A DNA stretch of 64,000 nucleotides. Origin: Luteibacter yeojuensis (GTDB taxonomy: Bacteria > Pseudomonadota > Gammaproteobacteria > Xanthomonadales > Rhodanobacteraceae). A program made the position numbers and the translations under genes. The notes under the pieces were generated by a model. That model ran no database searches and was not told the origin of the DNA. It saw only the letters and a program-made list of their open reading frames with translations. Below are positions 1 through 64,000 of this stretch, piece after piece. The stretch spans positions 1 through 64,000 of the forward strand of contig NZ_JZRB01000028.1 in the NCBI RefSeq assembly GCF_000964085.1, read 5' to 3'. Within the stretch, counting starts at the first letter, position 1. Every line of letters begins with the position of its first letter.

Positions 1-451
1 CGGACCTGCGGACCGGGCCGTAGCACCGCCGTCGCCGCTTCGGGGCGTAACGCGGCCCTCCGCTCATGTCGACCCCAGGGGCCCACCCCCCACCGACCCC
101 AGGCGCTTCGGTTCGTGCAGCAAAAACGGAGACGAGGCGAGCCGTCCCGCGCGCTGTGTGTACGGGTGAACGTTATGACTACGCCGCTGGCTCCAATGCC
201 TTTCGCTCGAACGGGCGCGGTGCGCGGCGACAAACCCTCAGCAAGCGTGCTCCGTCGAGTCCACGTATCGTCGCCCATCGAAACGCCATGTGGCTGGCGT
301 ATTGCCAGCGTCAAGCGACACCGGCTTGTGCGACACGGAACGAGGCGTACCGACTCGGGGGCGGGCAGGCCCTTGGGGCCGACATGAGCGGAGGGCCGCC
401 AAACGCAACGGTTATCGCAAAAGCGGCGCTACGGCCCGGTCCGCAGGTCCG
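1..451. repeat. Imperfect long inverted repeat, no gene
   Basis: Positions 1-24 are the exact reverse complement of 428-451, and 53-71 the exact reverse complement of 380-398, with similar but diverged sequence between and beyond. The arms are therefore roughly 1-110 and 341-451, around a loop of about 230 bases. In addition 357-376 is the exact reverse complement of 464-483, giving an alternative hairpin. The left arm may continue outside the window. Open frames here have no ribosome site and no recognisable protein family, so I see no gene. The origin (decayed element, structured RNA) is unknown. Confidence 0.6.
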
Positions 452-502
452 CGACTGGCGGCACCAAGGGCCTGCCCGCCCCCGACCGCCGACACCCCAC
501 CA

Positions 503-558
503 GCCTAAGGCGGCGCAAGCCGCTGGAAACATGCATCCGCGAAAGCGGATGAACCGGT
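503..558 (-). repeat. Two-hairpin palindromic repeat (class 1, parts A+B)
   Basis: Hairpin A is CATCCGC-GAAA-GCGGATG at 534-551 and hairpin B is GCGGC-GCAA-GCCGC at 510-523. The same A-B arrangement occurs at 3804-3862 and, inverted, at 4618-4665. It lies just beyond the 3' end of the phosphate transporter gene and might act as its transcript end, though no T-tract follows. Confidence 0.6.
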
Positions 559-568
559 TACGGATGCT

Positions 569-1690
569 TTAGAACAGATGGCCTAACTTGACCAGGGCGT
601 AGCCAATGCCCGCCGTGATGGGCAGGGTCAGGATCCAGGCCCACACCATGCGCTCGACCACCGACCAGCGGATGGCGTTGAAGCGTTTGGCCGCGCCCAC
701 GCCCATGATCGACGCCGAGACGTTGTGCGTGGTCGACACCGGGATGCCGAGCACCGAGGCGGTGAGGATCACGGCGGCCGAGCTGCCCTCGGCGGCGAAG
801 CCGTTGATGGGGTGCAGCTTCACCATTTTGTGGCCGAGGGTCTTGATGATGCGCCAGCCGCCGCCCGCGGTGCCGCCGGCCATGGTCAGCGCGCAGACCA
901 CCTTCACCCACACGGGGATGGGGAAGCCGCCCGGCGCGGCCGGGTCGTGCGCGATGCGCAGGAACGACAGGAACGCCGGCAGGTGGTCGAACTGGCCCGC
1001 CGCCGTGGCACCTGCCAGGGCCAGCGCGATGATGCCCATGCTCTTCTGGGCATCGTTCATGCCGTGGGACAGGCCCATGGCGCTGGCCGACACGATCTGC
1101 GCCTTGCCGAAGAAGCTGTTGACGAACGGGGTGCGGCCGAACCGGTGCAGCACGCCTTTCTGGCTCGAGAACCAGCCAAGCAGGGCGTAAAGGGCGCCCA
1201 TCAGCAGGAAACCGATGACGAAGCCCAGGAACGGCGACACGATCATCGGCACGATGACCTTGGGCAGCACGCCCTTGCCCAGCCACCAGTGCGCGCCGCC
1301 CTGCCACCAGATGATGGCGTGGATGTTTTCCTGCGATGCCGCCAGGGCGGCGCCGCACAGGCCACCGACCAGGGCATGGCTGGAGCTGGACGGCAGGCCC
1401 AGCCACCAAGTGATGAGATTCCAGATCGTGGCGCCGAGCAGCGCGCTGATCAGCAGGTGCGAGCCGACATCGACCACCCCGGTATCGATGAGGCCGGAGG
1501 CGATGGTGGCCGCCACGGCCGTGCCCCACAGGGCGCCGGCCAGGTTGGTGACGGCGGCCAGCAGCACGGCCTGGCCCGGCGTGAGCACCTTGGTGGCCAC
1601 CACGGTGGCGATGGAGTTCGCCGTGTCGTGGAACCCATTGATGTAGGTGAAGGCAAGGGCGATCAGGACGACCGCGATGACCATGCTCAT
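569..1690 (-). CDS. pitA: Low-affinity inorganic phosphate transporter, PiT family
   Basis: An integral membrane protein (373 aa) that by family imports phosphate with a cation or as metal-phosphate. The PiT signature GFHDTANSIAT is at residues 19-29, and its internal duplicate GIPVSTTH is near residue 315, as expected for the two inverted halves of the family. Hydrophobic helices run throughout. An in-frame extension to 1798 exists, but its sequence is Ser/Arg-rich and lies inside the upstream gene, so the ATG at 1690 (MSMVIAV) is preferred. It sits 13 bases after the DUF47 gene on the same strand, the usual pairing of Pit with a PhoU-like partner. Confidence 0.95.
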   Translation of the reverse strand: MSMVIAVVLIALAFTYINGFHDTANSIATVVATKVLTPGQAVLLAAVTNLAGALWGTAVAATIASGLIDTGVVDVGSHLLISALLGATIWNLITWWLGLPSSSSHALVGGLCGAALAASQENIHAIIWWQGGAHWWLGKGVLPKVIVPMIVSPFLGFVIGFLLMGALYALLGWFSSQKGVLHRFGRTPFVNSFFGKAQIVSASAMGLSHGMNDAQKSMGIIALALAGATAAGQFDHLPAFLSFLRIAHDPAAPGGFPIPVWVKVVCALTMAGGTAGGGWRIIKTLGHKMVKLHPINGFAAEGSSAAVILTASVLGIPVSTTHNVSASIMGVGAAKRFNAIRWSVVERMVWAWILTLPITAGIGYALVKLGHLF

Positions 1691-1703
1691 GGGGCGCCCG
1701 CCG

Positions 1704-2333
1704 TCAGGAGTTCTTGAGGACGATGGCGTAGACCACGTTGCCGACGTCGCGGCACTTGTCGACCGCCTTCTCGATGAGCTCGAAGAGATCCTTGGCAAGG
1801 ATGGCGCGAAGCGGATCGGACGCCTCGGCGTACAGGGTGCGGTAGGGGTCGAGCAGCAGGCGGTCGGCCTCGGCCTCGAGGGCGTGGAGCTGGTCGCGGA
1901 GCTTCTTCACCGGGCCGATCTTCAGGCCGTGGCGCAACTGGGCGATCATGTCGACCACGACGTCGGCCGAGCGCTCGAGCAGCACCGCACGCTGGCCAAA
2001 ATCGACGCCCTGGAGCTTTTCGGCGACGATGATGTAGCGTTCAGCGAACTTCTCGATCGTCTTGGGGATCTTGTACAGCGCCGAGTTCAGCGCCTCGATG
2101 TCTTCACGGTCCAGGGCGGTGACGAAGGTGTTCACCAGTTCCTCGCCGATCTGCCCGTGCAGGGCCTTTTCCCGGGCGCGGGCGGTGGTGAAGGCCGCCA
2201 TGACGGGGGCGCGATCGGTCTTGGTCACCAGTTCGTGCATCGCTTTCGCGCTTTCGCGGGCGGCTTCGGCGCTTTCTTCGAGCAGGCCGTAGAACTTGTC
2301 GCCCTTACCGAACATGGTCTGGAGTGAAAACAT
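1704..2333 (-). CDS. DUF47 (PhoU-like) phosphate transport accessory protein
   Basis: A soluble, all-helical protein of 209 aa of the DUF47/TIGR00153 family, distantly related to PhoU. The family is normally encoded directly beside Pit transporters and is thought to control or assist them. It begins MFSLQTMFGKGDKFYGLLEE, the typical start of this family, and is rich in Leu/Ala/Glu heptads. It is the first gene of a two-gene reverse-strand operon with the transporter 13 bases downstream. No catalytic residues are claimed. The exact role in phosphate uptake is inferred from genomic pairing. Confidence 0.9.
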   Translation of the reverse strand: MFSLQTMFGKGDKFYGLLEESAEAARESAKAMHELVTKTDRAPVMAAFTTARAREKALHGQIGEELVNTFVTALDREDIEALNSALYKIPKTIEKFAERYIIVAEKLQGVDFGQRAVLLERSADVVVDMIAQLRHGLKIGPVKKLRDQLHALEAEADRLLLDPYRTLYAEASDPLRAILAKDLFELIEKAVDKCRDVGNVVYAIVLKNS

Positions 2334-2434
2334 GGGGTTGCCTGGGGTATGCCGGGGAATATGACCGATATGTTACCGGACCTTCCGCCCGCCATGCTGC
2401 GCCCTGCCCGCAAGACCTTCCCTGCCGCGTCTGG

Positions 2435-2440
2435 TATATA
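2435..2440 (+). promoter_or_regulatory. Candidate -10 box of a leaderless promoter
   Basis: The hexamer TATATA ends eight bases before the ATG at 2449, so transcription starting at the usual distance would begin almost at the start codon. There is no purine-rich ribosome site in front of that ATG, which fits a leaderless mRNA. No good -35 box is visible, so this is weak. Confidence 0.3.
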
Positions 2441-2448
2441 GCCCGCAC

Positions 2449-3765
2449 ATGCTCACCGAACTCCTGCTGGTCTTCGTCCTTTCCCTCGGCAACGGGTTCT
2501 TCGCCCTGTCCGAGATGTCCGTGGTGGCCTCGCGCAAAAGCCGCCTCAAGCAGATGGCCCGCGACAGCCGGCGGGCCCGGGTGGCCCTGCAGCTCGCCGA
2601 GGCCCCGGAACAGTTCCTGTCCACCGTGCAGGTGGGCATGACCCTGATCATCCTGGTCACCGGCGCCCTGGCGGGCGACCAGCTCGCCGACCACTTCGCC
2701 GAGCTCATCCACGGCGACGGCCCGGCCTGGCTGGAGCCCTACATGCGGGTGCTCGGCTGGCTGCTCGGGTTCCTGCTGATGTCGCTGATCCAGATCATCG
2801 TCGGCGAGCTGGTGCCCAAGCGGGCCGCGCTCACCGCGCCGGAGAAGATCGCCAGCCAGATCGCGGTACCCATGATGGTGGTCTCGCGGATCACCCTGCC
2901 CCTGGTGTGGCTGCTCAACCACGTCTCCACCGGCATCCTGCGCGTGCTCGGCCTGCACCGGAAGGGCGCCAACGCCGCCACCGAAGAAGAGATCCGCCTG
3001 CTGGTGGCCGAGAGCGCCGAGCAGGGCATCCTCGACAGCGACGAGCGCAACATGGTGAACCGCGTGCTGCGGCTGGGCGACCGCACGGTGGGCTCGGTGA
3101 TGACCCCGCGCATGAAGATCGCGTGGCTGGACATCAACGCCCCGCGCGAGGAAAACCTGGACGTGCTGCGCCAAACGCCGTTCTCGCGCTACCCCGTGTG
3201 CCGCCGCGACGAAAGCGAGGTGATCGGCACCGTCGAGGTGAAGTCGCTCATCCGTTCGCTGGAAACCGGCGAGGTGGACCTGTTCGCCCACATCGCCCGC
3301 CCGCTGTTCGTGCCGGCCACGGCGCGCGCGCTCGACCTGCTCGAGGCCTTCCGCGACGCCGACACCCAGCTGGCACTGGCGGTCGACGAATACGGCGACA
3401 TCGAGGGCCTGGTGACGTTGAACGACCTGCTCTCGGCGGTGGTCGGCGCCACGGCGCCGGCTGCGGACGATACATCGCACGAGGGGCCGATCATCCGCCG
3501 CGACGACGGCAGCTGGCTGGTCGACGGCTCGTTGCCCGCGGACGACCTGCGTGAGCTGCTCCAGCTCGACCGCCTGCCGAACGAGGAGGAACACGATTTC
3601 CGTACGGTGGCGGGGATGGTGACCACGGCCTTCGGCCACATCCCGCATGCGGGTGAGTCGTTCGAGTGGCAGGGGCACCGTTTCGAGGTGGTGGACATGG
3701 ATGGCGCCCGCATCGACAAGGTGCTGGTGGGCGTCCTGCCGGACGAGCCCGTCGTCGAGGACTAG
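2449..3765 (+). CDS. CNNM/CorC-HlyC family membrane protein with CBS pair
   Basis: A 438-aa protein with three parts: a DUF21/CNNM membrane domain with several hydrophobic segments (residues 1 to about 140, including GNGFFALSEM near the N-terminus), a CBS pair at about 205-335, and a CorC_HlyC domain at the C-terminus from about 345. The family (YtfL, YfjD, TlyC, CorC) is linked to magnesium or cobalt export and resistance. Older 'hemolysin' names are not supported as a function. The gene stands alone, divergent from the DUF47-pit operon, with a composite repeat right after its stop codon. Confidence 0.9.
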   Translation: MLTELLLVFVLSLGNGFFALSEMSVVASRKSRLKQMARDSRRARVALQLAEAPEQFLSTVQVGMTLIILVTGALAGDQLADHFAELIHGDGPAWLEPYMRVLGWLLGFLLMSLIQIIVGELVPKRAALTAPEKIASQIAVPMMVVSRITLPLVWLLNHVSTGILRVLGLHRKGANAATEEEIRLLVAESAEQGILDSDERNMVNRVLRLGDRTVGSVMTPRMKIAWLDINAPREENLDVLRQTPFSRYPVCRRDESEVIGTVEVKSLIRSLETGEVDLFAHIARPLFVPATARALDLLEAFRDADTQLALAVDEYGDIEGLVTLNDLLSAVVGATAPAADDTSHEGPIIRRDDGSWLVDGSLPADDLRELLQLDRLPNEEEHDFRTVAGMVTTAFGHIPHAGESFEWQGHRFEVVDMDGARIDKVLVGVLPDEPVVED

Positions 3766-3772
3766 CCCCCCC

Positions 3773-3880
3773 TGTAGGAGCGCGCTTGCGCGCGATGCTC
3801 TTTGTCGGTTCATTCGCGCTCGCGAACGCCTGTCCTCAGCGGCTATCGCCGCCTAGCGCGTGTGGCGTCGAGGCACAAGC
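3773..3880 (+). repeat. Composite REP cassette, left copy (class 2 + class 1 A/B)
   Basis: It begins with a class-2 REP (TGTAGGAGC, inner palindrome, GCGATG; 3773-3797), then hairpin A around TTCATTCGCG at 3806-3826, hairpin B (GCGGC/GCCGC) at 3839-3852, and a tail CCTAGCGCGTGTGG. About 105 bases align, in reverse orientation, with 4592-4701 on the other side of exoD. Confidence 0.75.
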
Positions 3881-3886
3881 TGTTGC

Positions 3887-4495
3887 TCAGAACATGTCGC
3901 GGAAGAACTTGATCAGTGCGTGGCTGAAGGTCGCCGACAAGGCGACGGCCGCGACAGTCGATCCCCACACCGCCAGAAGCAAGACACCATCGCGTTCGAC
4001 TAGTGCGAACGCGAATGCGATCAGCATGCCGCCGAAAAGGTAGTTCGTGAACGGGATTGGCAGGGCAAGAAGGATGCCGATCAGGATCATCACCGCGCCC
4101 GAGATGAACGTGAAGGGCCGACGCGTGAGTTGTTGGACGCGTGGCTTGCAGGCCTTTTCGAGTCGGCGCGTGATGGGCTCGATGCGGTCGAGGAAACGCA
4201 GCAGGCCATCGCGCGACATGCCGCGCCGCTTGAGAAATCCCGGAATCCACGGATGCTCGAGGCCGATCAGCATTTCCAGGCCCAAGCCGACGACAAGGAC
4301 ACCCATCACACCGCCTATACCGACAGGCACCGGGATGAAGTTGGGTATGGCCAGCAGCAAAAGCAGGAACCCGAAGGCGCGGCGCTTCAGGGGCTCGAGA
4401 AGCTGCTCGACAGTGATGCGGTCGCCCGGTGTCGATAGCGCAGCCGCCCTGAGCAGGGCAGCCGTCTTGTCTTCGCGGGGTTCTTTCTCAGCCAT
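3887..4495 (-). CDS. exoD: ExoD family membrane protein
   Basis: A 202-aa protein of the ExoD family, named after a Rhizobium locus needed for exopolysaccharide production. Its biochemical function is not known. A soluble N-terminal stretch is followed by hydrophobic blocks around residues 45-90 and 140-195. PNFIPVPVGIGGVMG and ALPIPFTNYL are typical of the family's paired proline-rich turns. The start chosen is the ATG at 4495 (MAEKEPRED); the upstream extension to 4612 is Arg/Pro-rich and runs into a repeat. The gene is alone and bracketed by inverted copies of a composite repeat of about 105 bases, which suggests this segment could have moved or inverted as a unit. Confidence 0.85.
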   Translation of the reverse strand: MAEKEPREDKTAALLRAAALSTPGDRITVEQLLEPLKRRAFGFLLLLLAIPNFIPVPVGIGGVMGVLVVGLGLEMLIGLEHPWIPGFLKRRGMSRDGLLRFLDRIEPITRRLEKACKPRVQQLTRRPFTFISGAVMILIGILLALPIPFTNYLFGGMLIAFAFALVERDGVLLLAVWGSTVAAVALSATFSHALIKFFRDMF

Positions 4496-4591
4496 ACCGC
4501 GAACGTTGCCAGAGCGTCTTGAACGGCAGGTGAGCGGATGTGGCTTGCACCTGGGCCTAAGCAATCGCAGCCTGCAGGTGGGCGCCAAGGG

Positions 4592-4701
4592 CTCTTTGCC
4601 TCGAGCCCACACGCACTAGGCGGCGAATGCCGCTGACGACATGCATTCGCGAAAGCGAATGAACCGGTGAGAAAAGCATCGCCAGCAAGCTGGCTCCTAC
4701 C
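4592..4701 (-). repeat. Composite REP cassette, right copy (inverted)
   Basis: The reverse complement has the same order as 3773-3880: class-2 REP (GTAGGAGCCAGCTTGCTGGC), hairpin A (CATTCGC-GAAA-GCGAATG, 4644-4661), hairpin B (GCGGC/GCCGC, 4621-4634) and a tail CCTAGTGCGTGTGG. It lies between trmJ and exoD. No gene is present in the 216 bases between them. Confidence 0.75.
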
Positions 4702-4711
4702 ATGGCGAGGG

Positions 4712-5482
4712 TTAGTCGCGTTTTTTTGCCATGCCTGCCATGCGCTGGGCATCGGCCAGGATGCCATGGAGGATGCGTAGCTCACGCAGCTCCGGCCGCG
4801 CGCGCAGGAACAGCTTGCGCAGCTTCAGCATGATCGTCGTCGGCGAACGGCCCTTGTGGAACTCGATGTCATCCAGCGTCTCGCCCAGGTGCGTGAAGAA
4901 CCGCTCCACCTGCTCCGCATCCGCGGGAACTTCATCCGGATCCACCTCGGCTTCCACTGCGGCCACTGGCTCGGCCGCATCCGCCAGCAACGCCGAGCGG
5001 ATCTCGTAGGCCACCACCTGCACCGCCTGCGAAAGGTTCAGCGAACTGAAATCGTCCACGCTCGGGATACGCACCATGGCGTGGCAGCGCGAGAGTTCGT
5101 CGTTTTCCAGCCCCGTGCGCTCGTTGCCGAACACCAGGGCCACCTGCTCGCCGCGGCGCGCGGCGGCGATGGCCTGGGCGGCGCCTTCGCGGGGGTCGAG
5201 CTCGGGCAGGTTCACCCCGCGGCGGCGGGCCGACAGGCCCAGGGCGAACGTGGTGCCGGCGAGGCCCCCGACCAGGTCGTCCACCACCACCGCGTTGCCG
5301 AGCACGTCATCGGCGCCGGCCGCGAGGGCCGTGGCCTCCGGGTCGGGGAAGCGGCTCGGGGCCACCAGGGTCAGGCGGTCGAAGCCCATGGTGCGGATGG
5401 CGCGGGCGGCCGAGCCGATGTTGCCCGAATGCGAGGTGCGGACGAGGACGAAGCGGAAGTGGTCGTACGGAGCGAGGGCCAT
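4712..5482 (-). CDS. trmJ: tRNA (Cm32/Um32) methyltransferase TrmJ
   Basis: A SPOUT-class RNA 2'-O-methyltransferase (256 aa; E. coli TrmJ 246) that by family methylates the ribose of position 32 in tRNA anticodon loops using S-adenosylmethionine. Motif 1 is at residues 17-33 (SHSGNIGSAARAIRTMG), motif 2 NERTGLENDEL at 120-130, and the knot-forming motif NLSQAVQVVAYE at 149-160. The ATG at 5482 gives the family N-terminus directly. The open frame continues upstream to 6355 only as an antisense shadow of suhB. It is divergent from suhB with a 135-base shared promoter region. Confidence 0.93.
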   Translation of the reverse strand: MALAPYDHFRFVLVRTSHSGNIGSAARAIRTMGFDRLTLVAPSRFPDPEATALAAGADDVLGNAVVVDDLVGGLAGTTFALGLSARRRGVNLPELDPREGAAQAIAAARRGEQVALVFGNERTGLENDELSRCHAMVRIPSVDDFSSLNLSQAVQVVAYEIRSALLADAAEPVAAVEAEVDPDEVPADAEQVERFFTHLGETLDDIEFHKGRSPTTIMLKLRKLFLRARPELRELRILHGILADAQRMAGMAKKRD

Positions 5483-5617
5483 GGGCGCCAGGAGGGTATC
5501 GTCAGGACCGGAAAGTCTACACCGGCCATTGACTTGGGCGCGCGCGCAGCCGGTGGTAAACTGCCCGACCGACGCGGCCCCGACCGCTTCCCCTGTTCTT
5601 TTGCCAAGCCGATCCCC

Positions 5618-6427
5618 ATGCCAAGACCCGCCGTCAACGTCGCGGCGCGCGCCGCGCGCTCCGCAGGAAACATCATCCTGCGCTACATGAATCGCATCGA
5701 GGGCCTCGCGGTCGTCGAAAAGCAGCGGATGGACTTCGCCTCCGAGGTCGATCGCCTCGCCGAAGCCGAGATCGTCAAGGAACTGCGCCGCGCCTACCCC
5801 ACCCACGCCATCGTGGGCGAGGAATCGGGCCAGACCGGCAAGGGGCCGCTGGTGTGGGTCATCGACCCGCTCGACGGCACGCATAACTACCTGCGCGGCA
5901 TCCCCCACTTCTCCGTGTCCATCGCGCTGCTCGAAAAGGGCGAGCCGGTGTACGGCGTGGTGTTCGACCCGCTGCGCGACGAGCTCTTCACTGCCAGCAA
6001 GGGCGATGGCGCCTACCTCAACGACCGCCGCATCCGCGTCGGCCGTCGTGATGGCCTCGCCGGCGCGCTGCTCGGCACGGGCTACCCCTACCGCGTGCGC
6101 AACCACCTCGAATCGCAGCTGGCCATGACCAGCGCGCTGCTCCAGGAAGCGGAAGATATCCGCCGCATGGGCTCGGCCGCGCTCGACCTGGCCTACGTGG
6201 CCGCCGGCCGCCTCGACGGCTACTTCGAGCCGGGCCTGCAGTCGTGGGACATGGCCGCGGGCGCCCTGCTGGTGCGCGAGGCCGGTGGTGTCTACAACGA
6301 TTTCTCGGGCCGCGAGGGCCTGCCGGAGAGCGGCAACATCATCGCCGCGAACCACAAGGTGGCTGCCGCCATGACCCAGGTCATCACGGCCAACGCCACG
6401 CCGCGCCTGCTCGGTACCGCCGGTTAA
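5618..6427 (+). CDS. suhB: Inositol-1-monophosphatase SuhB
   Basis: A Mg2+-dependent inositol monophosphatase family protein (269 aa). In E. coli the homologue also joins ribosomal antitermination complexes. The metal-binding residues are all visible: GEES at residues 67-70, DPLDGTHN at 83-90, and a C-terminal WDMAAGALLVREAGG carrying the third Asp. The start at 5618 (MPRPAVNVAARAARSAG) matches the family N-terminus. It is divergent from trmJ, a conserved pairing in proteobacteria. Its stop overlaps the convergent hda stop by four bases. Confidence 0.94.
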   Translation: MPRPAVNVAARAARSAGNIILRYMNRIEGLAVVEKQRMDFASEVDRLAEAEIVKELRRAYPTHAIVGEESGQTGKGPLVWVIDPLDGTHNYLRGIPHFSVSIALLEKGEPVYGVVFDPLRDELFTASKGDGAYLNDRRIRVGRRDGLAGALLGTGYPYRVRNHLESQLAMTSALLQEAEDIRRMGSAALDLAYVAAGRLDGYFEPGLQSWDMAAGALLVREAGGVYNDFSGREGLPESGNIIAANHKVAAAMTQVITANATPRLLGTAG

Positions 6428-7119
6428 TCCGGCTTTAGCAGGTTCTTCAGGAACGGCACCGTGACGCGACGCTGGGCAGCCAGCGTCGCGCGGTCGAGCG
6501 TATCGAGCAGGTCGAGCAGCGCGCCCAGGTCGCGCGGATGGTGCGCGAACAGCCAGTCGAGCACCGTGTCGTCCAGCTCGATGGCGCGGCCCGCCGCGTG
6601 GTCGCGCAGCACCTGGCGGCGCTCCACGTCACCCAGCGGCTTCAACACGGCCTGCGTCAGCGAGCCCAGGCGGGAACGAAGGTCGGGCAGGCCGAGCTCC
6701 AGCGCCGCCGGCGCCACGTTCGCCGCGAACAGCAAGGTGCAGCCGTCGGCCTTGTAGCTGTTGAAGGTGTCGAACAGCGCGTGCTCCGCGTCGGGGTCGC
6801 CCGCCACCGCATCCAGGTCGTCGATAGCCAGCAGGTCGCTGCCGGCCATGCCGCGGATGGCGGCTGCCCGCGTACCGCGGAGGCCGCCCAAGGGAAGGTA
6901 TTGCGCGCTGCGCCCCGCATCGATCGCGGCCTGGCAGGCTGCCACGAGAAGGTGTGTGCGCCCGCTGCCCAACGGCCCGGAGACGAACACCCACGGCGCG
7001 CCCGCGTCCACGGCGGCGGCACCGACGGCCTCGACGGCCACGGCGTTCTCACCGGCGTGGAAATGCTCGAAGCGCTGGCGGCGGGGCCAGCGCAGGGCGA
7101 GGGGCAACTGGGTGGTCAT
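6424..7119 (-). CDS. hda: DnaA regulatory inactivator Hda
   Basis: A DnaA-like AAA+ protein (231 aa) that with the DNA-loaded sliding clamp stimulates hydrolysis of ATP by DnaA and so limits re-initiation. The clamp-binding motif QLPLAL is at residues 4-9. The Walker A region is the Hda-type GSGRTHL rather than GKT, and Walker B is LLAIDDLD. The ATG at 7119 overlaps the stop of the upstream permease gene (ATGA), so the two are probably translationally coupled. Without the N-terminal motif, confusion with other DnaA-like proteins would be possible; with it the call is firm. Confidence 0.93.
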   Translation of the reverse strand: MTTQLPLALRWPRRQRFEHFHAGENAVAVEAVGAAAVDAGAPWVFVSGPLGSGRTHLLVAACQAAIDAGRSAQYLPLGGLRGTRAAAIRGMAGSDLLAIDDLDAVAGDPDAEHALFDTFNSYKADGCTLLFAANVAPAALELGLPDLRSRLGSLTQAVLKPLGDVERRQVLRDHAAGRAIELDDTVLDWLFAHHPRDLGALLDLLDTLDRATLAAQRRVTVPFLKNLLKPD

Positions 7120-8300
7120 GGCCCGTCTTTGGCCAACGGCGGCACGGGCACGGGCACGGGCACGGCAGGCACGGGCGGCCGGGTGACCGTCACATCCACG
7201 TTGACGTCCACGTCCAGCTTCTCGCGTTCCGCTGGCGGCGCCGACGCCTTGTACAGATTGCTTTCGCGGTAGCGCGCGAACACATAGCGCAGCACCACCA
7301 CGACGACGGAGGCGGCCGGCAGCGCCAGCAGCACGCCCAGGAAGCCGAACAGGTGGCCGCCCGCCAGGACGGCGAAGATGACCGCGACCGGGTGCAGGCC
7401 GATCTTGCCGCCGACCAGGCGCGGCACCAGCACGTAGCCTTCGAGCAGCTGGCCCACGGTGAACACGCCGCACACGAGCAGCACGTGGGTCCAGTCGCCG
7501 TACTGCACCAGCGCGGCCACCAGCGCGGCCACGAAACCGATCATGAAGCCGAGGTAGGGCACGAAGCTGAGCAGGCCGGCGATCATGCCGATGAGCGGGC
7601 CGATGGAGATGCCCACCAGGGTGAGGCCGAGGCCGTAGAACACGCCCAGCGCCAGCATCACCAGCAGCTGGCCACGCACGAACGCGCCCAGCACCTGGTC
7701 GGATTCGCGCGAGAGGCGGACGACGGTGGGCTCGACCGAACGCGGGATGAGGCGCTGGATGTGCGCGATCATGGTGTCCCAGTCGCGCAACAGGTAGAAC
7801 GCCACCACCGGGATCAGCACGGCGTTGGTCATCCAGGTGATGATGCCCATGCCCGATTGCGTGACACGCGCGATGGCGCGCGCGGCGATGCTGCCGATGC
7901 TGCCGATGTGCTCGCGGATGGTGGCCAGCACCTTGTCGGTGTCGAACGTATCCGGCTCCAGGTGCAGGCGCTGCTGCACCCACGGCAAGGCCACCGTTTT
8001 CGCCCATTCCACGTAATGCGGCAGGTTATCGATGAGGTTGGCGACCTGGCGCTGCACCAGCGGCACCAGCAACAACAGCACGCCCACGAAGATGACGGTG
8101 ATGACGGTGAACACGATGCTCACCGCCCAGCTGCGGCCCATGCCCAGGCGCTGCAGGCGGTCGGCGAGCGGGTCGCCCAGGTAGGCCAGCATGGCCGCCA
8201 GGGCGAACGGCATGAGCACCGGCGCGAGGCCCCAGATGACGAGGATGATGACGCCGACCAGCGCCAGCATCTGCCAGCGGCGCGAAGTATCGTTGGCCAT
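7116..8300 (-). CDS. AI-2E family transporter (PerM-like permease)
   Basis: A 394-aa multi-pass membrane protein of the AI-2E/PerM family. Members have roughly eight helices and include the AI-2 exporter TqsA and Na+/H+ antiporters; the substrate cannot be read from sequence. An early hydrophobic hairpin (residues 10-40) and the long amphipathic loop typical of the family are visible. The C-terminus is odd: it ends in alternating V-P dipeptides encoded by a tandem hexanucleotide (about 7139-7170), preceded by an alternating VDVNVDV stretch. It lies between the DUF2066 gene (3 bases upstream) and hda (overlap of 4), in an order known from other proteobacteria. Confidence 0.88.
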   Translation of the reverse strand: MANDTSRRWQMLALVGVIILVIWGLAPVLMPFALAAMLAYLGDPLADRLQRLGMGRSWAVSIVFTVITVIFVGVLLLLVPLVQRQVANLIDNLPHYVEWAKTVALPWVQQRLHLEPDTFDTDKVLATIREHIGSIGSIAARAIARVTQSGMGIITWMTNAVLIPVVAFYLLRDWDTMIAHIQRLIPRSVEPTVVRLSRESDQVLGAFVRGQLLVMLALGVFYGLGLTLVGISIGPLIGMIAGLLSFVPYLGFMIGFVAALVAALVQYGDWTHVLLVCGVFTVGQLLEGYVLVPRLVGGKIGLHPVAVIFAVLAGGHLFGFLGVLLALPAASVVVVVLRYVFARYRESNLYKASAPPAEREKLDVDVNVDVTVTRPPVPAVPVPVPVPPLAKDGP

Positions 8301-8303
8301 GGG

Positions 8304-9296
8304 TCAGGGCACCCAGCGGACGGCGAGGTCGGCGCCGTCGTGTGCGTCGGCGGCCAGCACGTGGCCGCCCGCGGCATAGCCGGCCACCAGCCGGGCCAGC
8401 GGCGCATTGGCGCTCACGTTGAACAGCACGCCGTCGGGCGTGGCGCTGAGCGGCGCCACCGTCTTGATGGCGGGATCGTTCTGGAACGTGGCGAGCAGGC
8501 CGGCGTAGTCGGTGGCCGAGCGCAGCCCCGAGACCCACACCTTGCCGCTGTTGCTGCCGCCGGCGTTGGCGGTGAACGAGCGGTCGAGCTTGTCGGCCAT
8601 GGCATTGGCCCCGTTGCTGAGCAGCGCCGCGCGGGCTTCGCCGCTGTCGGACCACGATGAGGTGCGGCCCGCGTTCACCAGCGTCCACTCGGTGCCGTCG
8701 TCGCGAACCGTGCCGACGAGCACCGTGGCGGTGTTGTACTGGCGGGCCACCCCGGCCACCGCCGAGGTATCGCCGGCGGCGATGGCCTTGGCGTCCACGG
8801 GGGTATCCGACTTCGGGGTGACGATCTGGTAGCCGCGGGTATCGGCCATCTGGGCGAGCGGGGCCAGATCCTGCATGTTGAGCGCCTTGCCGGCGGCATC
8901 GTGGGCGATGACCAGCACGGGGGGCTTCGGCGCCGAGGCTGCGGCATCGCCCACCGCCAGCACGCGGCGGATGGCGCCCGGGTCGAAGGTGATCTCCAGG
9001 GCCAGGGGGGCGCCGTTGGCGCCGCCGGTGCGCGAATACTGGTACTGCTGCACCAGCCCGCCCGGCTGCTTCATGGCGTCGGCAAACCCCGGCTTGGTGC
9101 GGGGGTCGGCGCCGTTGTTGGCGCGGGCCAGCACCTGGGTAAGGCCGTTGGCGAAGGCCTGGTCGCGCACGGCCGCGGTGGTGTCAGGCACCGGCACGGA
9201 CACCGTGTACATCGACGTCTGGGCCCAGGCCGGCCCCGCCAGGGCGAGCAGGCAAAGGATCAGGAAGGCGAAGGGACGGGCTGCGCGCATGGGCAT
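8304..9296 (-). CDS. DUF2066 domain-containing exported protein
   Basis: A 330-aa exported protein with an N-terminal signal peptide (MPMRAARPFAFLILCLLALAG, cleavage expected after AWA near residue 25). DUF2066 proteins are of unknown function and are commonly encoded beside perM and hda or next to purM, as here. Two adjacent ATG codons (9296 and 9290) are possible; the upstream one is listed. An extension to 9425 has no signal-like features and would overlap the purM promoter region. It is the first gene of the DUF2066-perM-hda operon and divergent from purM. Confidence 0.85.
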   Translation of the reverse strand: MPMRAARPFAFLILCLLALAGPAWAQTSMYTVSVPVPDTTAAVRDQAFANGLTQVLARANNGADPRTKPGFADAMKQPGGLVQQYQYSRTGGANGAPLALEITFDPGAIRRVLAVGDAAASAPKPPVLVIAHDAAGKALNMQDLAPLAQMADTRGYQIVTPKSDTPVDAKAIAAGDTSAVAGVARQYNTATVLVGTVRDDGTEWTLVNAGRTSSWSDSGEARAALLSNGANAMADKLDRSFTANAGGSNSGKVWVSGLRSATDYAGLLATFQNDPAIKTVAPLSATPDGVLFNVSANAPLARLVAGYAAGGHVLAADAHDGADLAVRWVP

Positions 9297-9427
9297 GGCA
9301 TCGCTCTGGGAAGGCGGGAAGTCTGCCCAAACCTTAGGCCAGCGTCCATCCAGACGGCGTGCAGGGCCCGGCCGGGGGCCCGGCTTGCTGCTATCATTGC
9401 GCGTTTCCACCAGCGCCGGAACCACGT

Positions 9428-10465
9428 ATGTCCTCCGACCAGGGCTCCCTTACCTACCGCGACGCGGGCGTCGACATCGATGCCGGCAATGCCCTCGTCG
9501 AGCGCATCAAGCCGATGGTCAAGCGCACGTTCCGCCCCGAGGTCATGGGCGGGCTGGGTGGCTTCGGCGGCCTGTTCGACCTCAGCGGCCGCTACAAGGA
9601 GCCGGTGCTGGTCTCGGGTACCGATGGCGTGGGCACCAAGCTCAAGCTGGCGCAGACGCTCGGCCGCCACGACACCATCGGCATCGACCTGGTCGGCATG
9701 TGCGTCAACGACGTCCTCGTGCAGGGTGCCGAACCGCTGTTCTTCCTCGATTACTTCGCCACCGGCAAGCTCGACGTCGACACCGCCGCGTCGGTCGTCG
9801 GCGGCATCGCCCGCGGCTGCGAACTGGCCGGTTGCGCCCTCATCGGTGGCGAAACGGCCGAGATGCCCGACATGTACCCGCCGGGCGAATACGACCTGGC
9901 CGGCTTCACCGTCGGCGCGGTCGAGAAGGCGCACATGAATGACGGCACGAAGATCGTGGCTGGCGATGTCATCCTCGGCGTGGCCTCGTCGGGCCCGCAC
10001 TCGAACGGCTACTCGCTCATCCGCCGCATCCTCGAGCGCGCCGGCTCGCCGCTCGACGCCGACGTCGGTGGCGTCAAGCTGGTCGACGCCCTGATGGCAC
10101 CGACCACCATCTATGTGAAGCCGATCCTCGAGCTGCTGCAAAAGGTCGACGTGCACGGCATGGCCCATGTCACCGGCGGCGGCCTCACCGAGAACATCAT
10201 CCGCGTGGTGCCCGAGGGCCTGGGCCTGGCCATCGACGCCGCATCGTGGGAACTGCCGCCTGTGTTCCAGTGGCTGCAGCGCGAGGGCAACGTCGCGCGC
10301 GAGGAGATGTGGCGCACGTTCAATTGCGGCATCGGCTTCACCGTGCTGCTCGACAAGGGCCAGGTCGACGCCGCCAAGGCCGCCCTTTCGGCCCACGGGC
10401 TGGCCAGCTGGGTCATCGGCAGCGTGGTCGCCGCCGATGGCGGGCACCGCGTCCACATCGGCTGA
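9428..10465 (+). CDS. purM: Phosphoribosylformylglycinamidine cyclo-ligase PurM
   Basis: AIR synthetase, fifth step of de novo purine synthesis: ATP-dependent ring closure of FGAM to aminoimidazole ribotide in the cytoplasm. At 345 aa it equals the usual length. Visible family motifs are [12 protein letters not shown] near residue 60, [20 protein letters not shown] in the middle (ATP and substrate loop), and [11 protein letters not shown] towards the C-terminus. The ATG at 9428 ([16 protein letters not shown]) gives the canonical N-terminus. It is followed by purN after 8 bases, the classical purMN pair, and is probably driven from the 131-base divergent region. Confidence 0.97.
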
Positions 10466-10473
10466 GAAAAGCC

Positions 10474-11109
10474 GTGGATCGTCCCCTGCGTGTCGCCGCG
10501 CTCGCTTCCGGGCGCGGCAGCAACCTCGCCGCACTCATCGCCGCGCGCCTGCCCGTGGAGTTCGTGCTGGTGGGTAGCGACAAGCCCTCGGCCGGCGCGC
10601 TCGACGTGGCGCGCCAGGCGGGCATCCCCACCGTCGCCATGCAGGCGAAGGATTTTGCCGACCGCGTGGCGTTCGATCGCGCGCTGTTCGGTGCCGTGGC
10701 CGAGGCTCGGCCCGACTTGCTCGTGCTGGCGGGCTACATGCGCATCATCGACGCCTCGGTGGTTGCCGCATGGGAGGGCCGCGCCATCAACATCCACCCT
10801 TCCCTGCTGCCGAAATACCGCGGCATGCACACGCACCGCCGCTGCCTCGAGGCGGGCGACACCGAGCACGGCGCCAGCGTGCACTTCGTCACCGCCGAAC
10901 TCGATGGCGGCCCCGTCGTGGCCCAGGCGCGCATTGCCGTAGGCCCCACGGATACCGAAGAAACCCTCGCCACGCGCCTGCTGGTGGAGGAGCACACGCT
11001 GCTCCCCGCCGTGGTCGGCGCCATCGCCAGCGGCCGCCTGCAATGGCGCGGCCTGGCGATGTTCGATGGCAAGCCTCTCGAGCACCCTCTGGACGCCGCC
11101 TCGCTGTAG
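10474..11109 (+). CDS. purN: Phosphoribosylglycinamide formyltransferase PurN
   Basis: GAR transformylase (211 aa), third step of purine synthesis, transferring formyl from 10-formyl-tetrahydrofolate. The active-site motif INIHPSLLPKYRGMHTH carries the catalytic Asn and His, and the Asp lies in TAELDGGPVVAQ. The start is a GTG at 10474, eight bases after the purM stop; no ATG is available that keeps the N-terminal RVAALASGRGSNL phosphate loop. Its TAG stop codon lies inside the CTGTAGGAGC head of a REP element, so the last residue and stop are shaped by the repeat. Confidence 0.95.
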   Translation: MDRPLRVAALASGRGSNLAALIAARLPVEFVLVGSDKPSAGALDVARQAGIPTVAMQAKDFADRVAFDRALFGAVAEARPDLLVLAGYMRIIDASVVAAWEGRAINIHPSLLPKYRGMHTHRRCLEAGDTEHGASVHFVTAELDGGPVVAQARIAVGPTDTEETLATRLLVEEHTLLPAVVGAIASGRLQWRGLAMFDGKPLEHPLDAASL

Positions 11110-11203
11110 GAGCCCACTTCGTGGGCGACATCTCTTCGCGAAAGCACGACAGGCCCTGCAGCGTCATCGCCCAAAAGCTGTCGCCCACAGGGTGGGCTCC
11201 TAC
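11105..11203. repeat. REP pair (REPIN-like), inverted
   Basis: Two class-2 REPs face each other: TGTAGGAGCCCACTTCGTGG at 11105-11124 and the reverse complement at 11179-11203 (GTCGCCCACAGGGTGGGCTC). The intervening 48 bases carry a further TCGCGAAAG motif. The first arm contains the purN stop codon. Confidence 0.8.
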
Positions 11204-11246
11204 CGGTTGTCGCCGTCTATTCAGGCGGCGGGTTTACACTCGCTGC

Positions 11247-11948
11247 ATGAAAACGACCCTTCTCCGCGCCAGCCTTGGCCTGGCCCTCGCCCTGCCCGCC
11301 GCCACCGCGTTCGCCGCCGACGTGCCGCAGCAGTTCACCGCCACGTATAACGTGCTGCAGGGCGGCTCGCCGCTCGGCAATGCCACGCTCACGCTCAAGC
11401 CTGCCGGCAATGGCCAGTTCGAATACAGCAACAAGGTGACCGGCACGTCCGGCCTCGCCGCCGCCATTGGCGCCAGCTCGTCCGAGGTGTCGCGCTTCAC
11501 GTGGGCCGGCAAGGTGCCGCAGGCCGTGTCGTATAAGTACGACCTCTCGTCGGCGTTCAAGCCGAAGAGCCGCGAGCTGACGGTCAGCGGCAACACGGTG
11601 CAGGTGAAGGACAACAGCAAGTCGTATTCGTACCCCGCGCAGGCCGGCATGGTCGAGCGCAACACGCTGCCGCTCGCCCTCGGCGTGGCGCTGCGCGGCG
11701 GGGCGAAGCAAGCCACGTTCCCCGTCGGCGTGAAGCAGGCCATCGAGACGCAGTCGTTCAAGGTCGGTGGCAACGAGAAAGTCACCGTGCCCGCCGGCTC
11801 GTTCGACGCCATCCGCGTCGACCGCACCGACCAGGATCGCGGCTTCAACGCATGGTACGTGCCGACGAAATACCCCGTGCCGGTCAAGCTCGCCCAGAAG
11901 GATGGCGGCGACCTCACGCTCGAGTTGGTGAAGTTCGAAGGGAAATAA
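11247..11948 (+). CDS. DUF3108 domain-containing periplasmic protein
   Basis: A 233-aa exported protein with a signal peptide (residues 1-22, ending AFA). It is beta-rich with an FTATYNV segment just after the cleavage site, typical of DUF3108, whose function is unknown. PVPVKLAQKDGGDLTLELV near the C-terminus is also a family trait. In many proteobacteria a DUF3108 gene directly follows purN, as here. It has its own rho-independent terminator and is enclosed by REP pairs on both sides (11105-11203 and 11982-12050), so it is probably an independent unit. Confidence 0.88.
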   Translation: MKTTLLRASLGLALALPAATAFAADVPQQFTATYNVLQGGSPLGNATLTLKPAGNGQFEYSNKVTGTSGLAAAIGASSSEVSRFTWAGKVPQAVSYKYDLSSAFKPKSRELTVSGNTVQVKDNSKSYSYPAQAGMVERNTLPLALGVALRGGAKQATFPVGVKQAIETQSFKVGGNEKVTVPAGSFDAIRVDRTDQDRGFNAWYVPTKYPVPVKLAQKDGGDLTLELVKFEGK

Positions 11949-11953
11949 AAAAG

Positions 11954-11979
11954 AAACCCGCCTCACGGCGGGTTTTCTT
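11954..11979 (+). terminator. Rho-independent terminator
   Basis: Hairpin AACCCGCC-TCAC-GGCGGGTT followed by TTCTT, directly after the DUF3108 stop codon. Confidence 0.8.
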
Positions 11980-11981
11980 AC

Positions 11982-12050
11982 CTGTAGGAGCCCACCCTGT
12001 GGGCGACAGGTTTTCGCGAAGAGCTATCGCCCACGGGGTGGGCTCCTACG
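11982..12050. repeat. REP pair (REPIN-like), inverted
   Basis: TGTAGGAGCCCACCCTGTGG on the left and its inverted counterpart CCCACGGGGTGGGCTCCTAC on the right, about 70 bases in all, between the DUF3108 terminator and the end of murA. It is closely similar to the pair at 11105-11203. Confidence 0.8.
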
Positions 12051-12061
12051 ACAGCTGGCGG

Positions 12062-13624
<1,563 letters not shown>

Positions 13625-13746
13625 TCACCGGTCGATGGCAGCGACGATAAAATGAGAATATGTAATGGTAATGGAAATCCGGTGTCGCAGAAATGGACAT
13701 CCCGGGTTGCCCAGGGACAAAACCCTACGCCCGGACCCAAACCCGC

Positions 13747-14760
13747 ATGAACGCCCGCACCGCCCCGCCTGCCAGCAAGACGCCCGTGAACGCCGATGCC
13801 GTCGTGCGCAGCGCGCGCACGGTCATCGCCACCGAGGCCGCCGCCATACGGGCCCTGGAGCGCCGGGTCGATGCCGCCTTCGTCCGCGCCTGCGACATGA
13901 TCCTCGCCTGCAAGGGCCGCGTGGTGGTCTCGGGCATGGGCAAGTCGGGGCACATCGCCCGCAAGATCGCCGCCACCCTCGCCTCCACGGGCACGCCCTC
14001 GTTCTTCGTCCACCCGGGCGAGGCCAGCCATGGCGACCTGGGCATGATCCAGCCCGACGACATCGTGCTGGCCATCTCCTACTCCGGCGAAACCGACGAG
14101 CTGCTCTTCATCCTGCCGGCCATCAAGCGCCAGGGCATCCCGCTCATCGCCATCACCGGCAACGCCAGGTCGTCCCTCGCCAGCCAGGCCGACGTGCACA
14201 TCGATGGCAACGTGGCCTCCGAGGCCTGCCCGCACGGGCTGGCGCCCACCGCCAGCACCACGGCGGCGCTGGTGCTGGGCGATGCCCTGGCGGTGGCCCT
14301 GCTCGATGCCCGCGGCTTCACCTCCGACGATTTCGCCCGTTCGCACCCGGCCGGCAGCCTGGGGCGCCGCCTGCTCCTGCATATCGCCGACGTGATGCAC
14401 AGCGGCGACGACGTGCCCCGCGTGCCGGTTACCGCCAGCCTCAGCGAGGCCCTGGTGGAGATGACCCGCAAGCACCTGGGCATGACCGCCGTGGTCGACG
14501 CCGATGGCCGCCTCCTCGGTGTCTTCACCGACGGCGACCTGCGCCGCGCGCTGGACGACGACGGGGTGGACCTGCGCGGCGCCACCGTGGCCCAGCTCAT
14601 GACCCGCGGGCCCAAGACCATCGGCTCGGACAAACTGGCCGTCGAGGCCGCCCAGCTGATGGAGAAACACCAGATCCACGCCCTGCTGGTCACCGACGCC
14701 GATGGCTGCGTGGTCGGCGCCCTGAACATCCACGACCTGCTGCGCGCCCGCGTCGTCTGA
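13747..14760 (+). CDS. kdsD: D-arabinose 5-phosphate isomerase KdsD
   Basis: A 337-aa protein with an N-terminal SIS domain (about 40-185) and two C-terminal CBS domains (about 205-335). It converts ribulose 5-phosphate to arabinose 5-phosphate, the first step of Kdo synthesis for lipopolysaccharide. GMGKSGHIARKIAATLASTG and SYSGETDELL carry the sugar-phosphate site; DGDLRRAL is a typical CBS2 motif. The ATG at 13747 is preferred over 13693, which adds 18 unconserved residues. It leads a tight operon kdsD-kdsC-lptC-lptA-lptB. An AT-rich stretch about 80 bases upstream probably contains the promoter. Confidence 0.95.
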   Translation: MNARTAPPASKTPVNADAVVRSARTVIATEAAAIRALERRVDAAFVRACDMILACKGRVVVSGMGKSGHIARKIAATLASTGTPSFFVHPGEASHGDLGMIQPDDIVLAISYSGETDELLFILPAIKRQGIPLIAITGNARSSLASQADVHIDGNVASEACPHGLAPTASTTAALVLGDALAVALLDARGFTSDDFARSHPAGSLGRRLLLHIADVMHSGDDVPRVPVTASLSEALVEMTRKHLGMTAVVDADGRLLGVFTDGDLRRALDDDGVDLRGATVAQLMTRGPKTIGSDKLAVEAAQLMEKHQIHALLVTDADGCVVGALNIHDLLRARVV

Positions 14761-14769
14761 AATCCGAGC

Positions 14770-15318
14770 ATGGCCTACACCCACTACACCGACATCCCCG
14801 CCGACATCGCCGAACGCGCCGCACGCATCCGCGTCGTGGTGTTCGACGTGGACGGTACCCTGACCGATGGCCGCCTCTGGTATGGCGAGGATGGCCGCGA
14901 AACCAAGGTGTTCCACGTCCACGACGGCCTGGGCCTGAAACGGCTCCAGGAGAACGGCATCAAGGTGGCCATTATCACCGCCCGCATCAGCCACCCCGTG
15001 TCGCTGCGCGCCGAGGAGCTGGGCATCCAGCACGTCTACCAGGGCCAGAAAGACAAACGCGCCACGCTCAATGCCCTGCTCGAGGCCCTGCGCCTGTCGC
15101 CCGAGCAAGCCGCCTTCGTCGGCGACGACCTGCCCGACCTGCCGGCCATGGGCATCGCCGGCCTGGCCGTCGCGGTGGCCAACGCCCATCCGTGGGTGGC
15201 CGGGCGTGCGCACTGGCGCACCCGCCTCACCGGTGGCTACGGCGCCGCCCGCGAGGTGGCCGACATGATCCTGGCGGCGCAGGGCAAGGCCGAGGCCGAG
15301 CTGGAACGCTGGCTGTGA
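14770..15318 (+). CDS. kdsC: 3-deoxy-D-manno-octulosonate 8-phosphate phosphatase KdsC
   Basis: A HAD-superfamily phosphatase (182 aa) that releases Kdo from Kdo-8-phosphate. The nucleophile motif VFDVDGTLTDG is at residues 24-34 (Asp26 and Asp28); later come a Lys-containing loop and GDDLPDLPAMG with the Mg2+-binding aspartates. Compact C0-type lengths of 170-190 aa are usual. It starts nine bases after kdsD and its TGA overlaps the GTG start of lptC (GTGA), so translation is probably coupled. Confidence 0.95.
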   Translation: MAYTHYTDIPADIAERAARIRVVVFDVDGTLTDGRLWYGEDGRETKVFHVHDGLGLKRLQENGIKVAIITARISHPVSLRAEELGIQHVYQGQKDKRATLNALLEALRLSPEQAAFVGDDLPDLPAMGIAGLAVAVANAHPWVAGRAHWRTRLTGGYGAAREVADMILAAQGKAEAELERWL

Positions 15319-15914
15319 GCGTGCTCAACCTGTTCAAGGACCGCAGCGCCACCAGCGTGGGTGGCGTGCTGGCCGCCGCCCTCGGCGCCAGCGTGCTGCT
15401 GTATTACTGGGTGGCGCCCGAGAAGAAAGTGCAGGATTTCGTCGGCCCACCGCGGTCGGGCTATGTCCTCACTAACTTCGACCTCGACTCGTACAACGAA
15501 CAGGGCAAGCCCGCGTTCAAGCTCATCGCGCCCCACCTCGAGCGCCGCGAGGGCGACGAATCGCTGTACATCAACGCCCCCGATTTCGTGCTGCCGCCCA
15601 CCAAGGACACCACCGCGCCGCCGTGGACGGGCCACTCGCAATACGGGTGGGTCAACAAGGATGGCTCGCTGCTGAAACTGCAGGGCAAGGTGCACATGGA
15701 TCGGGTCGCCTTCCAGGCCAACCCGCCCGCCAGCATCGATACCTCCGAGGTCACCGCGTGGCCGAAGGAAAACCGGCTTGAGACGGCCGAAGCGGCCCGG
15801 ATCGTGCAGGGAAGCTCTACAATGGACGGCGTAGGCATGCGCGCCAACCTCGACACCAAGCACCTGGAGCTCCTCGATGCAGTCCACACCACGTACCAGC
15901 CACGCAAGCGCTAA
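15315..15914 (+). CDS. lptC: LPS export protein LptC
   Basis: A bitopic inner-membrane protein (199 aa) that links the LptB2FG extractor to periplasmic LptA. An N-terminal membrane anchor covers about residues 14-34 (VGGVLAAALGASVLLYYWVA); the rest is the beta-jellyroll DUF1239/LptC domain with LTNFDLDSYNEQGKPAF. The start is a GTG at 15315 overlapping the kdsC stop by four bases; a second GTG six bases later is also possible. Its 3' end overlaps lptA by 38 bases, an unusually long overlap that supports co-translation. Confidence 0.92.
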   Translation: MSVLNLFKDRSATSVGGVLAAALGASVLLYYWVAPEKKVQDFVGPPRSGYVLTNFDLDSYNEQGKPAFKLIAPHLERREGDESLYINAPDFVLPPTKDTTAPPWTGHSQYGWVNKDGSLLKLQGKVHMDRVAFQANPPASIDTSEVTAWPKENRLETAEAARIVQGSSTMDGVGMRANLDTKHLELLDAVHTTYQPRKR

Positions 15915-16440
15915 GGCACTCGCCGCGGCCTGCGCCGTGGCGCTCCTGGCGCTCGCCTCGCCGGCCATGGCCAAGAAATCGGACCGCAACGAAGTCGTCC
16001 ACGTCGATGCCAAGACCTTCGACGGCTCGCAGCAGCCGCAGGGCATCGTCATCTACACCAACAACGTGGTGATCACCCAGGGCACCCTGAAGATCACCGG
16101 CGCCAAGGCCACGGTGTACCTCAACGACGATAACTCCGTGAAGCGCGCCGTCATCGATGGCAAGCCCGCCACCGTGCAGCAGCAGGATGAGCAGGGCAAC
16201 TGGATGCACGGCCGCGCCAACAACATCGATTACAACAACGAAACCAGCGTGGCCATCCTCACCGGCAACGCCCACGTCGACCAGCCCAACAAGGGCACGT
16301 CCGACGGCGACAAGCTCACCTACAACACCAACGACAGCACGATGACCGGCGAAAGCAATGGCGCCTCCACCGTGCACATGACCTTCCAGCCGAAGAACCA
16401 GCAAGGCGCCGCCCCGGCCGCCGACAAGAAGAAGCCCTGA
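15877..16440 (+). CDS. lptA: LPS transport periplasmic protein LptA
   Basis: The periplasmic bridge protein for lipopolysaccharide (187 aa). A signal peptide ends in ASPAMA at about residue 32. The OstA/LptA beta-jellyroll follows, with VVHVDAKTFDGSQQPQG, the repetitive TYNTNDSTMTG strands and a Lys/Ala-rich C-terminus. The start codon lies inside lptC (38-base overlap) and lptB begins three bases after the stop, so the lptCAB genes form one translational unit. Confidence 0.94.
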   Translation: MQSTPRTSHASAKALAAACAVALLALASPAMAKKSDRNEVVHVDAKTFDGSQQPQGIVIYTNNVVITQGTLKITGAKATVYLNDDNSVKRAVIDGKPATVQQQDEQGNWMHGRANNIDYNNETSVAILTGNAHVDQPNKGTSDGDKLTYNTNDSTMTGESNGASTVHMTFQPKNQQGAAPAADKKKP

Positions 16441-16443
16441 CCG

Positions 16444-17163
<720 letters not shown>

Positions 17164-17262
17164 CACTGCGCAAAACCGGCCAGCCGGCCTAGCCGGCACG
17201 GTGGCTGGTTTAGCGGGGCCGCAAGGGGTTACGATGGGTTCGTAACCCTACTCCGCGAAGGT

Positions 17263-18744
17263 ATGAAACCCGGACTCCAGTTTCGCCTGCACCAGCAGCT
17301 CACGCTGACGCCCCAGCTCCAGCAGGCCATCCGCCTGTTGCAGCTGTCGCAGCTTGAGCTCGAGGCCGAGCTCCGCCAGATCGCGGAAAGCAACCCGCTG
17401 CTCGAATTCGCCGAGGATGCCGAATCCGAGCCCGAGGCCAGCGAGGAAACCGCCAGCTTCGACGAGGCCATGGATTTCCGCTCCCGCGACGAGGTGCCCG
17501 CCAAGGCCACCCGCGAGGAAGAAACCACCGCCTCCTCTTCCGAGGATCTCGCCCCCGACTGGGACGACGATCGCTTCCAGGGCGAAGCCGGCGACTACGC
17601 GGGCGCCCCCTCCCGCAGCGGGGGCGGCGACGAAGAAGGCTTCGAGCCGCAGAACGCCGCACCGGAGAGCCTCCAGCAGCACCTGGAGTGGCAGCTCAAC
17701 CTCTCCCAGTTCACCCCGCGCGACCACGCCATCGCCACCGCCATCATCCATGTGCTGGACGAGGACGGTTACCTGCGCGACGGGCTCGAGGCGGTGCAGG
17801 CCGCGCTGCGCGAGTTCCACGCCGACCTCGACGAGATCGAGGCCGTGCGCAAGCGCATCCAGCGGTTCGACCCCACGGGCATCGCCAGCCTCGACCTGCG
17901 CGACTGCCTGCTGTGCCAGCTCAGCCAGTTCGCCACCGATACACCCCAGCGCGACCTCGCCATCCGCATCGTCAACGAGGAGATCGAGCTGCTGGCGCGC
18001 AACGACACCGGCAAGATCGCCCGCCGCCTCAAGGCGGCCGAGCCCGACGTCGCCGTGGCCGCCGCGCTCATCCGCAGCCTCGACCCGCGGCCGGGCGCCG
18101 CCCTCGACGCCACCCCGGTGGAGTACGTGGCCCCCGACGTCTACGCGCGCCGTGAGAACGGCCGCTGGCGGGTCAGCCTGAACCCCGACGCCCAGCCCCG
18201 CCTGGGCCTCAACCAGCATTACTGCAACCTCATCGCCCGCGCCCGCGGCGACGACGCCACGTGGATGAAGGGCCAGCTGCAGGAGGCCCGCTGGCTGCTG
18301 AAGAGCCTGCAGTCGCGCGCCGAGACGCTCACCAAGGTGGCCGAGGTCATCGTCCGCCGCCAGGCCGCCTTCCTCGATTACGGCCCCGAGGCCATGCACC
18401 CCCTGGTGCTGCGCGAGGTGGCCGAGGAAGTCGGCATGCACGAATCCACCATTTCCAGGGTCACCACGCGCAAGTACATGCACACGCCGCGCGGTACCTT
18501 CGAGCTGAAGCATTTCTTCTCCAGTGGCGTGGCCACGGAGGATGGCGGAAGCGCGTCCGCCACGGCCATCCAGGCCATGCTGCGCAAGCTGATCACGGCG
18601 GAAGACCCGCGTCGCCCGCTGTCCGACCAGGCCCTGGCGGAGGAACTGCATCGACGCGGAATTCAGGTCGCCCGCCGTACGGTGGCCAAGTACAGGGAAG
18701 CCATGCGCATCCCCAGTTCCAGCGAACGCGTGCGCGCGGGCTGA
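17263..18744 (+). CDS. rpoN: RNA polymerase sigma-54 factor RpoN
   Basis: Sigma-54 (493 aa) for promoters that need AAA+ activators. Region I at residues 1-50 is Leu/Gln-rich (LTPQLQQAIRLLQLSQLELE), an acidic region II covers about 50-125, and the core-binding region follows. The helix-turn-helix lies near residue 395 (VGMHESTISRVTTRKYM) and the invariant RpoN box ARRTVAKYREAM is near the C-terminus. It sits in the classic lptB-rpoN-hpf order. The 99 bases in front hold no clear terminator, so read-through from lptB is likely. Confidence 0.97.
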   Translation: MKPGLQFRLHQQLTLTPQLQQAIRLLQLSQLELEAELRQIAESNPLLEFAEDAESEPEASEETASFDEAMDFRSRDEVPAKATREEETTASSSEDLAPDWDDDRFQGEAGDYAGAPSRSGGGDEEGFEPQNAAPESLQQHLEWQLNLSQFTPRDHAIATAIIHVLDEDGYLRDGLEAVQAALREFHADLDEIEAVRKRIQRFDPTGIASLDLRDCLLCQLSQFATDTPQRDLAIRIVNEEIELLARNDTGKIARRLKAAEPDVAVAAALIRSLDPRPGAALDATPVEYVAPDVYARRENGRWRVSLNPDAQPRLGLNQHYCNLIARARGDDATWMKGQLQEARWLLKSLQSRAETLTKVAEVIVRRQAAFLDYGPEAMHPLVLREVAEEVGMHESTISRVTTRKYMHTPRGTFELKHFFSSGVATEDGGSASATAIQAMLRKLITAEDPRRPLSDQALAEELHRRGIQVARRTVAKYREAMRIPSSSERVRAG

Positions 18745-18867
18745 ACGCCCGCGACGGAACCCCATCGGAGGCCCGCGGTCCCACCTACATCGGAAATAGG
18801 AGCGGCACCCCCGCCACTCCCCCCTCGCCGCCCCCGACGGCGGCACCCTCAGCAAGAAGGAGGCGTC

Positions 18868-19215
18868 ATGCAAATCCAGATCAGCGGCCAGCACATCCAG
18901 GTCACCCCTGCCCTCCGCGAGCGCGTGGAGCAGCAAATCGGCCGCTTCGAACGCCTTTTCGACAACATCACCGCCCTTGATGTGGTCCTCTCCGTGGACA
19001 AGGCTGAACACAAGGCCGGTGGCACCCTGCACTGTTCGGGCACCCGCCTGCACGCCGATGGCCTGGCCCGCCAGCAGGACGGCACCATCAGCGACCGCAT
19101 GTACGCCGCCATCGACGAGATGATCACGAAGCTCGCCGACCAGCTGAAGAAGCATAAGGAAAAGCTTAAGGACCACCACAACGCCGAGGTCCGCGAGGCC
19201 CGCGAAGCCATCTGA
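18868..19215 (+). CDS. hpf: Ribosome hibernation-promoting factor HPF
   Basis: A short-type hibernation factor (115 aa) that binds the 30S decoding centre in stationary phase and helps form or stabilise inactive ribosomes. MQIQISGQHIQVTPALRERV and the basic end LKKHKEKLKDHH fit the family. It has a strong ribosome site (AAGAAGGAGG) at 18854-18863, five bases before its ATG. It follows rpoN by 123 bases and is closed by a rho-independent terminator, so it may be the last gene of the rpoN transcript. Confidence 0.93.
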   Translation: MQIQISGQHIQVTPALRERVEQQIGRFERLFDNITALDVVLSVDKAEHKAGGTLHCSGTRLHADGLARQQDGTISDRMYAAIDEMITKLADQLKKHKEKLKDHHNAEVREAREAI

Positions 19216-19249
19216 GGCGCCAAACCAGCCCTGTGGCACAATATAAGCA

Positions 19250-19279
19250 AGCCGGCACCCCCGCGTGCCGGCTTTTTTC
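19250..19279 (+). terminator. Rho-independent terminator between hpf and hprK
   Basis: Hairpin GCCGGCAC-N6-GTGCCGGC followed by six T residues. It ends only 20 bases before the hprK start codon and includes one of the two possible hprK start regions. A TATAAG sequence lies just before it (19242-19247). It either separates the rpoN-hpf transcript from the PTS genes or attenuates read-through. Confidence 0.8.
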
Positions 19280-19299
19280 TTGTGGCCCAAGGACCCTGC

Positions 19300-20250
19300 G
19301 TGGAACGGCTCACCGCCAGACAACTCTTCGACGGCGTGCACGAACGCATGGCCCTGCGCTGGGTCGCCGGCATGCGTGGCGAGGCCCGCGTGCTGGAGCC
19401 CAACACCAAGCAGAGCCGCCGCCCGTCGCTGGTGGGCTACCTCAACGTCATCTACCCCAACAAGCTGCAGATCATCGGCACCGAGGAGCTGAACTACCTC
19501 GACGGCCTGGATTCGCGCCAGCGCTGGGAGGCCATCCACAAGATCGCCGCGTACCAGCCTGCCGCCCTCATCGTCACCAAGGACCAGGCCATCCCGCCTG
19601 ATCTGCGCGAAGTGGCCGAGGAAACCGACACCCCGCTGTGGCAGAGCACCAAGCGCGGGCATGAGCTGCTTACCTACCTGCAATACCACCTGGCGCGTAC
19701 GCTCGCGCCGCGGGTCACCTTGCACGGCGTGTTCCTCGAGGTGTTCTCCATCGGCGTGCTGATCACCGGCGAGCCGGGCTCGGGCAAGAGCGAGCTCGCG
19801 CTGGAACTCATCAGCCGCGGCCACCGTCTGGTGGCCGACGACGCCACCGAGTTCACGCTCATCGCCCCCGACGTCATCGACGGCGCCTGCCCCGAACTGC
19901 TACAGGACCTGCTCGAGGTACGCGGCCTGGGCGTGCTCAACATCCGCGAAATGTTCGGCCACACGGCGGTCAAGCCATCGAAGTACCTGCGCCTGGTCAT
20001 CCACCTCAAGCCGCTGAAAGATGGCGAGGAAACCGACGCCATGACCCGCCTTACCGGCGATGTCAGCCGCCGCAACGTGCTCGATGTCGACGTGCCCAAG
20101 ATCACCATCCCCGTCGCCCCCGGCCGCAACCTCGCGGTGCTGGTCGAGGCGGCGGTGCGCAACCATGTGCTGAAGAGCAAGGGCATCGACCCGGCTCAGA
20201 CCTTCATCGACCGGCAGGCGCACCAGATGCGCCGCTTCTCCCCATGGTGA
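19300..20250 (+). CDS. hprK: HPr kinase/phosphorylase HprK
   Basis: A bifunctional enzyme (316 aa) that phosphorylates HPr on a serine with ATP or PPi and removes it by phosphorolysis. The P-loop GEPGSGKS is at residues 157-164, and the signature [15 protein letters not shown] follows at about 206. The start is taken as GTG 19300 ([12 protein letters not shown]) because AAGGA lies six bases upstream and this aligns with the family N-terminus; GTG 19282 is an alternative but begins at the T-tract of a terminator. Its 3' end overlaps rapZ by seven bases. Confidence 0.94.
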
Positions 20251-21149
20251 GCCAGGTGACCGACGAGAACAGCCCCATCCACAACGCCGACGCCCTGCAC
20301 CTCGTGGTGCTCACCGGCATGTCCGGTGGCGGCAAGACGGTGGCCCTGCGCGCGCTCGAGGACCTCGAGTTCTACTGCGTCGACAACATGCCCGCGGAGC
20401 TGATACCGCAGCTGGTCGCCGCCGTGAGCCACGGCGAGCACGGGCCGCGCCGGCGCATCGCCGTGGGCGTGGACGTGCGCAACCGCCGTTCCGACCTGGA
20501 GCGCATGCCGCACGTGCTGTCCGAGCTGTCCACCGCGGGCGTGCACGTGCACCTCATCTTCCTCGACAGCCGCGACGACGTGCTCATCAAGCGGTATTCC
20601 GAGACCCGCCGGCGCCACCCGCTGGCCGTCGAGCGCCGCTCCCTCGCCGACTCCATCGCCGAGGAACGCCGGCTGCTGCGCCCGCTGGTGGCCATCGCCG
20701 AGAAGGTCATCGATACCTCCGAGCTCAACGTGCACCAGCTGCGCCGCCTGTTCGCCACCGGCTACGCCGCGGCCAGCGACGGCACCACGCTGCTGTTCGA
20801 ATCCTTTGCCTACCGCCGCGGCCTGCCGTCGGATGCCGACTTCGTGTTCGACGCCCGTTGCCTGCCCAACCCGCACTGGGAGCCGCGCCTGCGCCCCTTC
20901 TCGGGCCGCGACCAGGCGGTGCGCGAATACCTCGACGCGCAGCCGGTTGTCGGCGAATACTATGCCGACGTGGCACGGTGGCTCGATACGTGGCTGCCGC
21001 GCTTCGAAGGCGAAGACCGCAGCTACGTCACGGTCTCGATCGGCTGCACGGGCGGGCGCCACCGCTCGGTGTATCTGGTGGAACGCCTGGCTCAGCATTT
21101 CCGCACGGAGCGCGGCAACGTCCTTACTTTCCACCGCGAGCTCGAATGA
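20244..21149 (+). CDS. rapZ: RNase adapter protein RapZ
   Basis: A 301-aa nucleotide-binding protein. In E. coli RapZ presents the sRNA GlmZ to RNase E and so controls glucosamine-6-phosphate synthesis. Walker A GMSGGGKT is at residues 25-32, and the C-terminal effector domain shows [20 protein letters not shown]. Position in the rpoN/PTS cluster is conserved in proteobacteria. The RNA target in this organism is unknown. Coupled to hprK by overlap. Confidence 0.95.
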
Positions 21150-21186
21150 GCACTCCAACCCAACCCAGCCACGCCAGGGCCCGGCC

Positions 21187-21579
21187 ATGAGCGTCGGCGT
21201 GCTCCTCATGACGCACGAGGCCGTGGGCCATGCCCTGGTCTCCGCCGCGCGCCACGTCATGCCCAAGCTGCCGCTGACGGTCGATGCCGTGGAGGTGCCA
21301 CCCGGCGCCGACCCCGATGTCATGCGTTCGCTCACCGCCCGCCATGCGCGCGCGCTGGATACCGGCGACGGCGTGCTCGTGCTGGCCGACCTGTACGGCG
21401 CCACCCCCTGCAACATCGGGCTGTCGCTGGCCGAGCTGGGCGTGCGCCTGCGCTGCGTCTCCGGCCTCAACCTGCCCATGCTTCTGCGTGTGCTCAACTA
21501 TTCCGAAAAATCGCTCACCGAACTGGCGGAAGTGGCCGCCACCGGGGGACGCGGGGGGATCTTCATCGACCATGCTTGA
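21187..21579 (+). CDS. PTS mannose-type EIIA domain protein
   Basis: A free-standing mannose-family EIIA (130 aa). The phosphorylatable histidine is His10 in VLLMTHEAVGHAL, and the second half LADLYGATPCNIG matches the family fold. No EIIB, EIIC or EIID gene is nearby, so it cannot take part in sugar uptake by the local genes and is probably a signalling component. It overlaps ptsH by 8 bases, indicating coupled translation and similar amounts. Confidence 0.92.
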   Translation: MSVGVLLMTHEAVGHALVSAARHVMPKLPLTVDAVEVPPGADPDVMRSLTARHARALDTGDGVLVLADLYGATPCNIGLSLAELGVRLRCVSGLNLPMLLRVLNYSEKSLTELAEVAATGGRGGIFIDHA

Positions 21580-21841
21580 ACAGGAAATCACCGTATCCAA
21601 CCGGCTTGGCCTGCACGCCCGCGCGTCCGCCAAGCTCGTGCAGCTGGTGTCCAGCTTCAAGGCCACCGTGCACCTGGTGAGCAAGGGACGCGAAGTGAAC
21701 GCGCAAAGCATCATGGGCGTCATGATGCTGGCGGCGGGCATGGGCACCCAGCTCGTGGTGCGCGCCGAGGGCGATGACGAGGCGGCCGCCGTCGCCGCCG
21801 TCGTCGAGCTCTTCAACCGCAAGTTCGACGAGGGGCAGTAG
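21572..21841 (+). CDS. ptsH: Phosphocarrier protein HPr
   Basis: An 89-aa HPr. The catalytic histidine is His15 (NRLGLHARASAKL) and the regulatory serine is Ser46 in VNAQSIMGVMML, which closely resembles the site of Gram-positive HPr. Retaining both residues next to hprK predicts a dual-phosphorylated switch. It is located between EIIA-Man and ptsI; the start lies within the EIIA gene. Confidence 0.96.
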   Translation: MLEQEITVSNRLGLHARASAKLVQLVSSFKATVHLVSKGREVNAQSIMGVMMLAAGMGTQLVVRAEGDDEAAAVAAVVELFNRKFDEGQ

Positions 21842-21846
21842 CGCGC

Positions 21847-23604
21847 ATGAGGTACCTGCTGACAGGCAACCCAGCATCCCGGGGCATGGCCCTGGGCCGG
21901 GCACGCTTGATCCAGCCCAGCCTCTACACCGCCGACATGCGCATGCTCGAGGATGCCGAGATCGGCCCCGAGCTCGATCGCCTGCACAAGGCGCTCGACC
22001 ACGCCCGCGCCGAGCTGCGCGAACTGCGCGGCAAGCTGCACGGCGCCCTCGCCCGCGAAGTGGGCGACTTCATCGACGCGCATAGCCTGCTGCTCGACGA
22101 CGAGGAACTGCTGCGCGGCCTCGACGAGCTCGTCTCGGTCGGCCACTACACCGCCAGCGCCGCGCTGAAGATGCAGCGTGACCGGCTCGCGGCCGTGTTC
22201 GACGCCATGAACGACCCCTACCTGAAGAGCCGCGGCGAAGACATCGACCAGGTCATCGGGCGGGTCATGTCCGCCCTCTTCCAGCAGGCCAGCCGCGAAG
22301 AACGCAAGATCGCCGCACGCGTGGGCGAGATCGTGGTCAGCGACACCATCGCGCCGGCCGACATGGCCGGCATGGCCGGCCAGGGCATGCTGGGCGTCGT
22401 GGCCAGCGCCGGCAGCGTGTACTCGCACAGCGCCATCCTGGCCCGCAGTTTCAACTTGCCCATGCTCGTCGGCACGAAGGATGCCCTGGCCGTCATCAAC
22501 GACGACGACCTGGTGCTGATCGACGCCGAGCACGGCGAAGTCATCGTGCACCCCACCGCGCAGGATCTCGCCCGCTACCGCCAGTGGCAGCGCCAGGCCG
22601 CCGCCGAGGGCCGCCGCCTTGCCGCGCTTGCCTCCGCCCGCACCTTGACCCGCGACGGCGCCCACGTGCGCCTGTACGCGAACGCGGAGCTCGCCGGCGA
22701 CGTCACGCTCGCCCGCTCGCGCGGTGCCGATGGCGTGGGCCTGTACCGCTCCGAATTCCTCTTCCTGCGCCAGCGCGGCCTGCCCAGCGAGGACGAGCAG
22801 TTCACCGCTTACCGTGATGTCGTCATCGGCATGGGCGGCCTGCCCGTCACCATCCGCACGCTCGATCTCGGTGCCGACAAGGCCGACGCCGCCGGCCTCG
22901 CCATCCGTGGCGAGGACAACCCCGCGCTGGGTGTGCGTGGCATCCGCCTGTCGCTGCGCTACCCCGATATCTTCCTCGTGCAGCTGCGCGCCATACTGCG
23001 CGCCGCCTGCTACGGCCCGGTGCGCGTGCTGGTGCCCATGGTCACCCACCTGGGCGAGCTGACCGAGGTGCGCCGCCTGCTGCGCAAGGCCCGCGAGCAG
23101 TTGGCGCTCGAGGGCCACGAACTGCCGGAGCGCCTCGACGTCGGCGCCATGATCGAAGTGCCCGCCGCGGCCATCGGCGTCACCTCGATTTTGCAGAAGG
23201 CCGATTTCCTCGCCATCGGCACGAACGACCTGGCCCAGTACACCCTGGCCGCCGACCGCAACAACGATGCGCTCGACGGCATCTACGACCCGCTGCAGCC
23301 GGCGTTCCTGCGCCTCATCGCGCATGTCATCGCCGCGGCCCGCCGCGCGAAGAAGCCCATAAGCCTGTGCGGCGAGATCGCCGGTGATACGCAGTTCACC
23401 GCGCTGCTGCTGGCGATGGGCCTGGAGGAATTCTCCATGCACCCCGGCCAGCTGCTGCAGGTGCGCGACCGCCTCACCACGCTCGATTGCGCCGCGCTAC
23501 GCCGCGCCGCGCCCCACCTCTTCCGCGCGCACACCCGCGACGAAGTGGAAGAACGCCTGCTGGCCGTGGTCGCGAAGCAAGACGGCTGCGCCGGCGCGGC
23601 GTAG
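21847..23604 (+). CDS. ptsI: Phosphoenolpyruvate-protein phosphotransferase, enzyme I
   Basis: Enzyme I (585 aa; E. coli 575) autophosphorylates from PEP and passes the phosphate to HPr. The active-site histidine is His194 in SAGSVYSHSAILAR, the PEP site includes GTNDLAQYTLAADR, and the catalytic cysteine is Cys508 in SLCGEIAGD. There is no N-terminal GAF domain, so it is the classical rather than the nitrogen-type (PtsP) enzyme. It is the last gene of the regulatory PTS chain. A REP follows ten bases after the stop, and no permease gene comes next. Confidence 0.96.
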   Translation: MRYLLTGNPASRGMALGRARLIQPSLYTADMRMLEDAEIGPELDRLHKALDHARAELRELRGKLHGALAREVGDFIDAHSLLLDDEELLRGLDELVSVGHYTASAALKMQRDRLAAVFDAMNDPYLKSRGEDIDQVIGRVMSALFQQASREERKIAARVGEIVVSDTIAPADMAGMAGQGMLGVVASAGSVYSHSAILARSFNLPMLVGTKDALAVINDDDLVLIDAEHGEVIVHPTAQDLARYRQWQRQAAAEGRRLAALASARTLTRDGAHVRLYANAELAGDVTLARSRGADGVGLYRSEFLFLRQRGLPSEDEQFTAYRDVVIGMGGLPVTIRTLDLGADKADAAGLAIRGEDNPALGVRGIRLSLRYPDIFLVQLRAILRAACYGPVRVLVPMVTHLGELTEVRRLLRKAREQLALEGHELPERLDVGAMIEVPAAAIGVTSILQKADFLAIGTNDLAQYTLAADRNNDALDGIYDPLQPAFLRLIAHVIAAARRAKKPISLCGEIAGDTQFTALLLAMGLEEFSMHPGQLLQVRDRLTTLDCAALRRAAPHLFRAHTRDEVEERLLAVVAKQDGCAGAA

Positions 23605-23613
23605 CAAGGATTC

Positions 23614-23639
23614 GGTGGGAGCGCGCTTGCGCGCGATGG
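23614..23639 (+). repeat. REP element downstream of ptsI
   Basis: GGTGGGAGCGCGCTTGCGCG followed by CGATGG. It forms a widely spaced inverted pair with the REP at 23747-23772. The region between (about 107 bases) shows no other feature. Confidence 0.75.
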
Positions 23640-23746
23640 CAGCACAGCCACGCCCCTGCACGCGCAGGCGATTCTCCAAGCGCGGCACGAACCAGGCTTC
23701 CAACGGACGCGAATCGCTGACACCAGGCGGACTGTGCGCAAGCACC

Positions 23747-23772
23747 CATCGCGCGCCAGCGCGCTCCTACAG
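23747..23772 (-). repeat. REP element carrying the stop codon of the S41 gene
   Basis: CATCGCGCGCCAGCGCGCTC followed by CTACAG. On the reverse strand its head reads CTGTAGGAGC, and the TAG (23769-23767) is the stop codon of the S41-type gene. Confidence 0.75.
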
Positions 23773-25149
23773 GTGAGTGGGCGACTGTTGGGTTAACCAC
23801 GCGGTGGCATGTGCCACGGCGGTATCGTCACCAGCAGACTCATCGGGGATGACCTGCTTGCCAAAGGCTTCGCCATGGCGGTCGACATCAATGGCGGTTT
23901 TCAGCACGAGCGCGCTCCCGTCGGTTAGGGGAAATACCGAATTGGCGTTCGCCTGGCCAAAGGTTGGCTGGCCGAACGAGCGCGTGTGGGGGCGGCCATG
24001 GAAGGCGACCGCGACCGCTTCCCCGGCGCTTGCCGTTTTCGGCCCGAAGATGACGGCGACGGGTGCTGCCGTGAGGTCGACCGAAGGCTGCACCTCGAAT
24101 CCAAGGCGCTGGTTCGCGTAGATCGGCTGGTCCGGCTTGCCGGGTGCGCGATACGCCCCGACTTGCTGGTTGCCAAGCAGCGCGCGAACACCCGCGACCA
24201 TGGGTGGCACGCTGCCGCCCGTGTCGCGGCGGAGGTCGACGATCCAGCCGTGGGTCGCCGAGGGGGCGAGGTGCTCGATGGCGCTGGCCACTGTATCGGC
24301 GTAACGCTTGCGTGCCTCCGGCGGGCCCGTCATGCCAGGCAGCTCGATGTAGCCGACGCCGCCCGGCAGGATCTTCACCGAGGGAGGGAAGCGCGTGCCA
24401 TCCACGGTCGCGGCGATGTTTGCCTGCGCCTTGTCCTGGAATGCGCTGTGTCCGTCGCCGAGCACCGCGATGGCGTGGCGGATCGTTGGATAGGCCGCCT
24501 CCGCCGGCTCGCCACGGTCGACCTGTGTGTGCGCTTCATCGAGGAAGGCCTGCCAATCCACGTGACCCGCCGCGAGGGCTTGGCCACGAATCAGCGCGAC
24601 AGCTTCGTCAAGCAAAGCAGTCGCATCGATCTTCGACGCTTCTGGATCCACGGCCGCCAGCCGCAAGTGCGTGAACTGCGCCTCGCCCGGGCCATCCAGC
24701 ACGACACCGACGGTGATACGCGACGCCTGCTTCGGTACGTAGATACGAACGGTCTTTACCACGGGTGCCGTGCCCTCGGCGACGACACTGCCCTGCGTCG
24801 TCTGGAAACCGCGGCCATAGGGGCTTTCGCTATCGGTGCGAAGCCAGATCGCCGCATCGGTCGCCCCGCCCGAGCTGGCGATCTCACCGCTGAGGACAAC
24901 CTCGCGGCCTGCGAACGGCGCCGCATCGAAGCCGGCTGCCGCGCTGCCCCATGGTTCGCTGCCACCGGGCACCTTCGCGAGGGAAACCGCCGCTCCCCCT
25001 GACGACCAGGGGTTGCCTTGGGCGGCCATTCGGTAGGAAGGGTTGTGGGCCACGAGGTACCACGGCATCTCACCGGCGTGGGTGCAGCCGATGCAGGCTA
25101 TCGAGGACGCGACGGCTAGCAGCCATCGCGCGCGAGCGCGCTCCCACAT
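23767..25149 (-). CDS. S41-type peptidase-like lipoprotein
   Basis: A 460-aa exported protein. The N-terminus is a lipoprotein signal: Arg-rich n-region, hydrophobic core and a cysteine at residue 22 (SSIACIGC). The C-terminal half resembles the S41 tail-specific protease fold: VLGDGHSAF supplies a histidine and TASAGEAVA the probable nucleophile serine. The lysine of the CtpA Ser/Lys dyad (usually GKG) is replaced by FGQPTFGQ, so a Ser-His dyad as in the nisin-resistance protein group is more likely. Its start overlaps the upstream gene stop (TGATG). Start codon and n-region lie in one REP and the stop codon in another. Substrate unknown. Confidence 0.75.
   Translation of the reverse strand: MWERARARWLLAVASSIACIGCTHAGEMPWYLVAHNPSYRMAAQGNPWSSGGAAVSLAKVPGGSEPWGSAAAGFDAAPFAGREVVLSGEIASSGGATDAAIWLRTDSESPYGRGFQTTQGSVVAEGTAPVVKTVRIYVPKQASRITVGVVLDGPGEAQFTHLRLAAVDPEASKIDATALLDEAVALIRGQALAAGHVDWQAFLDEAHTQVDRGEPAEAAYPTIRHAIAVLGDGHSAFQDKAQANIAATVDGTRFPPSVKILPGGVGYIELPGMTGPPEARKRYADTVASAIEHLAPSATHGWIVDLRRDTGGSVPPMVAGVRALLGNQQVGAYRAPGKPDQPIYANQRLGFEVQPSVDLTAAPVAVIFGPKTASAGEAVAVAFHGRPHTRSFGQPTFGQANANSVFPLTDGSALVLKTAIDVDRHGEAFGKQVIPDESAGDDTAVAHATAWLTQQSPTHL
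25124..25148 (-). repeat. REP element encoding the N-terminus of the S41 lipoprotein
   Basis: CATCGCGCGCGAGCGCGCTC followed by CCACA. Read on the reverse strand, TGTGGGAGCGCGCTCGCGCG encodes WERARAR, the positively charged n-region of the signal peptide, and the A of the adjoining start codon lies at its edge. Confidence 0.75.
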
Positions 25150-25715
25150 CAGGCGCGCGTGGCCATGGCCATGCCTGCGCGCGTGGCGGCGGCGATGGCC
25201 TCCTTGCGTTCGGCGGTGGGCACCACGACCGCGAAGCAGTCGTCGGTGCCGGTCGCGATGTCGAGCAGCGCGAAGCCCTTGCGGTGCAACCAGGCGCCCG
25301 CCTCGGCCAGCACGGCAGGCAGCGCCGCGCGCTCGTCGGCGGGGCCGTCCCAGCGCGCGAAACTGCCCAGCGAGGCCATGGCGCGGTCGACTTGCCAAGT
25401 GACTTCCGCCGTGTCGCTGTGCGATAGCGACAGGTGCACGGACGCGGGGATTTCCTCCACGGCATCGTCGAAGCCCCGGGTCAATGCCGCGACGACACCC
25501 TCGCCTGGCCGCATGCCCTCGACGACATGCCGTGTCACGAGCGCGACCGAGCGGGGGCCGAGCGGGCTGAGCACCAACGCGATGAAAGCCCTGAGGTGCG
25601 GCTGGCCCGACGACGGGCCGTGGGGCTGCGGGCCCTGGGCTATGGCGCCTTCGACGCCATACGCGGGCACGGTGGCGCCGCGGGAGAAAAGCTTGTGCAC
25701 GAAGCTACGGAACAT
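25149..25715 (-). CDS. Conserved protein resembling DUF6630
   Basis: A 188-aa protein without signal peptide or membrane segment. The pattern EVTWQVDRAMASLG, an aromatic DGPAD segment, then HRKGFALLDIATGTDDCFAVVV resembles DUF6630-like proteins, of unknown function; I could not verify this by search. The ATG at 25715 (MFRSFVHKLF) is preferred over 25772 because GGAAGGA lies upstream of it. The stop overlaps the S41 gene start by one base (TGATG), so the two are co-translated and may work together. Confidence 0.55.
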   Translation of the reverse strand: MFRSFVHKLFSRGATVPAYGVEGAIAQGPQPHGPSSGQPHLRAFIALVLSPLGPRSVALVTRHVVEGMRPGEGVVAALTRGFDDAVEEIPASVHLSLSHSDTAEVTWQVDRAMASLGSFARWDGPADERAALPAVLAEAGAWLHRKGFALLDIATGTDDCFAVVVPTAERKEAIAAATRAGMAMATRA

Positions 25716-25865
25716 GGGGCCTTGATCCTTCCTTGAGCCATGGAAGAGCGCAGCCGGCGGCTGCGTCGCCATCCACCGTGAAAGCCGGTGGCATCTTCGC
25801 CGACGAATGCTAGAGGCCCGGGCCTGCTAAATCTGTAGGGGAATGCCTACACGGTTCCTGCAAAT

Positions 25866-25894
25866 ACAAAAAAGGCCGGCGAGATGCCGGCCTT
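25866..25894 (-). terminator. Rho-independent terminator of fadE
   Basis: On the reverse strand: AAAGGCCGGC-ATCTC-GCCGGCCTTTTTT. It starts 24 bases after the fadE stop codon. The rest of 25716-25917 shows no gene. Confidence 0.85.
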
Positions 25895-25917
25895 TCCTGT
25901 TGAAACCGCGCAGGTTT

Positions 25918-28389
25918 TTACGCCGCCCGCGAGGCTTCCATCTTCGCAGCCTTCGCCGCCACGCCTGCCTTCAGGTCATCGCTGTCGAAATCATCCACCG
26001 AGATGAACTCGGCCACCTCGTCGCGGACGCGCTGCAGCAGCGCACGCTCGGCCGCGGTGATGGCGCCGAGCTTCTCCGCTTCCGCCAGCTGTTCGTTGTA
26101 GGTGTGTGCCTGCAACTGGCCGCCCTTGAACGCCTTGAGGAACTTGCGCTCCACTGGCTCGGCCGCGATCACGTCGGGCAGCACCGCGTTCATGCGACCC
26201 ACGGTGTTGTTGGCGGTCGGGGTGAGGTAGGTCCACGTGGTGAGGCGGTCGCGGGCTTCGCTCGGCGCCGTGATGAGCGCGGCGACGCGACGGCCGAGGC
26301 GATCGGACGGCGGCACCTCGCGGCGGCCGAAGGGGAACACCAGGGCTCGCAGCAGCCACGCCACCGGGCGCACGGGGAAATTGCGGATGACGCCGTCGAG
26401 CGCCATCTGCATGCGCCACACGCACTCGTGGAACGCCCACGCCAGTAGCGGGCGATCCGCTTCCGGGCGGCCGGTGTCTTCATAGCGCTTGAGCATGGCG
26501 CTGGCGATGTACAGGTACGACAAGGTATCGCCCAGGCGCGCCGACAGCTTTTCCTTGAACTTCAGCTTGCCGCCCAGCACGCCCATCGAGACGTCGGCGC
26601 ACAGCGCCAGCGCCGCGGAGTAGCGGTTGAGCTTGCGGTAGTAGCGGCGGGTGTAGGCATCGCCCGGCGCATCACCGATGCGGGCCGACGTGATGCCCAG
26701 CACGAAACTGCGCACCGCGTTGGAGAAGCCGAAGCCGATGTGACCGAACAGGGCCTTGTCGAAGGTCTTCAGGCGCTCACGGTAATCGCTGATGCCCAGG
26801 GCCTGCATTTCCTTCAGCACGTAAGGGTGGCAGCGGATGGCGCCCTGGCCGAAGATCATGAGGCTGCGCGTCATGATGTTCGCGCCCTCGACCGTGATGG
26901 CGATGGGCACGCTCTGCCAGCCGCGGCCCATGTAGTTCTTCGGGCCGAGGATGACGCCCTTGCCGCCGTGCACGTCCATCGCGTCGGACGCGATCTGGCG
27001 GCACCACTCGGTGGCGTGGTACTTGGCGATGGCCGACGGCACGGCCGGCTTCTCGCCGCGATCCACGGCCGCGGCGGTGGCACGCGACAGCGCCTGCGTG
27101 GCGTACGTGAGGCCGCCGATACGGGCCAGTGCTTCTTCCACGCCCTCGAAGCGGCCGATGGCCAGGCCGAACTGCTTGCGCATGCGGGCGTAGGCGCCGG
27201 TGGCGGCCACGGCCATGCGCGAGGCGCCCGTGGCGTTCGACGGCAGCGAGATGGCGCGGCCCACCGACAGGCACTCGACCAGCATGCGCCAGCCCTGGCC
27301 GGCCATGTGCGGGCCACCGATCAGCACCGACAGCGGGACGAACATGTCCTTCGCGTGGATGGGGCCGTTCTGGAACGGGGTGTTGAGCGGGAAATGGCGG
27401 CGGCCGATCTCCATGCCCGGGGTTTCACGCGGCAACAGGGCGAGCGTGATGCCCAGGTCTTCCTTGTCGCCCAGCAGTTTTTCCGGGTCGTACATGCGGA
27501 ACGCGAGGCCCACGATGGTGGCGATGGGCGCGAGCGTGATGTAGCGCTTGTCGAACGTCAACCTGATGCCGACGGTTTCCTCGCCGTTCCACATGCCCTT
27601 GCAGACGATGCCGAAGTCGGGGATGGAGGTGGCGTCGGAGCCGGCGTACGGGCCCGTGAGGGCGAAGCACGGGATTTCGCGGCCATCGGCCAGGCGCGGC
27701 AGGAAGTGGTTCTTCTGCTCGTCGCTGCCGTAGTGCATGAGCAGCTCGCCCGGGCCGAGCGAGTTGGGCACGGCCACGGTGGAGGCCAAGGTCTGCGACA
27801 TGCTGCTGAGTTTCTGCAGCACGGCCGAGTGGGCCAGCGCGGAGAAGCCCAGGCCGCCGTAGCTTTTCGGGATGATCATGCCGAAGAACTTGTTCCGCTT
27901 GATGAACTCCCACACGTTCGGCGGCAGGTCGGCCAGCTCGTGGGTGATCTGCCAGTCGTCGATCATGCCGCAGAGCTCTTCCACCGGGCCGTCGAGGAAC
28001 GCCTGCTCCTCGACCGATAGTTCCGGCTTCGGCTGCTTCAGCAGCACGCTCCACTTCGGCATGCCCGAGAACAGCTCGCCCTCGAAGCCGACCGTGCCGG
28101 CTTCCAGCGCCGTCTGCTCGGTCTCCGACAGCTTCGGCGTCACCTTCGCGAACATGGACAGCAGCGGCGCGCTGATTTTCTTGCGGCGGAAATCGACCAT
28201 CAGCAGCGGCACGGCGACGACGGCCAGCAGCACCAGCAGGATGACCGTGGTGACCGGCGCGCCGGCGAGGACGCCAACGACGAGCGTGGCCGCCGCGGTG
28301 ACGATGGCCCACGTCTTGAGGGACGTGCGGTGGTAGGCACATGCACCGGAGGCGATCAGTGCCGCCAGTACAACCAGGATCGCAGACAT
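25918..28389 (-). CDS. fadE: Acyl-CoA dehydrogenase FadE
   Basis: An 823-aa FAD-dependent acyl-CoA dehydrogenase, first step of fatty acid beta-oxidation (E. coli FadE 814 aa). Two or three N-terminal hydrophobic segments (residues 1-65) anchor it in the membrane; the acyl-CoA dehydrogenase core runs from about 90 to 490, with FALTGPYAGSDATS and VHGGKGVILGPKNYMGRGW, and the DUF1974 C-terminal domain follows. The ATG at 28389 (MSAILVVLAALIASG) is preceded by AGGTGATACCC. An alpha/beta hydrolase lies 43 bases upstream on the same strand and a TetR regulator is divergent. Confidence 0.93.
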   Translation of the reverse strand: MSAILVVLAALIASGACAYHRTSLKTWAIVTAAATLVVGVLAGAPVTTVILLVLLAVVAVPLLMVDFRRKKISAPLLSMFAKVTPKLSETEQTALEAGTVGFEGELFSGMPKWSVLLKQPKPELSVEEQAFLDGPVEELCGMIDDWQITHELADLPPNVWEFIKRNKFFGMIIPKSYGGLGFSALAHSAVLQKLSSMSQTLASTVAVPNSLGPGELLMHYGSDEQKNHFLPRLADGREIPCFALTGPYAGSDATSIPDFGIVCKGMWNGEETVGIRLTFDKRYITLAPIATIVGLAFRMYDPEKLLGDKEDLGITLALLPRETPGMEIGRRHFPLNTPFQNGPIHAKDMFVPLSVLIGGPHMAGQGWRMLVECLSVGRAISLPSNATGASRMAVAATGAYARMRKQFGLAIGRFEGVEEALARIGGLTYATQALSRATAAAVDRGEKPAVPSAIAKYHATEWCRQIASDAMDVHGGKGVILGPKNYMGRGWQSVPIAITVEGANIMTRSLMIFGQGAIRCHPYVLKEMQALGISDYRERLKTFDKALFGHIGFGFSNAVRSFVLGITSARIGDAPGDAYTRRYYRKLNRYSAALALCADVSMGVLGGKLKFKEKLSARLGDTLSYLYIASAMLKRYEDTGRPEADRPLLAWAFHECVWRMQMALDGVIRNFPVRPVAWLLRALVFPFGRREVPPSDRLGRRVAALITAPSEARDRLTTWTYLTPTANNTVGRMNAVLPDVIAAEPVERKFLKAFKGGQLQAHTYNEQLAEAEKLGAITAAERALLQRVRDEVAEFISVDDFDSDDLKAGVAAKAAKMEASRAA

Positions 28390-28432
28390 GGGTATCACCT
28401 CGTGACGAATGTGTTGCTTTGGAAAGGGTGGC

Positions 28433-29308
28433 TCAAAGGGTTTGCATGAACGCTGCGATTTCGCGCGTGAACGCGTCGTTCGCGTCGCCGGCCACCATGT
28501 GCGTGGCGTCGGCAAGCGACACGTGGCGCGCATGCGGGACCAGGCGGAGGAACTCTTCCACGGTATGGCTTGACACGACATCGCTGCGCGCGCCCGAGAG
28601 CAGGAGCACGGGCACGCGCACGTTGGCGGCGGCGGCAAAGAGGCGCGGCTGGTAGCGTTCGCTCTCTTCCACCAGGCCATCGAGCAGGGACGGGTCCCAG
28701 TGCCAGCGCAGGCGGCCATCGGCGCCCTGGCGCAGCAGGGGTTTCAGCTGGTCTTCGGTCTTGCGCTCGCGGCGGTGCGGCAGGTACGCCTCGATGGCCG
28801 AGGCCGCCTCGTCGTAGCCAGCGAAACCGTCGGGGTGGGCGCGCATGAAACCGAGGATACGTTCCACGCCGCGGGTTTCCCATCGCGGGGTGATGTCCAC
28901 CAGCACGAGTGCCGAGAAGGGGCATTCGCCCGTGGCCTCGCCCGCCGCCACGAGCGACAGCAGGCCGCCCATCGACGCCCCGACGACCACCGGTTTCGGG
29001 CCACCCGCGGGCGTGGCCGCCGCCGCGACGTGGAGCAGGTCGGCGACGAACTGCTCCATGTGGTAATCGCCACGCGGCACGCGCCCGCTTTCGCCATGGC
29101 CGCGCGCATCGAACGTGATGGCCGGGAAGCCCTGCCCTGCGAGCGTGCGGGCGCTGCCCGTCCACGCGTGGCGGGTTTGGCCGAAGCCGTGCGCGAACAC
29201 CAGCGCGGGGCCCGCGCCGCCTCCGAAACGCTCGCCAGCCAGCCGCAGGCCATCAGCCGCTGTGAGGCGGAGGGGCGTGACGTCGGTGGTGGAGGGCTGG
29301 GCAACCAT
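28433..29308 (-). CDS. Alpha/beta-fold hydrolase
   Basis: A 291-aa soluble alpha/beta hydrolase. The oxyanion motif is FAHGFGQ near residue 40, the nucleophile elbow GASMGG near 110, the acid lies in LLSGARSDVV, and the histidine in ADATHMV. These match the esterase/haloperoxidase-like subgroup. The substrate cannot be told. Being upstream of fadE on the same strand, with a divergent TetR gene, it probably processes acyl esters or acyl-CoA. Confidence 0.85.
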   Translation of the reverse strand: MVAQPSTTDVTPLRLTAADGLRLAGERFGGGAGPALVFAHGFGQTRHAWTGSARTLAGQGFPAITFDARGHGESGRVPRGDYHMEQFVADLLHVAAAATPAGGPKPVVVGASMGGLLSLVAAGEATGECPFSALVLVDITPRWETRGVERILGFMRAHPDGFAGYDEAASAIEAYLPHRRERKTEDQLKPLLRQGADGRLRWHWDPSLLDGLVEESERYQPRLFAAAANVRVPVLLLSGARSDVVSSHTVEEFLRLVPHARHVSLADATHMVAGDANDAFTREIAAFMQTL

Positions 29309-29344
29309 ACGGCCGAGTATGTGGGGCGCCGGGCCCTACGTCAA

Positions 29345-29356
29345 TACGGCGCCGTA
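29345..29356. promoter_or_regulatory. Palindrome, candidate TetR operator
   Basis: TACGGCGCCGTA is a perfect 12-base palindrome in the 140-base gap between the divergent hydrolase and TetR genes; CCGTACGG overlaps its right end. Position and symmetry fit an autoregulatory TetR site. Not tested. Confidence 0.4.
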
Positions 29357-29448
29357 CGGTCATGTAACGGCCGGAAAGTCAAGGTCTTACGCAGCACGTA
29401 CGGAGGCGGATGGATTGCAAATGGGCGCGTTCCAGCTACCATGCGGCG

Positions 29449-30039
29449 ATGAACGATGGTGCCAAGACCGAACGAGTCCGCCTCTCCGCCGAAGATTGGG
29501 AAGACGGCGCCCTGGCGTTGATCGCCGAACAAGGCGTGGGCGCGCTGGCCGTGGAGGCCCTTGCCCGCCGCCTGGGCGTCACCAAAGGCAGCTTTTACTG
29601 GCACTTCCGCACCCGCGAGGCCCTGCTGCAGGCGGCGCTGGAACGCTGGGAGGAGTACGGCGAACGCGAGGTGCTGGCGGAGATCGACCGCATCGCCGAC
29701 CCGCGCAAGCGCCTGCCCGAGCTCTTCCGCCGTGTGGCCCACGAGCTGCAGCCGCACCGCGTCTACGCCGCGCTGCTGAAGGCGCTCGACCACCCACAGG
29801 TGGTGCCGGTCATGTCGCGCGTCTCCCAGCGCCGCATGGAGTTCCTCACCCGCATGTACCGCGAAGCCGGGCTGGAGCCCGTCGTGGCCCTGCACCGCGC
29901 CCGCCTCACCTACGCGGCGTATGTCGGCTTCCTGCAACTCAACTTCACGCTGGGCTTGCCGCGGCTCTCCCACGAGGAGTTCGACGCCTACGTCGAGCAC
30001 GTCATCGGTACCCTCACGCCGGCCAAGCCCGAAGACTGA
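29449..30039 (+). CDS. TetR family transcriptional regulator
   Basis: A 196-aa TetR repressor. The N-terminal helix-turn-helix spans about residues 12-58, with VEALARRLGVTKGSFYWHFRTREALLQ-type sequence; the variable C-terminal domain should bind a small ligand. The ATG at 29449 is chosen over 29410. It is divergent from the hydrolase-fadE pair, suggesting control of fatty-acid breakdown by an acyl-CoA or fatty acid, which is inference from context. Confidence 0.9.
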   Translation: MNDGAKTERVRLSAEDWEDGALALIAEQGVGALAVEALARRLGVTKGSFYWHFRTREALLQAALERWEEYGEREVLAEIDRIADPRKRLPELFRRVAHELQPHRVYAALLKALDHPQVVPVMSRVSQRRMEFLTRMYREAGLEPVVALHRARLTYAAYVGFLQLNFTLGLPRLSHEEFDAYVEHVIGTLTPAKPED

Positions 30040-30135
30040 CCTGAACGGCGCCGGCAAATTGCTGCGCCGTGCCTTGTAAATACCACGAACTGCAAACTAC
30101 TGTCTCCACAGGCAATTACGTGGAGACCACACCGG

Positions 30136-31926
30136 ATGGGTTCGCAAGGCAGTTCGTTGGATGCACTGAATCGATGGGTTGACGATGTCGCCCGCCTGAC
30201 GGAGCCCGCCTCCGTCGTGTGGTGCGATGGCTCCGAGGCGGAATATGCCCGGCTCGTCGCGGCCATGCTCGCCAGCGGCGATCTCCTCCCGCTCAACGAG
30301 AAGACCAACCCCCGCAGCTACCTGCACCGCTCCCACCCCTCGGACGTGGCCCGCGTCGAGCACCTCACCTTCGTCTGCACCCCCAGTGAGGACGACGCCG
30401 GCCCGAACAACCACTGGATGGCCCCGGCGGATGCCCACGCCAAGATGGATGCCCTGTTCGCGGGCGCCATGCGTGGCCGCACCATGTACGTCATCCCCTA
30501 CTGCATGGGGCCCATCGATTCGCCCATCGCGCGCTGCGGCGTCGAGATCACCGACAGCCCCTACGTCGTGGCCAACATGCGCATCATGACCCGCATGGGC
30601 GCGCCGGCCCTGGCGCGGATCGAGCGCGAAGGCCGCTTCGTCAGGGGCCTGCATTCCACGGGCGAGCTCGACCCCGAGCGCCGCTTCATCATGCATTTCC
30701 CCGATGAGCTGGCCATCAAATCGTTTGGTTCGGGCTACGGCGGCAACGCGCTGCTCGGCAAGAAATGCCATGCCCTGCGCATCGCCAGCCACCAGGCCCG
30801 CAACGAAGGCTGGCTGGCGGAGCACATGCTCATCGTGGGCATCGAGAACCCGAAGGGCGAGAAGCACTACATCGCCGCCGCGTTCCCTTCCGCCTGCGGC
30901 AAGACCAACCTGGCCATGCTCATCCCCACCGAGGGCTACCGCAAGGCTGGCTGGAAGGTATGGACGGTGGGCGACGATATCTGCTGGATGACCCCGGGCG
31001 CCGACGGCCGCCTGTGGGCCATCAACCCGGAGGCCGGCTACTTCGGCGTGGCACCGGGTACGGGCGCCAACACCAACCCCGCGGCGCTCGCCACGCTGCG
31101 CCACGATGCCATCTTCACCAACACCGCCATCACCGCCGACGGCCAGCCATGGTGGGAGGGCCTGGGCGAAGGCGAGCCGGCCGTTGACTGGCAAGGCCGC
31201 CCCTATGCGGCCGCCAACGGCCCGGCGGCCCATCCGAACTCCCGCTTCACCGTGTCGGCCCGGCAGTGCCCCAGCTGGGCGCCGGAGTCGGAAGACGCCG
31301 CGGGCGTGCCCATATCCGCCATCGTGTTCGGTGGCCGGCGCCCGTCGCTGGTGCCGCTGGTGTTCGAGGCGAAGGACTGGGCGCACGGCGTGCTGGTCGG
31401 TGCCGCCATGGGCTCGGAAACCACCGCCGCCGCCACGGGTGCCGTAGGCGTGCTGCGCCGCGATTCCATGGCCATGAAACCGTTCTGCGGCTACAACTTC
31501 GCCGACTACTTCGCGCACTGGCTGTCGTTCGACAAGCCGGGTGCGAAGCTGCCGCGCATTTTCCACGTGAACTGGTTCCGCAAGGACGCCGAAGGCCGCT
31601 TCATGTGGCCGGGGTATGGGGAGAACCTGCGCGTATTGGATTGGATGATCCAGCGCGTGGAGGGCCTCGCGGTTGGCGAGGACACGCCCATCGGCATCGT
31701 GCCGGCGAGGGGCGAGCTCAACACCGAGGGCCTGGCGATCGCGCCAGCCACGGTCGACGACCTGCTCCGCGTCGATATCGATGGGTGGGTGGAAGAGCTC
31801 AACGCCATTGGCACGTACCTCGATGGCTTCGGCGCCCGCATGCCGGGCCGCCTGAAGGCCGAGCGCCAGCGCGTCAGCCACGCGCTGGAGGCTGCGGCGG
31901 AGCGGAGGGAGGAACGGGTGGCGTAA
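30136..31926 (+). CDS. pckG: Phosphoenolpyruvate carboxykinase (GTP)
   Basis: A GTP-dependent PEP carboxykinase (596 aa), converting oxaloacetate to PEP in gluconeogenesis. The kinase-1 loop FPSACGKTN is at residues 250-258 with the reactive cysteine of GTP enzymes; GSGYGGNALLGKKC and metal-binding regions are intact, and the length fits this class (ATP enzymes are about 540 aa and different). It is a single-gene unit closed by a strong terminator. Having it next to fadE and its regulator fits growth on fatty acids. Confidence 0.96.
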   Translation: MGSQGSSLDALNRWVDDVARLTEPASVVWCDGSEAEYARLVAAMLASGDLLPLNEKTNPRSYLHRSHPSDVARVEHLTFVCTPSEDDAGPNNHWMAPADAHAKMDALFAGAMRGRTMYVIPYCMGPIDSPIARCGVEITDSPYVVANMRIMTRMGAPALARIEREGRFVRGLHSTGELDPERRFIMHFPDELAIKSFGSGYGGNALLGKKCHALRIASHQARNEGWLAEHMLIVGIENPKGEKHYIAAAFPSACGKTNLAMLIPTEGYRKAGWKVWTVGDDICWMTPGADGRLWAINPEAGYFGVAPGTGANTNPAALATLRHDAIFTNTAITADGQPWWEGLGEGEPAVDWQGRPYAAANGPAAHPNSRFTVSARQCPSWAPESEDAAGVPISAIVFGGRRPSLVPLVFEAKDWAHGVLVGAAMGSETTAAATGAVGVLRRDSMAMKPFCGYNFADYFAHWLSFDKPGAKLPRIFHVNWFRKDAEGRFMWPGYGENLRVLDWMIQRVEGLAVGEDTPIGIVPARGELNTEGLAIAPATVDDLLRVDIDGWVEELNAIGTYLDGFGARMPGRLKAERQRVSHALEAAAERREERVA

Positions 31927-31936
31927 GCGCCCGTCG

Positions 31937-31964
31937 GGGGGCCCCTTCGGGGGCCCCTTTTTTT
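31937..31964 (+). terminator. Rho-independent terminator of pckG
   Basis: GGGGCCCC-TTCG-GGGGCCCC followed by seven T residues, ten bases after the stop codon. Confidence 0.9.
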
Positions 31965-31968
31965 GAGC

Positions 31969-32877
31969 TCAGTTACCGCCCTTGCGGATCTTCACGTCAC
32001 CGCTGAACGCTTCAACGTGGATGGTGCCGCTGCCCGACCCGATCGTGGCCTTCAGCTCCTTGCCCGGGCCATCCTCGCCCTTCGTCGGGCTGCCGAAATC
32101 GCTGCGCAGGTCACCACTGAACGTGGACGCCTCGAGCTTCGCCGACGTATCGGAAGGCAAGCCGATATCCACGTCGCCACTCATCGAATCCACCGTGAGC
32201 TTGCCGCCGTTCGTGATGCCGCCGCGCACCTGGGTTTCGCCGGAGACCGTGCTGAAGTTCGCTTCATGCCACGGGCCGCCACCGATCGTCATGCGGCCCG
32301 ACACCGTCTGCGCTTCCACCTTCTCGCCGATGGCCGGCGCGGTGATGTCGCCCGAGACGGTTTGCAGGTCGGCCTTGCCCGCCTTGCCGGCGAGGTCGAT
32401 AGTGCCGCTCACCGTTTGCATGCTGACCTCGGGCGAGCGCACGTTGGCGCGGATGCGGCCACTGACCGAATCGACCGACACCTTGCCGCCGTCGAGGCCG
32501 TCAATGCTGACGGGCGCGCTGACGACGTTGATATCGACCTGCACGGCCCTGGGCACGCGCACGTTGAGCACCGTGGGCTGCATGCGGGTGTCGTTGCCCC
32601 AGCTGAACCAGCTGCCGTTCTTGCCACCGGTATCGACGCGGATATCGACGCTGTTGGCGTCGCCCTCGAGTTCGATGGGCTTGGCGCCGTCGCCGAGCGT
32701 ACCGGTGACCTGCACCTGGTTCTTGTCCCAGGCGGTGACGGTGACCTCACCCTTGGTGTTGTCGATACTGATCTTCGCGGTGGGCTGGATGTCTTTCGAA
32801 AGGTTGATCGGCGTGGAGGCGTACGCCTGACCGATCGACAGCGCCAGCAGCAGGGGGGTGGCATAGAGCGTTTTCAT
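31969..32877 (-). CDS. DUF4097 family beta-repeat exported protein
   Basis: A 302-aa exported protein with a signal peptide ending QAYA (about residue 20). The body is a ladder of short beta-strand repeats of the type TVSGDI, SMSGDVDI, TFSGDLRS, FSGDVKI, typical of DUF4097/DUF4098 proteins forming beta-helices at the cell surface or in the periplasm. Function unknown. It is 28 bases downstream of the anti-sigma-like gene and the sigma factor gene, an arrangement seen for DUF4097 genes elsewhere, and may be a target or sensor of that system. Confidence 0.85.
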   Translation of the reverse strand: MKTLYATPLLLALSIGQAYASTPINLSKDIQPTAKISIDNTKGEVTVTAWDKNQVQVTGTLGDGAKPIELEGDANSVDIRVDTGGKNGSWFSWGNDTRMQPTVLNVRVPRAVQVDINVVSAPVSIDGLDGGKVSVDSVSGRIRANVRSPEVSMQTVSGTIDLAGKAGKADLQTVSGDITAPAIGEKVEAQTVSGRMTIGGGPWHEANFSTVSGETQVRGGITNGGKLTVDSMSGDVDIGLPSDTSAKLEASTFSGDLRSDFGSPTKGEDGPGKELKATIGSGSGTIHVEAFSGDVKIRKGGN

Positions 32878-32905
32878 GGCATGGATCCTGGCGATTGTCG
32901 CGGTA

Positions 32906-33328
32906 TTAGCCGGCTTGCTTGTCGAAGGTGCGCAGGCGGTCGCGCTGGCGTTCGGTCTTCTGCAGCAACCGCTGCAGGGCGGCGGACTGCGGGGAATCCT
33001 GCATGGCCTGGGTGAGTTCCATGCGGGCGGCATCCAGTTCCACCGCGGCGCCGGTGAGGCGCGGGTCGGTGGGTTTCCAGCCGGCGTGCGCCTGGGCCAC
33101 GGCGGGGTCGCCGCCGCCCGGTGCCAGGCGCAGGCCGATGCCACCGCTGAGGACGGCGACCGCGGCAATGGCGGCAGCCATGAGCCAGGGCTGCGCGCGG
33201 CGATGTCGCGAGGGCGCGGCGGCCGGCGCGGCATCGAGGCGGGCGTCGATATCGGCCCATAGATCGCGACGGGGCGCGACGGGGCGGTTGAGCGAGCGCA
33301 TCTGGCGCAGGTAATCGAGTTCGTTCAT
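32906..33328 (-). CDS. Probable anti-sigma factor-like membrane protein
   Basis: A 140-aa protein: a basic cytoplasmic N-terminus (MNELDYLRQMRSLNRPVAP), one transmembrane helix at about residues 48-67 (AAAIAAVAVLSGGIGLRLA) and a periplasmic helical tail rich in Gln/Arg/Leu. There is no ZAS zinc motif. Its ATG overlaps the stop of the sigma factor gene (ATGA). By position and topology it is likely the sigma regulator, but the sequence alone would not prove it. Confidence 0.65.
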   Translation of the reverse strand: MNELDYLRQMRSLNRPVAPRRDLWADIDARLDAAPAAAPSRHRRAQPWLMAAAIAAVAVLSGGIGLRLAPGGGDPAVAQAHAGWKPTDPRLTGAAVELDAARMELTQAMQDSPQSAALQRLLQKTERQRDRLRTFDKQAG

Positions 33329-33912
33329 GGCCTTTCTCCCAGCACGCGGCGTAGCAGGCCGCGGGCACGGTGCAACTGAGCTTTGGAGGAGCCCACCGCC
33401 ATGTCGAGCTCGGCGGCGATTTCCTCGTGTTTCCAACCTTCCACGTCGTGCAGCACGAGGACGGCGCGGGCCCTCGGGGGCAAACCCGAGATGGCCTTTT
33501 CCAGTTCGCCGCGCTCGATGGCGCGCAGCGGGTTATCGGTGTCGGCGATATCCGGCAGGTGTTCGTCGTCGACGATGCTGACCGGGTCGGCGTTGCGGGC
33601 GCGTATGGACATGAGCGCCACGTTGACCGCCAGACGGTAGACCCAGGTGCCGAAGGCGCTCTCGAAGCGGAAGCTTTCCAGCTTCTGCCAGGCGCGGACG
33701 AAAGCCTCCTGGGTCAGGTCCTCCGCCCGCGCGTGGTCGAACGCGGCGAGGCGGAGCACGGCGCCGTACACGCGATCGGCATGCCGGCGGTAGAGCGTCT
33801 CGAACGCCTTGCGGTCGCCACCGGCCGCGGCGCGCACGATGTCGTCGTCCGACGTCGCGGCGGGCAGCTCAGGCTGCATGAAGGAAGTGGCGGCGAGGCA
33901 TAGTGCGTTCAT
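33325..33912 (-). CDS. ECF RNA polymerase sigma factor
   Basis: A 195-aa extracytoplasmic-function sigma factor. Region 2 spans about residues 35-105 (YRRHADRVYGAVLRLAAFDH, EDLTQEAFVRAW), and region 4 about 135-190 (LPPRARAVLVLHDVEGWKHE, then an HTH). The ATG at 33912 is used; ATG 33879 is an alternative. Longer upstream frames run into a terminator. Operon order sigma, anti-sigma-like protein, DUF4097 protein. Confidence 0.92.
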   Translation of the reverse strand: MNALCLAATSFMQPELPAATSDDDIVRAAAGGDRKAFETLYRRHADRVYGAVLRLAAFDHARAEDLTQEAFVRAWQKLESFRFESAFGTWVYRLAVNVALMSIRARNADPVSIVDDEHLPDIADTDNPLRAIERGELEKAISGLPPRARAVLVLHDVEGWKHEEIAAELDMAVGSSKAQLHRARGLLRRVLGERP

Positions 33913-33956
33913 CTTGCCAGCTTGGATGCAGGCAAGGGGAAAACGGTTTAACCAAG

Positions 33957-33983
33957 AAAAAGCCGCGGGGTGCGCGGCTTTTT
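33957..33983 (-). terminator. Rho-independent terminator of the exported-protein gene
   Basis: AAAAGCCGCG-N-CGCGGCTTTT hairpin with T-runs on both strands. It begins right at the stop codon of the gene at 33983-34951 and precedes the sigma factor gene. Confidence 0.8.
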
Positions 33984-34951
33984 TAAAGGTCCTGGTGGTA
34001 CTGGACGTAGGGCGTTCGGCTTTGGTCGGGCTCGCGGAGCGCGGGCCCGTTGCCAGGCTCGTTGGAGCCGGACGACCAGACATTCTGGGCACCGACGGAG
34101 AGCTCGCCACGCCAGGGCAGGCGCAGCGTGACGCCCAGGTCGATGGCATTCCAGCGGCGGTCGCCCGCGTTCAGCGCGTTCACCGTGCCGGCCTCCGGCG
34201 CCATGGTGCGGCCGGTGATGGCGCCGTAGATGGGGCCGCGATCGACGCCGAGGCTCAGCGACTTCTGGTCGACGGCGCCGATGCCGAGCAGGTTGCCCGG
34301 CACGAGGCGCACGCGGCCCACGCTGGCACCGAGGTCGATGCCGCTGCGGGCGCCGAGGTCGAGGCGGCCATGCGCATTGAGTTCGGTGCTGGACGACAGC
34401 GCGCTGAACGGCAGGCCCGACTGGGTGGTGAGCCCCGGCAGCACGCGCGGCAAGGCGGCGTTGGTGCCGTTGGGGCGCGACGAACCCACGCCGATGCCCA
34501 GGCTGTAGCCCGTGCCGCGGTAGGTGGCGCCCACCTCGCTGCCGACGATGCGCGGCGGCGTGCCCGGCGTGCTGCAGCGATCGCCGCTGCGCGCCGCCGC
34601 GGACGGCGTGCCGCAGGATTCGGTGGAATTAACCCAGCCCTGGCCGCTGACGTTGGCGTGCGCGGAGACGCGCGGGCCGAGGTCGTACTGCAGGCCACTG
34701 GAGAGGAACGGACCGGACTGCACCGCACGCGGGGCGAGCGGGGCCGACGGGTCGGCACGGTCGTTGGACGTGGCCGAGAGCGTGCGGCTGCCATCCTGGG
34801 TGCGCCACAGCGGCACGGCCGACTGGCCGGCATCGCCCTCGACCGGCGCGGCGAGCAGCCGGGCCGGCGACGTATCCGAACCCACCGGCACGACCTGCCC
34901 TGCCGCGGCGAGCGGCATCAGCAAAAGCGTGGTGAGCAAGGACTTGCGCAT
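33983..34951 (-). CDS. Exported protein of unknown function, possibly outer membrane
   Basis: A 322-aa protein I do not recognise. It has a signal peptide (MRKSLLTTLLLMPLAAAG). The mature part is rich in Gly/Ser and alternating hydrophobic residues, with segments such as GSEVGATYRGTGYSLGIGVG and NAIDLGVTLRLPWRGELSVG that look like amphipathic beta-strands, and one probable disulfide pair in ESCGTPSAAARSGDRCSTPG. An outer-membrane barrel or barrel-like protein is plausible, but the C-terminus ends in Leu rather than an aromatic. It is a single gene with its own terminator; the 253 bases upstream are AT-rich and divergent from the GGDEF-EAL gene. Confidence 0.65.
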   Translation of the reverse strand: MRKSLLTTLLLMPLAAAGQVVPVGSDTSPARLLAAPVEGDAGQSAVPLWRTQDGSRTLSATSNDRADPSAPLAPRAVQSGPFLSSGLQYDLGPRVSAHANVSGQGWVNSTESCGTPSAAARSGDRCSTPGTPPRIVGSEVGATYRGTGYSLGIGVGSSRPNGTNAALPRVLPGLTTQSGLPFSALSSSTELNAHGRLDLGARSGIDLGASVGRVRLVPGNLLGIGAVDQKSLSLGVDRGPIYGAITGRTMAPEAGTVNALNAGDRRWNAIDLGVTLRLPWRGELSVGAQNVWSSGSNEPGNGPALREPDQSRTPYVQYHQDL

Positions 34952-35204
34952 GGGTACCGTGGTGGCAGGTAGCTGGCTTTCCCCGTTCCCCCCGCGCCAG
35001 CTGTGGCGGGAGGGTTCGAGCATACTTCATTTTACTTTTTACTAACACCCCATCGGGGCCACCTTAAGAAAAAAGATTAGCTGCCGTTTATGACATCCAC
35101 AGGGGTAGAACCGGGGCTGGCGCAGCGCCGGTGAGACTGGCGCGGTGGCGCCCGTCGCGCCCCGGCGTGAACGCATATAGACTGACCCGACCACGACCGG
35201 AACC

Positions 35205-38108
35205 ATGCAGGCGATGACCATCGCTCCATCACAAAGCCCCGCTCTGCAGGCGTCCGGTCACGGCGAGATCGAGCCGTTGCACGATGCCGTGGAGCGCCTG
35301 CTGCGGGCCGCCGATGCCGAGAGTGTCCGCAACGAGTGCGAGGCCTTCGCCCGTTGCCTGCTGCCCGAGGCCCGGCTCACGTGGCGTGAGGCCGCGGCCG
35401 AGCCCGTGGGTGGCCACCTCGTGGTGGAACTAGGCGCCGATCCGCAAACCGATCGCGTGCTCGAACTGCATACCACCGAACCCGATAGCGCGGCCTGGGC
35501 CGACATGATCGGCTGGCTGGGCCGGCTGGCATCGGCGCGCCTGCGCCAGCTCGCCGAGACCGCCAACCTCTACGAGGCCATCTCGCGCCTTGCGCTGGCC
35601 GAGCGGCTGCAGCGCGCGCTCTACGCCATCGCCGAGCAGGCGGGCGCCGAGCACAACATGAACGACATGATGAGCGCGCTCCACGGCATCGTGGGCAGCC
35701 TCATGTACGCCGAAAACTTCTTCATCGTGCTGTACGACGCGCAGAACCGCACGGTGCGCTTCCCGTACTTCGTCGATTCGGTCGACCCGGATATCCCGGA
35801 CCCCGAAGGCATCCGCCCCATCGAGGCCATCGAGAACACGCTTACCTGGCATGTGCTCAAGAGCGGCAAGTCGATGATGGGTGCCAGCACCGAGCTGGAA
35901 AAGAACCTGCCCGGCCCGCGCGTGCCCATCGGGCCGCCGAGCGACGACTGGCTCGGCGTGCCCATGAAGCGCGCCGACGATGTCGTCGGCGCCCTCGTGG
36001 TGCAGAGTTACCGCCCGGATACCCGTTACACGCAGAACGACCGCGAGCTGCTCACCTACGTGGCGCAGCACGTGCAGACGGCGCTGGAGCGCCGCCAGGC
36101 GCACGAGGAGCTGGAGCGCCGCGTCACCACGCGCACCGCCGCCCTGCGCGAGGCCAACCGCGTGCTGCGCCAGCAGGTGCTGCAGCGCCAGCGCGGCGAG
36201 CGCCTGCAGGCCGCGTTGTTCCGCATCGCCGAGCTGGCCAACACCTCGGACAGCATCGAGAACTTCTATGCCGCGGTGCACCGCGTCATCGGTGGCCTGC
36301 TCTACGCCCGCAACTTCTACATCGCGCTGCTTTCCGAAGACCAGAACAAGCTCACCTTCCCGTACTCTGTCGACGAACTCGACGGCGTGCGCGAACCGCG
36401 CGAGCTGGGCCGTGGCCTCACGGAGTTCGTGCTCCGCAACGGCAAAGCCCTGCTGGCCGATCGCGACGAGATCGACCGCCTGAACCGCGACATGGTGCTC
36501 TCGACCAGTGGCGCGCGCTCGCTGCACTGGCTGGGCGTGCCGCTCATCTGGAACGAGAAATCGATGGGCGTGCTCGCGGTGCAAAGCTACACGCCCGAGC
36601 ACACCTACAGCGCGCGCGACCAGGAGCTGCTCACGTTCGTGAGCTACCACATCGCCAACGCCCTGCAGCGCAAATACACCACCGAGTCGCTGAAGCAGGC
36701 CTACGCCAGCCTCGAGCGCCGCGTCACCGAGCGCACCCGCGCGCTGGCCCTGGCCAACCGCGACCTGCGCGAGCAGATCGCCGAGCGCGAGCGCGTCGAG
36801 CGCCGCCTGAAGTACGAAACCCTGCACGATTCGCTCACCGGCCTGCCCAACCGCACGCTGCTGCTGCAGCGGCTCGAGCAGGCGCTCAACCATTACCGCG
36901 AGAACCCGTCGGACCTCTTCGCGGTGCTGTTCATCGACCTCGACCGCTTCAAGGTCATCAACGACTCCGTCGGCCACCTGGTGGGCGACGACCTGCTGTT
37001 CCAGGTGGGCGGCCGCGTGCGTGCCTGCCTGAAGACCCGCGACGTGGTCGCGCGCCTGGGCGGCGACGAGTTCGCCGTGCTGGTCGAGGGCATCACCGAC
37101 CCGCAGGCGGCCACGCACATCGCCGAACGCATCATCGCGCAGCTGCAGACCCCGTTCCGCCTGGGCGCGAAGGAAATCTTCACCTCGGCATCCATCGGCA
37201 TCGCGCTGCCCACGCCGGATTACACGCGGCCGGAAGAACTGCTCCGCGACGCCGACTCGGCCATGTACCGCGCCAAGGCCGAGGGCCGGCACCGCGCCGC
37301 CGTGTTCGACGACCGCCTGCGCCGCGAAGCGCTGATGCTGCTGGAACTGGAAGGCGACCTGCGCCGCGCCATCGCGCGAAACGAGTTCGTACCGTTCTTC
37401 CAGCCCATCGTCGACATCGTCGATACGCGCGTGGTGGGCTACGAGGCCCTGCTGCGCTGGCGCCACCCCGAGCGCGGCCTGTTGCCGCCGGGCGAGTTCC
37501 TGGCCGTGGCCGAGGACACCGGCTGCGCCGAGGCCATCGACTGGCAGATCTTCGAGCAGGTGGCCCGCCAGGCGCGCGCGCTGACGCGCGACGAGGGCTT
37601 CATCAGCATCAATGTCAGCGGCAGCCATTTCCGCTCGCCTAACCTCGACCAGCGCCTGCTCGACCTCTTCGCCGAGCACCAGGTGCCGGCGCGCTGCATC
37701 CGCGTGGAAGTGACCGAGCGCGCGCTGCTCGAGAACCCGGCGCAGGTGAAGCGCATCCTCGAGAACCTCCGCCACCACGGCGTGGGTATCGCGCTGGACG
37801 ATTTCGGCACGGGCTACTCGTCGCTGAGCTACCTGCACCAGTACCCGATCGAGACGCTGAAGATCGACCGCTCGTTCGTCATCGAGCTGCCGGCCGAGGA
37901 AAGCGAAGGCCATAGCACGGCCGTGGTGCGCGCCATCCAGGCGCTGGCCGATTCGCTGCGCATGCAGGTGATCGCCGAAGGCATCGAGACCGAGGCCCAG
38001 CTACGCGCGCTGCGCCGCATTGGCTGCCGGTATGGGCAGGGGTTCCTGTTCGCCCAGCCGCAGCCGGCCAGCAAGTGGCTGGGCGCGCCGTTGTCGCTCG
38101 ACGCCTGA
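35205..38108 (+). CDS. GAF-GAF-GGDEF-EAL cyclic-di-GMP protein
   Basis: A 967-aa soluble signalling protein. Two GAF-type sensor domains (about residues 145-295 and 335-485), each followed by a coiled coil (ERRVTTRTAALREANR, ERRVTERTRALALANR), precede GGDEF (about 530-690) and EAL (about 705-955). Both catalytic cores look intact: RLGGDEFAVL near 619, YEALLRWRHP near 747, DDFGTGYSS near 864 and AEGIET. The inhibitory RxxD site is KTRD here, so feedback inhibition may be lost. It may make or degrade c-di-GMP depending on the GAF signal. Confidence 0.93.
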   Translation: MQAMTIAPSQSPALQASGHGEIEPLHDAVERLLRAADAESVRNECEAFARCLLPEARLTWREAAAEPVGGHLVVELGADPQTDRVLELHTTEPDSAAWADMIGWLGRLASARLRQLAETANLYEAISRLALAERLQRALYAIAEQAGAEHNMNDMMSALHGIVGSLMYAENFFIVLYDAQNRTVRFPYFVDSVDPDIPDPEGIRPIEAIENTLTWHVLKSGKSMMGASTELEKNLPGPRVPIGPPSDDWLGVPMKRADDVVGALVVQSYRPDTRYTQNDRELLTYVAQHVQTALERRQAHEELERRVTTRTAALREANRVLRQQVLQRQRGERLQAALFRIAELANTSDSIENFYAAVHRVIGGLLYARNFYIALLSEDQNKLTFPYSVDELDGVREPRELGRGLTEFVLRNGKALLADRDEIDRLNRDMVLSTSGARSLHWLGVPLIWNEKSMGVLAVQSYTPEHTYSARDQELLTFVSYHIANALQRKYTTESLKQAYASLERRVTERTRALALANRDLREQIAERERVERRLKYETLHDSLTGLPNRTLLLQRLEQALNHYRENPSDLFAVLFIDLDRFKVINDSVGHLVGDDLLFQVGGRVRACLKTRDVVARLGGDEFAVLVEGITDPQAATHIAERIIAQLQTPFRLGAKEIFTSASIGIALPTPDYTRPEELLRDADSAMYRAKAEGRHRAAVFDDRLRREALMLLELEGDLRRAIARNEFVPFFQPIVDIVDTRVVGYEALLRWRHPERGLLPPGEFLAVAEDTGCAEAIDWQIFEQVARQARALTRDEGFISINVSGSHFRSPNLDQRLLDLFAEHQVPARCIRVEVTERALLENPAQVKRILENLRHHGVGIALDDFGTGYSSLSYLHQYPIETLKIDRSFVIELPAEESEGHSTAVVRAIQALADSLRMQVIAEGIETEAQLRALRRIGCRYGQGFLFAQPQPASKWLGAPLSLDA

Positions 38109-38112
38109 AAAA

Positions 38113-38188
38113 CATCGCGCGCAAGCGCGCTCCCACATGGCACGCTGTGACCCGTTGCCCTTCTGTGGGAGCGCGCTTGCGCGCGATG
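38113..38188. repeat. Two REP elements, tail to tail
   Basis: CATCGCGCGCAAGCGCGCTC at 38113-38132 and GTGGGAGCGCGCTTGCGCGC at 38165-38184 face away from each other, filling the gap between the convergent GGDEF-EAL and hslO genes. Confidence 0.8.
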
Positions 38189-38191
38189 CTC

Positions 38192-39112
38192 TTATTGCAG
38201 CGTGCTAGGCGCCGGCGGGGCCTCGGGCCCCGCGAGCACCTGCTCCGCATCCACCCGATCGAACGTATAGCGCGTGGCGCAGAACTCGCACACCACTTCG
38301 ATCTCGCCATCGCGGTCGTCGAGCGTGGCCTCCACTTCGTCGCGGCCGAGCGCGCGCAGCATGCCCTCGACGCGCTCGCGCGAGCACGTGCACCCGAACG
38401 CCAGCGGCCGCGGCTCGTACAGGCGCACTGTTTCTTCGTGGTACAGGCGGTAGAGCAGTTCGTCGGGCGGGGTTTCCAGCAGTTCCTTCGCACCCAGCGT
38501 GGCGGTGAGGTGGCCCACGCGCTCCCAGGCGTCGTCGTCGGCGTCAGCCGCGCTGTGGCCGCCCTCGCCCGGCACCGGCTGCAGCATCAGGCCCACCGCG
38601 TGGTGGCTGTTGGCAGCCAGCACGATGCGCGCGGGCAGCTGCTCGGATCGCTCGAAATAGCCCTCGATCGCCTCGGCCAGCGAGCCGGTGCCGTCGAGGT
38701 CCACCACGCCCTGGTAGCGCCCCTTCTCGGCATGGCCCACCGTGATGACGAGCATCGACTCGGGCTGCGTGGCGAGGTCGAGCGTATCGCCCACGGTCTC
38801 GGCATCGAAGCGCGACAGGCCGCGCACGCGGCCCTGGTCGGTGCATTCGGCGAACAGCAGGCGCACGGCGCCCTGGCTCTTGAACTCGAGCGAGAGCGCG
38901 CCCTCGAACTTGATATTGCCCGTGAGCAGGGCACTGGCGGCCACGGCCTGCCCCAGCGTGTTCTGCAGCGCACCGGGGTAGTCGATGCGCGATGCGATTT
39001 CCTGCCAGCTCGGGCCCAGCCGCACGAGCACGCCGCGCACGCCGGCGTTCTCCAGCATGAAGCGGTGCAGCACGTCGTCGGAAGCGATGGTTTCGACAAG
39101 GGAATCGGTCAC
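38192..39112 (-). CDS. hslO: 33 kDa redox chaperone Hsp33
   Basis: A 306-aa holdase chaperone activated by oxidation. The zinc-binding cysteines are at residues 241, 243, 275 and 278 (CTC and CEFC), the redox switch of Hsp33. The start is a GTG at 39112 (VTDSLVETIASDD) with AGGAG at the right distance upstream; an extension to 39196 would start far upstream and overlap the mtgA region. A single gene, divergent from mtgA. Confidence 0.94.
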   Translation of the reverse strand: MTDSLVETIASDDVLHRFMLENAGVRGVLVRLGPSWQEIASRIDYPGALQNTLGQAVAASALLTGNIKFEGALSLEFKSQGAVRLLFAECTDQGRVRGLSRFDAETVGDTLDLATQPESMLVITVGHAEKGRYQGVVDLDGTGSLAEAIEGYFERSEQLPARIVLAANSHHAVGLMLQPVPGEGGHSAADADDDAWERVGHLTATLGAKELLETPPDELLYRLYHEETVRLYEPRPLAFGCTCSRERVEGMLRALGRDEVEATLDDRDGEIEVVCEFCATRYTFDRVDAEQVLAGPEAPPAPSTLQ

Positions 39113-39215
39113 GATGGTCTCCTGGTGATCCGACGGAAGATGGGGGCGCGGGCGGCGGGCGACAAGCCCGGTGCCATGGCCCTTATACTGCGCCATCCCT
39201 CGCCATCATGCTCCC

Positions 39216-39956
39216 ATGCCTTCGACGCCCCGCTCGCTGCCCCGCCGCATCGTCCGCCTCGTCGCCACGCTCGCCGTCGCCTGGCTCGCGCTCTCGTGCC
39301 TGGTGGTGCTGGTGCTGCGCTTCGTGCCACCGTGGACCAGCGCCATGATGATGGAGCGCCGCATCGAAGCGCTCGCCACGGGCGAGAAGGATTTCACGTT
39401 CCATCACCGCTGGGTGCCGTGGGACGAGGTCTCGCCGCAGGTGGGCATCGCCATGGTGGCGGGCGAGGACCAGAAATTCCCGTTCCACCACGGCTTCGAC
39501 GTCGATGCCATCCAGGATGCGATCGATGCGGCGGATGAAGGCAAGCGGCTGCGCGGCGCCAGCACCATCAGCCAGCAGACCGCGAAGAACCTGTTCCTGT
39601 GGAACGGGCGCAGCTTTGTCCGCAAGGGCCTGGAGGCTTATTTCACCGTGCTCATCGAGGCGCTGTGGCCGAAGCAGCGCATCCTCGAGGTGTACATGAA
39701 CATCGTCGAGCTGGGCGATGGCGTGTACGGCGTTGGTGCCGCCAGCGATGTCTTCTACCACGTGCCGCCGTCGCGGCTCGATGTCACGCGGGCCGCGCGC
39801 CTGGCCGCCGTGCTGCCGAACCCGCGGCGTTTTCGCGTGGATGCGCCCAGCGCCTACGTGCAGCGGCGCACGGCGTGGATCGCCCAGCAGATGGGCCAGC
39901 TCGGCGGCCCCGGCTACCTTACCCGCCCCGCCCCCGTGAAAGGCCGCGTGCGATGA
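39216..39956 (+). CDS. mtgA: Monofunctional peptidoglycan glycosyltransferase MtgA
   Basis: A GT51 glycan polymerase (246 aa) using lipid II. One N-terminal membrane anchor (residues 11-38), then the GT51 motifs: AGEDQKFPFHHGF with the catalytic Glu, GASTISQQTAKNLFLW, RKGLEAYFTVLIE and KQRILEVYMNIVELGDGVYG. The ATG at 39216 (MPSTPRSLPRR) is chosen over 39171. Its stop overlaps the next start (ATGA), so it is co-translated with the GT2 gene. Confidence 0.95.
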   Translation: MPSTPRSLPRRIVRLVATLAVAWLALSCLVVLVLRFVPPWTSAMMMERRIEALATGEKDFTFHHRWVPWDEVSPQVGIAMVAGEDQKFPFHHGFDVDAIQDAIDAADEGKRLRGASTISQQTAKNLFLWNGRSFVRKGLEAYFTVLIEALWPKQRILEVYMNIVELGDGVYGVGAASDVFYHVPPSRLDVTRAARLAAVLPNPRRFRVDAPSAYVQRRTAWIAQQMGQLGGPGYLTRPAPVKGRVR

Positions 39957-40915
39957 CGACCACCATGCCCTACTCCCTCGCCGTCGTCGTGCCCGCCTAT
40001 AACGAAACCGAGGTGCTGGAGCGCTTCCACGGCCGCCTCGCCGCCGTGTTCGCAACGATGGACGTGGAGGCGAGCGTCATCTACGTGGACGACGGCAGCG
40101 CCGACGACACCTGGGCCATCATCACGCGCCTGGCAGCCAGCGATTCCCGTGTCGCCGGCCTGCGCCTGTCACGCAACTTCGGCAAGGAGGCCGCGCTCAC
40201 CGCGGGCCTCGACGCCGCCGATGCCGATGCCGTGGTCGTCATCGACGCCGACCTGCAAGACCCGCCGGAACTCATCCCCCAGCTCGTCGCGCGCCTGCGC
40301 GAGGGCAACGACGTCGTCTACGCCACGCGGGACGACCGCGCGGGGGAAACCCGCTTCAAGAAGTTCACCTCGGCGGGGTTCTACCGCCTGATGGAGCGGC
40401 TCTCCGACAACCCCATGCCACGCGACACGGGCGATTTCCGCGTCCTCTCGCGCCGCGCCGTGGCGGCGTTGCGCGGCCTGCGCGAGCGCCAGCGGTTCAT
40501 GAAGGGGCTGTTCGCGTGGATCGGCTACCGCCAGGTGGCGTTCCGCTACCACCGCGACGCACGCGCGGCGGGCGCCACGAAATGGAACTACTGGCGGCTC
40601 ACCAACCTGGCCATCGAGGGCATCACCTCGTTTTCGGCGGCACCGCTGCGCATGGCGACCTGGCTGGGGCTCTCCACCGCCGCCCTCGCCTTCCTCTACG
40701 GCATCTGGGTGATCCTGAAAGTGCTGGTATGGGGCGACCCGGTGCGGGGCTACCCCACCCTGCTCGTCGTCATCCTGTTCCTGGGTGGCGCCCAGCTCAT
40801 GGCGCTCGGCGTCATCGGCGAATACGTGGGCCGCACGTATTCGGAAACCAAGCGCCGCCCGCTGTACTACGTGGAAGATTCGCGCGGCCCGGTGAGCCCC
40901 TTCACCCCCCCGTGA
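39953..40915 (+). CDS. GT2 glycosyltransferase, DPM1/GtrB-like
   Basis: A 320-aa inner-membrane glycosyltransferase of family 2. The cytoplasmic domain shows VVVPAYNETE at the start, YVDDGSADDTW, and DADLQDPPE with the DXD-type metal site; two C-terminal transmembrane helices (about 230-300) with the conserved GEYVGRTYSETKRRP end are typical of GtrB/ArnC/dolichol-phosphate mannosyltransferase relatives. It probably loads a sugar onto undecaprenyl phosphate. Coupled to mtgA by a 4-base overlap. Confidence 0.9.
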   Translation: MTTTMPYSLAVVVPAYNETEVLERFHGRLAAVFATMDVEASVIYVDDGSADDTWAIITRLAASDSRVAGLRLSRNFGKEAALTAGLDAADADAVVVIDADLQDPPELIPQLVARLREGNDVVYATRDDRAGETRFKKFTSAGFYRLMERLSDNPMPRDTGDFRVLSRRAVAALRGLRERQRFMKGLFAWIGYRQVAFRYHRDARAAGATKWNYWRLTNLAIEGITSFSAAPLRMATWLGLSTAALAFLYGIWVILKVLVWGDPVRGYPTLLVVILFLGGAQLMALGVIGEYVGRTYSETKRRPLYYVEDSRGPVSPFTPP

Positions 40916-40988
40916 CCCCCACGCCGCCGGGCCGGCGTAGACTCGACGCATCGCGGCGGTCGCGCCGCACCCATCCGGGGAGTCGAGC

Positions 40989-41417
40989 ATGCAGCAGGTC
41001 AAGCATCTCCTGGGAACGAAAGGCAGGGAGGTCTTCGCGGTGGCGCCCGATGCGCCGGTCATCGACGCGATCCGGCAGATGGCCGAGAAGAACGTCGGCG
41101 CGCTCGTGGTCATGAAGGGCAGCGAACTGGTCGGGATCATTTCCGAGCGCGATTACGCCCGCAAGGTGATCCTCAAAGACCGCTCGTCGCGCGACACGCC
41201 CGTCGCCGACATCATGACCGCCAGCGTCGTCACCGTGGCCACCGACGCCACGGTGGACGATTGCATGCGGCTTTGCACCGATGGCCGCCTGCGCCACCTG
41301 CCGGTGCTCGACGGGGGCCGCGTGGTCGGCGTCGTGTCCATCGGCGACCTGGTGAAGGCCACCATCTCGGAGCAGAAGGAAACCATCAACCAGCTCGAGA
41401 GCTACATCACGAGCTAG
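40989..41417 (+). CDS. Small CBS-pair protein
   Basis: A 142-aa cytoplasmic protein composed of two CBS domains (about 8-65 and 75-135), with VGIISERDYARKVILK and VGVVSIGDLVK. CBS pairs bind adenosine nucleotides or S-adenosyl ligands. Stand-alone members often sense energy charge; the partner is unknown. It has a ribosome site (GGGGAGTCGAGC) just upstream. Its end overlaps the convergent transporter gene by 11 bases. Confidence 0.88.
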   Translation: MQQVKHLLGTKGREVFAVAPDAPVIDAIRQMAEKNVGALVVMKGSELVGIISERDYARKVILKDRSSRDTPVADIMTASVVTVATDATVDDCMRLCTDGRLRHLPVLDGGRVVGVVSIGDLVKATISEQKETINQLESYITS

Positions 41418-42687
41418 GTGGCTCGCGCTCGGGCGCCAGGTCGGGCGCGGTGGCGGCGCGGCGTGCCACTTCGGTGGCCACCGCCGCGAGGCCGGCGCAC
41501 ACCAGCCCGATCGTGGCGATGCCCACGCCCGCCCCGCGCGCGGCGTTCAGCGAGGTCGTGACCACCAGGTCGCCGAAGCGCCACACGGCCGTCTCGATGA
41601 AGTTCTTGCCCTTGTAGCGCGCCTCGCGCGGCATGCGTGTGTAGAGCGAATCCGACGCCGGCTTGGTCATGCCGTAGGTCATGCCGCGGCTGCCGATCAT
41701 CACCAGGGCGATCAGCGGCACCGCGTGCCCCATGAGCCCGACATCGACCGGGCCGAAGTACGCCAGCATGGCCAGCAGCAGGAAATTGACGAGGGTGGGC
41801 AGCACCATGGCCCAGACCGCGCCCAGGCCGCGCAGGATAAGCGGCGTGAGGGTCAGCTGCAGCACGGCGCCCATGCCGTTGACCCACAGGTCGAGGTCGG
41901 CGTAGAACGCCGTGCGGGCGGCGTTATCGACGAAGTGCGCCTTGGCGTAGTCGGCCACCAGCGCGTACGCCATGGTGGCGATGCCGTCGCTGAGCAGCAT
42001 CAGCAGGGTCATGTAGCGCAGGAACGGCTGCGAGAAGGCCGATTTCGCACCCTCGAGGATGGAGCCGCCCACCGGGGCTTCGGACGCTGCGCCCTCCTCG
42101 CCGGGGCGCGCCGACAGCGCCAGCAGCGCGCCCAGCGCCAGCAACAGGCCCACGGCCGAGATCACGAGCATGGAAGGCACGCCGATGCGCTCGACGAGCA
42201 GGCGCGTGACGAGCGGCCCCAGCAGCGCGCCGCCCATGCCGCCGAAGGCGATGAACGGGAACACCAGGCGCGCCTGGCGGCTGCGGTAGATATCCGCCAT
42301 GAAGCTCCAGAACAGCGACACGACGAACAGGTTGAACACGCTGACCCAGACGAAGAACACCTTGCCGAGCGTGACGGCGCCGATACGGTCCTGCGCCACG
42401 AACAGCGGCACGAAGCCGACCAGGCACGCGACGAAGAAAAGGTAACTTGTGCCCACCACGCGCTTGCGCGGGAACCGCGCCACCAGCCAGCCGAACACGG
42501 GCGTGAGCAGCAGCATGGCGATGAACACGATGGCGTAGAAGCCGGGTAGCGACGACGAGCCCGCGGCGCCGGCGAGCTGGTCGCGGACGGGCCGCAGCAC
42601 GTAGTACGAGGTCATCACGAAGAAAAAGGCGATGACCGAAAGCGCGAGGGTGGCACCCTCGCCCAGGGCGGGTCGGCGTGCGTTCAC
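41407..42687 (-). CDS. MFS transporter, Npt1/Npt2 nucleotide-transporter-like
   Basis: A 426-aa integral membrane protein with about twelve hydrophobic helices. The N-terminus TSYYVLRPVRDQLAG resembles the ADP/ATP carrier-like (Npt/TLC) family used by intracellular bacteria, but free-living gammaproteobacteria encode related proteins of unknown substrate. Other traits: VFPFIAFGGMGGALLGPLVT and GSRGMTYGMTKPASDSLYTR. The N-terminus is predicted cytoplasmic. A single gene, convergent with the CBS gene. Confidence 0.8.
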   Translation of the reverse strand: MNARRPALGEGATLALSVIAFFFVMTSYYVLRPVRDQLAGAAGSSSLPGFYAIVFIAMLLLTPVFGWLVARFPRKRVVGTSYLFFVACLVGFVPLFVAQDRIGAVTLGKVFFVWVSVFNLFVVSLFWSFMADIYRSRQARLVFPFIAFGGMGGALLGPLVTRLLVERIGVPSMLVISAVGLLLALGALLALSARPGEEGAASEAPVGGSILEGAKSAFSQPFLRYMTLLMLLSDGIATMAYALVADYAKAHFVDNAARTAFYADLDLWVNGMGAVLQLTLTPLILRGLGAVWAMVLPTLVNFLLLAMLAYFGPVDVGLMGHAVPLIALVMIGSRGMTYGMTKPASDSLYTRMPREARYKGKNFIETAVWRFGDLVVTTSLNAARGAGVGIATIGLVCAGLAAVATEVARRAATAPDLAPEREPPSS

Positions 42688-42848
42688 GTTGGCCGGCGGT
42701 TCCGGTGGAGGCGGGCAAAGCCTAGCACGGCTCGCGCGGCAAACCCTTGCGTGGGGCCGCCTTCACGCTTGCGTTGTGGATGCGGGGCAAACGCACCACA
42801 ATGCAGGGTAGTTCGCCAGCACTACGATCCAACAGCCGCGAGATCAGC

Positions 42849-44174
42849 ATGCCGTTCCGTCCCACCTCCCTGCTCGCCTGCGCGCTCGCCGCCGCCCTCG
42901 CCACGCCACTCGCCCTTGCCGCCCCACCGCCCAAGCCGCCGGTCGTGCACGTGGACCCGGAAGCAGCGAAAATTCCCGCCGACCGCGTCAGGAAGACGAT
43001 CGACGACTACAAGGCCTGGCTGGATAGCGCCGAGGCACGCGACGCGGCGCCCGCCATCGTCACCGCGGTGATCGTCGACGACAAGGTCGTCTATGAACGC
43101 GCCATCGGCTATGCCAACGCGAAGACGAAAGAACCCGCCACGCCGGAAACCGTCTTCCGCCTGGCCTCGCTGTCCAAGGCGTTCGCCACCGGCGTCACCG
43201 CCGTGCTGGTCAAGGATGGTTTCCTCAGCTGGGATACCAAGCTCGCCGACACCCTGCCCTACTTCAAGCTGAAGGATGCCCAGGCCGGTGAGCAGGCCAC
43301 CGTGCGCGACATCCTCGGCCAGCGCCTGGGCCTGCCGCGCAACACGTACGATGCCATGCTCGAGGCCGATGCGCCCTACGAGGAACTGGTCCGCAAGCTC
43401 GACGAGGTGGATCTCTCCTGCAAGGTGGGCGCGTGCTACGGCTACCAGAACGTCGCCTTCAGCATGATCGGCGATGTCATCTACGCCACCACGGGCGATT
43501 ACTTCTTCCGCCAGGTGGAGCGCCGCATCTTCGCGCCGCTGGGCATGACCACCGCCAGCTACGGCCGCGATGCGCTCGAGGCCAGCAAGAGCTGGGCGCG
43601 CCCCCACCGCGGCGCACCGCACAACTGGATCCCCTACGAGCCCAACGACGCCTACTACCGCGTCGCGCCGGCGGCCGGCGTCAACGCCAGCCTCCGCGAC
43701 ATGGAGCAATGGCTCATGGCGCAGATGGGTGGCCGCCCCGACGTGCTGCCCACGCCGCTGCTCGACGTGCTGCACGCACCGGGCGTGCCCACGCCGGGCG
43801 AGGAACACTCGCAGCCGTGGCGCCGCGCGCGCGTCACCGACGCGCACTACGCCCTGGGTTGGCGCCTGTTCCGTTACGCGAACGAAGATCTCGTCTACCA
43901 CGCGGGCGCCGTGTCCGGTTACCGCACCATGATCGGCTTCTTCCCGAAATACCACGCGGGCGTGGTCACCATGTGGAATGCCGCGGCGCCCATCCCGGCC
44001 GGCCTCATGCCCATGGTGTTCGACGACCTGCTGGGCCTGCCGCATGTCGACTGGGCCGGGGTGGAGGGCAGCGTCCACGCGGCGCCCGTCGCCAAGGCAC
44101 CGGCCAAATCAAAGACCAAGGCGGCACCGGCCAAGAAGAAGGCCACGACCACCAAGTCGAAGAAGAAAAAATAA
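42849..44174 (+). CDS. Serine beta-lactamase-like hydrolase with Lys-rich tail
   Basis: A 441-aa exported class-C-like serine hydrolase. A signal peptide covers residues 1-25. The SxxK motif is SLSK within 107-110 (FRLASLSKAF), the YxN motif is in CYGYQNVAFSM, and HAG in VYHAGAVSGYR replaces the KTG box. It may be an esterase, peptidase or D-alanyl carboxypeptidase; it need not hydrolyse beta-lactams. The last 37 residues form a Lys/Ala-rich tail (AKSKTKAAPAKKKATTTKSK), unusual for a periplasmic enzyme. The ATG at 42849 is chosen over 42747. Confidence 0.85.
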   Translation: MPFRPTSLLACALAAALATPLALAAPPPKPPVVHVDPEAAKIPADRVRKTIDDYKAWLDSAEARDAAPAIVTAVIVDDKVVYERAIGYANAKTKEPATPETVFRLASLSKAFATGVTAVLVKDGFLSWDTKLADTLPYFKLKDAQAGEQATVRDILGQRLGLPRNTYDAMLEADAPYEELVRKLDEVDLSCKVGACYGYQNVAFSMIGDVIYATTGDYFFRQVERRIFAPLGMTTASYGRDALEASKSWARPHRGAPHNWIPYEPNDAYYRVAPAAGVNASLRDMEQWLMAQMGGRPDVLPTPLLDVLHAPGVPTPGEEHSQPWRRARVTDAHYALGWRLFRYANEDLVYHAGAVSGYRTMIGFFPKYHAGVVTMWNAAAPIPAGLMPMVFDDLLGLPHVDWAGVEGSVHAAPVAKAPAKSKTKAAPAKKKATTTKSKKKK

Positions 44175-44176
44175 GA

Positions 44177-44239
44177 TCGGTTCATTCGCGCGTGCGAATG
44201 AACCGATTTAGGAACATCGCTTGCAAGCAAGCTCCCACA
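44177..44239 (-). repeat. Composite REP cassette (class 2 + hairpin A)
   Basis: Hairpin A is a perfect 13-bp stem, TCGGTTCATTCGC-GCGT-GCGAATGAACCGA (44177-44206). The class-2 REP CATCGCTTGCAAGCAAGCTC follows from 44215. Reverse-complemented, order and spacing equal the cassettes at 3773 and 4592, without hairpin B. Confidence 0.75.
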
Positions 44240-44251
44240 AAAGCGACAGGC

Positions 44252-44281
44252 AAAAAAAGGCCCCTCACCAGGGGCCTTTTT
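44252..44281. terminator. Bidirectional rho-independent terminator
   Basis: AAAAGGCCCCT-CACC-AGGGGCCTTTT with A/T runs on both sides, between the convergent serine hydrolase and TonB-like genes. Confidence 0.85.
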
Positions 44282-44283
44282 GC

Positions 44284-45324
44284 TTAGCGACCGAGGTTGA
44301 ACTGCAGGCGCCTGCGCAGGGTCACCGTCATCGGCTCGCCGTTGCGCGTGGCCGGCTTGAACTCCCACCGGCTCACCGCGTCGATGGCCGAGCGGTCGAA
44401 GACATGCTTCGGCTGGGCGTCGACGACATTGACGTTGCTCACTGCGCCATCGGTGCCAACGGTCAGCTCCACGTCCACCCAGCCTTCCTGGTTCGAACGC
44501 ATGGCGGCGGTCGGGTAGCGCGGGTTCACCTGGCGGACCAGCACGGCATCGGAGATGGCTTCCGAATCGGCCGCCGGGCGTGCCGCGGCGGCGGGTGCGC
44601 GCGCGGCCGCCGCGGGCTGCGCCGTGGCCTGCTGCTGCGCCACGCGCGTGGCCTGGTCACGCGACGCCTGCTGGCGCTGCGCCTCGGCCGCTGCGGCCGC
44701 CTGCTGCTCGGCCTGGGCCTTCGCCGCCGCAGCCGCGTTCTGCTGTGCCAGCTGCGCCTTCTGCGCGTCCTGCGCAGCCTGCTGCTGCTCCCTGTCCTGC
44801 GTCTTGCGCTGCGCATCGAGCTTCGAGCGCAGGATGGTCAGGGTGTAGTTCGCCGGGTCGGCCTTGGCGAGCAGGTCGATCTCGCGCTGCGCTTCGTTGA
44901 AGTCGCGGCCGTTGATGGTCTGCTCGGTGGCGGCGGCGCCATATGAGAACGTCTCGCGCAGCGCGTCGGCGGCCACGGCGTTGCCGGGCTGCTTCTGCAG
45001 CACCTTCATGTAGAACTCGAATGCGTTGTTGCCCGCCGGGGCGACCAGGCGCTGGTCGTTCATGGCGGTGCGCGCCTCGGCCAGCAGCTGGTCGACGCTG
45101 AGCGCATCGACGTTGGCCGGCGGCGCCTCCTTCGACGTGCCCTGCTTGGGCGCGCTGGCGGCATTCTGCTGGGCCAGGTCCGCGTTGGCGTCGCGGTAGG
45201 GCTTCACGATAAGGAAGTACGCCGCCACGCCCAGCACCACGACGATGGCGAGGACGGCAAGCGTGACGGGATTGACGGCACCGCCCACGCGGCGGCGCAT
45301 CGGGAATCGACGGCGGGTATCCAT
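44284..45324 (-). CDS. TonB family protein with coiled-coil middle
   Basis: A 346-aa protein: a basic N-terminus, one membrane helix at about residues 18-40, a periplasmic linker, an Ala/Gln/Lys-rich coiled coil at about 165-245 and a TonB C-terminal domain from about 260 (VNPRYPTAAMRSNQEGWVDV, FKPATRNGEPMTVTL). It lacks the Pro-rich spacer of classical TonB and instead has a TolA-like helical stalk. No exbB/exbD is near. It probably transduces proton-motive force to an outer-membrane receptor, but could belong to a Tol-like system. Confidence 0.85.
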   Translation of the reverse strand: MDTRRRFPMRRRVGGAVNPVTLAVLAIVVVLGVAAYFLIVKPYRDANADLAQQNAASAPKQGTSKEAPPANVDALSVDQLLAEARTAMNDQRLVAPAGNNAFEFYMKVLQKQPGNAVAADALRETFSYGAAATEQTINGRDFNEAQREIDLLAKADPANYTLTILRSKLDAQRKTQDREQQQAAQDAQKAQLAQQNAAAAAKAQAEQQAAAAAEAQRQQASRDQATRVAQQQATAQPAAAARAPAAAARPAADSEAISDAVLVRQVNPRYPTAAMRSNQEGWVDVELTVGTDGAVSNVNVVDAQPKHVFDRSAIDAVSRWEFKPATRNGEPMTVTLRRRLQFNLGR

Positions 45325-45474
45325 GGCGGCGGTACTGCACTCCGGAATGAACGCGCGCCCCCTGATGGCTTGACGCGAAGGACCCCCCGTCCCACGCAGC
45401 GCGTGGCTGAAAGGTACCCGTAATGGGGGCGTGAATCCAGCCTGCCGGCCTAGGAGGAATTCTTAAATGAATAA

Positions 45475-45536
45475 CCCCGGCCAGGCCGGGGTCAAGGTTT
45501 TCGAAGTGGCTCCCCGCGCTGGGCACCGCGGGGAGC
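45475..45536 (-). terminator. Hairpins at the end of the metJ-H1 gene
   Basis: Two strong hairpins lie downstream of the reverse-strand gene: GCTCCCCGCG/CGCGGGGAGC (45509-45536) and CCCCGGCC/GGCCGGGG (45475-45491), the latter followed on the reverse strand by TTATTCATTT. The second is the more terminator-like. Confidence 0.55.
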
Positions 45537-45578
45537 TAATTCGTAAAACAGCTTTCTTATTAGGTGACGCTTTGTCGC

Positions 45579-46232
45579 TTAGGCCTTGGGGGCCTTGGGG
45601 GCACGCGGGGCGCGCGGAGCCTTGGGGGCCTTGGCGGCCTTGGTCGCACGGACGACCTTGGCAGCGGCGACCTTCTTCGAGGCGGCCTTGCGCGGAGCGG
45701 CCTTGCGGGCGGTCTTCTTGGCAACCGACTTCTTGGCAGCGGCCTTCTTCGGCGCAGCCTTGCGGACGGCCTTCTTTACAGCCTTCTTGGCGGCGACCTT
45801 GCGGGTCGAAGCCTTCTTCACCGCCGACTTGCGGGCGGTCTTCTTCACTGCAGCCTTGCGGGCAGTCTTCTTGACCGCGGCCTTGCGGGCGGTCTTCTTC
45901 GCCGGGGCCTTGCGGGCGGCGGTGCGCTTCACGGTGGACTTCTTGGTCGCCTTCTTGGCGGCCGACTTCTTGGCAGTGGCTTTCTTGGCAGTGGCCATGG
46001 TTCGTCTCAGCTCCTCATCAGTTGGCAGTGGTTGCCCAGTAAAAGCGTGGAGGAACGCTTCAACCAGCAGATCGCTGTTCGTCGCGTGCCTTAAATTGTT
46101 CACCTGTCGGCGGGTGCGTTCATCGGAAAGCAGGCGGAGCACATGCAGTGGAATCGATACCGTGATCTTGCGTACCGCGCCTGCTTTCGAACCGTGCTCC
46201 ACATACGGACGGATGAAGTTGTCTAGTTCCAT
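45579..46232 (-). CDS. MetJ-like ribbon-helix-helix domain fused to histone H1-like tail
   Basis: A 217-aa two-part protein. Residues 1-78 are strikingly close to the methionine repressor Met[21 protein letters not shown] holds the DNA-contacting beta-strand with the Lys and Thr of KIT conserved, followed by [16 protein letters not shown] and [13 protein letters not shown]. The last MetJ helix is missing. Residues 79-217 are a Lys/Ala/Arg tail with near-repeats of KKTARKAAV, like bacterial histone H1-type (AlgP, HctB) proteins. The ATG at 46232 follows GGGGAA. An internal ATG at 45998 ([11 protein letters not shown]) could yield the tail alone. Whether it senses S-adenosylmethionine, represses met genes or organises the nucleoid is unknown. 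Confidence 0.88.
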
Positions 46233-46259
46233 TTCCGGGTTCCCCGTCAATTGACGCAA

Positions 46260-46288
46260 AAGCTATTCCTGAACAAATCCGCTGTCAA
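46260..46288 (-). promoter_or_regulatory. Sigma-70-type promoter of the metJ-H1 gene
   Basis: On the reverse strand a perfect -35 TTGACA (46288-46283), a 17-base spacer and a -10 TAGCTT (46265-46260) precede the ATG by about 28 bases. The rest of 46289-46611 (about 320 bases) shows no gene or clear RNA. Confidence 0.6.
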
Positions 46289-46611
46289 TAAATTTTGGCT
46301 CTAAATTGAAGACGTTGCGGATGCGCGACGCGACCGCGAGGGGCATCGGAGATAACCGCTGGGCGCATTTTCCGTCGCCCCGTTCCACTCGCGCCGTTAC
46401 ATTTTGAATCGCGTTGCGAGATTCATCGCATTGCGAAAACACCTTAAATAAAGGCATTTCGTGAACGGAATTCCGAATCGGGTTTCGCCACGAACCGCGC
46501 CGGCGCCACGCCGCGCAGGGCGCCCGCGAACGTCCTCGAAGGGCGTCCGCGGGGATGAACGGAACTCGACTGGCGGCCAAAAAAAAATTTCCCGAAAGGG
46601 GTGCCGCGGAC

Positions 46612-46639
46612 AAAAAAATGCCGGTCGAGGACGACCGGC
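46612..46639 (-). terminator. Rho-independent terminator of gcvH
   Basis: On the reverse strand GCCGGTCG-TCCT-CGACCGGC is followed by TTTTTTT; it begins 27 bases after the gcvH stop. Confidence 0.85.
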
Positions 46640-46666
46640 ACCAGGTTCGAACGTGTCGAAGGGCTG

Positions 46667-47071
46667 TCAGTGATCTTCGTTTTCGATCAGTTCGGCGTAC
46701 GCGTCGGGGGTGAGGAGTTCGTCCACTTCCTTCCGATCGCTGTACTTGATCTTGAAGATCCAGCCACCCTCGTAAGGTTCCGAGTTGATGGTTTCGGGTG
46801 CGTCCGAGAGTGCCTCGTTGACGGCGACGACCTCGCCCGAGAGCGGCGAATAAATATCGGATGCGGCCTTGACCGACTCGACGACGGCGACGCCCTTGCC
46901 ATCGCCCGCTTCGACCGAGCTACCCACTTCCGGCAACTCGACATAGACGAGGTCGCCAAGTGCGCCCTGGGCGTGGTCGGAGATACCCACCGTGGCGGTG
47001 CCGTCGTCGTTGATGCGCACCCACTCGTGGGACTTGAGGAAATGCAGGTCGCCTGGGATTTCGTTGCTCAT
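46667..47071 (-). CDS. gcvH: Glycine cleavage system H protein
   Basis: The lipoyl carrier of the glycine cleavage system (134 aa). The lipoyl-lysine is Lys68 in [16 protein letters not shown], and the C-terminus [20 protein letters not shown] is typical. It shuttles the aminomethyl group from P protein to T protein. A promoter (TACAAT at 47118-47113) lies about 42 bases upstream. gcvT lies about 0.9 kb away on the same strand, with an opposed gene in between; gcvP is not in the window. Confidence 0.96.
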
Positions 47072-47112
47072 GGGGTAGGCCTCGTAAGGGAGTGGGCGGT
47101 GGTGACCCCACG

Positions 47113-47140
47113 ATTGTACCGGTCCGCGCCCGGCGCGTAA
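47113..47140 (-). promoter_or_regulatory. Sigma-70-type promoter of gcvH
   Basis: Reverse strand: -35 TTACGC (47140-47135), 16-base spacer, -10 TACAAT (47118-47113), transcription start expected near 47105. No glycine riboswitch pattern was recognised. Confidence 0.5.
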
Positions 47141-47297
47141 GCCCGGCTTCCGTGACGGGCGGCGCCTTGCCAGCATCAGCCATGGCCCGATGCCGGTCGC
47201 GGCGCAGGCCTACATCTTCGCGCCACCGGCCGCCCTACCCTGCGTGGCACCGGTACCAGGGTCGGTACCGGCCTCCCCCACTCATCAAGGACATGCC

Positions 47298-47966
47298 ATG
47301 GAAGACCTCACCCACGTCACCGATCGCACCACGCCCGACCGCCTGGCGGCGCTGCGGGCCGGCATCGCGATCATGAACGACGCGCTGTCGGCTGCTGGCC
47401 TGGGCGGCTCGCGCCAGCCCCCGCTGGCATGCGCGCTCGGTGCGCATGCTACCGCCGCCTCGCAGGAGCTCAGCATGCTGCGGAAGATCCGGGTCGAAGA
47501 CAACAAGGAGAACGTATTGAAGGGCGATGCCGAGATCTTCGCCATCACCACGGGCTTCGGCGCCGATGGCCAGCCCTTCGTGAAAACCCAGCTCATGCCG
47601 TTTCTCGCCAAGGCGAAGGTGGACTACACGCCGAACATGGACCTGGTGAACTGGGCGGAATGCTCCGCCCCCTACGTGAACCTGCAGCTGTTCGACAAAG
47701 ACGGCGATGTTGACTTCCATAAGCTGGCACAGGCCCTGGTGCAGGCCGTGGGCGAAGGGCTGAAGCTCAGCCCGGTGACCGCGCCGTTCGCCGCGGTGTC
47801 GGCGCTGGGCCAGGCGGTGCTAGGCGCCATGGATTCGGGCTGGTTCAAGAACAACCCCGACCACGTGGATTCGTTCTACGTGCTCGAGCGCGGCAAGACC
47901 TACACCGACTACAAGGGGGCGTCGAACAACGCGACGCTCACCCTCGAGCCGTACACCGTCGGCTGA
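47298..47966 (+). CDS. Protein of unknown function between gcvH and gcvT
   Basis: A 222-aa protein I cannot assign. A short helical N-terminal part (residues 1-60) is followed by a beta-rich domain (about 65-215): RKIRVEDNKENVLKGDAEIF, VNLQLFDKDGDVDFHKL (with an acidic loop resembling a calcium site), a hydrophobic segment at 150-175, and VDSFYVLERGKTYTDYKGAS. A C2-like fold is a guess. There is no signal peptide. The ribosome site AAGGA is seven bases before the ATG. It runs opposite to the flanking glycine cleavage genes and ends 15 bases from the gcvT stop. Confidence 0.7.
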   Translation: MEDLTHVTDRTTPDRLAALRAGIAIMNDALSAAGLGGSRQPPLACALGAHATAASQELSMLRKIRVEDNKENVLKGDAEIFAITTGFGADGQPFVKTQLMPFLAKAKVDYTPNMDLVNWAECSAPYVNLQLFDKDGDVDFHKLAQALVQAVGEGLKLSPVTAPFAAVSALGQAVLGAMDSGWFKNNPDHVDSFYVLERGKTYTDYKGASNNATLTLEPYTVG

Positions 47967-47981
47967 CGGCGCGGCGGTGGG

Positions 47982-49088
47982 TCAGCCGATGATGCCGGGC
48001 ATCGGCTGACCATCGCGGACGAACGGGAACTTCACCACGCGGACCGGTACCTCGCGGCCGCGGATGTCGACACGGACCTCGCCCGGTTCGCCCGCAGGGA
48101 TGCGGGCGAACGCGATGGACTTGCCCAGTGTGGGCGCGAAACCACCCGAGAGGATCTCGCCCTCGCCGTTGGCGGTAAGCACCTTCTGGCCGTGGCGCAG
48201 CACGCCCTTGTCGTCCATGACCAGGCCGACCATGACGCGCTTCACGCCGGCGGCCTTGTGCTGCTCGAGCGCGGCGCGGCCGATGAAGTCGCGGCCCTCG
48301 TCGAACGAGAGGGTCCAGGCCAGCGCGGCCTCCCACGGCGACACGGTTTCGTCCATGTCCTGGCCGTAGAGGTTCATGCCTGCCTCGAGGCGAAGCGTAT
48401 CGCGTGCGCCCAGGCCCGCCGGCGCGACGCCCGCCGCGTGCAGGTGCTTCCACAGTTCGACGACGCGGCTGTTCGGCACCACCACCTCGAAGCCATCTTC
48501 ACCCGTGTAGCCAGTGCGGGCGAGGAACAGCGGCATGCCGTCGGGGCCTTCGGTTTCCAGGGCGGCGAACTTGCCGAGCTTGCGGGCCTTTTCCTGGGCC
48601 TCGGCCGGGAGCAGGCCGATGAGCTTCTCGCGCGCGTTGGGCCCCTGCACGGCGATCATGCCGAACTCGGGCCGCTCGCGGACGGCGACGCCGAAGGTGG
48701 CGGCCTGCTTCTCGATCCAGGCGAGGTCCTTGGCACGCGTGGCCGCGTTGACCACCAGGCGGAAGAAATCCTCGCGCAGGAAATAGACGATGAGGTCGTC
48801 GATGACCCCGCCGTTCTCGTCCAGCATGCAGGTGTAGAGGGCCTTGCCCGGCTTGGCCAGCTTGTCGACGTTGTTGGCCACCAGCGTGCGCAGGAAACCG
48901 CGGGTGTTCTCGCCGGTGAGATCCACCACGGTCATGTGGCTGACATCGAACATGCCGGCGTCCTTGCGCACCGCGTGGTGCTCTTCGATCTGCGAGCCGT
49001 ACGCGATGGGCATGTCCCAGCCGCCGAAGTCGACCATGCGGGCACCGAGTTCACGGTGGGTGGCGTTGAGTTCGGTCTTGTCGGTCAT
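47982..49088 (-). CDS. gcvT: Aminomethyltransferase, glycine cleavage T protein
   Basis: T protein (368 aa) releases ammonia and transfers the methylene group from the H-protein aminomethyl arm to tetrahydrofolate. [20 protein letters not shown] at the N-terminus, [11 protein letters not shown], and [20 protein letters not shown] are family motifs, with the catalytic Asp in the last region kept. Start ATG 49088. It is divergent from the Mla operon (104-base gap) and has no co-directional partner directly adjoining. Confidence 0.95.
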
Positions 49089-49192
49089 CGTCTTACCTTC
49101 GGGGGTGGGCCATGGGGGCAGCCCCCGATTATCCGGCCAGCGAGCGCCAAGTCCAAGCGCGCCGCAACATCTTCCTGCTAGCCTTCCGCCCC

Positions 49193-50335
49193 ATGGCCAC
49201 CCCTTCGCTGCCCGGCACGCTCACCCTCACCCGCGACGCCGGCGGCGAGCGCCTCATCCTGCGGGGCGACTGGACCCTTCCCTATTACATGGCGCTGCAG
49301 GCGCGGGCCAACGAGCTGGCGGGCACCATCGCCGCCGGCGCCGCCATCGACCTCCACGACGTGGGCGCGATGGATACCGCCGGCGCGTTCGTCGTCGCGG
49401 AACTGCTCGGCAGCCAGCGCACCCAGGCGCTGGCCCAGGACGAGGCGCTGCCCGCCGCCCGGCGCGCGCTGCTGAAAACCGTGGGCGACGCCATCGATAC
49501 GTATTGCACCGGCGTGCGGCGCCCCCGCGACGCCGGCTTCGTGGTGATGCTGGAGCGCATCGGCAACGCGGTTGAATCGTTCTGGAAGCAGACGCTGAAA
49601 CTGCTCGGCTTCATCGGCATCACGCTGCAGGGGTTCGCCAGCACCGTGCTGCGCCCCCGGCGTTGGCGGGTGACGTCGCTGGTGGCGCACCTGGAGCAGA
49701 CCGGGCTGGATGCCGTGCCCATCCTGGCCCTGCTCTCGTTCATGGTGGGCGCGGTGGTGGCCTTCCTTGGCTCGACGGCGCTGGAGGCCTACGGTGCCAG
49801 TGTCTTCACTGTCGACCTCATCGGCTTCGCCTTCCTGCGCGAGTTCGGCGTGCTGCTCACCGCCATCCTCCTGGCCGGCCGCACCGCCAGTGCCTTCACC
49901 GCGCAGATCGGCTCGATGAAAGCGCGCGAGGAGATCGACGCCATCCGCACGCTCGGCCTCGACCCGGTGGAACTGCTGGTGCTGCCACGCGTGCTGGCCC
50001 TGCTCATCGCGCTGCCCCTGCTCACCTTCGTGGCGATGATCGCCGGCATCGTGGGCGGCGGCATGGTGTGCCTGGCGGTACTGAAGATGTCGCCGTCCAT
50101 GTTCCTCAGCATGTTCCAGGCCGACATGCAGCTGCGCCAGTTCCTGGTGGGCATGGCCAAGGCGCCGGTGTTCGCCTTCATGATCGCCGTCATCGGCTGC
50201 ATGGAGGGCTTCAAGGTCTCGGGCAGCGCGCAATCGGTGGGCGAGCACACCACCTCGTCGGTGGTGCAGTGCATCTTCGTGGTCATCCTGCTCGATGCCG
50301 TGGCCGCCCTCTTCTATATGGAGATGGGCTGGTGA
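49193..50335 (+). CDS. mlaE: STAS-MlaE fusion, lipid ABC transporter permease
   Basis: A 380-aa permease of the MlaE family with an N-terminal STAS-like domain (residues 1-120; [17 protein letters not shown]), i.e. the MlaB function fused to the membrane part. The permease domain has about six helices from residue 135, with [39 protein letters not shown] and ITPRV-like loops. It moves phospholipids across the inner membrane with MlaF and MlaD. The ATG at 49193 is chosen over 49112. It overlaps mlaF by four bases (GTGA). Confidence 0.92.
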
Positions 50336-51096
50336 ACGACGACACCGTCATCGAGGTGCGCGGCCTCACCAACCGGTTCGGTGCCCAGGTGGTGCACGAG
50401 GGCCTCGACCTCGACGTGCGCCGCGGCGAGATCATCGGTATCGTCGGCGGCTCGGGCACGGGCAAGTCGGTGCTGCTACGAACCATCATCGGCCTGAACC
50501 GGCCGCAGGCGGGCGAGGTGCGCGTGTTCGGGCAGGATCTGCTGGCGCTACCTGACGAGAAGCGCAGCCTGGTGGAGCGCCGCTTCGGCGTGCTGTTCCA
50601 GAGCGGCGCGCTGTTCTCGTCGCTGACGGTGGCCGAAAACGTCGCGCTGCCCCTGGTCGAACACGCGAAGCTCGACCGCGTGGACGCCACCCGCCTCGCC
50701 GGCGTCAAGCTGGCCCTCGCCGGGCTGCCGGTGGACGCGGGGCGCAAGTCGCCCGCGCAACTTTCCGGCGGCATGGTAAAGCGCGCCGCGCTGGCCCGAG
50801 CGCTGGCGCTCGATCCCGAGATCCTGTTCCTCGACGAACCCACCGCGGGGCTCGACCCGATCAGCGCCGCGGCGTTCGACAGCCTCATCGTCACGTTGCG
50901 CGACGCCCTGGGGCTCACCGTGTTCCTTGTCACGCACGACCTCGATACGTTGTATTCCACCTGCGACCGCGTCGCCGTGCTCTCGCAGCACCGCGTGCTG
51001 GCCGTGGGCCCGATCGACGAAGTGGCCCGCACCGACGATGCCTGGGTGCAGGCTTACTTCAACGGCCCCCGCGGCCGCGCCGCCGCCAAGGAGTGA
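50332..51096 (+). CDS. mlaF: MlaF-like lipid ABC transporter ATPase
   Basis: ATP-binding subunit (254 aa). Walker A GGSGTGKSVLL, Q-loop VLFQSGALFSSLTV (the Mla-type sequence), ABC signature LSGGMVKRAALARAL, Walker B EILFLDEPTAGLDPIS and switch VTHDLDTLY. The GTG start (50332) overlaps the mlaE stop. SGGMVKRA instead of SGGQ is usual for MCE-system ATPases. Confidence 0.94.
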   Translation: MNDDTVIEVRGLTNRFGAQVVHEGLDLDVRRGEIIGIVGGSGTGKSVLLRTIIGLNRPQAGEVRVFGQDLLALPDEKRSLVERRFGVLFQSGALFSSLTVAENVALPLVEHAKLDRVDATRLAGVKLALAGLPVDAGRKSPAQLSGGMVKRAALARALALDPEILFLDEPTAGLDPISAAAFDSLIVTLRDALGLTVFLVTHDLDTLYSTCDRVAVLSQHRVLAVGPIDEVARTDDAWVQAYFNGPRGRAAAKE

Positions 51097-51099
51097 ACG

Positions 51100-52038
51100 A
51101 TGGAAACCCGTGCGCACCACATCCTGATCGGCCTGTTCACCGTGCTTATCGTCATCGGTGGCCTGCTGTTCGGCATCTGGCTGGCCAAGGCGCATTCCGA
51201 GAAGGAATGGAACTACTACGACGTGGTGTTCAACGAGGCGGTGACCGGCCTCTCGCGGGGTTCGGCCGTGCAGTACAACGGCATCCGCCTGGGCGACGTC
51301 AACCAGCTGCGCCTGGACCCGAACGATCCGCGCCGCGTGCTGGCGCGCATCCGCGTCTCGGGTGATACGCCCCTGCGTACCGATACCCACGCCAAGCTGG
51401 CGCTGACCGGCGTGACGGGCGTCGCCATCATCCAGCTTTCCGGGGGCTCGCCCGGCAGCCCGCTGCTGGTGGGGCATGACGGCGAGGTGCCCATCATCAA
51501 CGCCGATACCTCGCCGCTGGCGAAGCTGCTGAGCAATGGCGAAGACCTCATCACCAACATCAGCCAGGCGACGGCCCGCGCCAACGAGCTGCTCTCACCC
51601 GCCAACGTGCACCGCATCGAGAACACGCTCGACCACCTGGACAAGACCACGGGCGTGATCGCCGACGAGCGCGAAGACATCCGCTCGCTGATCAAGCAGC
51701 TGGCCATGGCCACGCAGCAGGCCAACGACACGCTGGCGGAAAGCAAGGCGCTGGTGCACAACGCCAACGGGCTCGTCGAGGGCCAGGGCAAGGCCACCCT
51801 GCAAAGCGCCCAGCGCGCCATGGCGTCGCTGGAGCACTCCATGGCCTCGGTGGACCGCCTGCTCAACGACAACAGCGATGCCCTGAACGGCGGCGCCGCC
51901 AGCCTCGGCGACCTGGGCCCGGCATTGCGCGAGCTGCGCGACACCCTCTCGTCGCTGCGCTCGATCACGCGGCGGCTCGACGAGAACCCCAGCGGCTACC
52001 TGTTCGGGCGAGAGAAAACCAAGGAGTTCACCCCATGA
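51100..52038 (+). CDS. mlaD: MlaD family MCE protein
   Basis: A 312-aa membrane-anchored MCE protein. One N-terminal helix (residues 8-28), an MCE/MlaD domain at about 40-118 (YDVVFNEAVTGLSRGSAVQY, GVTGVAIIQLSGGSPGSPLL), then a long helical region (about 150-300), longer than E. coli MlaD (183 aa), as in PqiB/YebT-like or Mce-type proteins that build a lipid-conducting stalk. It starts three bases after mlaF; its stop overlaps the next start (ATGA). Confidence 0.92.
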   Translation: METRAHHILIGLFTVLIVIGGLLFGIWLAKAHSEKEWNYYDVVFNEAVTGLSRGSAVQYNGIRLGDVNQLRLDPNDPRRVLARIRVSGDTPLRTDTHAKLALTGVTGVAIIQLSGGSPGSPLLVGHDGEVPIINADTSPLAKLLSNGEDLITNISQATARANELLSPANVHRIENTLDHLDKTTGVIADEREDIRSLIKQLAMATQQANDTLAESKALVHNANGLVEGQGKATLQSAQRAMASLEHSMASVDRLLNDNSDALNGGAASLGDLGPALRELRDTLSSLRSITRRLDENPSGYLFGREKTKEFTP

Positions 52039-52640
52039 GCCGCATGCGTATCGCCCTGCCCCTCGCCGTCGCCCTGCTGGCGGGCTGCTCCATCCTGCCG
52101 AAGGCGGAGCAGCCCAGCATCTATACGTTGCCCGCCGCGCCGGGTGGGCGACCCGCCGCGCCGCAACCGGTGCCGTGGGCGCTGCGCATCACCGCGCCGA
52201 ACGCGCCGCGGGCACTCGACAACGCGCGCATCGCCGTGGTGCCCGATTCGAATGTCATCACCGTGTACGCCAGCGCGCGCTGGAGCGACAGCGCGCCGCA
52301 CCTGTTCCGCGACCGCCTGGCCGACGCCTTCCGCGACACGGGCCGCGTCACCGCGCTGAGCACCGACGACAGCAACCTCGCCGCCGACCTGGAACTCGGT
52401 GGCAACCTCGCCGCGTTCCAGACCGAATACGCCAGCGGCAAGCCCGAGGTGGTGGTGCGTTACGACGCCACGCTATCCAGCACCCGCAAGCACCAGATCG
52501 TGGCCAGCCGCCGCTTCGAAGTGCGCGAGCCGGTCGACGGGAAAGAGGTACCGCAGGTGGTGCAGGCCTTCGGCCGGGCGATGGACAAGGTGTCGGCGGA
52601 TGTCACGGCGTGGACGTTTGCCTCCGCACCACCCCTGTAG
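52035..52640 (+). CDS. ABC-type transport auxiliary lipoprotein
   Basis: A 201-aa lipoprotein of the ABC-type transport auxiliary component (PqiC/DUF330) family. The lipobox LLAGC puts the lipid-bearing cysteine at residue 18, and YTLPAAP plus DNARIAVVPDSNVITVYASA fit the family. It probably sits at the inner leaflet of the outer membrane and docks the MCE stalk, taking the place of MlaA/MlaC, which are absent here. Its TAG stop codon lies in the head of a REP element. Confidence 0.88.
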   Translation: MSRMRIALPLAVALLAGCSILPKAEQPSIYTLPAAPGGRPAAPQPVPWALRITAPNAPRALDNARIAVVPDSNVITVYASARWSDSAPHLFRDRLADAFRDTGRVTALSTDDSNLAADLELGGNLAAFQTEYASGKPEVVVRYDATLSSTRKHQIVASRRFEVREPVDGKEVPQVVQAFGRAMDKVSADVTAWTFASAPPL

Positions 52641-52706
52641 GAGCGCACACCTGTGCGCGATGGATCTTGCGGCAAGCACCCATCGCGCACGGGTGTGCGC
52701 TCCTAC
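52636..52706. repeat. REP pair supplying two stop codons
   Basis: TGTAGGAGCGCACACCTGTG on the left (its TAG ends the lipoprotein gene) and the inverted CACGGGTGTGCGCTCCTACG on the right (its reverse-strand TAG ends alkB). About 70 bases, forming the whole space between the two convergent genes. Confidence 0.85.
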
Positions 52707-53302
52707 GACAGCGGGGCGATCCAGCGGAACGTCAGGTTGATGCGGGGTGTTTTCACCCGCAGCCGCTTCGGCAGGTCATGCTTGTATAGCCGCTGGGTGC
52801 CCTCGCCCATCCGCAGCAACGAGCCATGCGTCAGCGCAAGCACCACCGTCTCGCCATCGTCGGCTTTCGCGCGAAACCGGAAATCCCGCCCGGCGCCCAG
52901 GCTCACCGATGCGATTACCGGTTCAGCCCCCAGCTCCGGCTCATCATCGCTGTGCCAGCCCATGCTGTCGGCGCCATCGCGGTAGAGGTTGGCGAGCACG
53001 CTGTTGAAGCGCGTGCCGCACGCCACCGCCGCGCGGTCGCGCAGCGATGCCAGCGCCGGTGTCCACGGCCGCGGTGCGAAGGTGTTACCCGAATAACGGT
53101 AGCTCGTGCCCTCGTCGCCCACCCATGCATTGCGCCGCGGGGCATCGACCCACCGGCCGAACATGCGCAGCTGGTGGGTCTCCCACGGGATCTCGTCGAG
53201 CAACACCTTATATAGAGTGTCGGCCTCGGCCCCCGGCAACCAGGCCGGCGCGAACGCCACGTCCGCGCCGGGCAAGGGAATGCGCTGCCAGGCGGTGCTC
53301 AG
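52703..53302 (-). CDS. alkB: AlkB-type 2-oxoglutarate dioxygenase
   Basis: An Fe(II)/2-oxoglutarate DNA (or RNA) repair dioxygenase of the AlkB superfamily (about 199 aa). The iron ligands lie in MGWHSDDEPEL (HxD), and the co-substrate arginine in PRINLTFRW (RxNxTFR). The length and FGRWVDAPRRNAWVGDEG resemble ALKBH2-like bacterial members. No ATG or good ribosome site is present at the conserved N-terminus. A CTG at 53302 overlapping the amidase stop (CTGA) is listed; a GTG at 53353 is the alternative. Translation may depend on the amidase gene. Confidence 0.85.
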   Translation of the reverse strand: MSTAWQRIPLPGADVAFAPAWLPGAEADTLYKVLLDEIPWETHQLRMFGRWVDAPRRNAWVGDEGTSYRYSGNTFAPRPWTPALASLRDRAAVACGTRFNSVLANLYRDGADSMGWHSDDEPELGAEPVIASVSLGAGRDFRFRAKADDGETVVLALTHGSLLRMGEGTQRLYKHDLPKRLRVKTPRINLTFRWIAPLS

Positions 53303-54702
53303 GCCTTTGGCTCGACGGGGTACGCGGGCTCGGCGTCGAGCGACGAAGCGCACACCGCCGCCAACTCGAGCAGCCGCAGGTCGGAGCCACGCGCGCCCAC
53401 GAGCTGCATGCCAACCGGCATGCCGTTGGGCAGCGTACCCATTGGAATGCTGACCGCAGGGCAGCCCGCCAGGCTGGCGAAGCTGCACAAATCGGCCTGC
53501 GACGCCGGTGCGGGCTGGTCGAGCGGGAACGCGCCCTGCGGCGTGGTCGGCAGCACCAGCACATCCACCTGCGCGAACAGCCGGCGCATCTTCAGCGTGG
53601 CGGCGTCGAGCACCAGGTCGGCGGCGACGTAGTCGGCCGCTGACTTCTTCGCCGCGAAATCCACCATCTGCCGGAACCCCGGCGAGACGGGATAGGCCTC
53701 GTCGGCCAGTTCATCGGCAAACGTGTTGAGCATCTCGGCTTCCATCAGCAGCAAGCCGGCACGGCGCGTCCTGGCGAAATCCCAGTCGGAGAAATCGACG
53801 GGGCGGCGCTCGCCGAGCTCGCCCGTGAGCTGCGAGAGCGCGTTGTTGAAGACATCGGCCACGTCGCGCTCGACGCCGACGGCGGCCAGGTCGGGCAGGA
53901 ACCCCGTGCGCAGGTTGCCCGGCTCCCAATCCGGTGGCTGGAACGCGACGCGGCGGCGGCGCGAGCGAGCGTCGTCGGCGTCGTAGCCGGCCAGGGTCTG
54001 CAACAGCACCGTGAGATCGTCCACGCCACGCGCCAGCAGGCCGACCGCATCGAGGCGGCGCGCGGCCGGCACCAGGCCACGCGCGGAGATCTCGCCGTGG
54101 GTGGGCTTCAGGGCGTAGATGCCGCAGTAGCTGGCAGGCACGCGGATGGAGCCCAGCGTGTCGGAGCCGATGGCGGCCACGGCCATGCCGGCGGCGACGG
54201 CGGCCGCCGCGCCACCGGACGACCCACCCGCGGTGTAACCGAGGCGATGCGGATTGTGCGTTGCGCCATAAAACGGATTATGCGTGGTGAGGCCGAGCGC
54301 GCCTTCATCCATGTTCGTCTTGCCAAGCAGCACGGCGCCTGACGCGCGCAGGCGCGCCACCGCGTGCGCATCGTGCGCGGGCACCACGGTGCGGCGCCGC
54401 ATGCCGGCCCGCGTGGGCACGCCGGCGACATCGAAATTATCCTTGATGGCGATGGGCAGGCCATCGAGGCGGCCCATGACGCCATCGCGCCGGCGACGGT
54501 CGGCGGCCAGCGCCTGCTCCTGGATCAGCGAGACGCTGACATCGGTATACGCGTTGAGCACGGGGTTAAGGCGTTCAATGGCGTCCTGGTACACGTCCGA
54601 CAGCGCCTGGGGCTGTGCGCGGCCAATGGCCAGCCAATGCATGATCTGCAGCAGGCTGGCCCGGCGCATATCCGTGGCGGTGACGGGCAACATCGTATTC
54701 AT
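53299..54702 (-). CDS. Amidase signature family protein
   Basis: A 467-aa amidase of the Ser-cisSer-Lys type. The catalytic lysine is Lys87 in LPIAIKDNFDVAG, the cis-serine is in GYTAGGSSGGAAAAV (about 161-162), and the nucleophile is Ser185 in GSDTLGSIRVPA, where the usual DTGGS has Leu for the first Gly. The substrate could be an amide, aspartyl ester or GatA-like, but GatB/GatC are not adjacent, so a stand-alone hydrolase is likelier. First gene of a pair with alkB. Confidence 0.88.
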   Translation of the reverse strand: MNTMLPVTATDMRRASLLQIMHWLAIGRAQPQALSDVYQDAIERLNPVLNAYTDVSVSLIQEQALAADRRRRDGVMGRLDGLPIAIKDNFDVAGVPTRAGMRRRTVVPAHDAHAVARLRASGAVLLGKTNMDEGALGLTTHNPFYGATHNPHRLGYTAGGSSGGAAAAVAAGMAVAAIGSDTLGSIRVPASYCGIYALKPTHGEISARGLVPAARRLDAVGLLARGVDDLTVLLQTLAGYDADDARSRRRRVAFQPPDWEPGNLRTGFLPDLAAVGVERDVADVFNNALSQLTGELGERRPVDFSDWDFARTRRAGLLLMEAEMLNTFADELADEAYPVSPGFRQMVDFAAKKSAADYVAADLVLDAATLKMRRLFAQVDVLVLPTTPQGAFPLDQPAPASQADLCSFASLAGCPAVSIPMGTLPNGMPVGMQLVGARGSDLRLLELAAVCASSLDAEPAYPVEPKA

Positions 54703-54853
54703 GGAATCTCCTTGCTCTTGGAGACGATTATGAACCCGGTATGTGAACGACGTGCAAGCCCCTCCCCGGCCGTTTCAAACGGCGATTTGCCCGGCCTAGG
54801 GGGAAACGCGAGAATACCCGTTTGATCCTGCCAGCCAGATTCGAGAGCCAGCG

Positions 54854-56461
54854 ATGAGCGAACGCGAAACCATGGAATACGACCTCGTTGTCGTCGGGGC
54901 CGGCCCCGCCGGCCTCGCGTTCGCGATTCGTACGAAACAGCTCAATCCCGATGTATCGGTGTGCGTCATCGAAAAAGCCTCGACCATCGGCGCGCAGATC
55001 CTCTCCGGGGCCGTGATCGAAACCGGCCCGCTCGACCGCCTGCTGCCGGATTGGCGCAAGGCGCCGCCGCCCATCTGCGTCCCGGTCACCCAGGACGAAT
55101 TCTGGATGCTGCGCGACCACCAGTCGGGCACGAAAGCGCCGATCACCCCGCCGCAGATGAACAACCACGGCAACGTCATCGTCAGCCTCGGCGCCATGTG
55201 CGCATGGCTGGCGCCGCAGGCCGAAGCGCTGGGCGTGGACGTGTTCCCGGGCTACGCCGCGGCAGAGGCCCTGTTCGACGAGGCCGGCGCCGTGAACGGC
55301 GTGCGCATCGGCGACATGGGCATCGCGCGCGATGGCACGCACAAGCCCGGCTATACCGAGGGCATCGACATCCGCGCGAAAGCCACCGTGCTGGCCGAGG
55401 GCTGCCGCGGCCATATCAGCAAGGCGCTGATCAGGAAGTTCGACCTCGACAAGGACAGCGACCCGCAGACCTACGGCATCGGCATCAAGGAGCTGTGGCA
55501 GCTCCCCGCCGGCCGCGTCGAGCCGGGCAAGGTAGTGCACACCACCGGCTGGCCGCTCGCCAGCGATACCTACGGCGGCAGCTTCCTCTATCACCTCGAT
55601 AACGACCGCGTCGCGGTCGGCTTCGTCGTGGGCCTCGACTACCCCGACCCGGCGTTTTCGCCGTTCGAGGCGTTCCAGCAGTTCAAGCACCACGCCAACG
55701 TCAAGGGCCTGCTCGAGGGCGGCACCATCGTCAGCGCGGGTGCGCGCGCCATCACCGAAGGCGGCTACCAGTCGCTGCCGAAAGTGGAAATGCCGGGCGC
55801 CATCCTCATCGGCGATTCGGCCGGCCTGGTCAACGTGCCCAAGATCAAGGGCACCCACCAGGCCATCGCCTCGGGCATGCTCGCCGCCGAACACCTCGTG
55901 GCCACGCAGCTCAACCCCGCGGGCTGGGACGCGAAACTGCGCGGGTCCGCCGTCGTGGCCGAACTGAAGAAGGTGCGCAACATCCGCCCCGGCTTCAACA
56001 AGGGCCTGTGGTTCGGCCTCATCAACGCCGCGTGGGAAACCCTCGTGGGCGGCAAGTCGCCGTGGACCCTGAAGAACCACGCCGACTGGTCGTCGCTGGA
56101 GAAACTGGGCCAGCACGAGTCACCGAAGAAGGACTACGTCGACCGCACGCTGGCGCCGCGCGACCGCCTGGCCAGCGTCTACTTCGCCGCGACGGAGCAC
56201 GACGAAGACCAGCCGGTTCATTTGAAGGTGGCTGATACGTCCATATGCGTGGACCGCTGCACGACGGAGTATGGCAACCCCTGCCAGAAGTTCTGCCCGG
56301 CCGGCGTGTATGAGATGGTCCAGGATGATGGCGGGCGGCGGTTGCAGATCAACGCGGCGAACTGCGTGCATTGCAAGACGTGCGATATCAAGGATCCGTA
56401 CCAGATCATTACCTGGGTCACGCCTGAGGGCGGGTCTGGGCCAAATTACCAGAACCTGTGA
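54854..56461 (+). CDS. Electron transfer flavoprotein-ubiquinone oxidoreductase
   Basis: ETF-QO (535 aa), passing electrons from acyl-CoA dehydrogenases via ETF to ubiquinone at the membrane. The FAD-binding GAGPAGLAFAIR is at residues 16-27, GDSAGLVNVPKIKGTHQA in the middle, and the 4Fe-4S ligands lie in PCQKFCPAGVYE and NCVHCKTCDIKDP at the C-terminus. It would serve FadE-dependent fatty-acid oxidation encoded elsewhere in the window. Its TGA shares a base with the ATG of the next gene (TGATG). Confidence 0.96.
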   Translation: MSERETMEYDLVVVGAGPAGLAFAIRTKQLNPDVSVCVIEKASTIGAQILSGAVIETGPLDRLLPDWRKAPPPICVPVTQDEFWMLRDHQSGTKAPITPPQMNNHGNVIVSLGAMCAWLAPQAEALGVDVFPGYAAAEALFDEAGAVNGVRIGDMGIARDGTHKPGYTEGIDIRAKATVLAEGCRGHISKALIRKFDLDKDSDPQTYGIGIKELWQLPAGRVEPGKVVHTTGWPLASDTYGGSFLYHLDNDRVAVGFVVGLDYPDPAFSPFEAFQQFKHHANVKGLLEGGTIVSAGARAITEGGYQSLPKVEMPGAILIGDSAGLVNVPKIKGTHQAIASGMLAAEHLVATQLNPAGWDAKLRGSAVVAELKKVRNIRPGFNKGLWFGLINAAWETLVGGKSPWTLKNHADWSSLEKLGQHESPKKDYVDRTLAPRDRLASVYFAATEHDEDQPVHLKVADTSICVDRCTTEYGNPCQKFCPAGVYEMVQDDGGRRLQINAANCVHCKTCDIKDPYQIITWVTPEGGSGPNYQNL

Positions 56462-57717
56462 TGGATATTGGGTGGAAACTGCGCCGGATCCTTCGCTATA
56501 TCGAACGCGCGAAGGGAAGTATTGCGATACGAGGCTGGGGCGGCACGATGAGGCGGGTCCTTCGCCAGCGCGTTGCGGGCAACACGTCGACGGCCAGCGT
56601 GGTCATACGCGCCCCCGCTCCGGGATCCGCTGCCCGGCGAATGCTCGTCATCGAGACCATGACACCCGATCCCTCGCGGGACTCTGGCTCCGTCAGGCTC
56701 TGCCAAATTTTCTCGCTGCTCAACAGGGCCGGCTGGCAAATCGACTTCATGGCGGAAGACAACGACGCCACGCCGGACGATGCGGCCAGGCTCGGCGCGC
56801 TTGGTGTCCGCATCGTGCACCAGCCTGCCCTCTCGTGGCTTAGGGGCGAGGGTGAAACGCTGGATGCCATCATGCTCTGTCGGTTGCCCGTGGCAACCCA
56901 GTACATCGATGTGGTGCGAAAAACGGCACCGCGTGCTCGCATCGTTTTCGACACGGTCGATCTTCACTTCATCCGCGAGCGACGGGCAGCGGAAGTCACG
57001 GGAAATCCCGCGCTTATCCGCCAGGCCGAACGCTCGCGTGAGCGTGAACTCGACATGGTCGTGCGTTGCGACGTCACGCTTGTCGTCAGCCAGGAGGAGC
57101 GAGACGTCCTCGCCAGGGAAGCGCCGGAAGCCAAGGTCGAAGTGGTGAGCAATATCCACGCCGTCCGTGGCCGCCAACGGGGCTTCGAGGGCAGGTCCGG
57201 CATGTTGTTTGTCGGGGGCTTCGGCCACCCGCCTAACGAAGACGCCGTGCGTTGGTTTATCGCCGACGTGCTGCCCTTGGTGCGCGCCGTGCTCCCGGGG
57301 GCGACACTCCACGTCGTCGGCGATATCGATGCAACGTCCCGCCGCAGTATTGAGCGCGACGGCGTACGCGTGCACGGCCGCGTTGGCGATCTCGCGGAGC
57401 TGCACAATGAAGCCCTCGTATCCATCGCACCCCTGCGATTCGGTGCCGGCGTCAAGGGAAAGGTTAACCAGGCCATGAGCTTCGGTCTCCCCGTCATCCT
57501 GACGACGATTGCAGCGGAAGGCATGCACCTCAGGCACGGCGTCGACGCACTCATCGTCGACACGCCGGAAGACATGGCCGCGGCCATCATCCGCCTGGCC
57601 CATGACGAAACGACATGGAATGCCTTATCGGAAGCGGGCATGGAGAATGTACGCGTGTACTTCTCCATGGAAAATGCGGGTCGCAACCTGCGCCTTGCAT
57701 TGGATCAGTCGCCATGA
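56461..57717 (+). CDS. Glycosyltransferase family 4 protein
   Basis: A 418-aa GT-B fold glycosyltransferase. The N-terminal half starts with a basic amphipathic stretch and the acceptor-domain pattern RMLVIETMTPDPSRDSGSVR; the C-terminal donor domain shows FVGGFGHPPNEDAVRWF, LHVVGDI and PLRFGAGVKGKVNQAMSFGL (a GT4-like E/G region). No membrane helix. The start overlaps the ETF-QO stop by one base; a GTG three bases earlier is possible. First gene of the surface-polysaccharide region; codon use is less GC-extreme than in the genes to the left. Confidence 0.85.
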   Translation: MDIGWKLRRILRYIERAKGSIAIRGWGGTMRRVLRQRVAGNTSTASVVIRAPAPGSAARRMLVIETMTPDPSRDSGSVRLCQIFSLLNRAGWQIDFMAEDNDATPDDAARLGALGVRIVHQPALSWLRGEGETLDAIMLCRLPVATQYIDVVRKTAPRARIVFDTVDLHFIRERRAAEVTGNPALIRQAERSRERELDMVVRCDVTLVVSQEERDVLAREAPEAKVEVVSNIHAVRGRQRGFEGRSGMLFVGGFGHPPNEDAVRWFIADVLPLVRAVLPGATLHVVGDIDATSRRSIERDGVRVHGRVGDLAELHNEALVSIAPLRFGAGVKGKVNQAMSFGLPVILTTIAAEGMHLRHGVDALIVDTPEDMAAAIIRLAHDETTWNALSEAGMENVRVYFSMENAGRNLRLALDQSP

Positions 57718-57950
57718 AGCACCTCTCGCGCCGCGCCCTTCGCCGGATGCTGGCCCACGCGTCACGCTACCCTCGCCTTAAACGCGCCTTGGTGGACATG
57801 GTTTATCGGATTCCATGGGTTGACGTGCGGCTTCGCGATCTTGCCCATCGGGTTGAGCACCCTGAGGCATCGCTCGACGTCGATCCAAAGCGCTTGCCCA
57901 TGGGGAGCCGCGAGACCCTTGCGCGCATCCGGGCAAGGATGCCGCGATGA
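57714..57950 (+). CDS. Small basic protein of unknown function (78 aa)
   Basis: A short gene tied by ATGA overlaps to both neighbours: its ATG overlaps the stop of the glycosyltransferase, and its stop overlaps the start of the tandem-GT gene. The product is Arg-rich and probably alpha-helical (MKHLSRRALRRMLAHASRYP, then YRIPWVDVRLRDLAHRVEHP), with no signal peptide. Short proteins of this character turn up between glycosyltransferase genes; the function is unknown. The double overlap is the main evidence that it is expressed. Confidence 0.7.
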   Translation: MKHLSRRALRRMLAHASRYPRLKRALVDMVYRIPWVDVRLRDLAHRVEHPEASLDVDPKRLPMGSRETLARIRARMPR

Positions 57951-60745
57951 AAATCATCATCGATATGCAAGGTATCCAGACGGCCAGCCGCCATCGCGGC
58001 ATCGGAAGGTATACGCGGGCGGCTACGGTGGAGTTCCTGAGGATAGCCCGTGGGCGACATGACGCCACCCTTGCGTTCAACGCCGCACTGGATGGTATCG
58101 ACGAGTTCCTCCTCGACATCGAAACGATGGATCTGGCGCCAGGGCGGCGTGCCTATGGCCCGCTCCGGAACACGGCGTCCGACAACCCGGGCAACGATGC
58201 GCGACGCGACGCTGCGGAGCGGGTCTACTCGCATGCGTTGGAAGCTAGCGGCGCGGACGTGGTTTGGTTTACCAGCCTCGTCGAGGGTTTCGCCGATGAT
58301 GCCCTCATGCCCCATCCGCTACCTGGCCAACTCACGGTGGCGACTCTTTACGACCTCATCCCATTGCAGGATCCCAGTTACCTCGGCCATTCACGGTCGC
58401 GGGACTGGTACATGCGGCGAGTCGAGATGCTCCGCTCCTGTGATGTGTTGCTCGCGATATCCGAATGGGTGAGACGCGACGCCATCGAGCGACTGGGCAT
58501 TGCTCCCGAGCGTATCGTGGATGTTGGCGCAGGGGTCGACCCCACGTTCCGGCCGGCGGAGGCCGGCATGGATCACCGCCCCTTTCTTTCGCAACACCTT
58601 GGCATCCATCGCCGATTCGTCCTCTACAATGGCGGCACGGACAAGCGAAAGAACGTAGAGACGCTATTTCCTGCCTTCGCCGCGCTCCCGACTAATTTGC
58701 GCGAGGCATACCAGCTCGTCATCGTTGGGAAGATGGATGAGGCGACCCAGCACCGTTTGCGCTCGGCCGCCGGTGACGCAGGGCTGGACGCCAGCGAGGT
58801 GTGTTTCGCTGGATATGTTCCCGATGACACGCTTGTCCGACTCTACCAGGCATGCGAGCTGTTCGTCTTCCCTTCCGAGCGCGAAGGCTTTGGGCTCCCG
58901 CCTCTTGAGGCGATGGCATGCGGGGCAGCCGCTATTGTCAACAATGCGACAAGCCTGCCGGAGGTGGTAGGCGACGTAGCCGCCCTGTTCGATGCAGGGG
59001 ACACCGCATCGATCACGGCAGCGATGCAGCGCGCGCTCCAGGACCCAGGCTTTGCCGCCTCGCTGCGCGCCAGCGGGCTGCGACAGGCAGCACGGTTTAC
59101 CTGGCAGGCAGTCGCGTCGCGTGCCATGGCTGCCATCGAAGCTGCCCAGCAGCACACGACGCGACGCCTGCCAGCCACGCCGGCGTGGTCCGTTCAATCG
59201 CCCGACGCGATGAACGGCCACACGCCCTTACCCGTCTACCTCGGCGAGGCCTCGACTGCGGCGGACCTGCTTGCGCGGTTGCGCGACTGGCCAGGCTTGG
59301 TGGAGTGGCAAGGTGAGTTCCCGCCCGCGCCGACCCTTACTGCGCGTGACCGCTATGACGCGGGCGGGTGGGCTGCCGTCGCATCACCCGGCAGCGTGGG
59401 CTGGGACGCAGCCCTGCGAGCACATGCCATCGGCCTCCGCCAAGTGGCAAGCCGCCCTGACGCTGATGGGTCGCGCGAAGCATGGATATCGTCGCACGCG
59501 GGGCATGCGCGAGTGAGCCAGCTCATCGCGGAACATGATATCGCGCGGCACATAGCGCCAAGGCTCAGGGCCAACGACCTCGCGAGCGTTGCTGATTCGC
59601 TCGACCGCGCCACCCCGCGACCCATCCCGCGCTGGCTGGTCGACGTGACCCATATCGCCCAGAACGATCTCCACACGGGCATCCAGCGTGTCGTCCGGAA
59701 CATACTTGGCGAATGGCTTCGCTCTCCGCCCGACGGCATTCGCATCGAACCGGTCGCATTCCGCGAGGGGCGCTACGAACACGCCTGCGGTTATGCGGCG
59801 GCCTTGCTTGGGATCCCGGTGCCGGATGGCATTGTCCCTGGAACGGTCGCGATCACTGGCAACGAAACATTCATTGGACTCGACTGGGCCATGGAAAGCC
59901 TTCCATCAAGCGCACCGGTGCTCCGTACCTGGAAGCGCGCGGGCGTCGGCATCCACTTCGTACTGAACGATGTGCTGCCCATTACGTTGCCCAAGGCATT
60001 CCACGCCCATACCCATGACGCGTTCACGCGCTGGTTGGGGATCGTCGCCGACCTGGCCGATGCGGTCCACTGTATTTCGCAGAGCACGGCGGACGACTTC
60101 CACGCATGGCTTGCGTCGCAGCGCGTACATCGCATGCCGGCAATCGATGTGTTTCCGCTCGGCGTTGCACCCTGGAGGCCCGTGAACCCCGGTGCCCTGC
60201 CAGCATGGCTCGACGGCCCGATCAAAGACAGGCAAACCCTGCTCATGGTGGGAACGATCGAACCCCGCAAAGGGCACGAGCAGGCGCTGGATGCCATGGA
60301 GATCCTCTGGTCGTCGGGTGCCGACCTCAACCTGGCCATCGTTGGAAAGCGCGGCTGGCTCGTTGGTTCGCTGATCGAGCGAATCATGGCGCATGAAGAA
60401 CTGGGCAAGCGGCTGTTCTGGCTTGAAGACTGCGACGACGATACGCTGGACGCGCTCTATGAGAAATGCCTTGTATTGCTGGCCGCGTCGTATGGCGAAG
60501 GATTTGGCCTACCCGTCATCGAGGCTGCGCAGCGTGGCAAGCCCGTGATTGCCCGCTCCCTGAAGGTTTTTCGCGAAGTCGCTGGCGACTACCCGTCCTA
60601 CTTCGAGGCACCCACGGCAGCATCGCTGGCGACCTTCATTGCCCGTTGGCGGGTGGAAAGTCTCGTGCGCGAATCACCGGGCACGTGGCCGGGCTGGGAC
60701 GATTCCGCAAAGGCACTTGCTAGCCAGATTGCGAGCCTCCGCTAA
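57947..60745 (+). CDS. Tandem GT4 glycosyltransferase
   Basis: A 932-aa protein with two complete GT-B (GT4) modules. Module 1 (about 1-395) starts with DMQGIQTASRHRGIGRYTR and ends with FPSEREGFGLPPLEAMACG; module 2 (about 560-925) has DVTHIAQNDLHTGIQRVVRN, VGTIEPRKGHEQALDAM and YGEGFGLPVIEAAQRGKP. Both donor-site E-x7-E motifs look intact, so it could add two sugars in turn. The linker (about 400-555) is not recognised. Cytoplasmic, no membrane helix. The start is coupled to the 78-aa gene; the stop overlaps the convergent gene by four bases. Confidence 0.88.
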   Translation: MKIIIDMQGIQTASRHRGIGRYTRAATVEFLRIARGRHDATLAFNAALDGIDEFLLDIETMDLAPGRRAYGPLRNTASDNPGNDARRDAAERVYSHALEASGADVVWFTSLVEGFADDALMPHPLPGQLTVATLYDLIPLQDPSYLGHSRSRDWYMRRVEMLRSCDVLLAISEWVRRDAIERLGIAPERIVDVGAGVDPTFRPAEAGMDHRPFLSQHLGIHRRFVLYNGGTDKRKNVETLFPAFAALPTNLREAYQLVIVGKMDEATQHRLRSAAGDAGLDASEVCFAGYVPDDTLVRLYQACELFVFPSEREGFGLPPLEAMACGAAAIVNNATSLPEVVGDVAALFDAGDTASITAAMQRALQDPGFAASLRASGLRQAARFTWQAVASRAMAAIEAAQQHTTRRLPATPAWSVQSPDAMNGHTPLPVYLGEASTAADLLARLRDWPGLVEWQGEFPPAPTLTARDRYDAGGWAAVASPGSVGWDAALRAHAIGLRQVASRPDADGSREAWISSHAGHARVSQLIAEHDIARHIAPRLRANDLASVADSLDRATPRPIPRWLVDVTHIAQNDLHTGIQRVVRNILGEWLRSPPDGIRIEPVAFREGRYEHACGYAAALLGIPVPDGIVPGTVAITGNETFIGLDWAMESLPSSAPVLRTWKRAGVGIHFVLNDVLPITLPKAFHAHTHDAFTRWLGIVADLADAVHCISQSTADDFHAWLASQRVHRMPAIDVFPLGVAPWRPVNPGALPAWLDGPIKDRQTLLMVGTIEPRKGHEQALDAMEILWSSGADLNLAIVGKRGWLVGSLIERIMAHEELGKRLFWLEDCDDDTLDALYEKCLVLLAASYGEGFGLPVIEAAQRGKPVIARSLKVFREVAGDYPSYFEAPTAASLATFIARWRVESLVRESPGTWPGWDDSAKALASQIASLR

Positions 60746-63045
60746 GGCGGGCCAACATCGATCCTGCTTAGCCCAACACCCAGGATCCGGGGATCCGGGC
60801 TCACACCCAGGGCAGCCGGTGATGTCGCGCCTTGCACATCCAGCGTCACCTCCACCGCTTCGCGGCCTCGTGGCAACGGAATCGCCAGCTCGCGCATGCT
60901 TGCGTCGGTGAGGGGTACATCCAGCAATGCGTTGCTTGTTGCATCGGCCGCGCTGAGACGCAAGTGCAATGGGTGATCGTCCCGCCCCACGAATGCACTG
61001 ACCTGGAGTCGTGCGACGCAGCCCGACGCACGACACGACACGGGTTCGGGCAGAACCAGCGATGCATGCGCGCTCGACCAACGAAGCGTGGGTTCTGGTC
61101 CATGCCAGCCGCTGCCCAGCATGCGCTCGACCATCGCAGGCGCGGTGGCAACATCCGCCGGCAACGACACGCCCGATACGCGCACTGCCCATGCGCGCTC
61201 GCGTCCCGACGGCCCACGCCACTCGGGACGCAGGGCAGCAACGGCGAACAGCGGCATGTCAACGACGGCCAGGAGAGGCTCGTTTGCCAGTCTGCGCACG
61301 ACCGGCTGGTAGGCTGCGCGGATCCCGCCTGGGCATAAGAAATCGGTACGTGATTCGAACAACGCCAGGGTCGAGTGCGAGTAGCCCTCGGCCTCGGCCG
61401 GACAAGGCCAGATGTGCGCGCCGTAGAGCAGGTTGACGTAGGGAATGACGATAGCGTCCGCGTCGCCGCTCAACAGCACGTTCACGAGCGCGGGGGCGTC
61501 GATGATATCCAGTCTATTCTGCGCCAATGACGTGAGGCTCCCGGGCCAGCCCTTGCGCGCAATGTCCAATTGCTTGTCCCCTCCCACGTTGTAGCTCGAT
61601 ATTCGTAGCTTTGGGCTTATGTAGTTGACGAGAACATCGTTGTTCCACGGCGCGAAGAACACCCGATCTCCCGGTGGAATGGCCATGGCAAGGGGTGCGG
61701 CGAACGCATGGTCGATGTGCGAGAACGAACGCCGGAACGCTCTGTAGTCGCCCCAGGAAGTCCCTAGATGGGGTGACATCGATACGACAAGCAGCAGGTA
61801 AGCGATGGTCCACGAAGCGCGACGCCTCGTGCCAGCCGCACCAAGCGTGACAATGCCCCACAAGCCCAGGAAACACAGGGCCTCCCACCGATACGTAGCC
61901 CGCATGTTCCGCACCCCTGGTACATGCTCGTACGCGAATGCCGTACCTGTTGGCGCGAGGCCCTGGCCGGCCGGCATGTCCTGGCTAACGATGCCAGGTG
62001 GCTTTGTGCTGCCCACCTTGAGCGTTGGACCGAGCGACATATAAAAGCCGACCACGGCGACGGCAAGTAACAACCATGCGCGGCGATCCCTGCCAACGCA
62101 CAGCGCCATGCTGGCCACCCCAGCCAATGCAAGCGGGAGGACGAAGCTCGTGTTCCAGGTCGACGCATCGCCGTAGAACATAGATTCGTTGCGGATGCCG
62201 TGCCAGCCAAGCACGTCCCATAGCCAGAACTGTCCGATCGGGGGCTTGCCGGCAAACAGGATATCCAGTCCCCATCCGCGGAAGTACTGAAGTGGTGCAA
62301 CGTCGTAGGACGAGATGCCCATGAACGCGCGGTAGGCCGCGATGCCCCCCCCGAACCCTACGAGGCAGATGGGCAACCCGACGACCAGCGCCCGACGGCG
62401 CGTGCTTACCCCCCATACGCGCGCGCCCCATGCCATGCCGGTCACCACGCCGAACATCACGAAGGTGTAGCCATCCATGAAAATCGCGAGGCAGCACACC
62501 GCCAAGAGACGAGCGGCTGCCACCAGCAGGGTCCGCAGGTGCCGGCCATCCACGTCGAGGGCGTGGAAACCCGAGCCGGCATAAAGTGGAAGCATGGCCA
62601 TGCCAAGTGCGAGCGATGAATAGCCTTGGTGTGCCCACACCATGGGCGTGGTCATCCAGGCGGCTGCCGCAAGCGCTCCCATCCACACCACGGCGCCCAG
62701 CCGCATCGCGAACCGACAGGCGCCCAGGTAGCCGGCGGCGAGCCAGAAGGCCACTGACGCGGCGTAGGCGTCCGGTGCCCACATGCCCAGGCGCAAGAAC
62801 CATCCAGCGACCCATGCGAGGGGAAGCCCCGTCGCCAGGGGCATGGGAACGGGGTAGCCGAACGAATCGGCATATATCGTGTACCAATGCTTGTCGGCAA
62901 ACGCCTGCGCATACCCCAGCATCGAAGCCGCCTGCCCCAGCGTGGGCGTCAAAACGCCGGGCACCGCCCCATTGACCACCCACGTCCAGGCAAGCCCGAT
63001 GCATAGCAAAGCAGCAACCCACGAGCGCCGAGTCATTGAATTCAT
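60742..63045 (-). CDS. Large YfhO-like membrane protein
   Basis: A 767-aa integral membrane protein with about a dozen hydrophobic helices up to residue 430 or so and a long soluble C-terminal domain, architecturally like YfhO/GtrC-type membrane proteins linked to polysaccharide glycosylation. I see no unambiguous catalytic motif. FAPWNNDVLVNYISPKLRIS and the Cys-containing C-terminus (CRASGCVARL) might form a periplasmic domain. The ATG at 63045 begins four bases after the flippase-like gene stop on the same strand. Codon use matches the glycosyltransferase genes. Assignment to a function is inference. Confidence 0.65.
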   Translation of the reverse strand: MNSMTRRSWVAALLCIGLAWTWVVNGAVPGVLTPTLGQAASMLGYAQAFADKHWYTIYADSFGYPVPMPLATGLPLAWVAGWFLRLGMWAPDAYAASVAFWLAAGYLGACRFAMRLGAVVWMGALAAAAWMTTPMVWAHQGYSSLALGMAMLPLYAGSGFHALDVDGRHLRTLLVAAARLLAVCCLAIFMDGYTFVMFGVVTGMAWGARVWGVSTRRRALVVGLPICLVGFGGGIAAYRAFMGISSYDVAPLQYFRGWGLDILFAGKPPIGQFWLWDVLGWHGIRNESMFYGDASTWNTSFVLPLALAGVASMALCVGRDRRAWLLLAVAVVGFYMSLGPTLKVGSTKPPGIVSQDMPAGQGLAPTGTAFAYEHVPGVRNMRATYRWEALCFLGLWGIVTLGAAGTRRRASWTIAYLLLVVSMSPHLGTSWGDYRAFRRSFSHIDHAFAAPLAMAIPPGDRVFFAPWNNDVLVNYISPKLRISSYNVGGDKQLDIARKGWPGSLTSLAQNRLDIIDAPALVNVLLSGDADAIVIPYVNLLYGAHIWPCPAEAEGYSHSTLALFESRTDFLCPGGIRAAYQPVVRRLANEPLLAVVDMPLFAVAALRPEWRGPSGRERAWAVRVSGVSLPADVATAPAMVERMLGSGWHGPEPTLRWSSAHASLVLPEPVSCRASGCVARLQVSAFVGRDDHPLHLRLSAADATSNALLDVPLTDASMRELAIPLPRGREAVEVTLDVQGATSPAALGVSPDPRILGVGLSRIDVGPP

Positions 63046-63049
63046 GCCG

Positions 63050-64000
63050 TTACCCACGCTTGTGTTGACGGTTATCGAGATGGCGCATGAGCCATCCAGC
63101 GGCAAAGGCCATGATGTCCGCGATTGTGGCGCCGAGTCGTAGGGTGATCCCAAGGGCGATGGCCGTCGATTCGCCGGTCGTTGGTGCCAACAATGCCAGG
63201 AGAACTCCCTCGCGCACGCCCAGGCCGGCGGGAGCGCCGGGCAGCAGGTAGCCAGCGAGCCAGGCAATCGCACAGAATCCGGCCGCTTCTAGCCAAGGAA
63301 TGGCGGGCGCCCCAAAGAACGCCGCGGCCTGCATGCACAATGCGCCTCCCATGCATCCGTAGTTGGCAAGGAAGAGCAAGGAGACCCGGGCTGCGACGCC
63401 GAACGTGGGTGGGCGCAGGTGTGCCGCTGCGGGGAAGCGATTCAGCAGTCGCGGCGGGAGGTGCCGGGTCCCCGCGATACCTAGCCAGGGTATGGCCAAC
63501 AATGCGACGAATAGCGCGCACAGCCACGCCCCGTCAAGCCCGCGAGGCCACCATGGGGCTCTGCCGTCCAGAAACGCGTACGCGGCCAGTGCCGACACTC
63601 CTAGCCCCGTACCGACGTTCCACAGCGTCTCGGTCACCAGCGTGGCAAGCGTTGCGGGTACGGGAATATCTACGCCTCGCGCCATCACGACGCGGCCCAC
63701 GAACTGCCCCACGTTGCCGGGAAGGTACTTTCCGAACTGGGAAATGGTGAATAGGGACACGAGTCGACGCCAAGGTCGCCGGATGCCCTGGTCGATGACC
63801 AATAACCACCACGCCGTCGCACCGAGGTAAATGGATGCGAGTGCCAGCCCAACGGTTGCCGCGGCCGCGACGAAGGCACGCGCGTCCCACGCGATGTGGG
63901 GCATGGCACTGGCATTGGCGACCACGCGTTGTAGGAAGAAAAGGATCGCGACGGTTCCGATGCCCCACGCGGCCAAACGCTGGCATAGGCGCCAACGGGT
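63050..64000 (-). CDS. Flippase-like membrane protein (UPF0104/AglD type), 5' end outside window
   Basis: At least 316 codons of an integral membrane protein with the UPF0104/lysylphosphatidylglycerol-synthase transmembrane domain: FTISQFGKYLPGNVGQFVGR and LAGYLLPGAPAGLGVREGVL are the two signature segments of this fold. The frame stays open to the window edge, so the start is not in the window. Members are thought to flip lipid-linked sugars or phospholipids. It is upstream of the YfhO-like gene (4-base gap), part of the same reverse-strand unit. Confidence 0.85.
   Translation of the reverse strand, partial: TRWRLCQRLAAWGIGTVAILFFLQRVVANASAMPHIAWDARAFVAAAATVGLALASIYLGATAWWLLVIDQGIRRPWRRLVSLFTISQFGKYLPGNVGQFVGRVVMARGVDIPVPATLATLVTETLWNVGTGLGVSALAAYAFLDGRAPWWPRGLDGAWLCALFVALLAIPWLGIAGTRHLPPRLLNRFPAAAHLRPPTFGVAARVSLLFLANYGCMGGALCMQAAAFFGAPAIPWLEAAGFCAIAWLAGYLLPGAPAGLGVREGVLLALLAPTTGESTAIALGITLRLGATIADIMAFAAGWLMRHLDNRQHKRG

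Follow-up and report, generated by a model that had tools for sequence, protein, structure and literature searches.

A MetJ-type repressor with a histone H1-like tail in Rhodanobacteraceae: a near-invariant junction element and a proposed internal start

Introduction

Folded domains that carry histone H1-like tails are a known kind of protein, since AlgP and HupB provide precedents. Mycobacterial HupB joins a DNA-binding domain to an H1-like tail, but this domain is HU and not ribbon-helix-helix, and the protein is not known as a methionine regulator. AlgP and PhaF of Pseudomonas consist of a folded part and a disordered, Lys/Ala-rich C-terminal tail that has been likened to histone H1, and peptides of these tails bind DNA, as stated in the available text of the source (PMC9239181). 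As for MetJ, the accessible part of a genome survey places it in six other gammaproteobacterial groups and in 0 of 4 Xanthomonadales genomes (PMC4239095), and X. campestris is given as lacking metJ in the available part of another paper (PMC6230763). In Rhodanobacter R12, a MetJ named as a putative repressor goes up with nitrate while four methionine enzymes fall, and the available sections of that paper do not mention a tail (PMC12146267). No description of a tailed MetJ, or of a fixed internal start at such a junction, was found in the literature searched; relative to that literature, a metabolite-sensing repressor with an H1-like tail and a fixed junction start is new.

The window analysed here is a stretch of 64,000 nucleotides from Luteibacter yeojuensis (contig NZ_JZRB01000028.1, positions 1 to 64,000), in which one gene, called metJ-H1 below, unites a MetJ core with such a tail. 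Its features are collected in Table 1.

Table 1. Coordinates of the metJ-H1 gene and its associated features in the window.
Feature	Position	Strand	Basis or remark
metJ-H1 open reading frame	45579..46232	(-)	217 aa + stop
MetJ core, residues 1-77, ribbon-helix-helix, without helix C	46002..46232	(-)	Pfam, NCBIfam, PDB alignment
Hyperconserved junction element, 51 nt, GCT TTT ACT GGG CAA CCA CTG CCA ACT GAT GAG GAG CTG AGA CGA ACC ATG	45996..46046	(-)	alignment
GAGGAG (contains AGGAG), Shine-Dalgarno-like	46011..46016	(-)	12 nt before internal ATG
Internal ATG (Met79), proposed second start codon	45996..45998	(-)	alignment
H1-like Lys/Ala/Arg tail, 139 aa, proposed also as free protein	45582..45998	(-)	composition
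TTGACA -35 box	46283..46288	(-)	perfect match, by eye; paired with TAGCTT at 46260-46265
Terminator-like hairpin, 3' of metJ-H1	45472..45494	(-)	1 site vs 1.9 expected in shuffles

Gene, promoter and neighbours

The metJ-H1 gene, which is the sole MetJ gene in the L. yeojuensis genome, runs in a single frame from an ATG at 46232-46230 to a stop codon at 45581-45579. The perfect TTGACA box that the first-pass annotation had pointed out is present upstream, separated by 17 nt (by eye) from TAGCTT; since this -10 hexamer fits TATAAT at 3 of 6 positions only, a generic promoter scan lists nothing there. Across the family, 113 of 114 tailed loci (a set that retains duplicates) carry the pattern TTGACA-N15-19-TAnnnT at about -55 to -61, and the tabulated start of the sole exception, L040, is misplaced. 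The neighbourhood is conserved too, with gcvH and gcvT each present at 74 of 75 loci and a downstream TonB-like gene at 62 of 70 (duplicates again retained, gene names by eye), whereas the neighbour of metJ in E. coli is metB. Just 3' of metJ-H1, a sub-threshold match to the Rfam anti-hemB RNA (45467-45534, minus strand; 29.5 bits against a gathering score of 49.5) overlaps the terminator-like hairpin.

The MetJ core and the basic tail

Residues 5-88 of the product match positions 5-88 of the 97 in the Pfam MetJ domain PF01340 with 127.8 bits (cut-off 25, E 1.6e-37), and NCBIfam NF003622 is matched with 133.2 bits (cut-off 110). A run of 17 residues is identical to E. coli MetJ (PDB 1cma), with which the alignment is good to about residue 77. 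The KIT strand has K22 and T24 in all 23 aligned sequences; this K-x-T strand is the one with which MetJ contacts DNA. With both profiles above their cut-offs and the tail in frame, the fusion of a MetJ domain to a basic tail, as proposed by the first-pass annotation, is borne out, and so is the absence of the last MetJ helix: the Pfam match reaches position 88 of 97, is reliable to about residue 77, and a basic tail stands in place of helix C. Because this helix is missing, the product is called a MetJ variant, though its score and operators are those of MetJ. The same annotation had tied the loss of helix C to the fusion, but the tail-less relatives from two sister families (14 read of 19 found), which are about 79-95 aa long and whose profile match stops at position 78-83 of 97, lack it too, so that the loss probably predates the tail. 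In helix A, the stretch ERTRRQVNN is replaced by DLRTHRQVNN, DLRTYRQVNN or DLRTERQVKN at many loci among L067 and L071-L090 (Rhodanobacter and some Dyella), which alters the residue equivalent to E. coli Arg42.

Counted from Met79, the tail comprises 43 Lys, 12 Arg and 47 Ala among its 139 residues and neither Asp nor Glu, giving a calculated pI of about 12, so that the H1-like composition noted at first reading stands. The cut-offs of H1-like profiles are not reached (HC2 PF07382, 21.1 bits against 40; NF038053, 23.9 against 80). Among complete family sequences the tail varies from 34 to 309 residues with a median of 96, and 96 of 99 contain no acidic residue at all; 69 of 100 tailed sequences share a C-terminal motif resembling KVVKATK. 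In addition, the same genome holds two more Lys/Ala-rich H1-like proteins (L208, 922-1827, and L209, 1483-2547, both on the minus strand), and a Lys/Ala tail (APVAKAPAKSKTKAAPAKKKATTTKSKKKK) likewise closes a serine-hydrolase-like protein (by eye) at 42747-44174 on the plus strand of the window; tails of this type are found repeatedly in the genome.

Distribution and intactness of the fusion

MetJ matches occur in 193 of 197 Rhodanobacteraceae genomes and in 26/26 genera of this family, among them Luteibacter, Dyella, Frateuria, Rhodanobacter, Dokdonella and Tahibacter. When genomes are sampled evenly over the class, 3 of 274 have a match, one of which is the window's own, and at the level of the order the number is 53 of 200, made up of 34 Rhodanobacteraceae and 19 genomes from two other families. 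That is to say, the taxonomic search shows the tailed MetJ to be near-universal in Rhodanobacteraceae and the relatives read from sister families to be tail-less. The first-pass annotation had allowed that the tail might already be described for all Xanthomonadales orthologues; it is indeed general within Rhodanobacteraceae, but no such description was found in the literature searched.

It had also been considered that the tail might be a separate gene joined by a frameshift error in the assembly. This source of the fusion is rejected, since none of the 123 family loci fetched (best matches rather than a random draw, yielding 106 unique proteins) has a true stop before the tail, and each of the 8 loci with fewer than 35 residues past the MetJ core is truncated by the end of its contig. 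The set of 100 sequences used below consists of unique proteins with at least 35 residues past the core; it includes L042, which is cut by a contig end, and omits L040, whose core is partly diverged, and the E. coli-type L032 and L033. All its frames are open by its own inclusion rule, so the independent check is that of the 123 loci.

MET boxes and the predicted regulon

Over 59 family genomes, 489 tandem MET boxes (RGACGTMTAKACGTCY, at most 1 mismatch) are counted, compared with 18 in the reversed control, and a site is present in 58 of the 59. A less strict scan of the L. yeojuensis genome yields 9 places, the control 3; at one of the 9, three MET boxes in a row lie beside a TTGACA between the divergent cysK and metX genes, both of which exceed their NCBIfam cut-offs. 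Elsewhere, MET boxes precede metX (G023), metB (G055), cysJ (G004) and aspartokinase genes (G023, G004), all assigned by profile, as well as metX of G026 and two further cysJ genes named by eye; cysG and cysB-like calls are by eye only. The target list is partial, since some sites lie inside open frames or beside genes that could not be placed. Putative TonB receptors also occur near MET boxes of the own genome, one (L140) under all cut-offs and one (L139) without a family match. Two family genomes, G015 and G052, have unusually many tandem sites (42 and 24), which suggests enlarged regulons or a repeat.

MET boxes are also found upstream of metJ-H1 itself, with at most 3 mismatches, at 99 of the 114 tailed loci (duplicates retained); the reversed pattern occurs at one of the 114. 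The 51 such MET-box sites with at most 1 mismatch all begin 167-189 bp before the start codon. None is found upstream of the gene in the window or in its four Luteibacter relatives L034-L037, so autoregulation seems to have been lost in Luteibacter. Given the invariant K22 and T24 and the canonical tandem MET boxes before methionine and sulfur genes, local repression of these genes has very probably been kept. The idea from the first-pass annotation that MetJ could have been turned into a global regulator is not clearly upheld, as the KIT strand and the MET boxes are retained; a link between methyl-donor status and chromatin is possible. A MetJ with a MET-box regulon is near-universal in one family of Xanthomonadales, the order to which the survey's four genomes without MetJ belong.

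The junction element

The boundary between core and tail is occupied by an element that is near-fixed at the nucleotide level in the 100 unique tailed sequences, reading GCT TTT ACT GGG CAA CCA CTG CCA ACT GAY GAG GAG CTR AGA CGN up to the ATG. So sharply bounded and near-invariant an element of 51 nt is unusual within a coding region. Many of its codons are seldom used in these genomes (ACT 4%, CCA 6% and AGA 1% of the synonymous family), and AGA makes up 100% of the Arg codons at its position. Among 40 representatives differing by more than 12% in core DNA, the ratio of synonymous entropy to background is 0.35 for the 15 block codons against 1.07 for the 40 others (Mann-Whitney p 1.7e-6, a guide value since codons are non-independent), and majority codons of less than 15% background are found at 9 of the 15 block positions against 0 of 40 outside. 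Where the earlier reading saw a fusion, an H1-like composition and a lost last helix it was correct, but it overlooked this strongest feature, which ends in an internal ATG.

With at most 3 mismatches allowed, a 33-nt part of the block occurs in 190 of the 197 family genomes (163 of the 166 good ones) and in 25 of 26 genera, and in none of the reversed control rows. Of the 7 genomes without it, two, G006 and G111, do have MetJ; the other five lack a good MetJ match, four having none and one a match with E 8.6e-4. In an order-wide draw, all 25 family genomes have the block and none of the 126 others does; it is missing from the tail-less MetJs read, and the exact element is found in no viral contig. 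The G006 sequence (L134) is the only one of the 100 without the junction Met; its block is also missing, GTC GTG is read there, and a stop in the +1 frame is retained although the block is absent. In the whole set, this +1-frame stop (TGA/TAA at CTR-A) is present in 98 of 100 sequences and a -1-frame TGA in 89 of 100. The conservation extends back to about -48, beyond the need of a plain ribosome-binding site.

Several other candidates for the junction were rejected. No Rfam family exceeds its gathering score, the best (anti-hemB) sitting 3' of the gene, and there is no significant stable hairpin (z 0.46). By eye, a short GGCA/TGCC hairpin is disrupted by CTA codons at some loci, a hammerhead-like CTGATGAG...CGAA is lost in lineages with GAC and CGC, an internal sigma-54 promoter has the wrong spacing, and the peptide of a +1 coding frame in the block would be altered by the third-position changes observed. 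No internal sigma-70 promoter is listed by the scan.

Signature of an internal start

The junction Met is present in 99 of the 100 unique sequences, the residue before it being T, D, I or missing, and GAGGAG and Met are both kept in 39 of the 40 representatives. The spacing from GAGGAG to ATG is 12 nt in 89 sequences and 9 nt in 10, a distance of 12 nt being longer than usual. In Tahibacter (L101, L010 and relatives) and Frateuria (L063, L131), the codon before the internal ATG is missing and AGGAG is 3 nt nearer, with the frame and the ATG kept. A Shine-Dalgarno-like motif precedes only 89 of 1444 control internal ATGs. Moreover, the mRNA at the junction ATG is less structured than its synonymous randomisations (mean z +2.8 for the 25 of 99 tested), while 150 control internal ATGs have a mean z of -0.43, two of them reaching at least 1.85 and none 2.5. 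The mean fold energy is -11.2 at the junction ATG and -12.5 at the metJ start, against -24.4 at control ATGs (n=300). The share of AAA among Lys codons is 28, 52 and 36% in the first three five-codon blocks after the ATG, falling to 17-19% in blocks four and five and to 6-9% after them.

A conserved ATG, a Shine-Dalgarno-like motif and open mRNA are thus found together at the junction, which is consistent with translation initiating there. The free-standing H1-like gene L208 begins MATSRKAAAKK after GAGGAG-N7-ATG, which suggests that the tail may derive from an H1-like gene whose start survived the fusion.

Possible products of the gene

The reading that we favour, and regard as probable while leaving considerable room for others, is that one gene gives two in-frame proteins, namely the MetJ repressor with its tail and the H1-like part as a free protein. 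What the computation establishes is the fusion with its distribution, the junction element with its start-site signature, and the MET boxes. We infer that the full-length product would bind SAM, the expected co-repressor, and act on methionine and sulfur genes as a MetJ-type repressor, while its disordered, strongly basic tail would add non-specific affinity for DNA. The second product would be the tail alone, initiated at the junction ATG within a dedicated translation-initiation region, and would presumably serve as a small H1-like DNA-coating protein. Its N-terminus would read MATAKK, and the calculated masses are about 14 kDa for this product and 23 kDa for the full-length one. Counted against two products are the conservation back to about -48, the long spacing of 12 nt between GAGGAG and ATG, and the near-fixed +1 stop at CTR-A, which a recoding model expects; in addition, the joint loss of block and ATG rests on one genome (L134), several MET-box sites lie within open frames or by unplaced genes, and Luteibacter has no self-upstream boxes.

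It is unlikely, yet the most serious of the rivals, that the full-length fusion alone is made, the tail making the repressor bind DNA more tightly and for longer, and the junction block causing a rare-codon pause, before the tail emerges, in which the interwoven MetJ dimer folds first. The frame kept across the family loci and the wealth of rare codons in the block (9/15 against 0/40) agree with this, but a pause requires rare codons, whatever their exact sequence, the Met stays constant next to a variable residue, and the AAA ramp and weak structure resemble a start. Another rival is that the block controls the mRNA, either as the target of an RNA or protein acting in trans or as a nut-like site for processing or antitermination, and that the ATG is incidental. 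This would leave the invariant ATG and the codons downstream of it unexplained; the idea draws on a conservation wider than a simple ribosome-binding site needs, but it has neither an Rfam family over the gathering score nor a significant fold on its side, and we hold it to be improbable. Programmed frameshifting in the block, yielding beside the fusion a MetJ without tail that resembles the naturally tail-less relatives, stays a weak rival because of the near-fixed +1 and -1 stops, to which the rare AGA at its position may be added; since there is no classical slippery site (by eye), the +1 stop persists in L134 although the block is gone, and the junction Met is unexplained, its probability is very low. 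Least credible of all is that the specific role of MetJ has been lost and the fusion is purely a nucleoid protein: the tail is very basic, and the survey, in its available text, gives no MetJ for its 4 Xanthomonadales genomes (PMC4239095), but the KIT strand is conserved and MET boxes stand before metX, metB, cysJ and metJ-H1 itself.

If, on the favoured reading, a free H1-like protein is made from the same gene as the tailed repressor, one gene unites a metabolite-sensing repressor and a chromatin-type protein. A further step, offered only tentatively and with less confidence than the two products themselves, is that a linker-histone-like protein lies nested in the frame of a SAM-sensing repressor, so that the methyl-donor level would set the amounts of both where MET boxes precede the gene, coupling methionine metabolism to the state of the nucleoid, and that the junction would represent a new kind of fixed internal initiation element. 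The near-invariant junction element is directly testable, and the hypothesis of a second product, though bold, is testable too.

Comparison with known systems

Compared with AlgP and PhaF, metJ-H1 differs in its N-terminal part, since theirs is not a metabolite-sensing repressor, and no internal start is described for them in the available text (PMC9239181). The free-standing H1-like gene L208 resembles the junction in the start described above, but it is a gene of its own with no MetJ ahead and a different C-terminal stretch. The short MetJs of the two sister families (L114-L127) share with metJ-H1 a MetJ core without helix C, but they have neither the tail nor the junction element. Finally, metJ-H1 is like E. 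coli MetJ in its domain score over the cut-off, in the identical 17-residue run and in the MET-box-type sites near methionine genes, and unlike it in that the last helix is absent and a basic tail of 139 residues, with a junction element and an internal ATG, is present.
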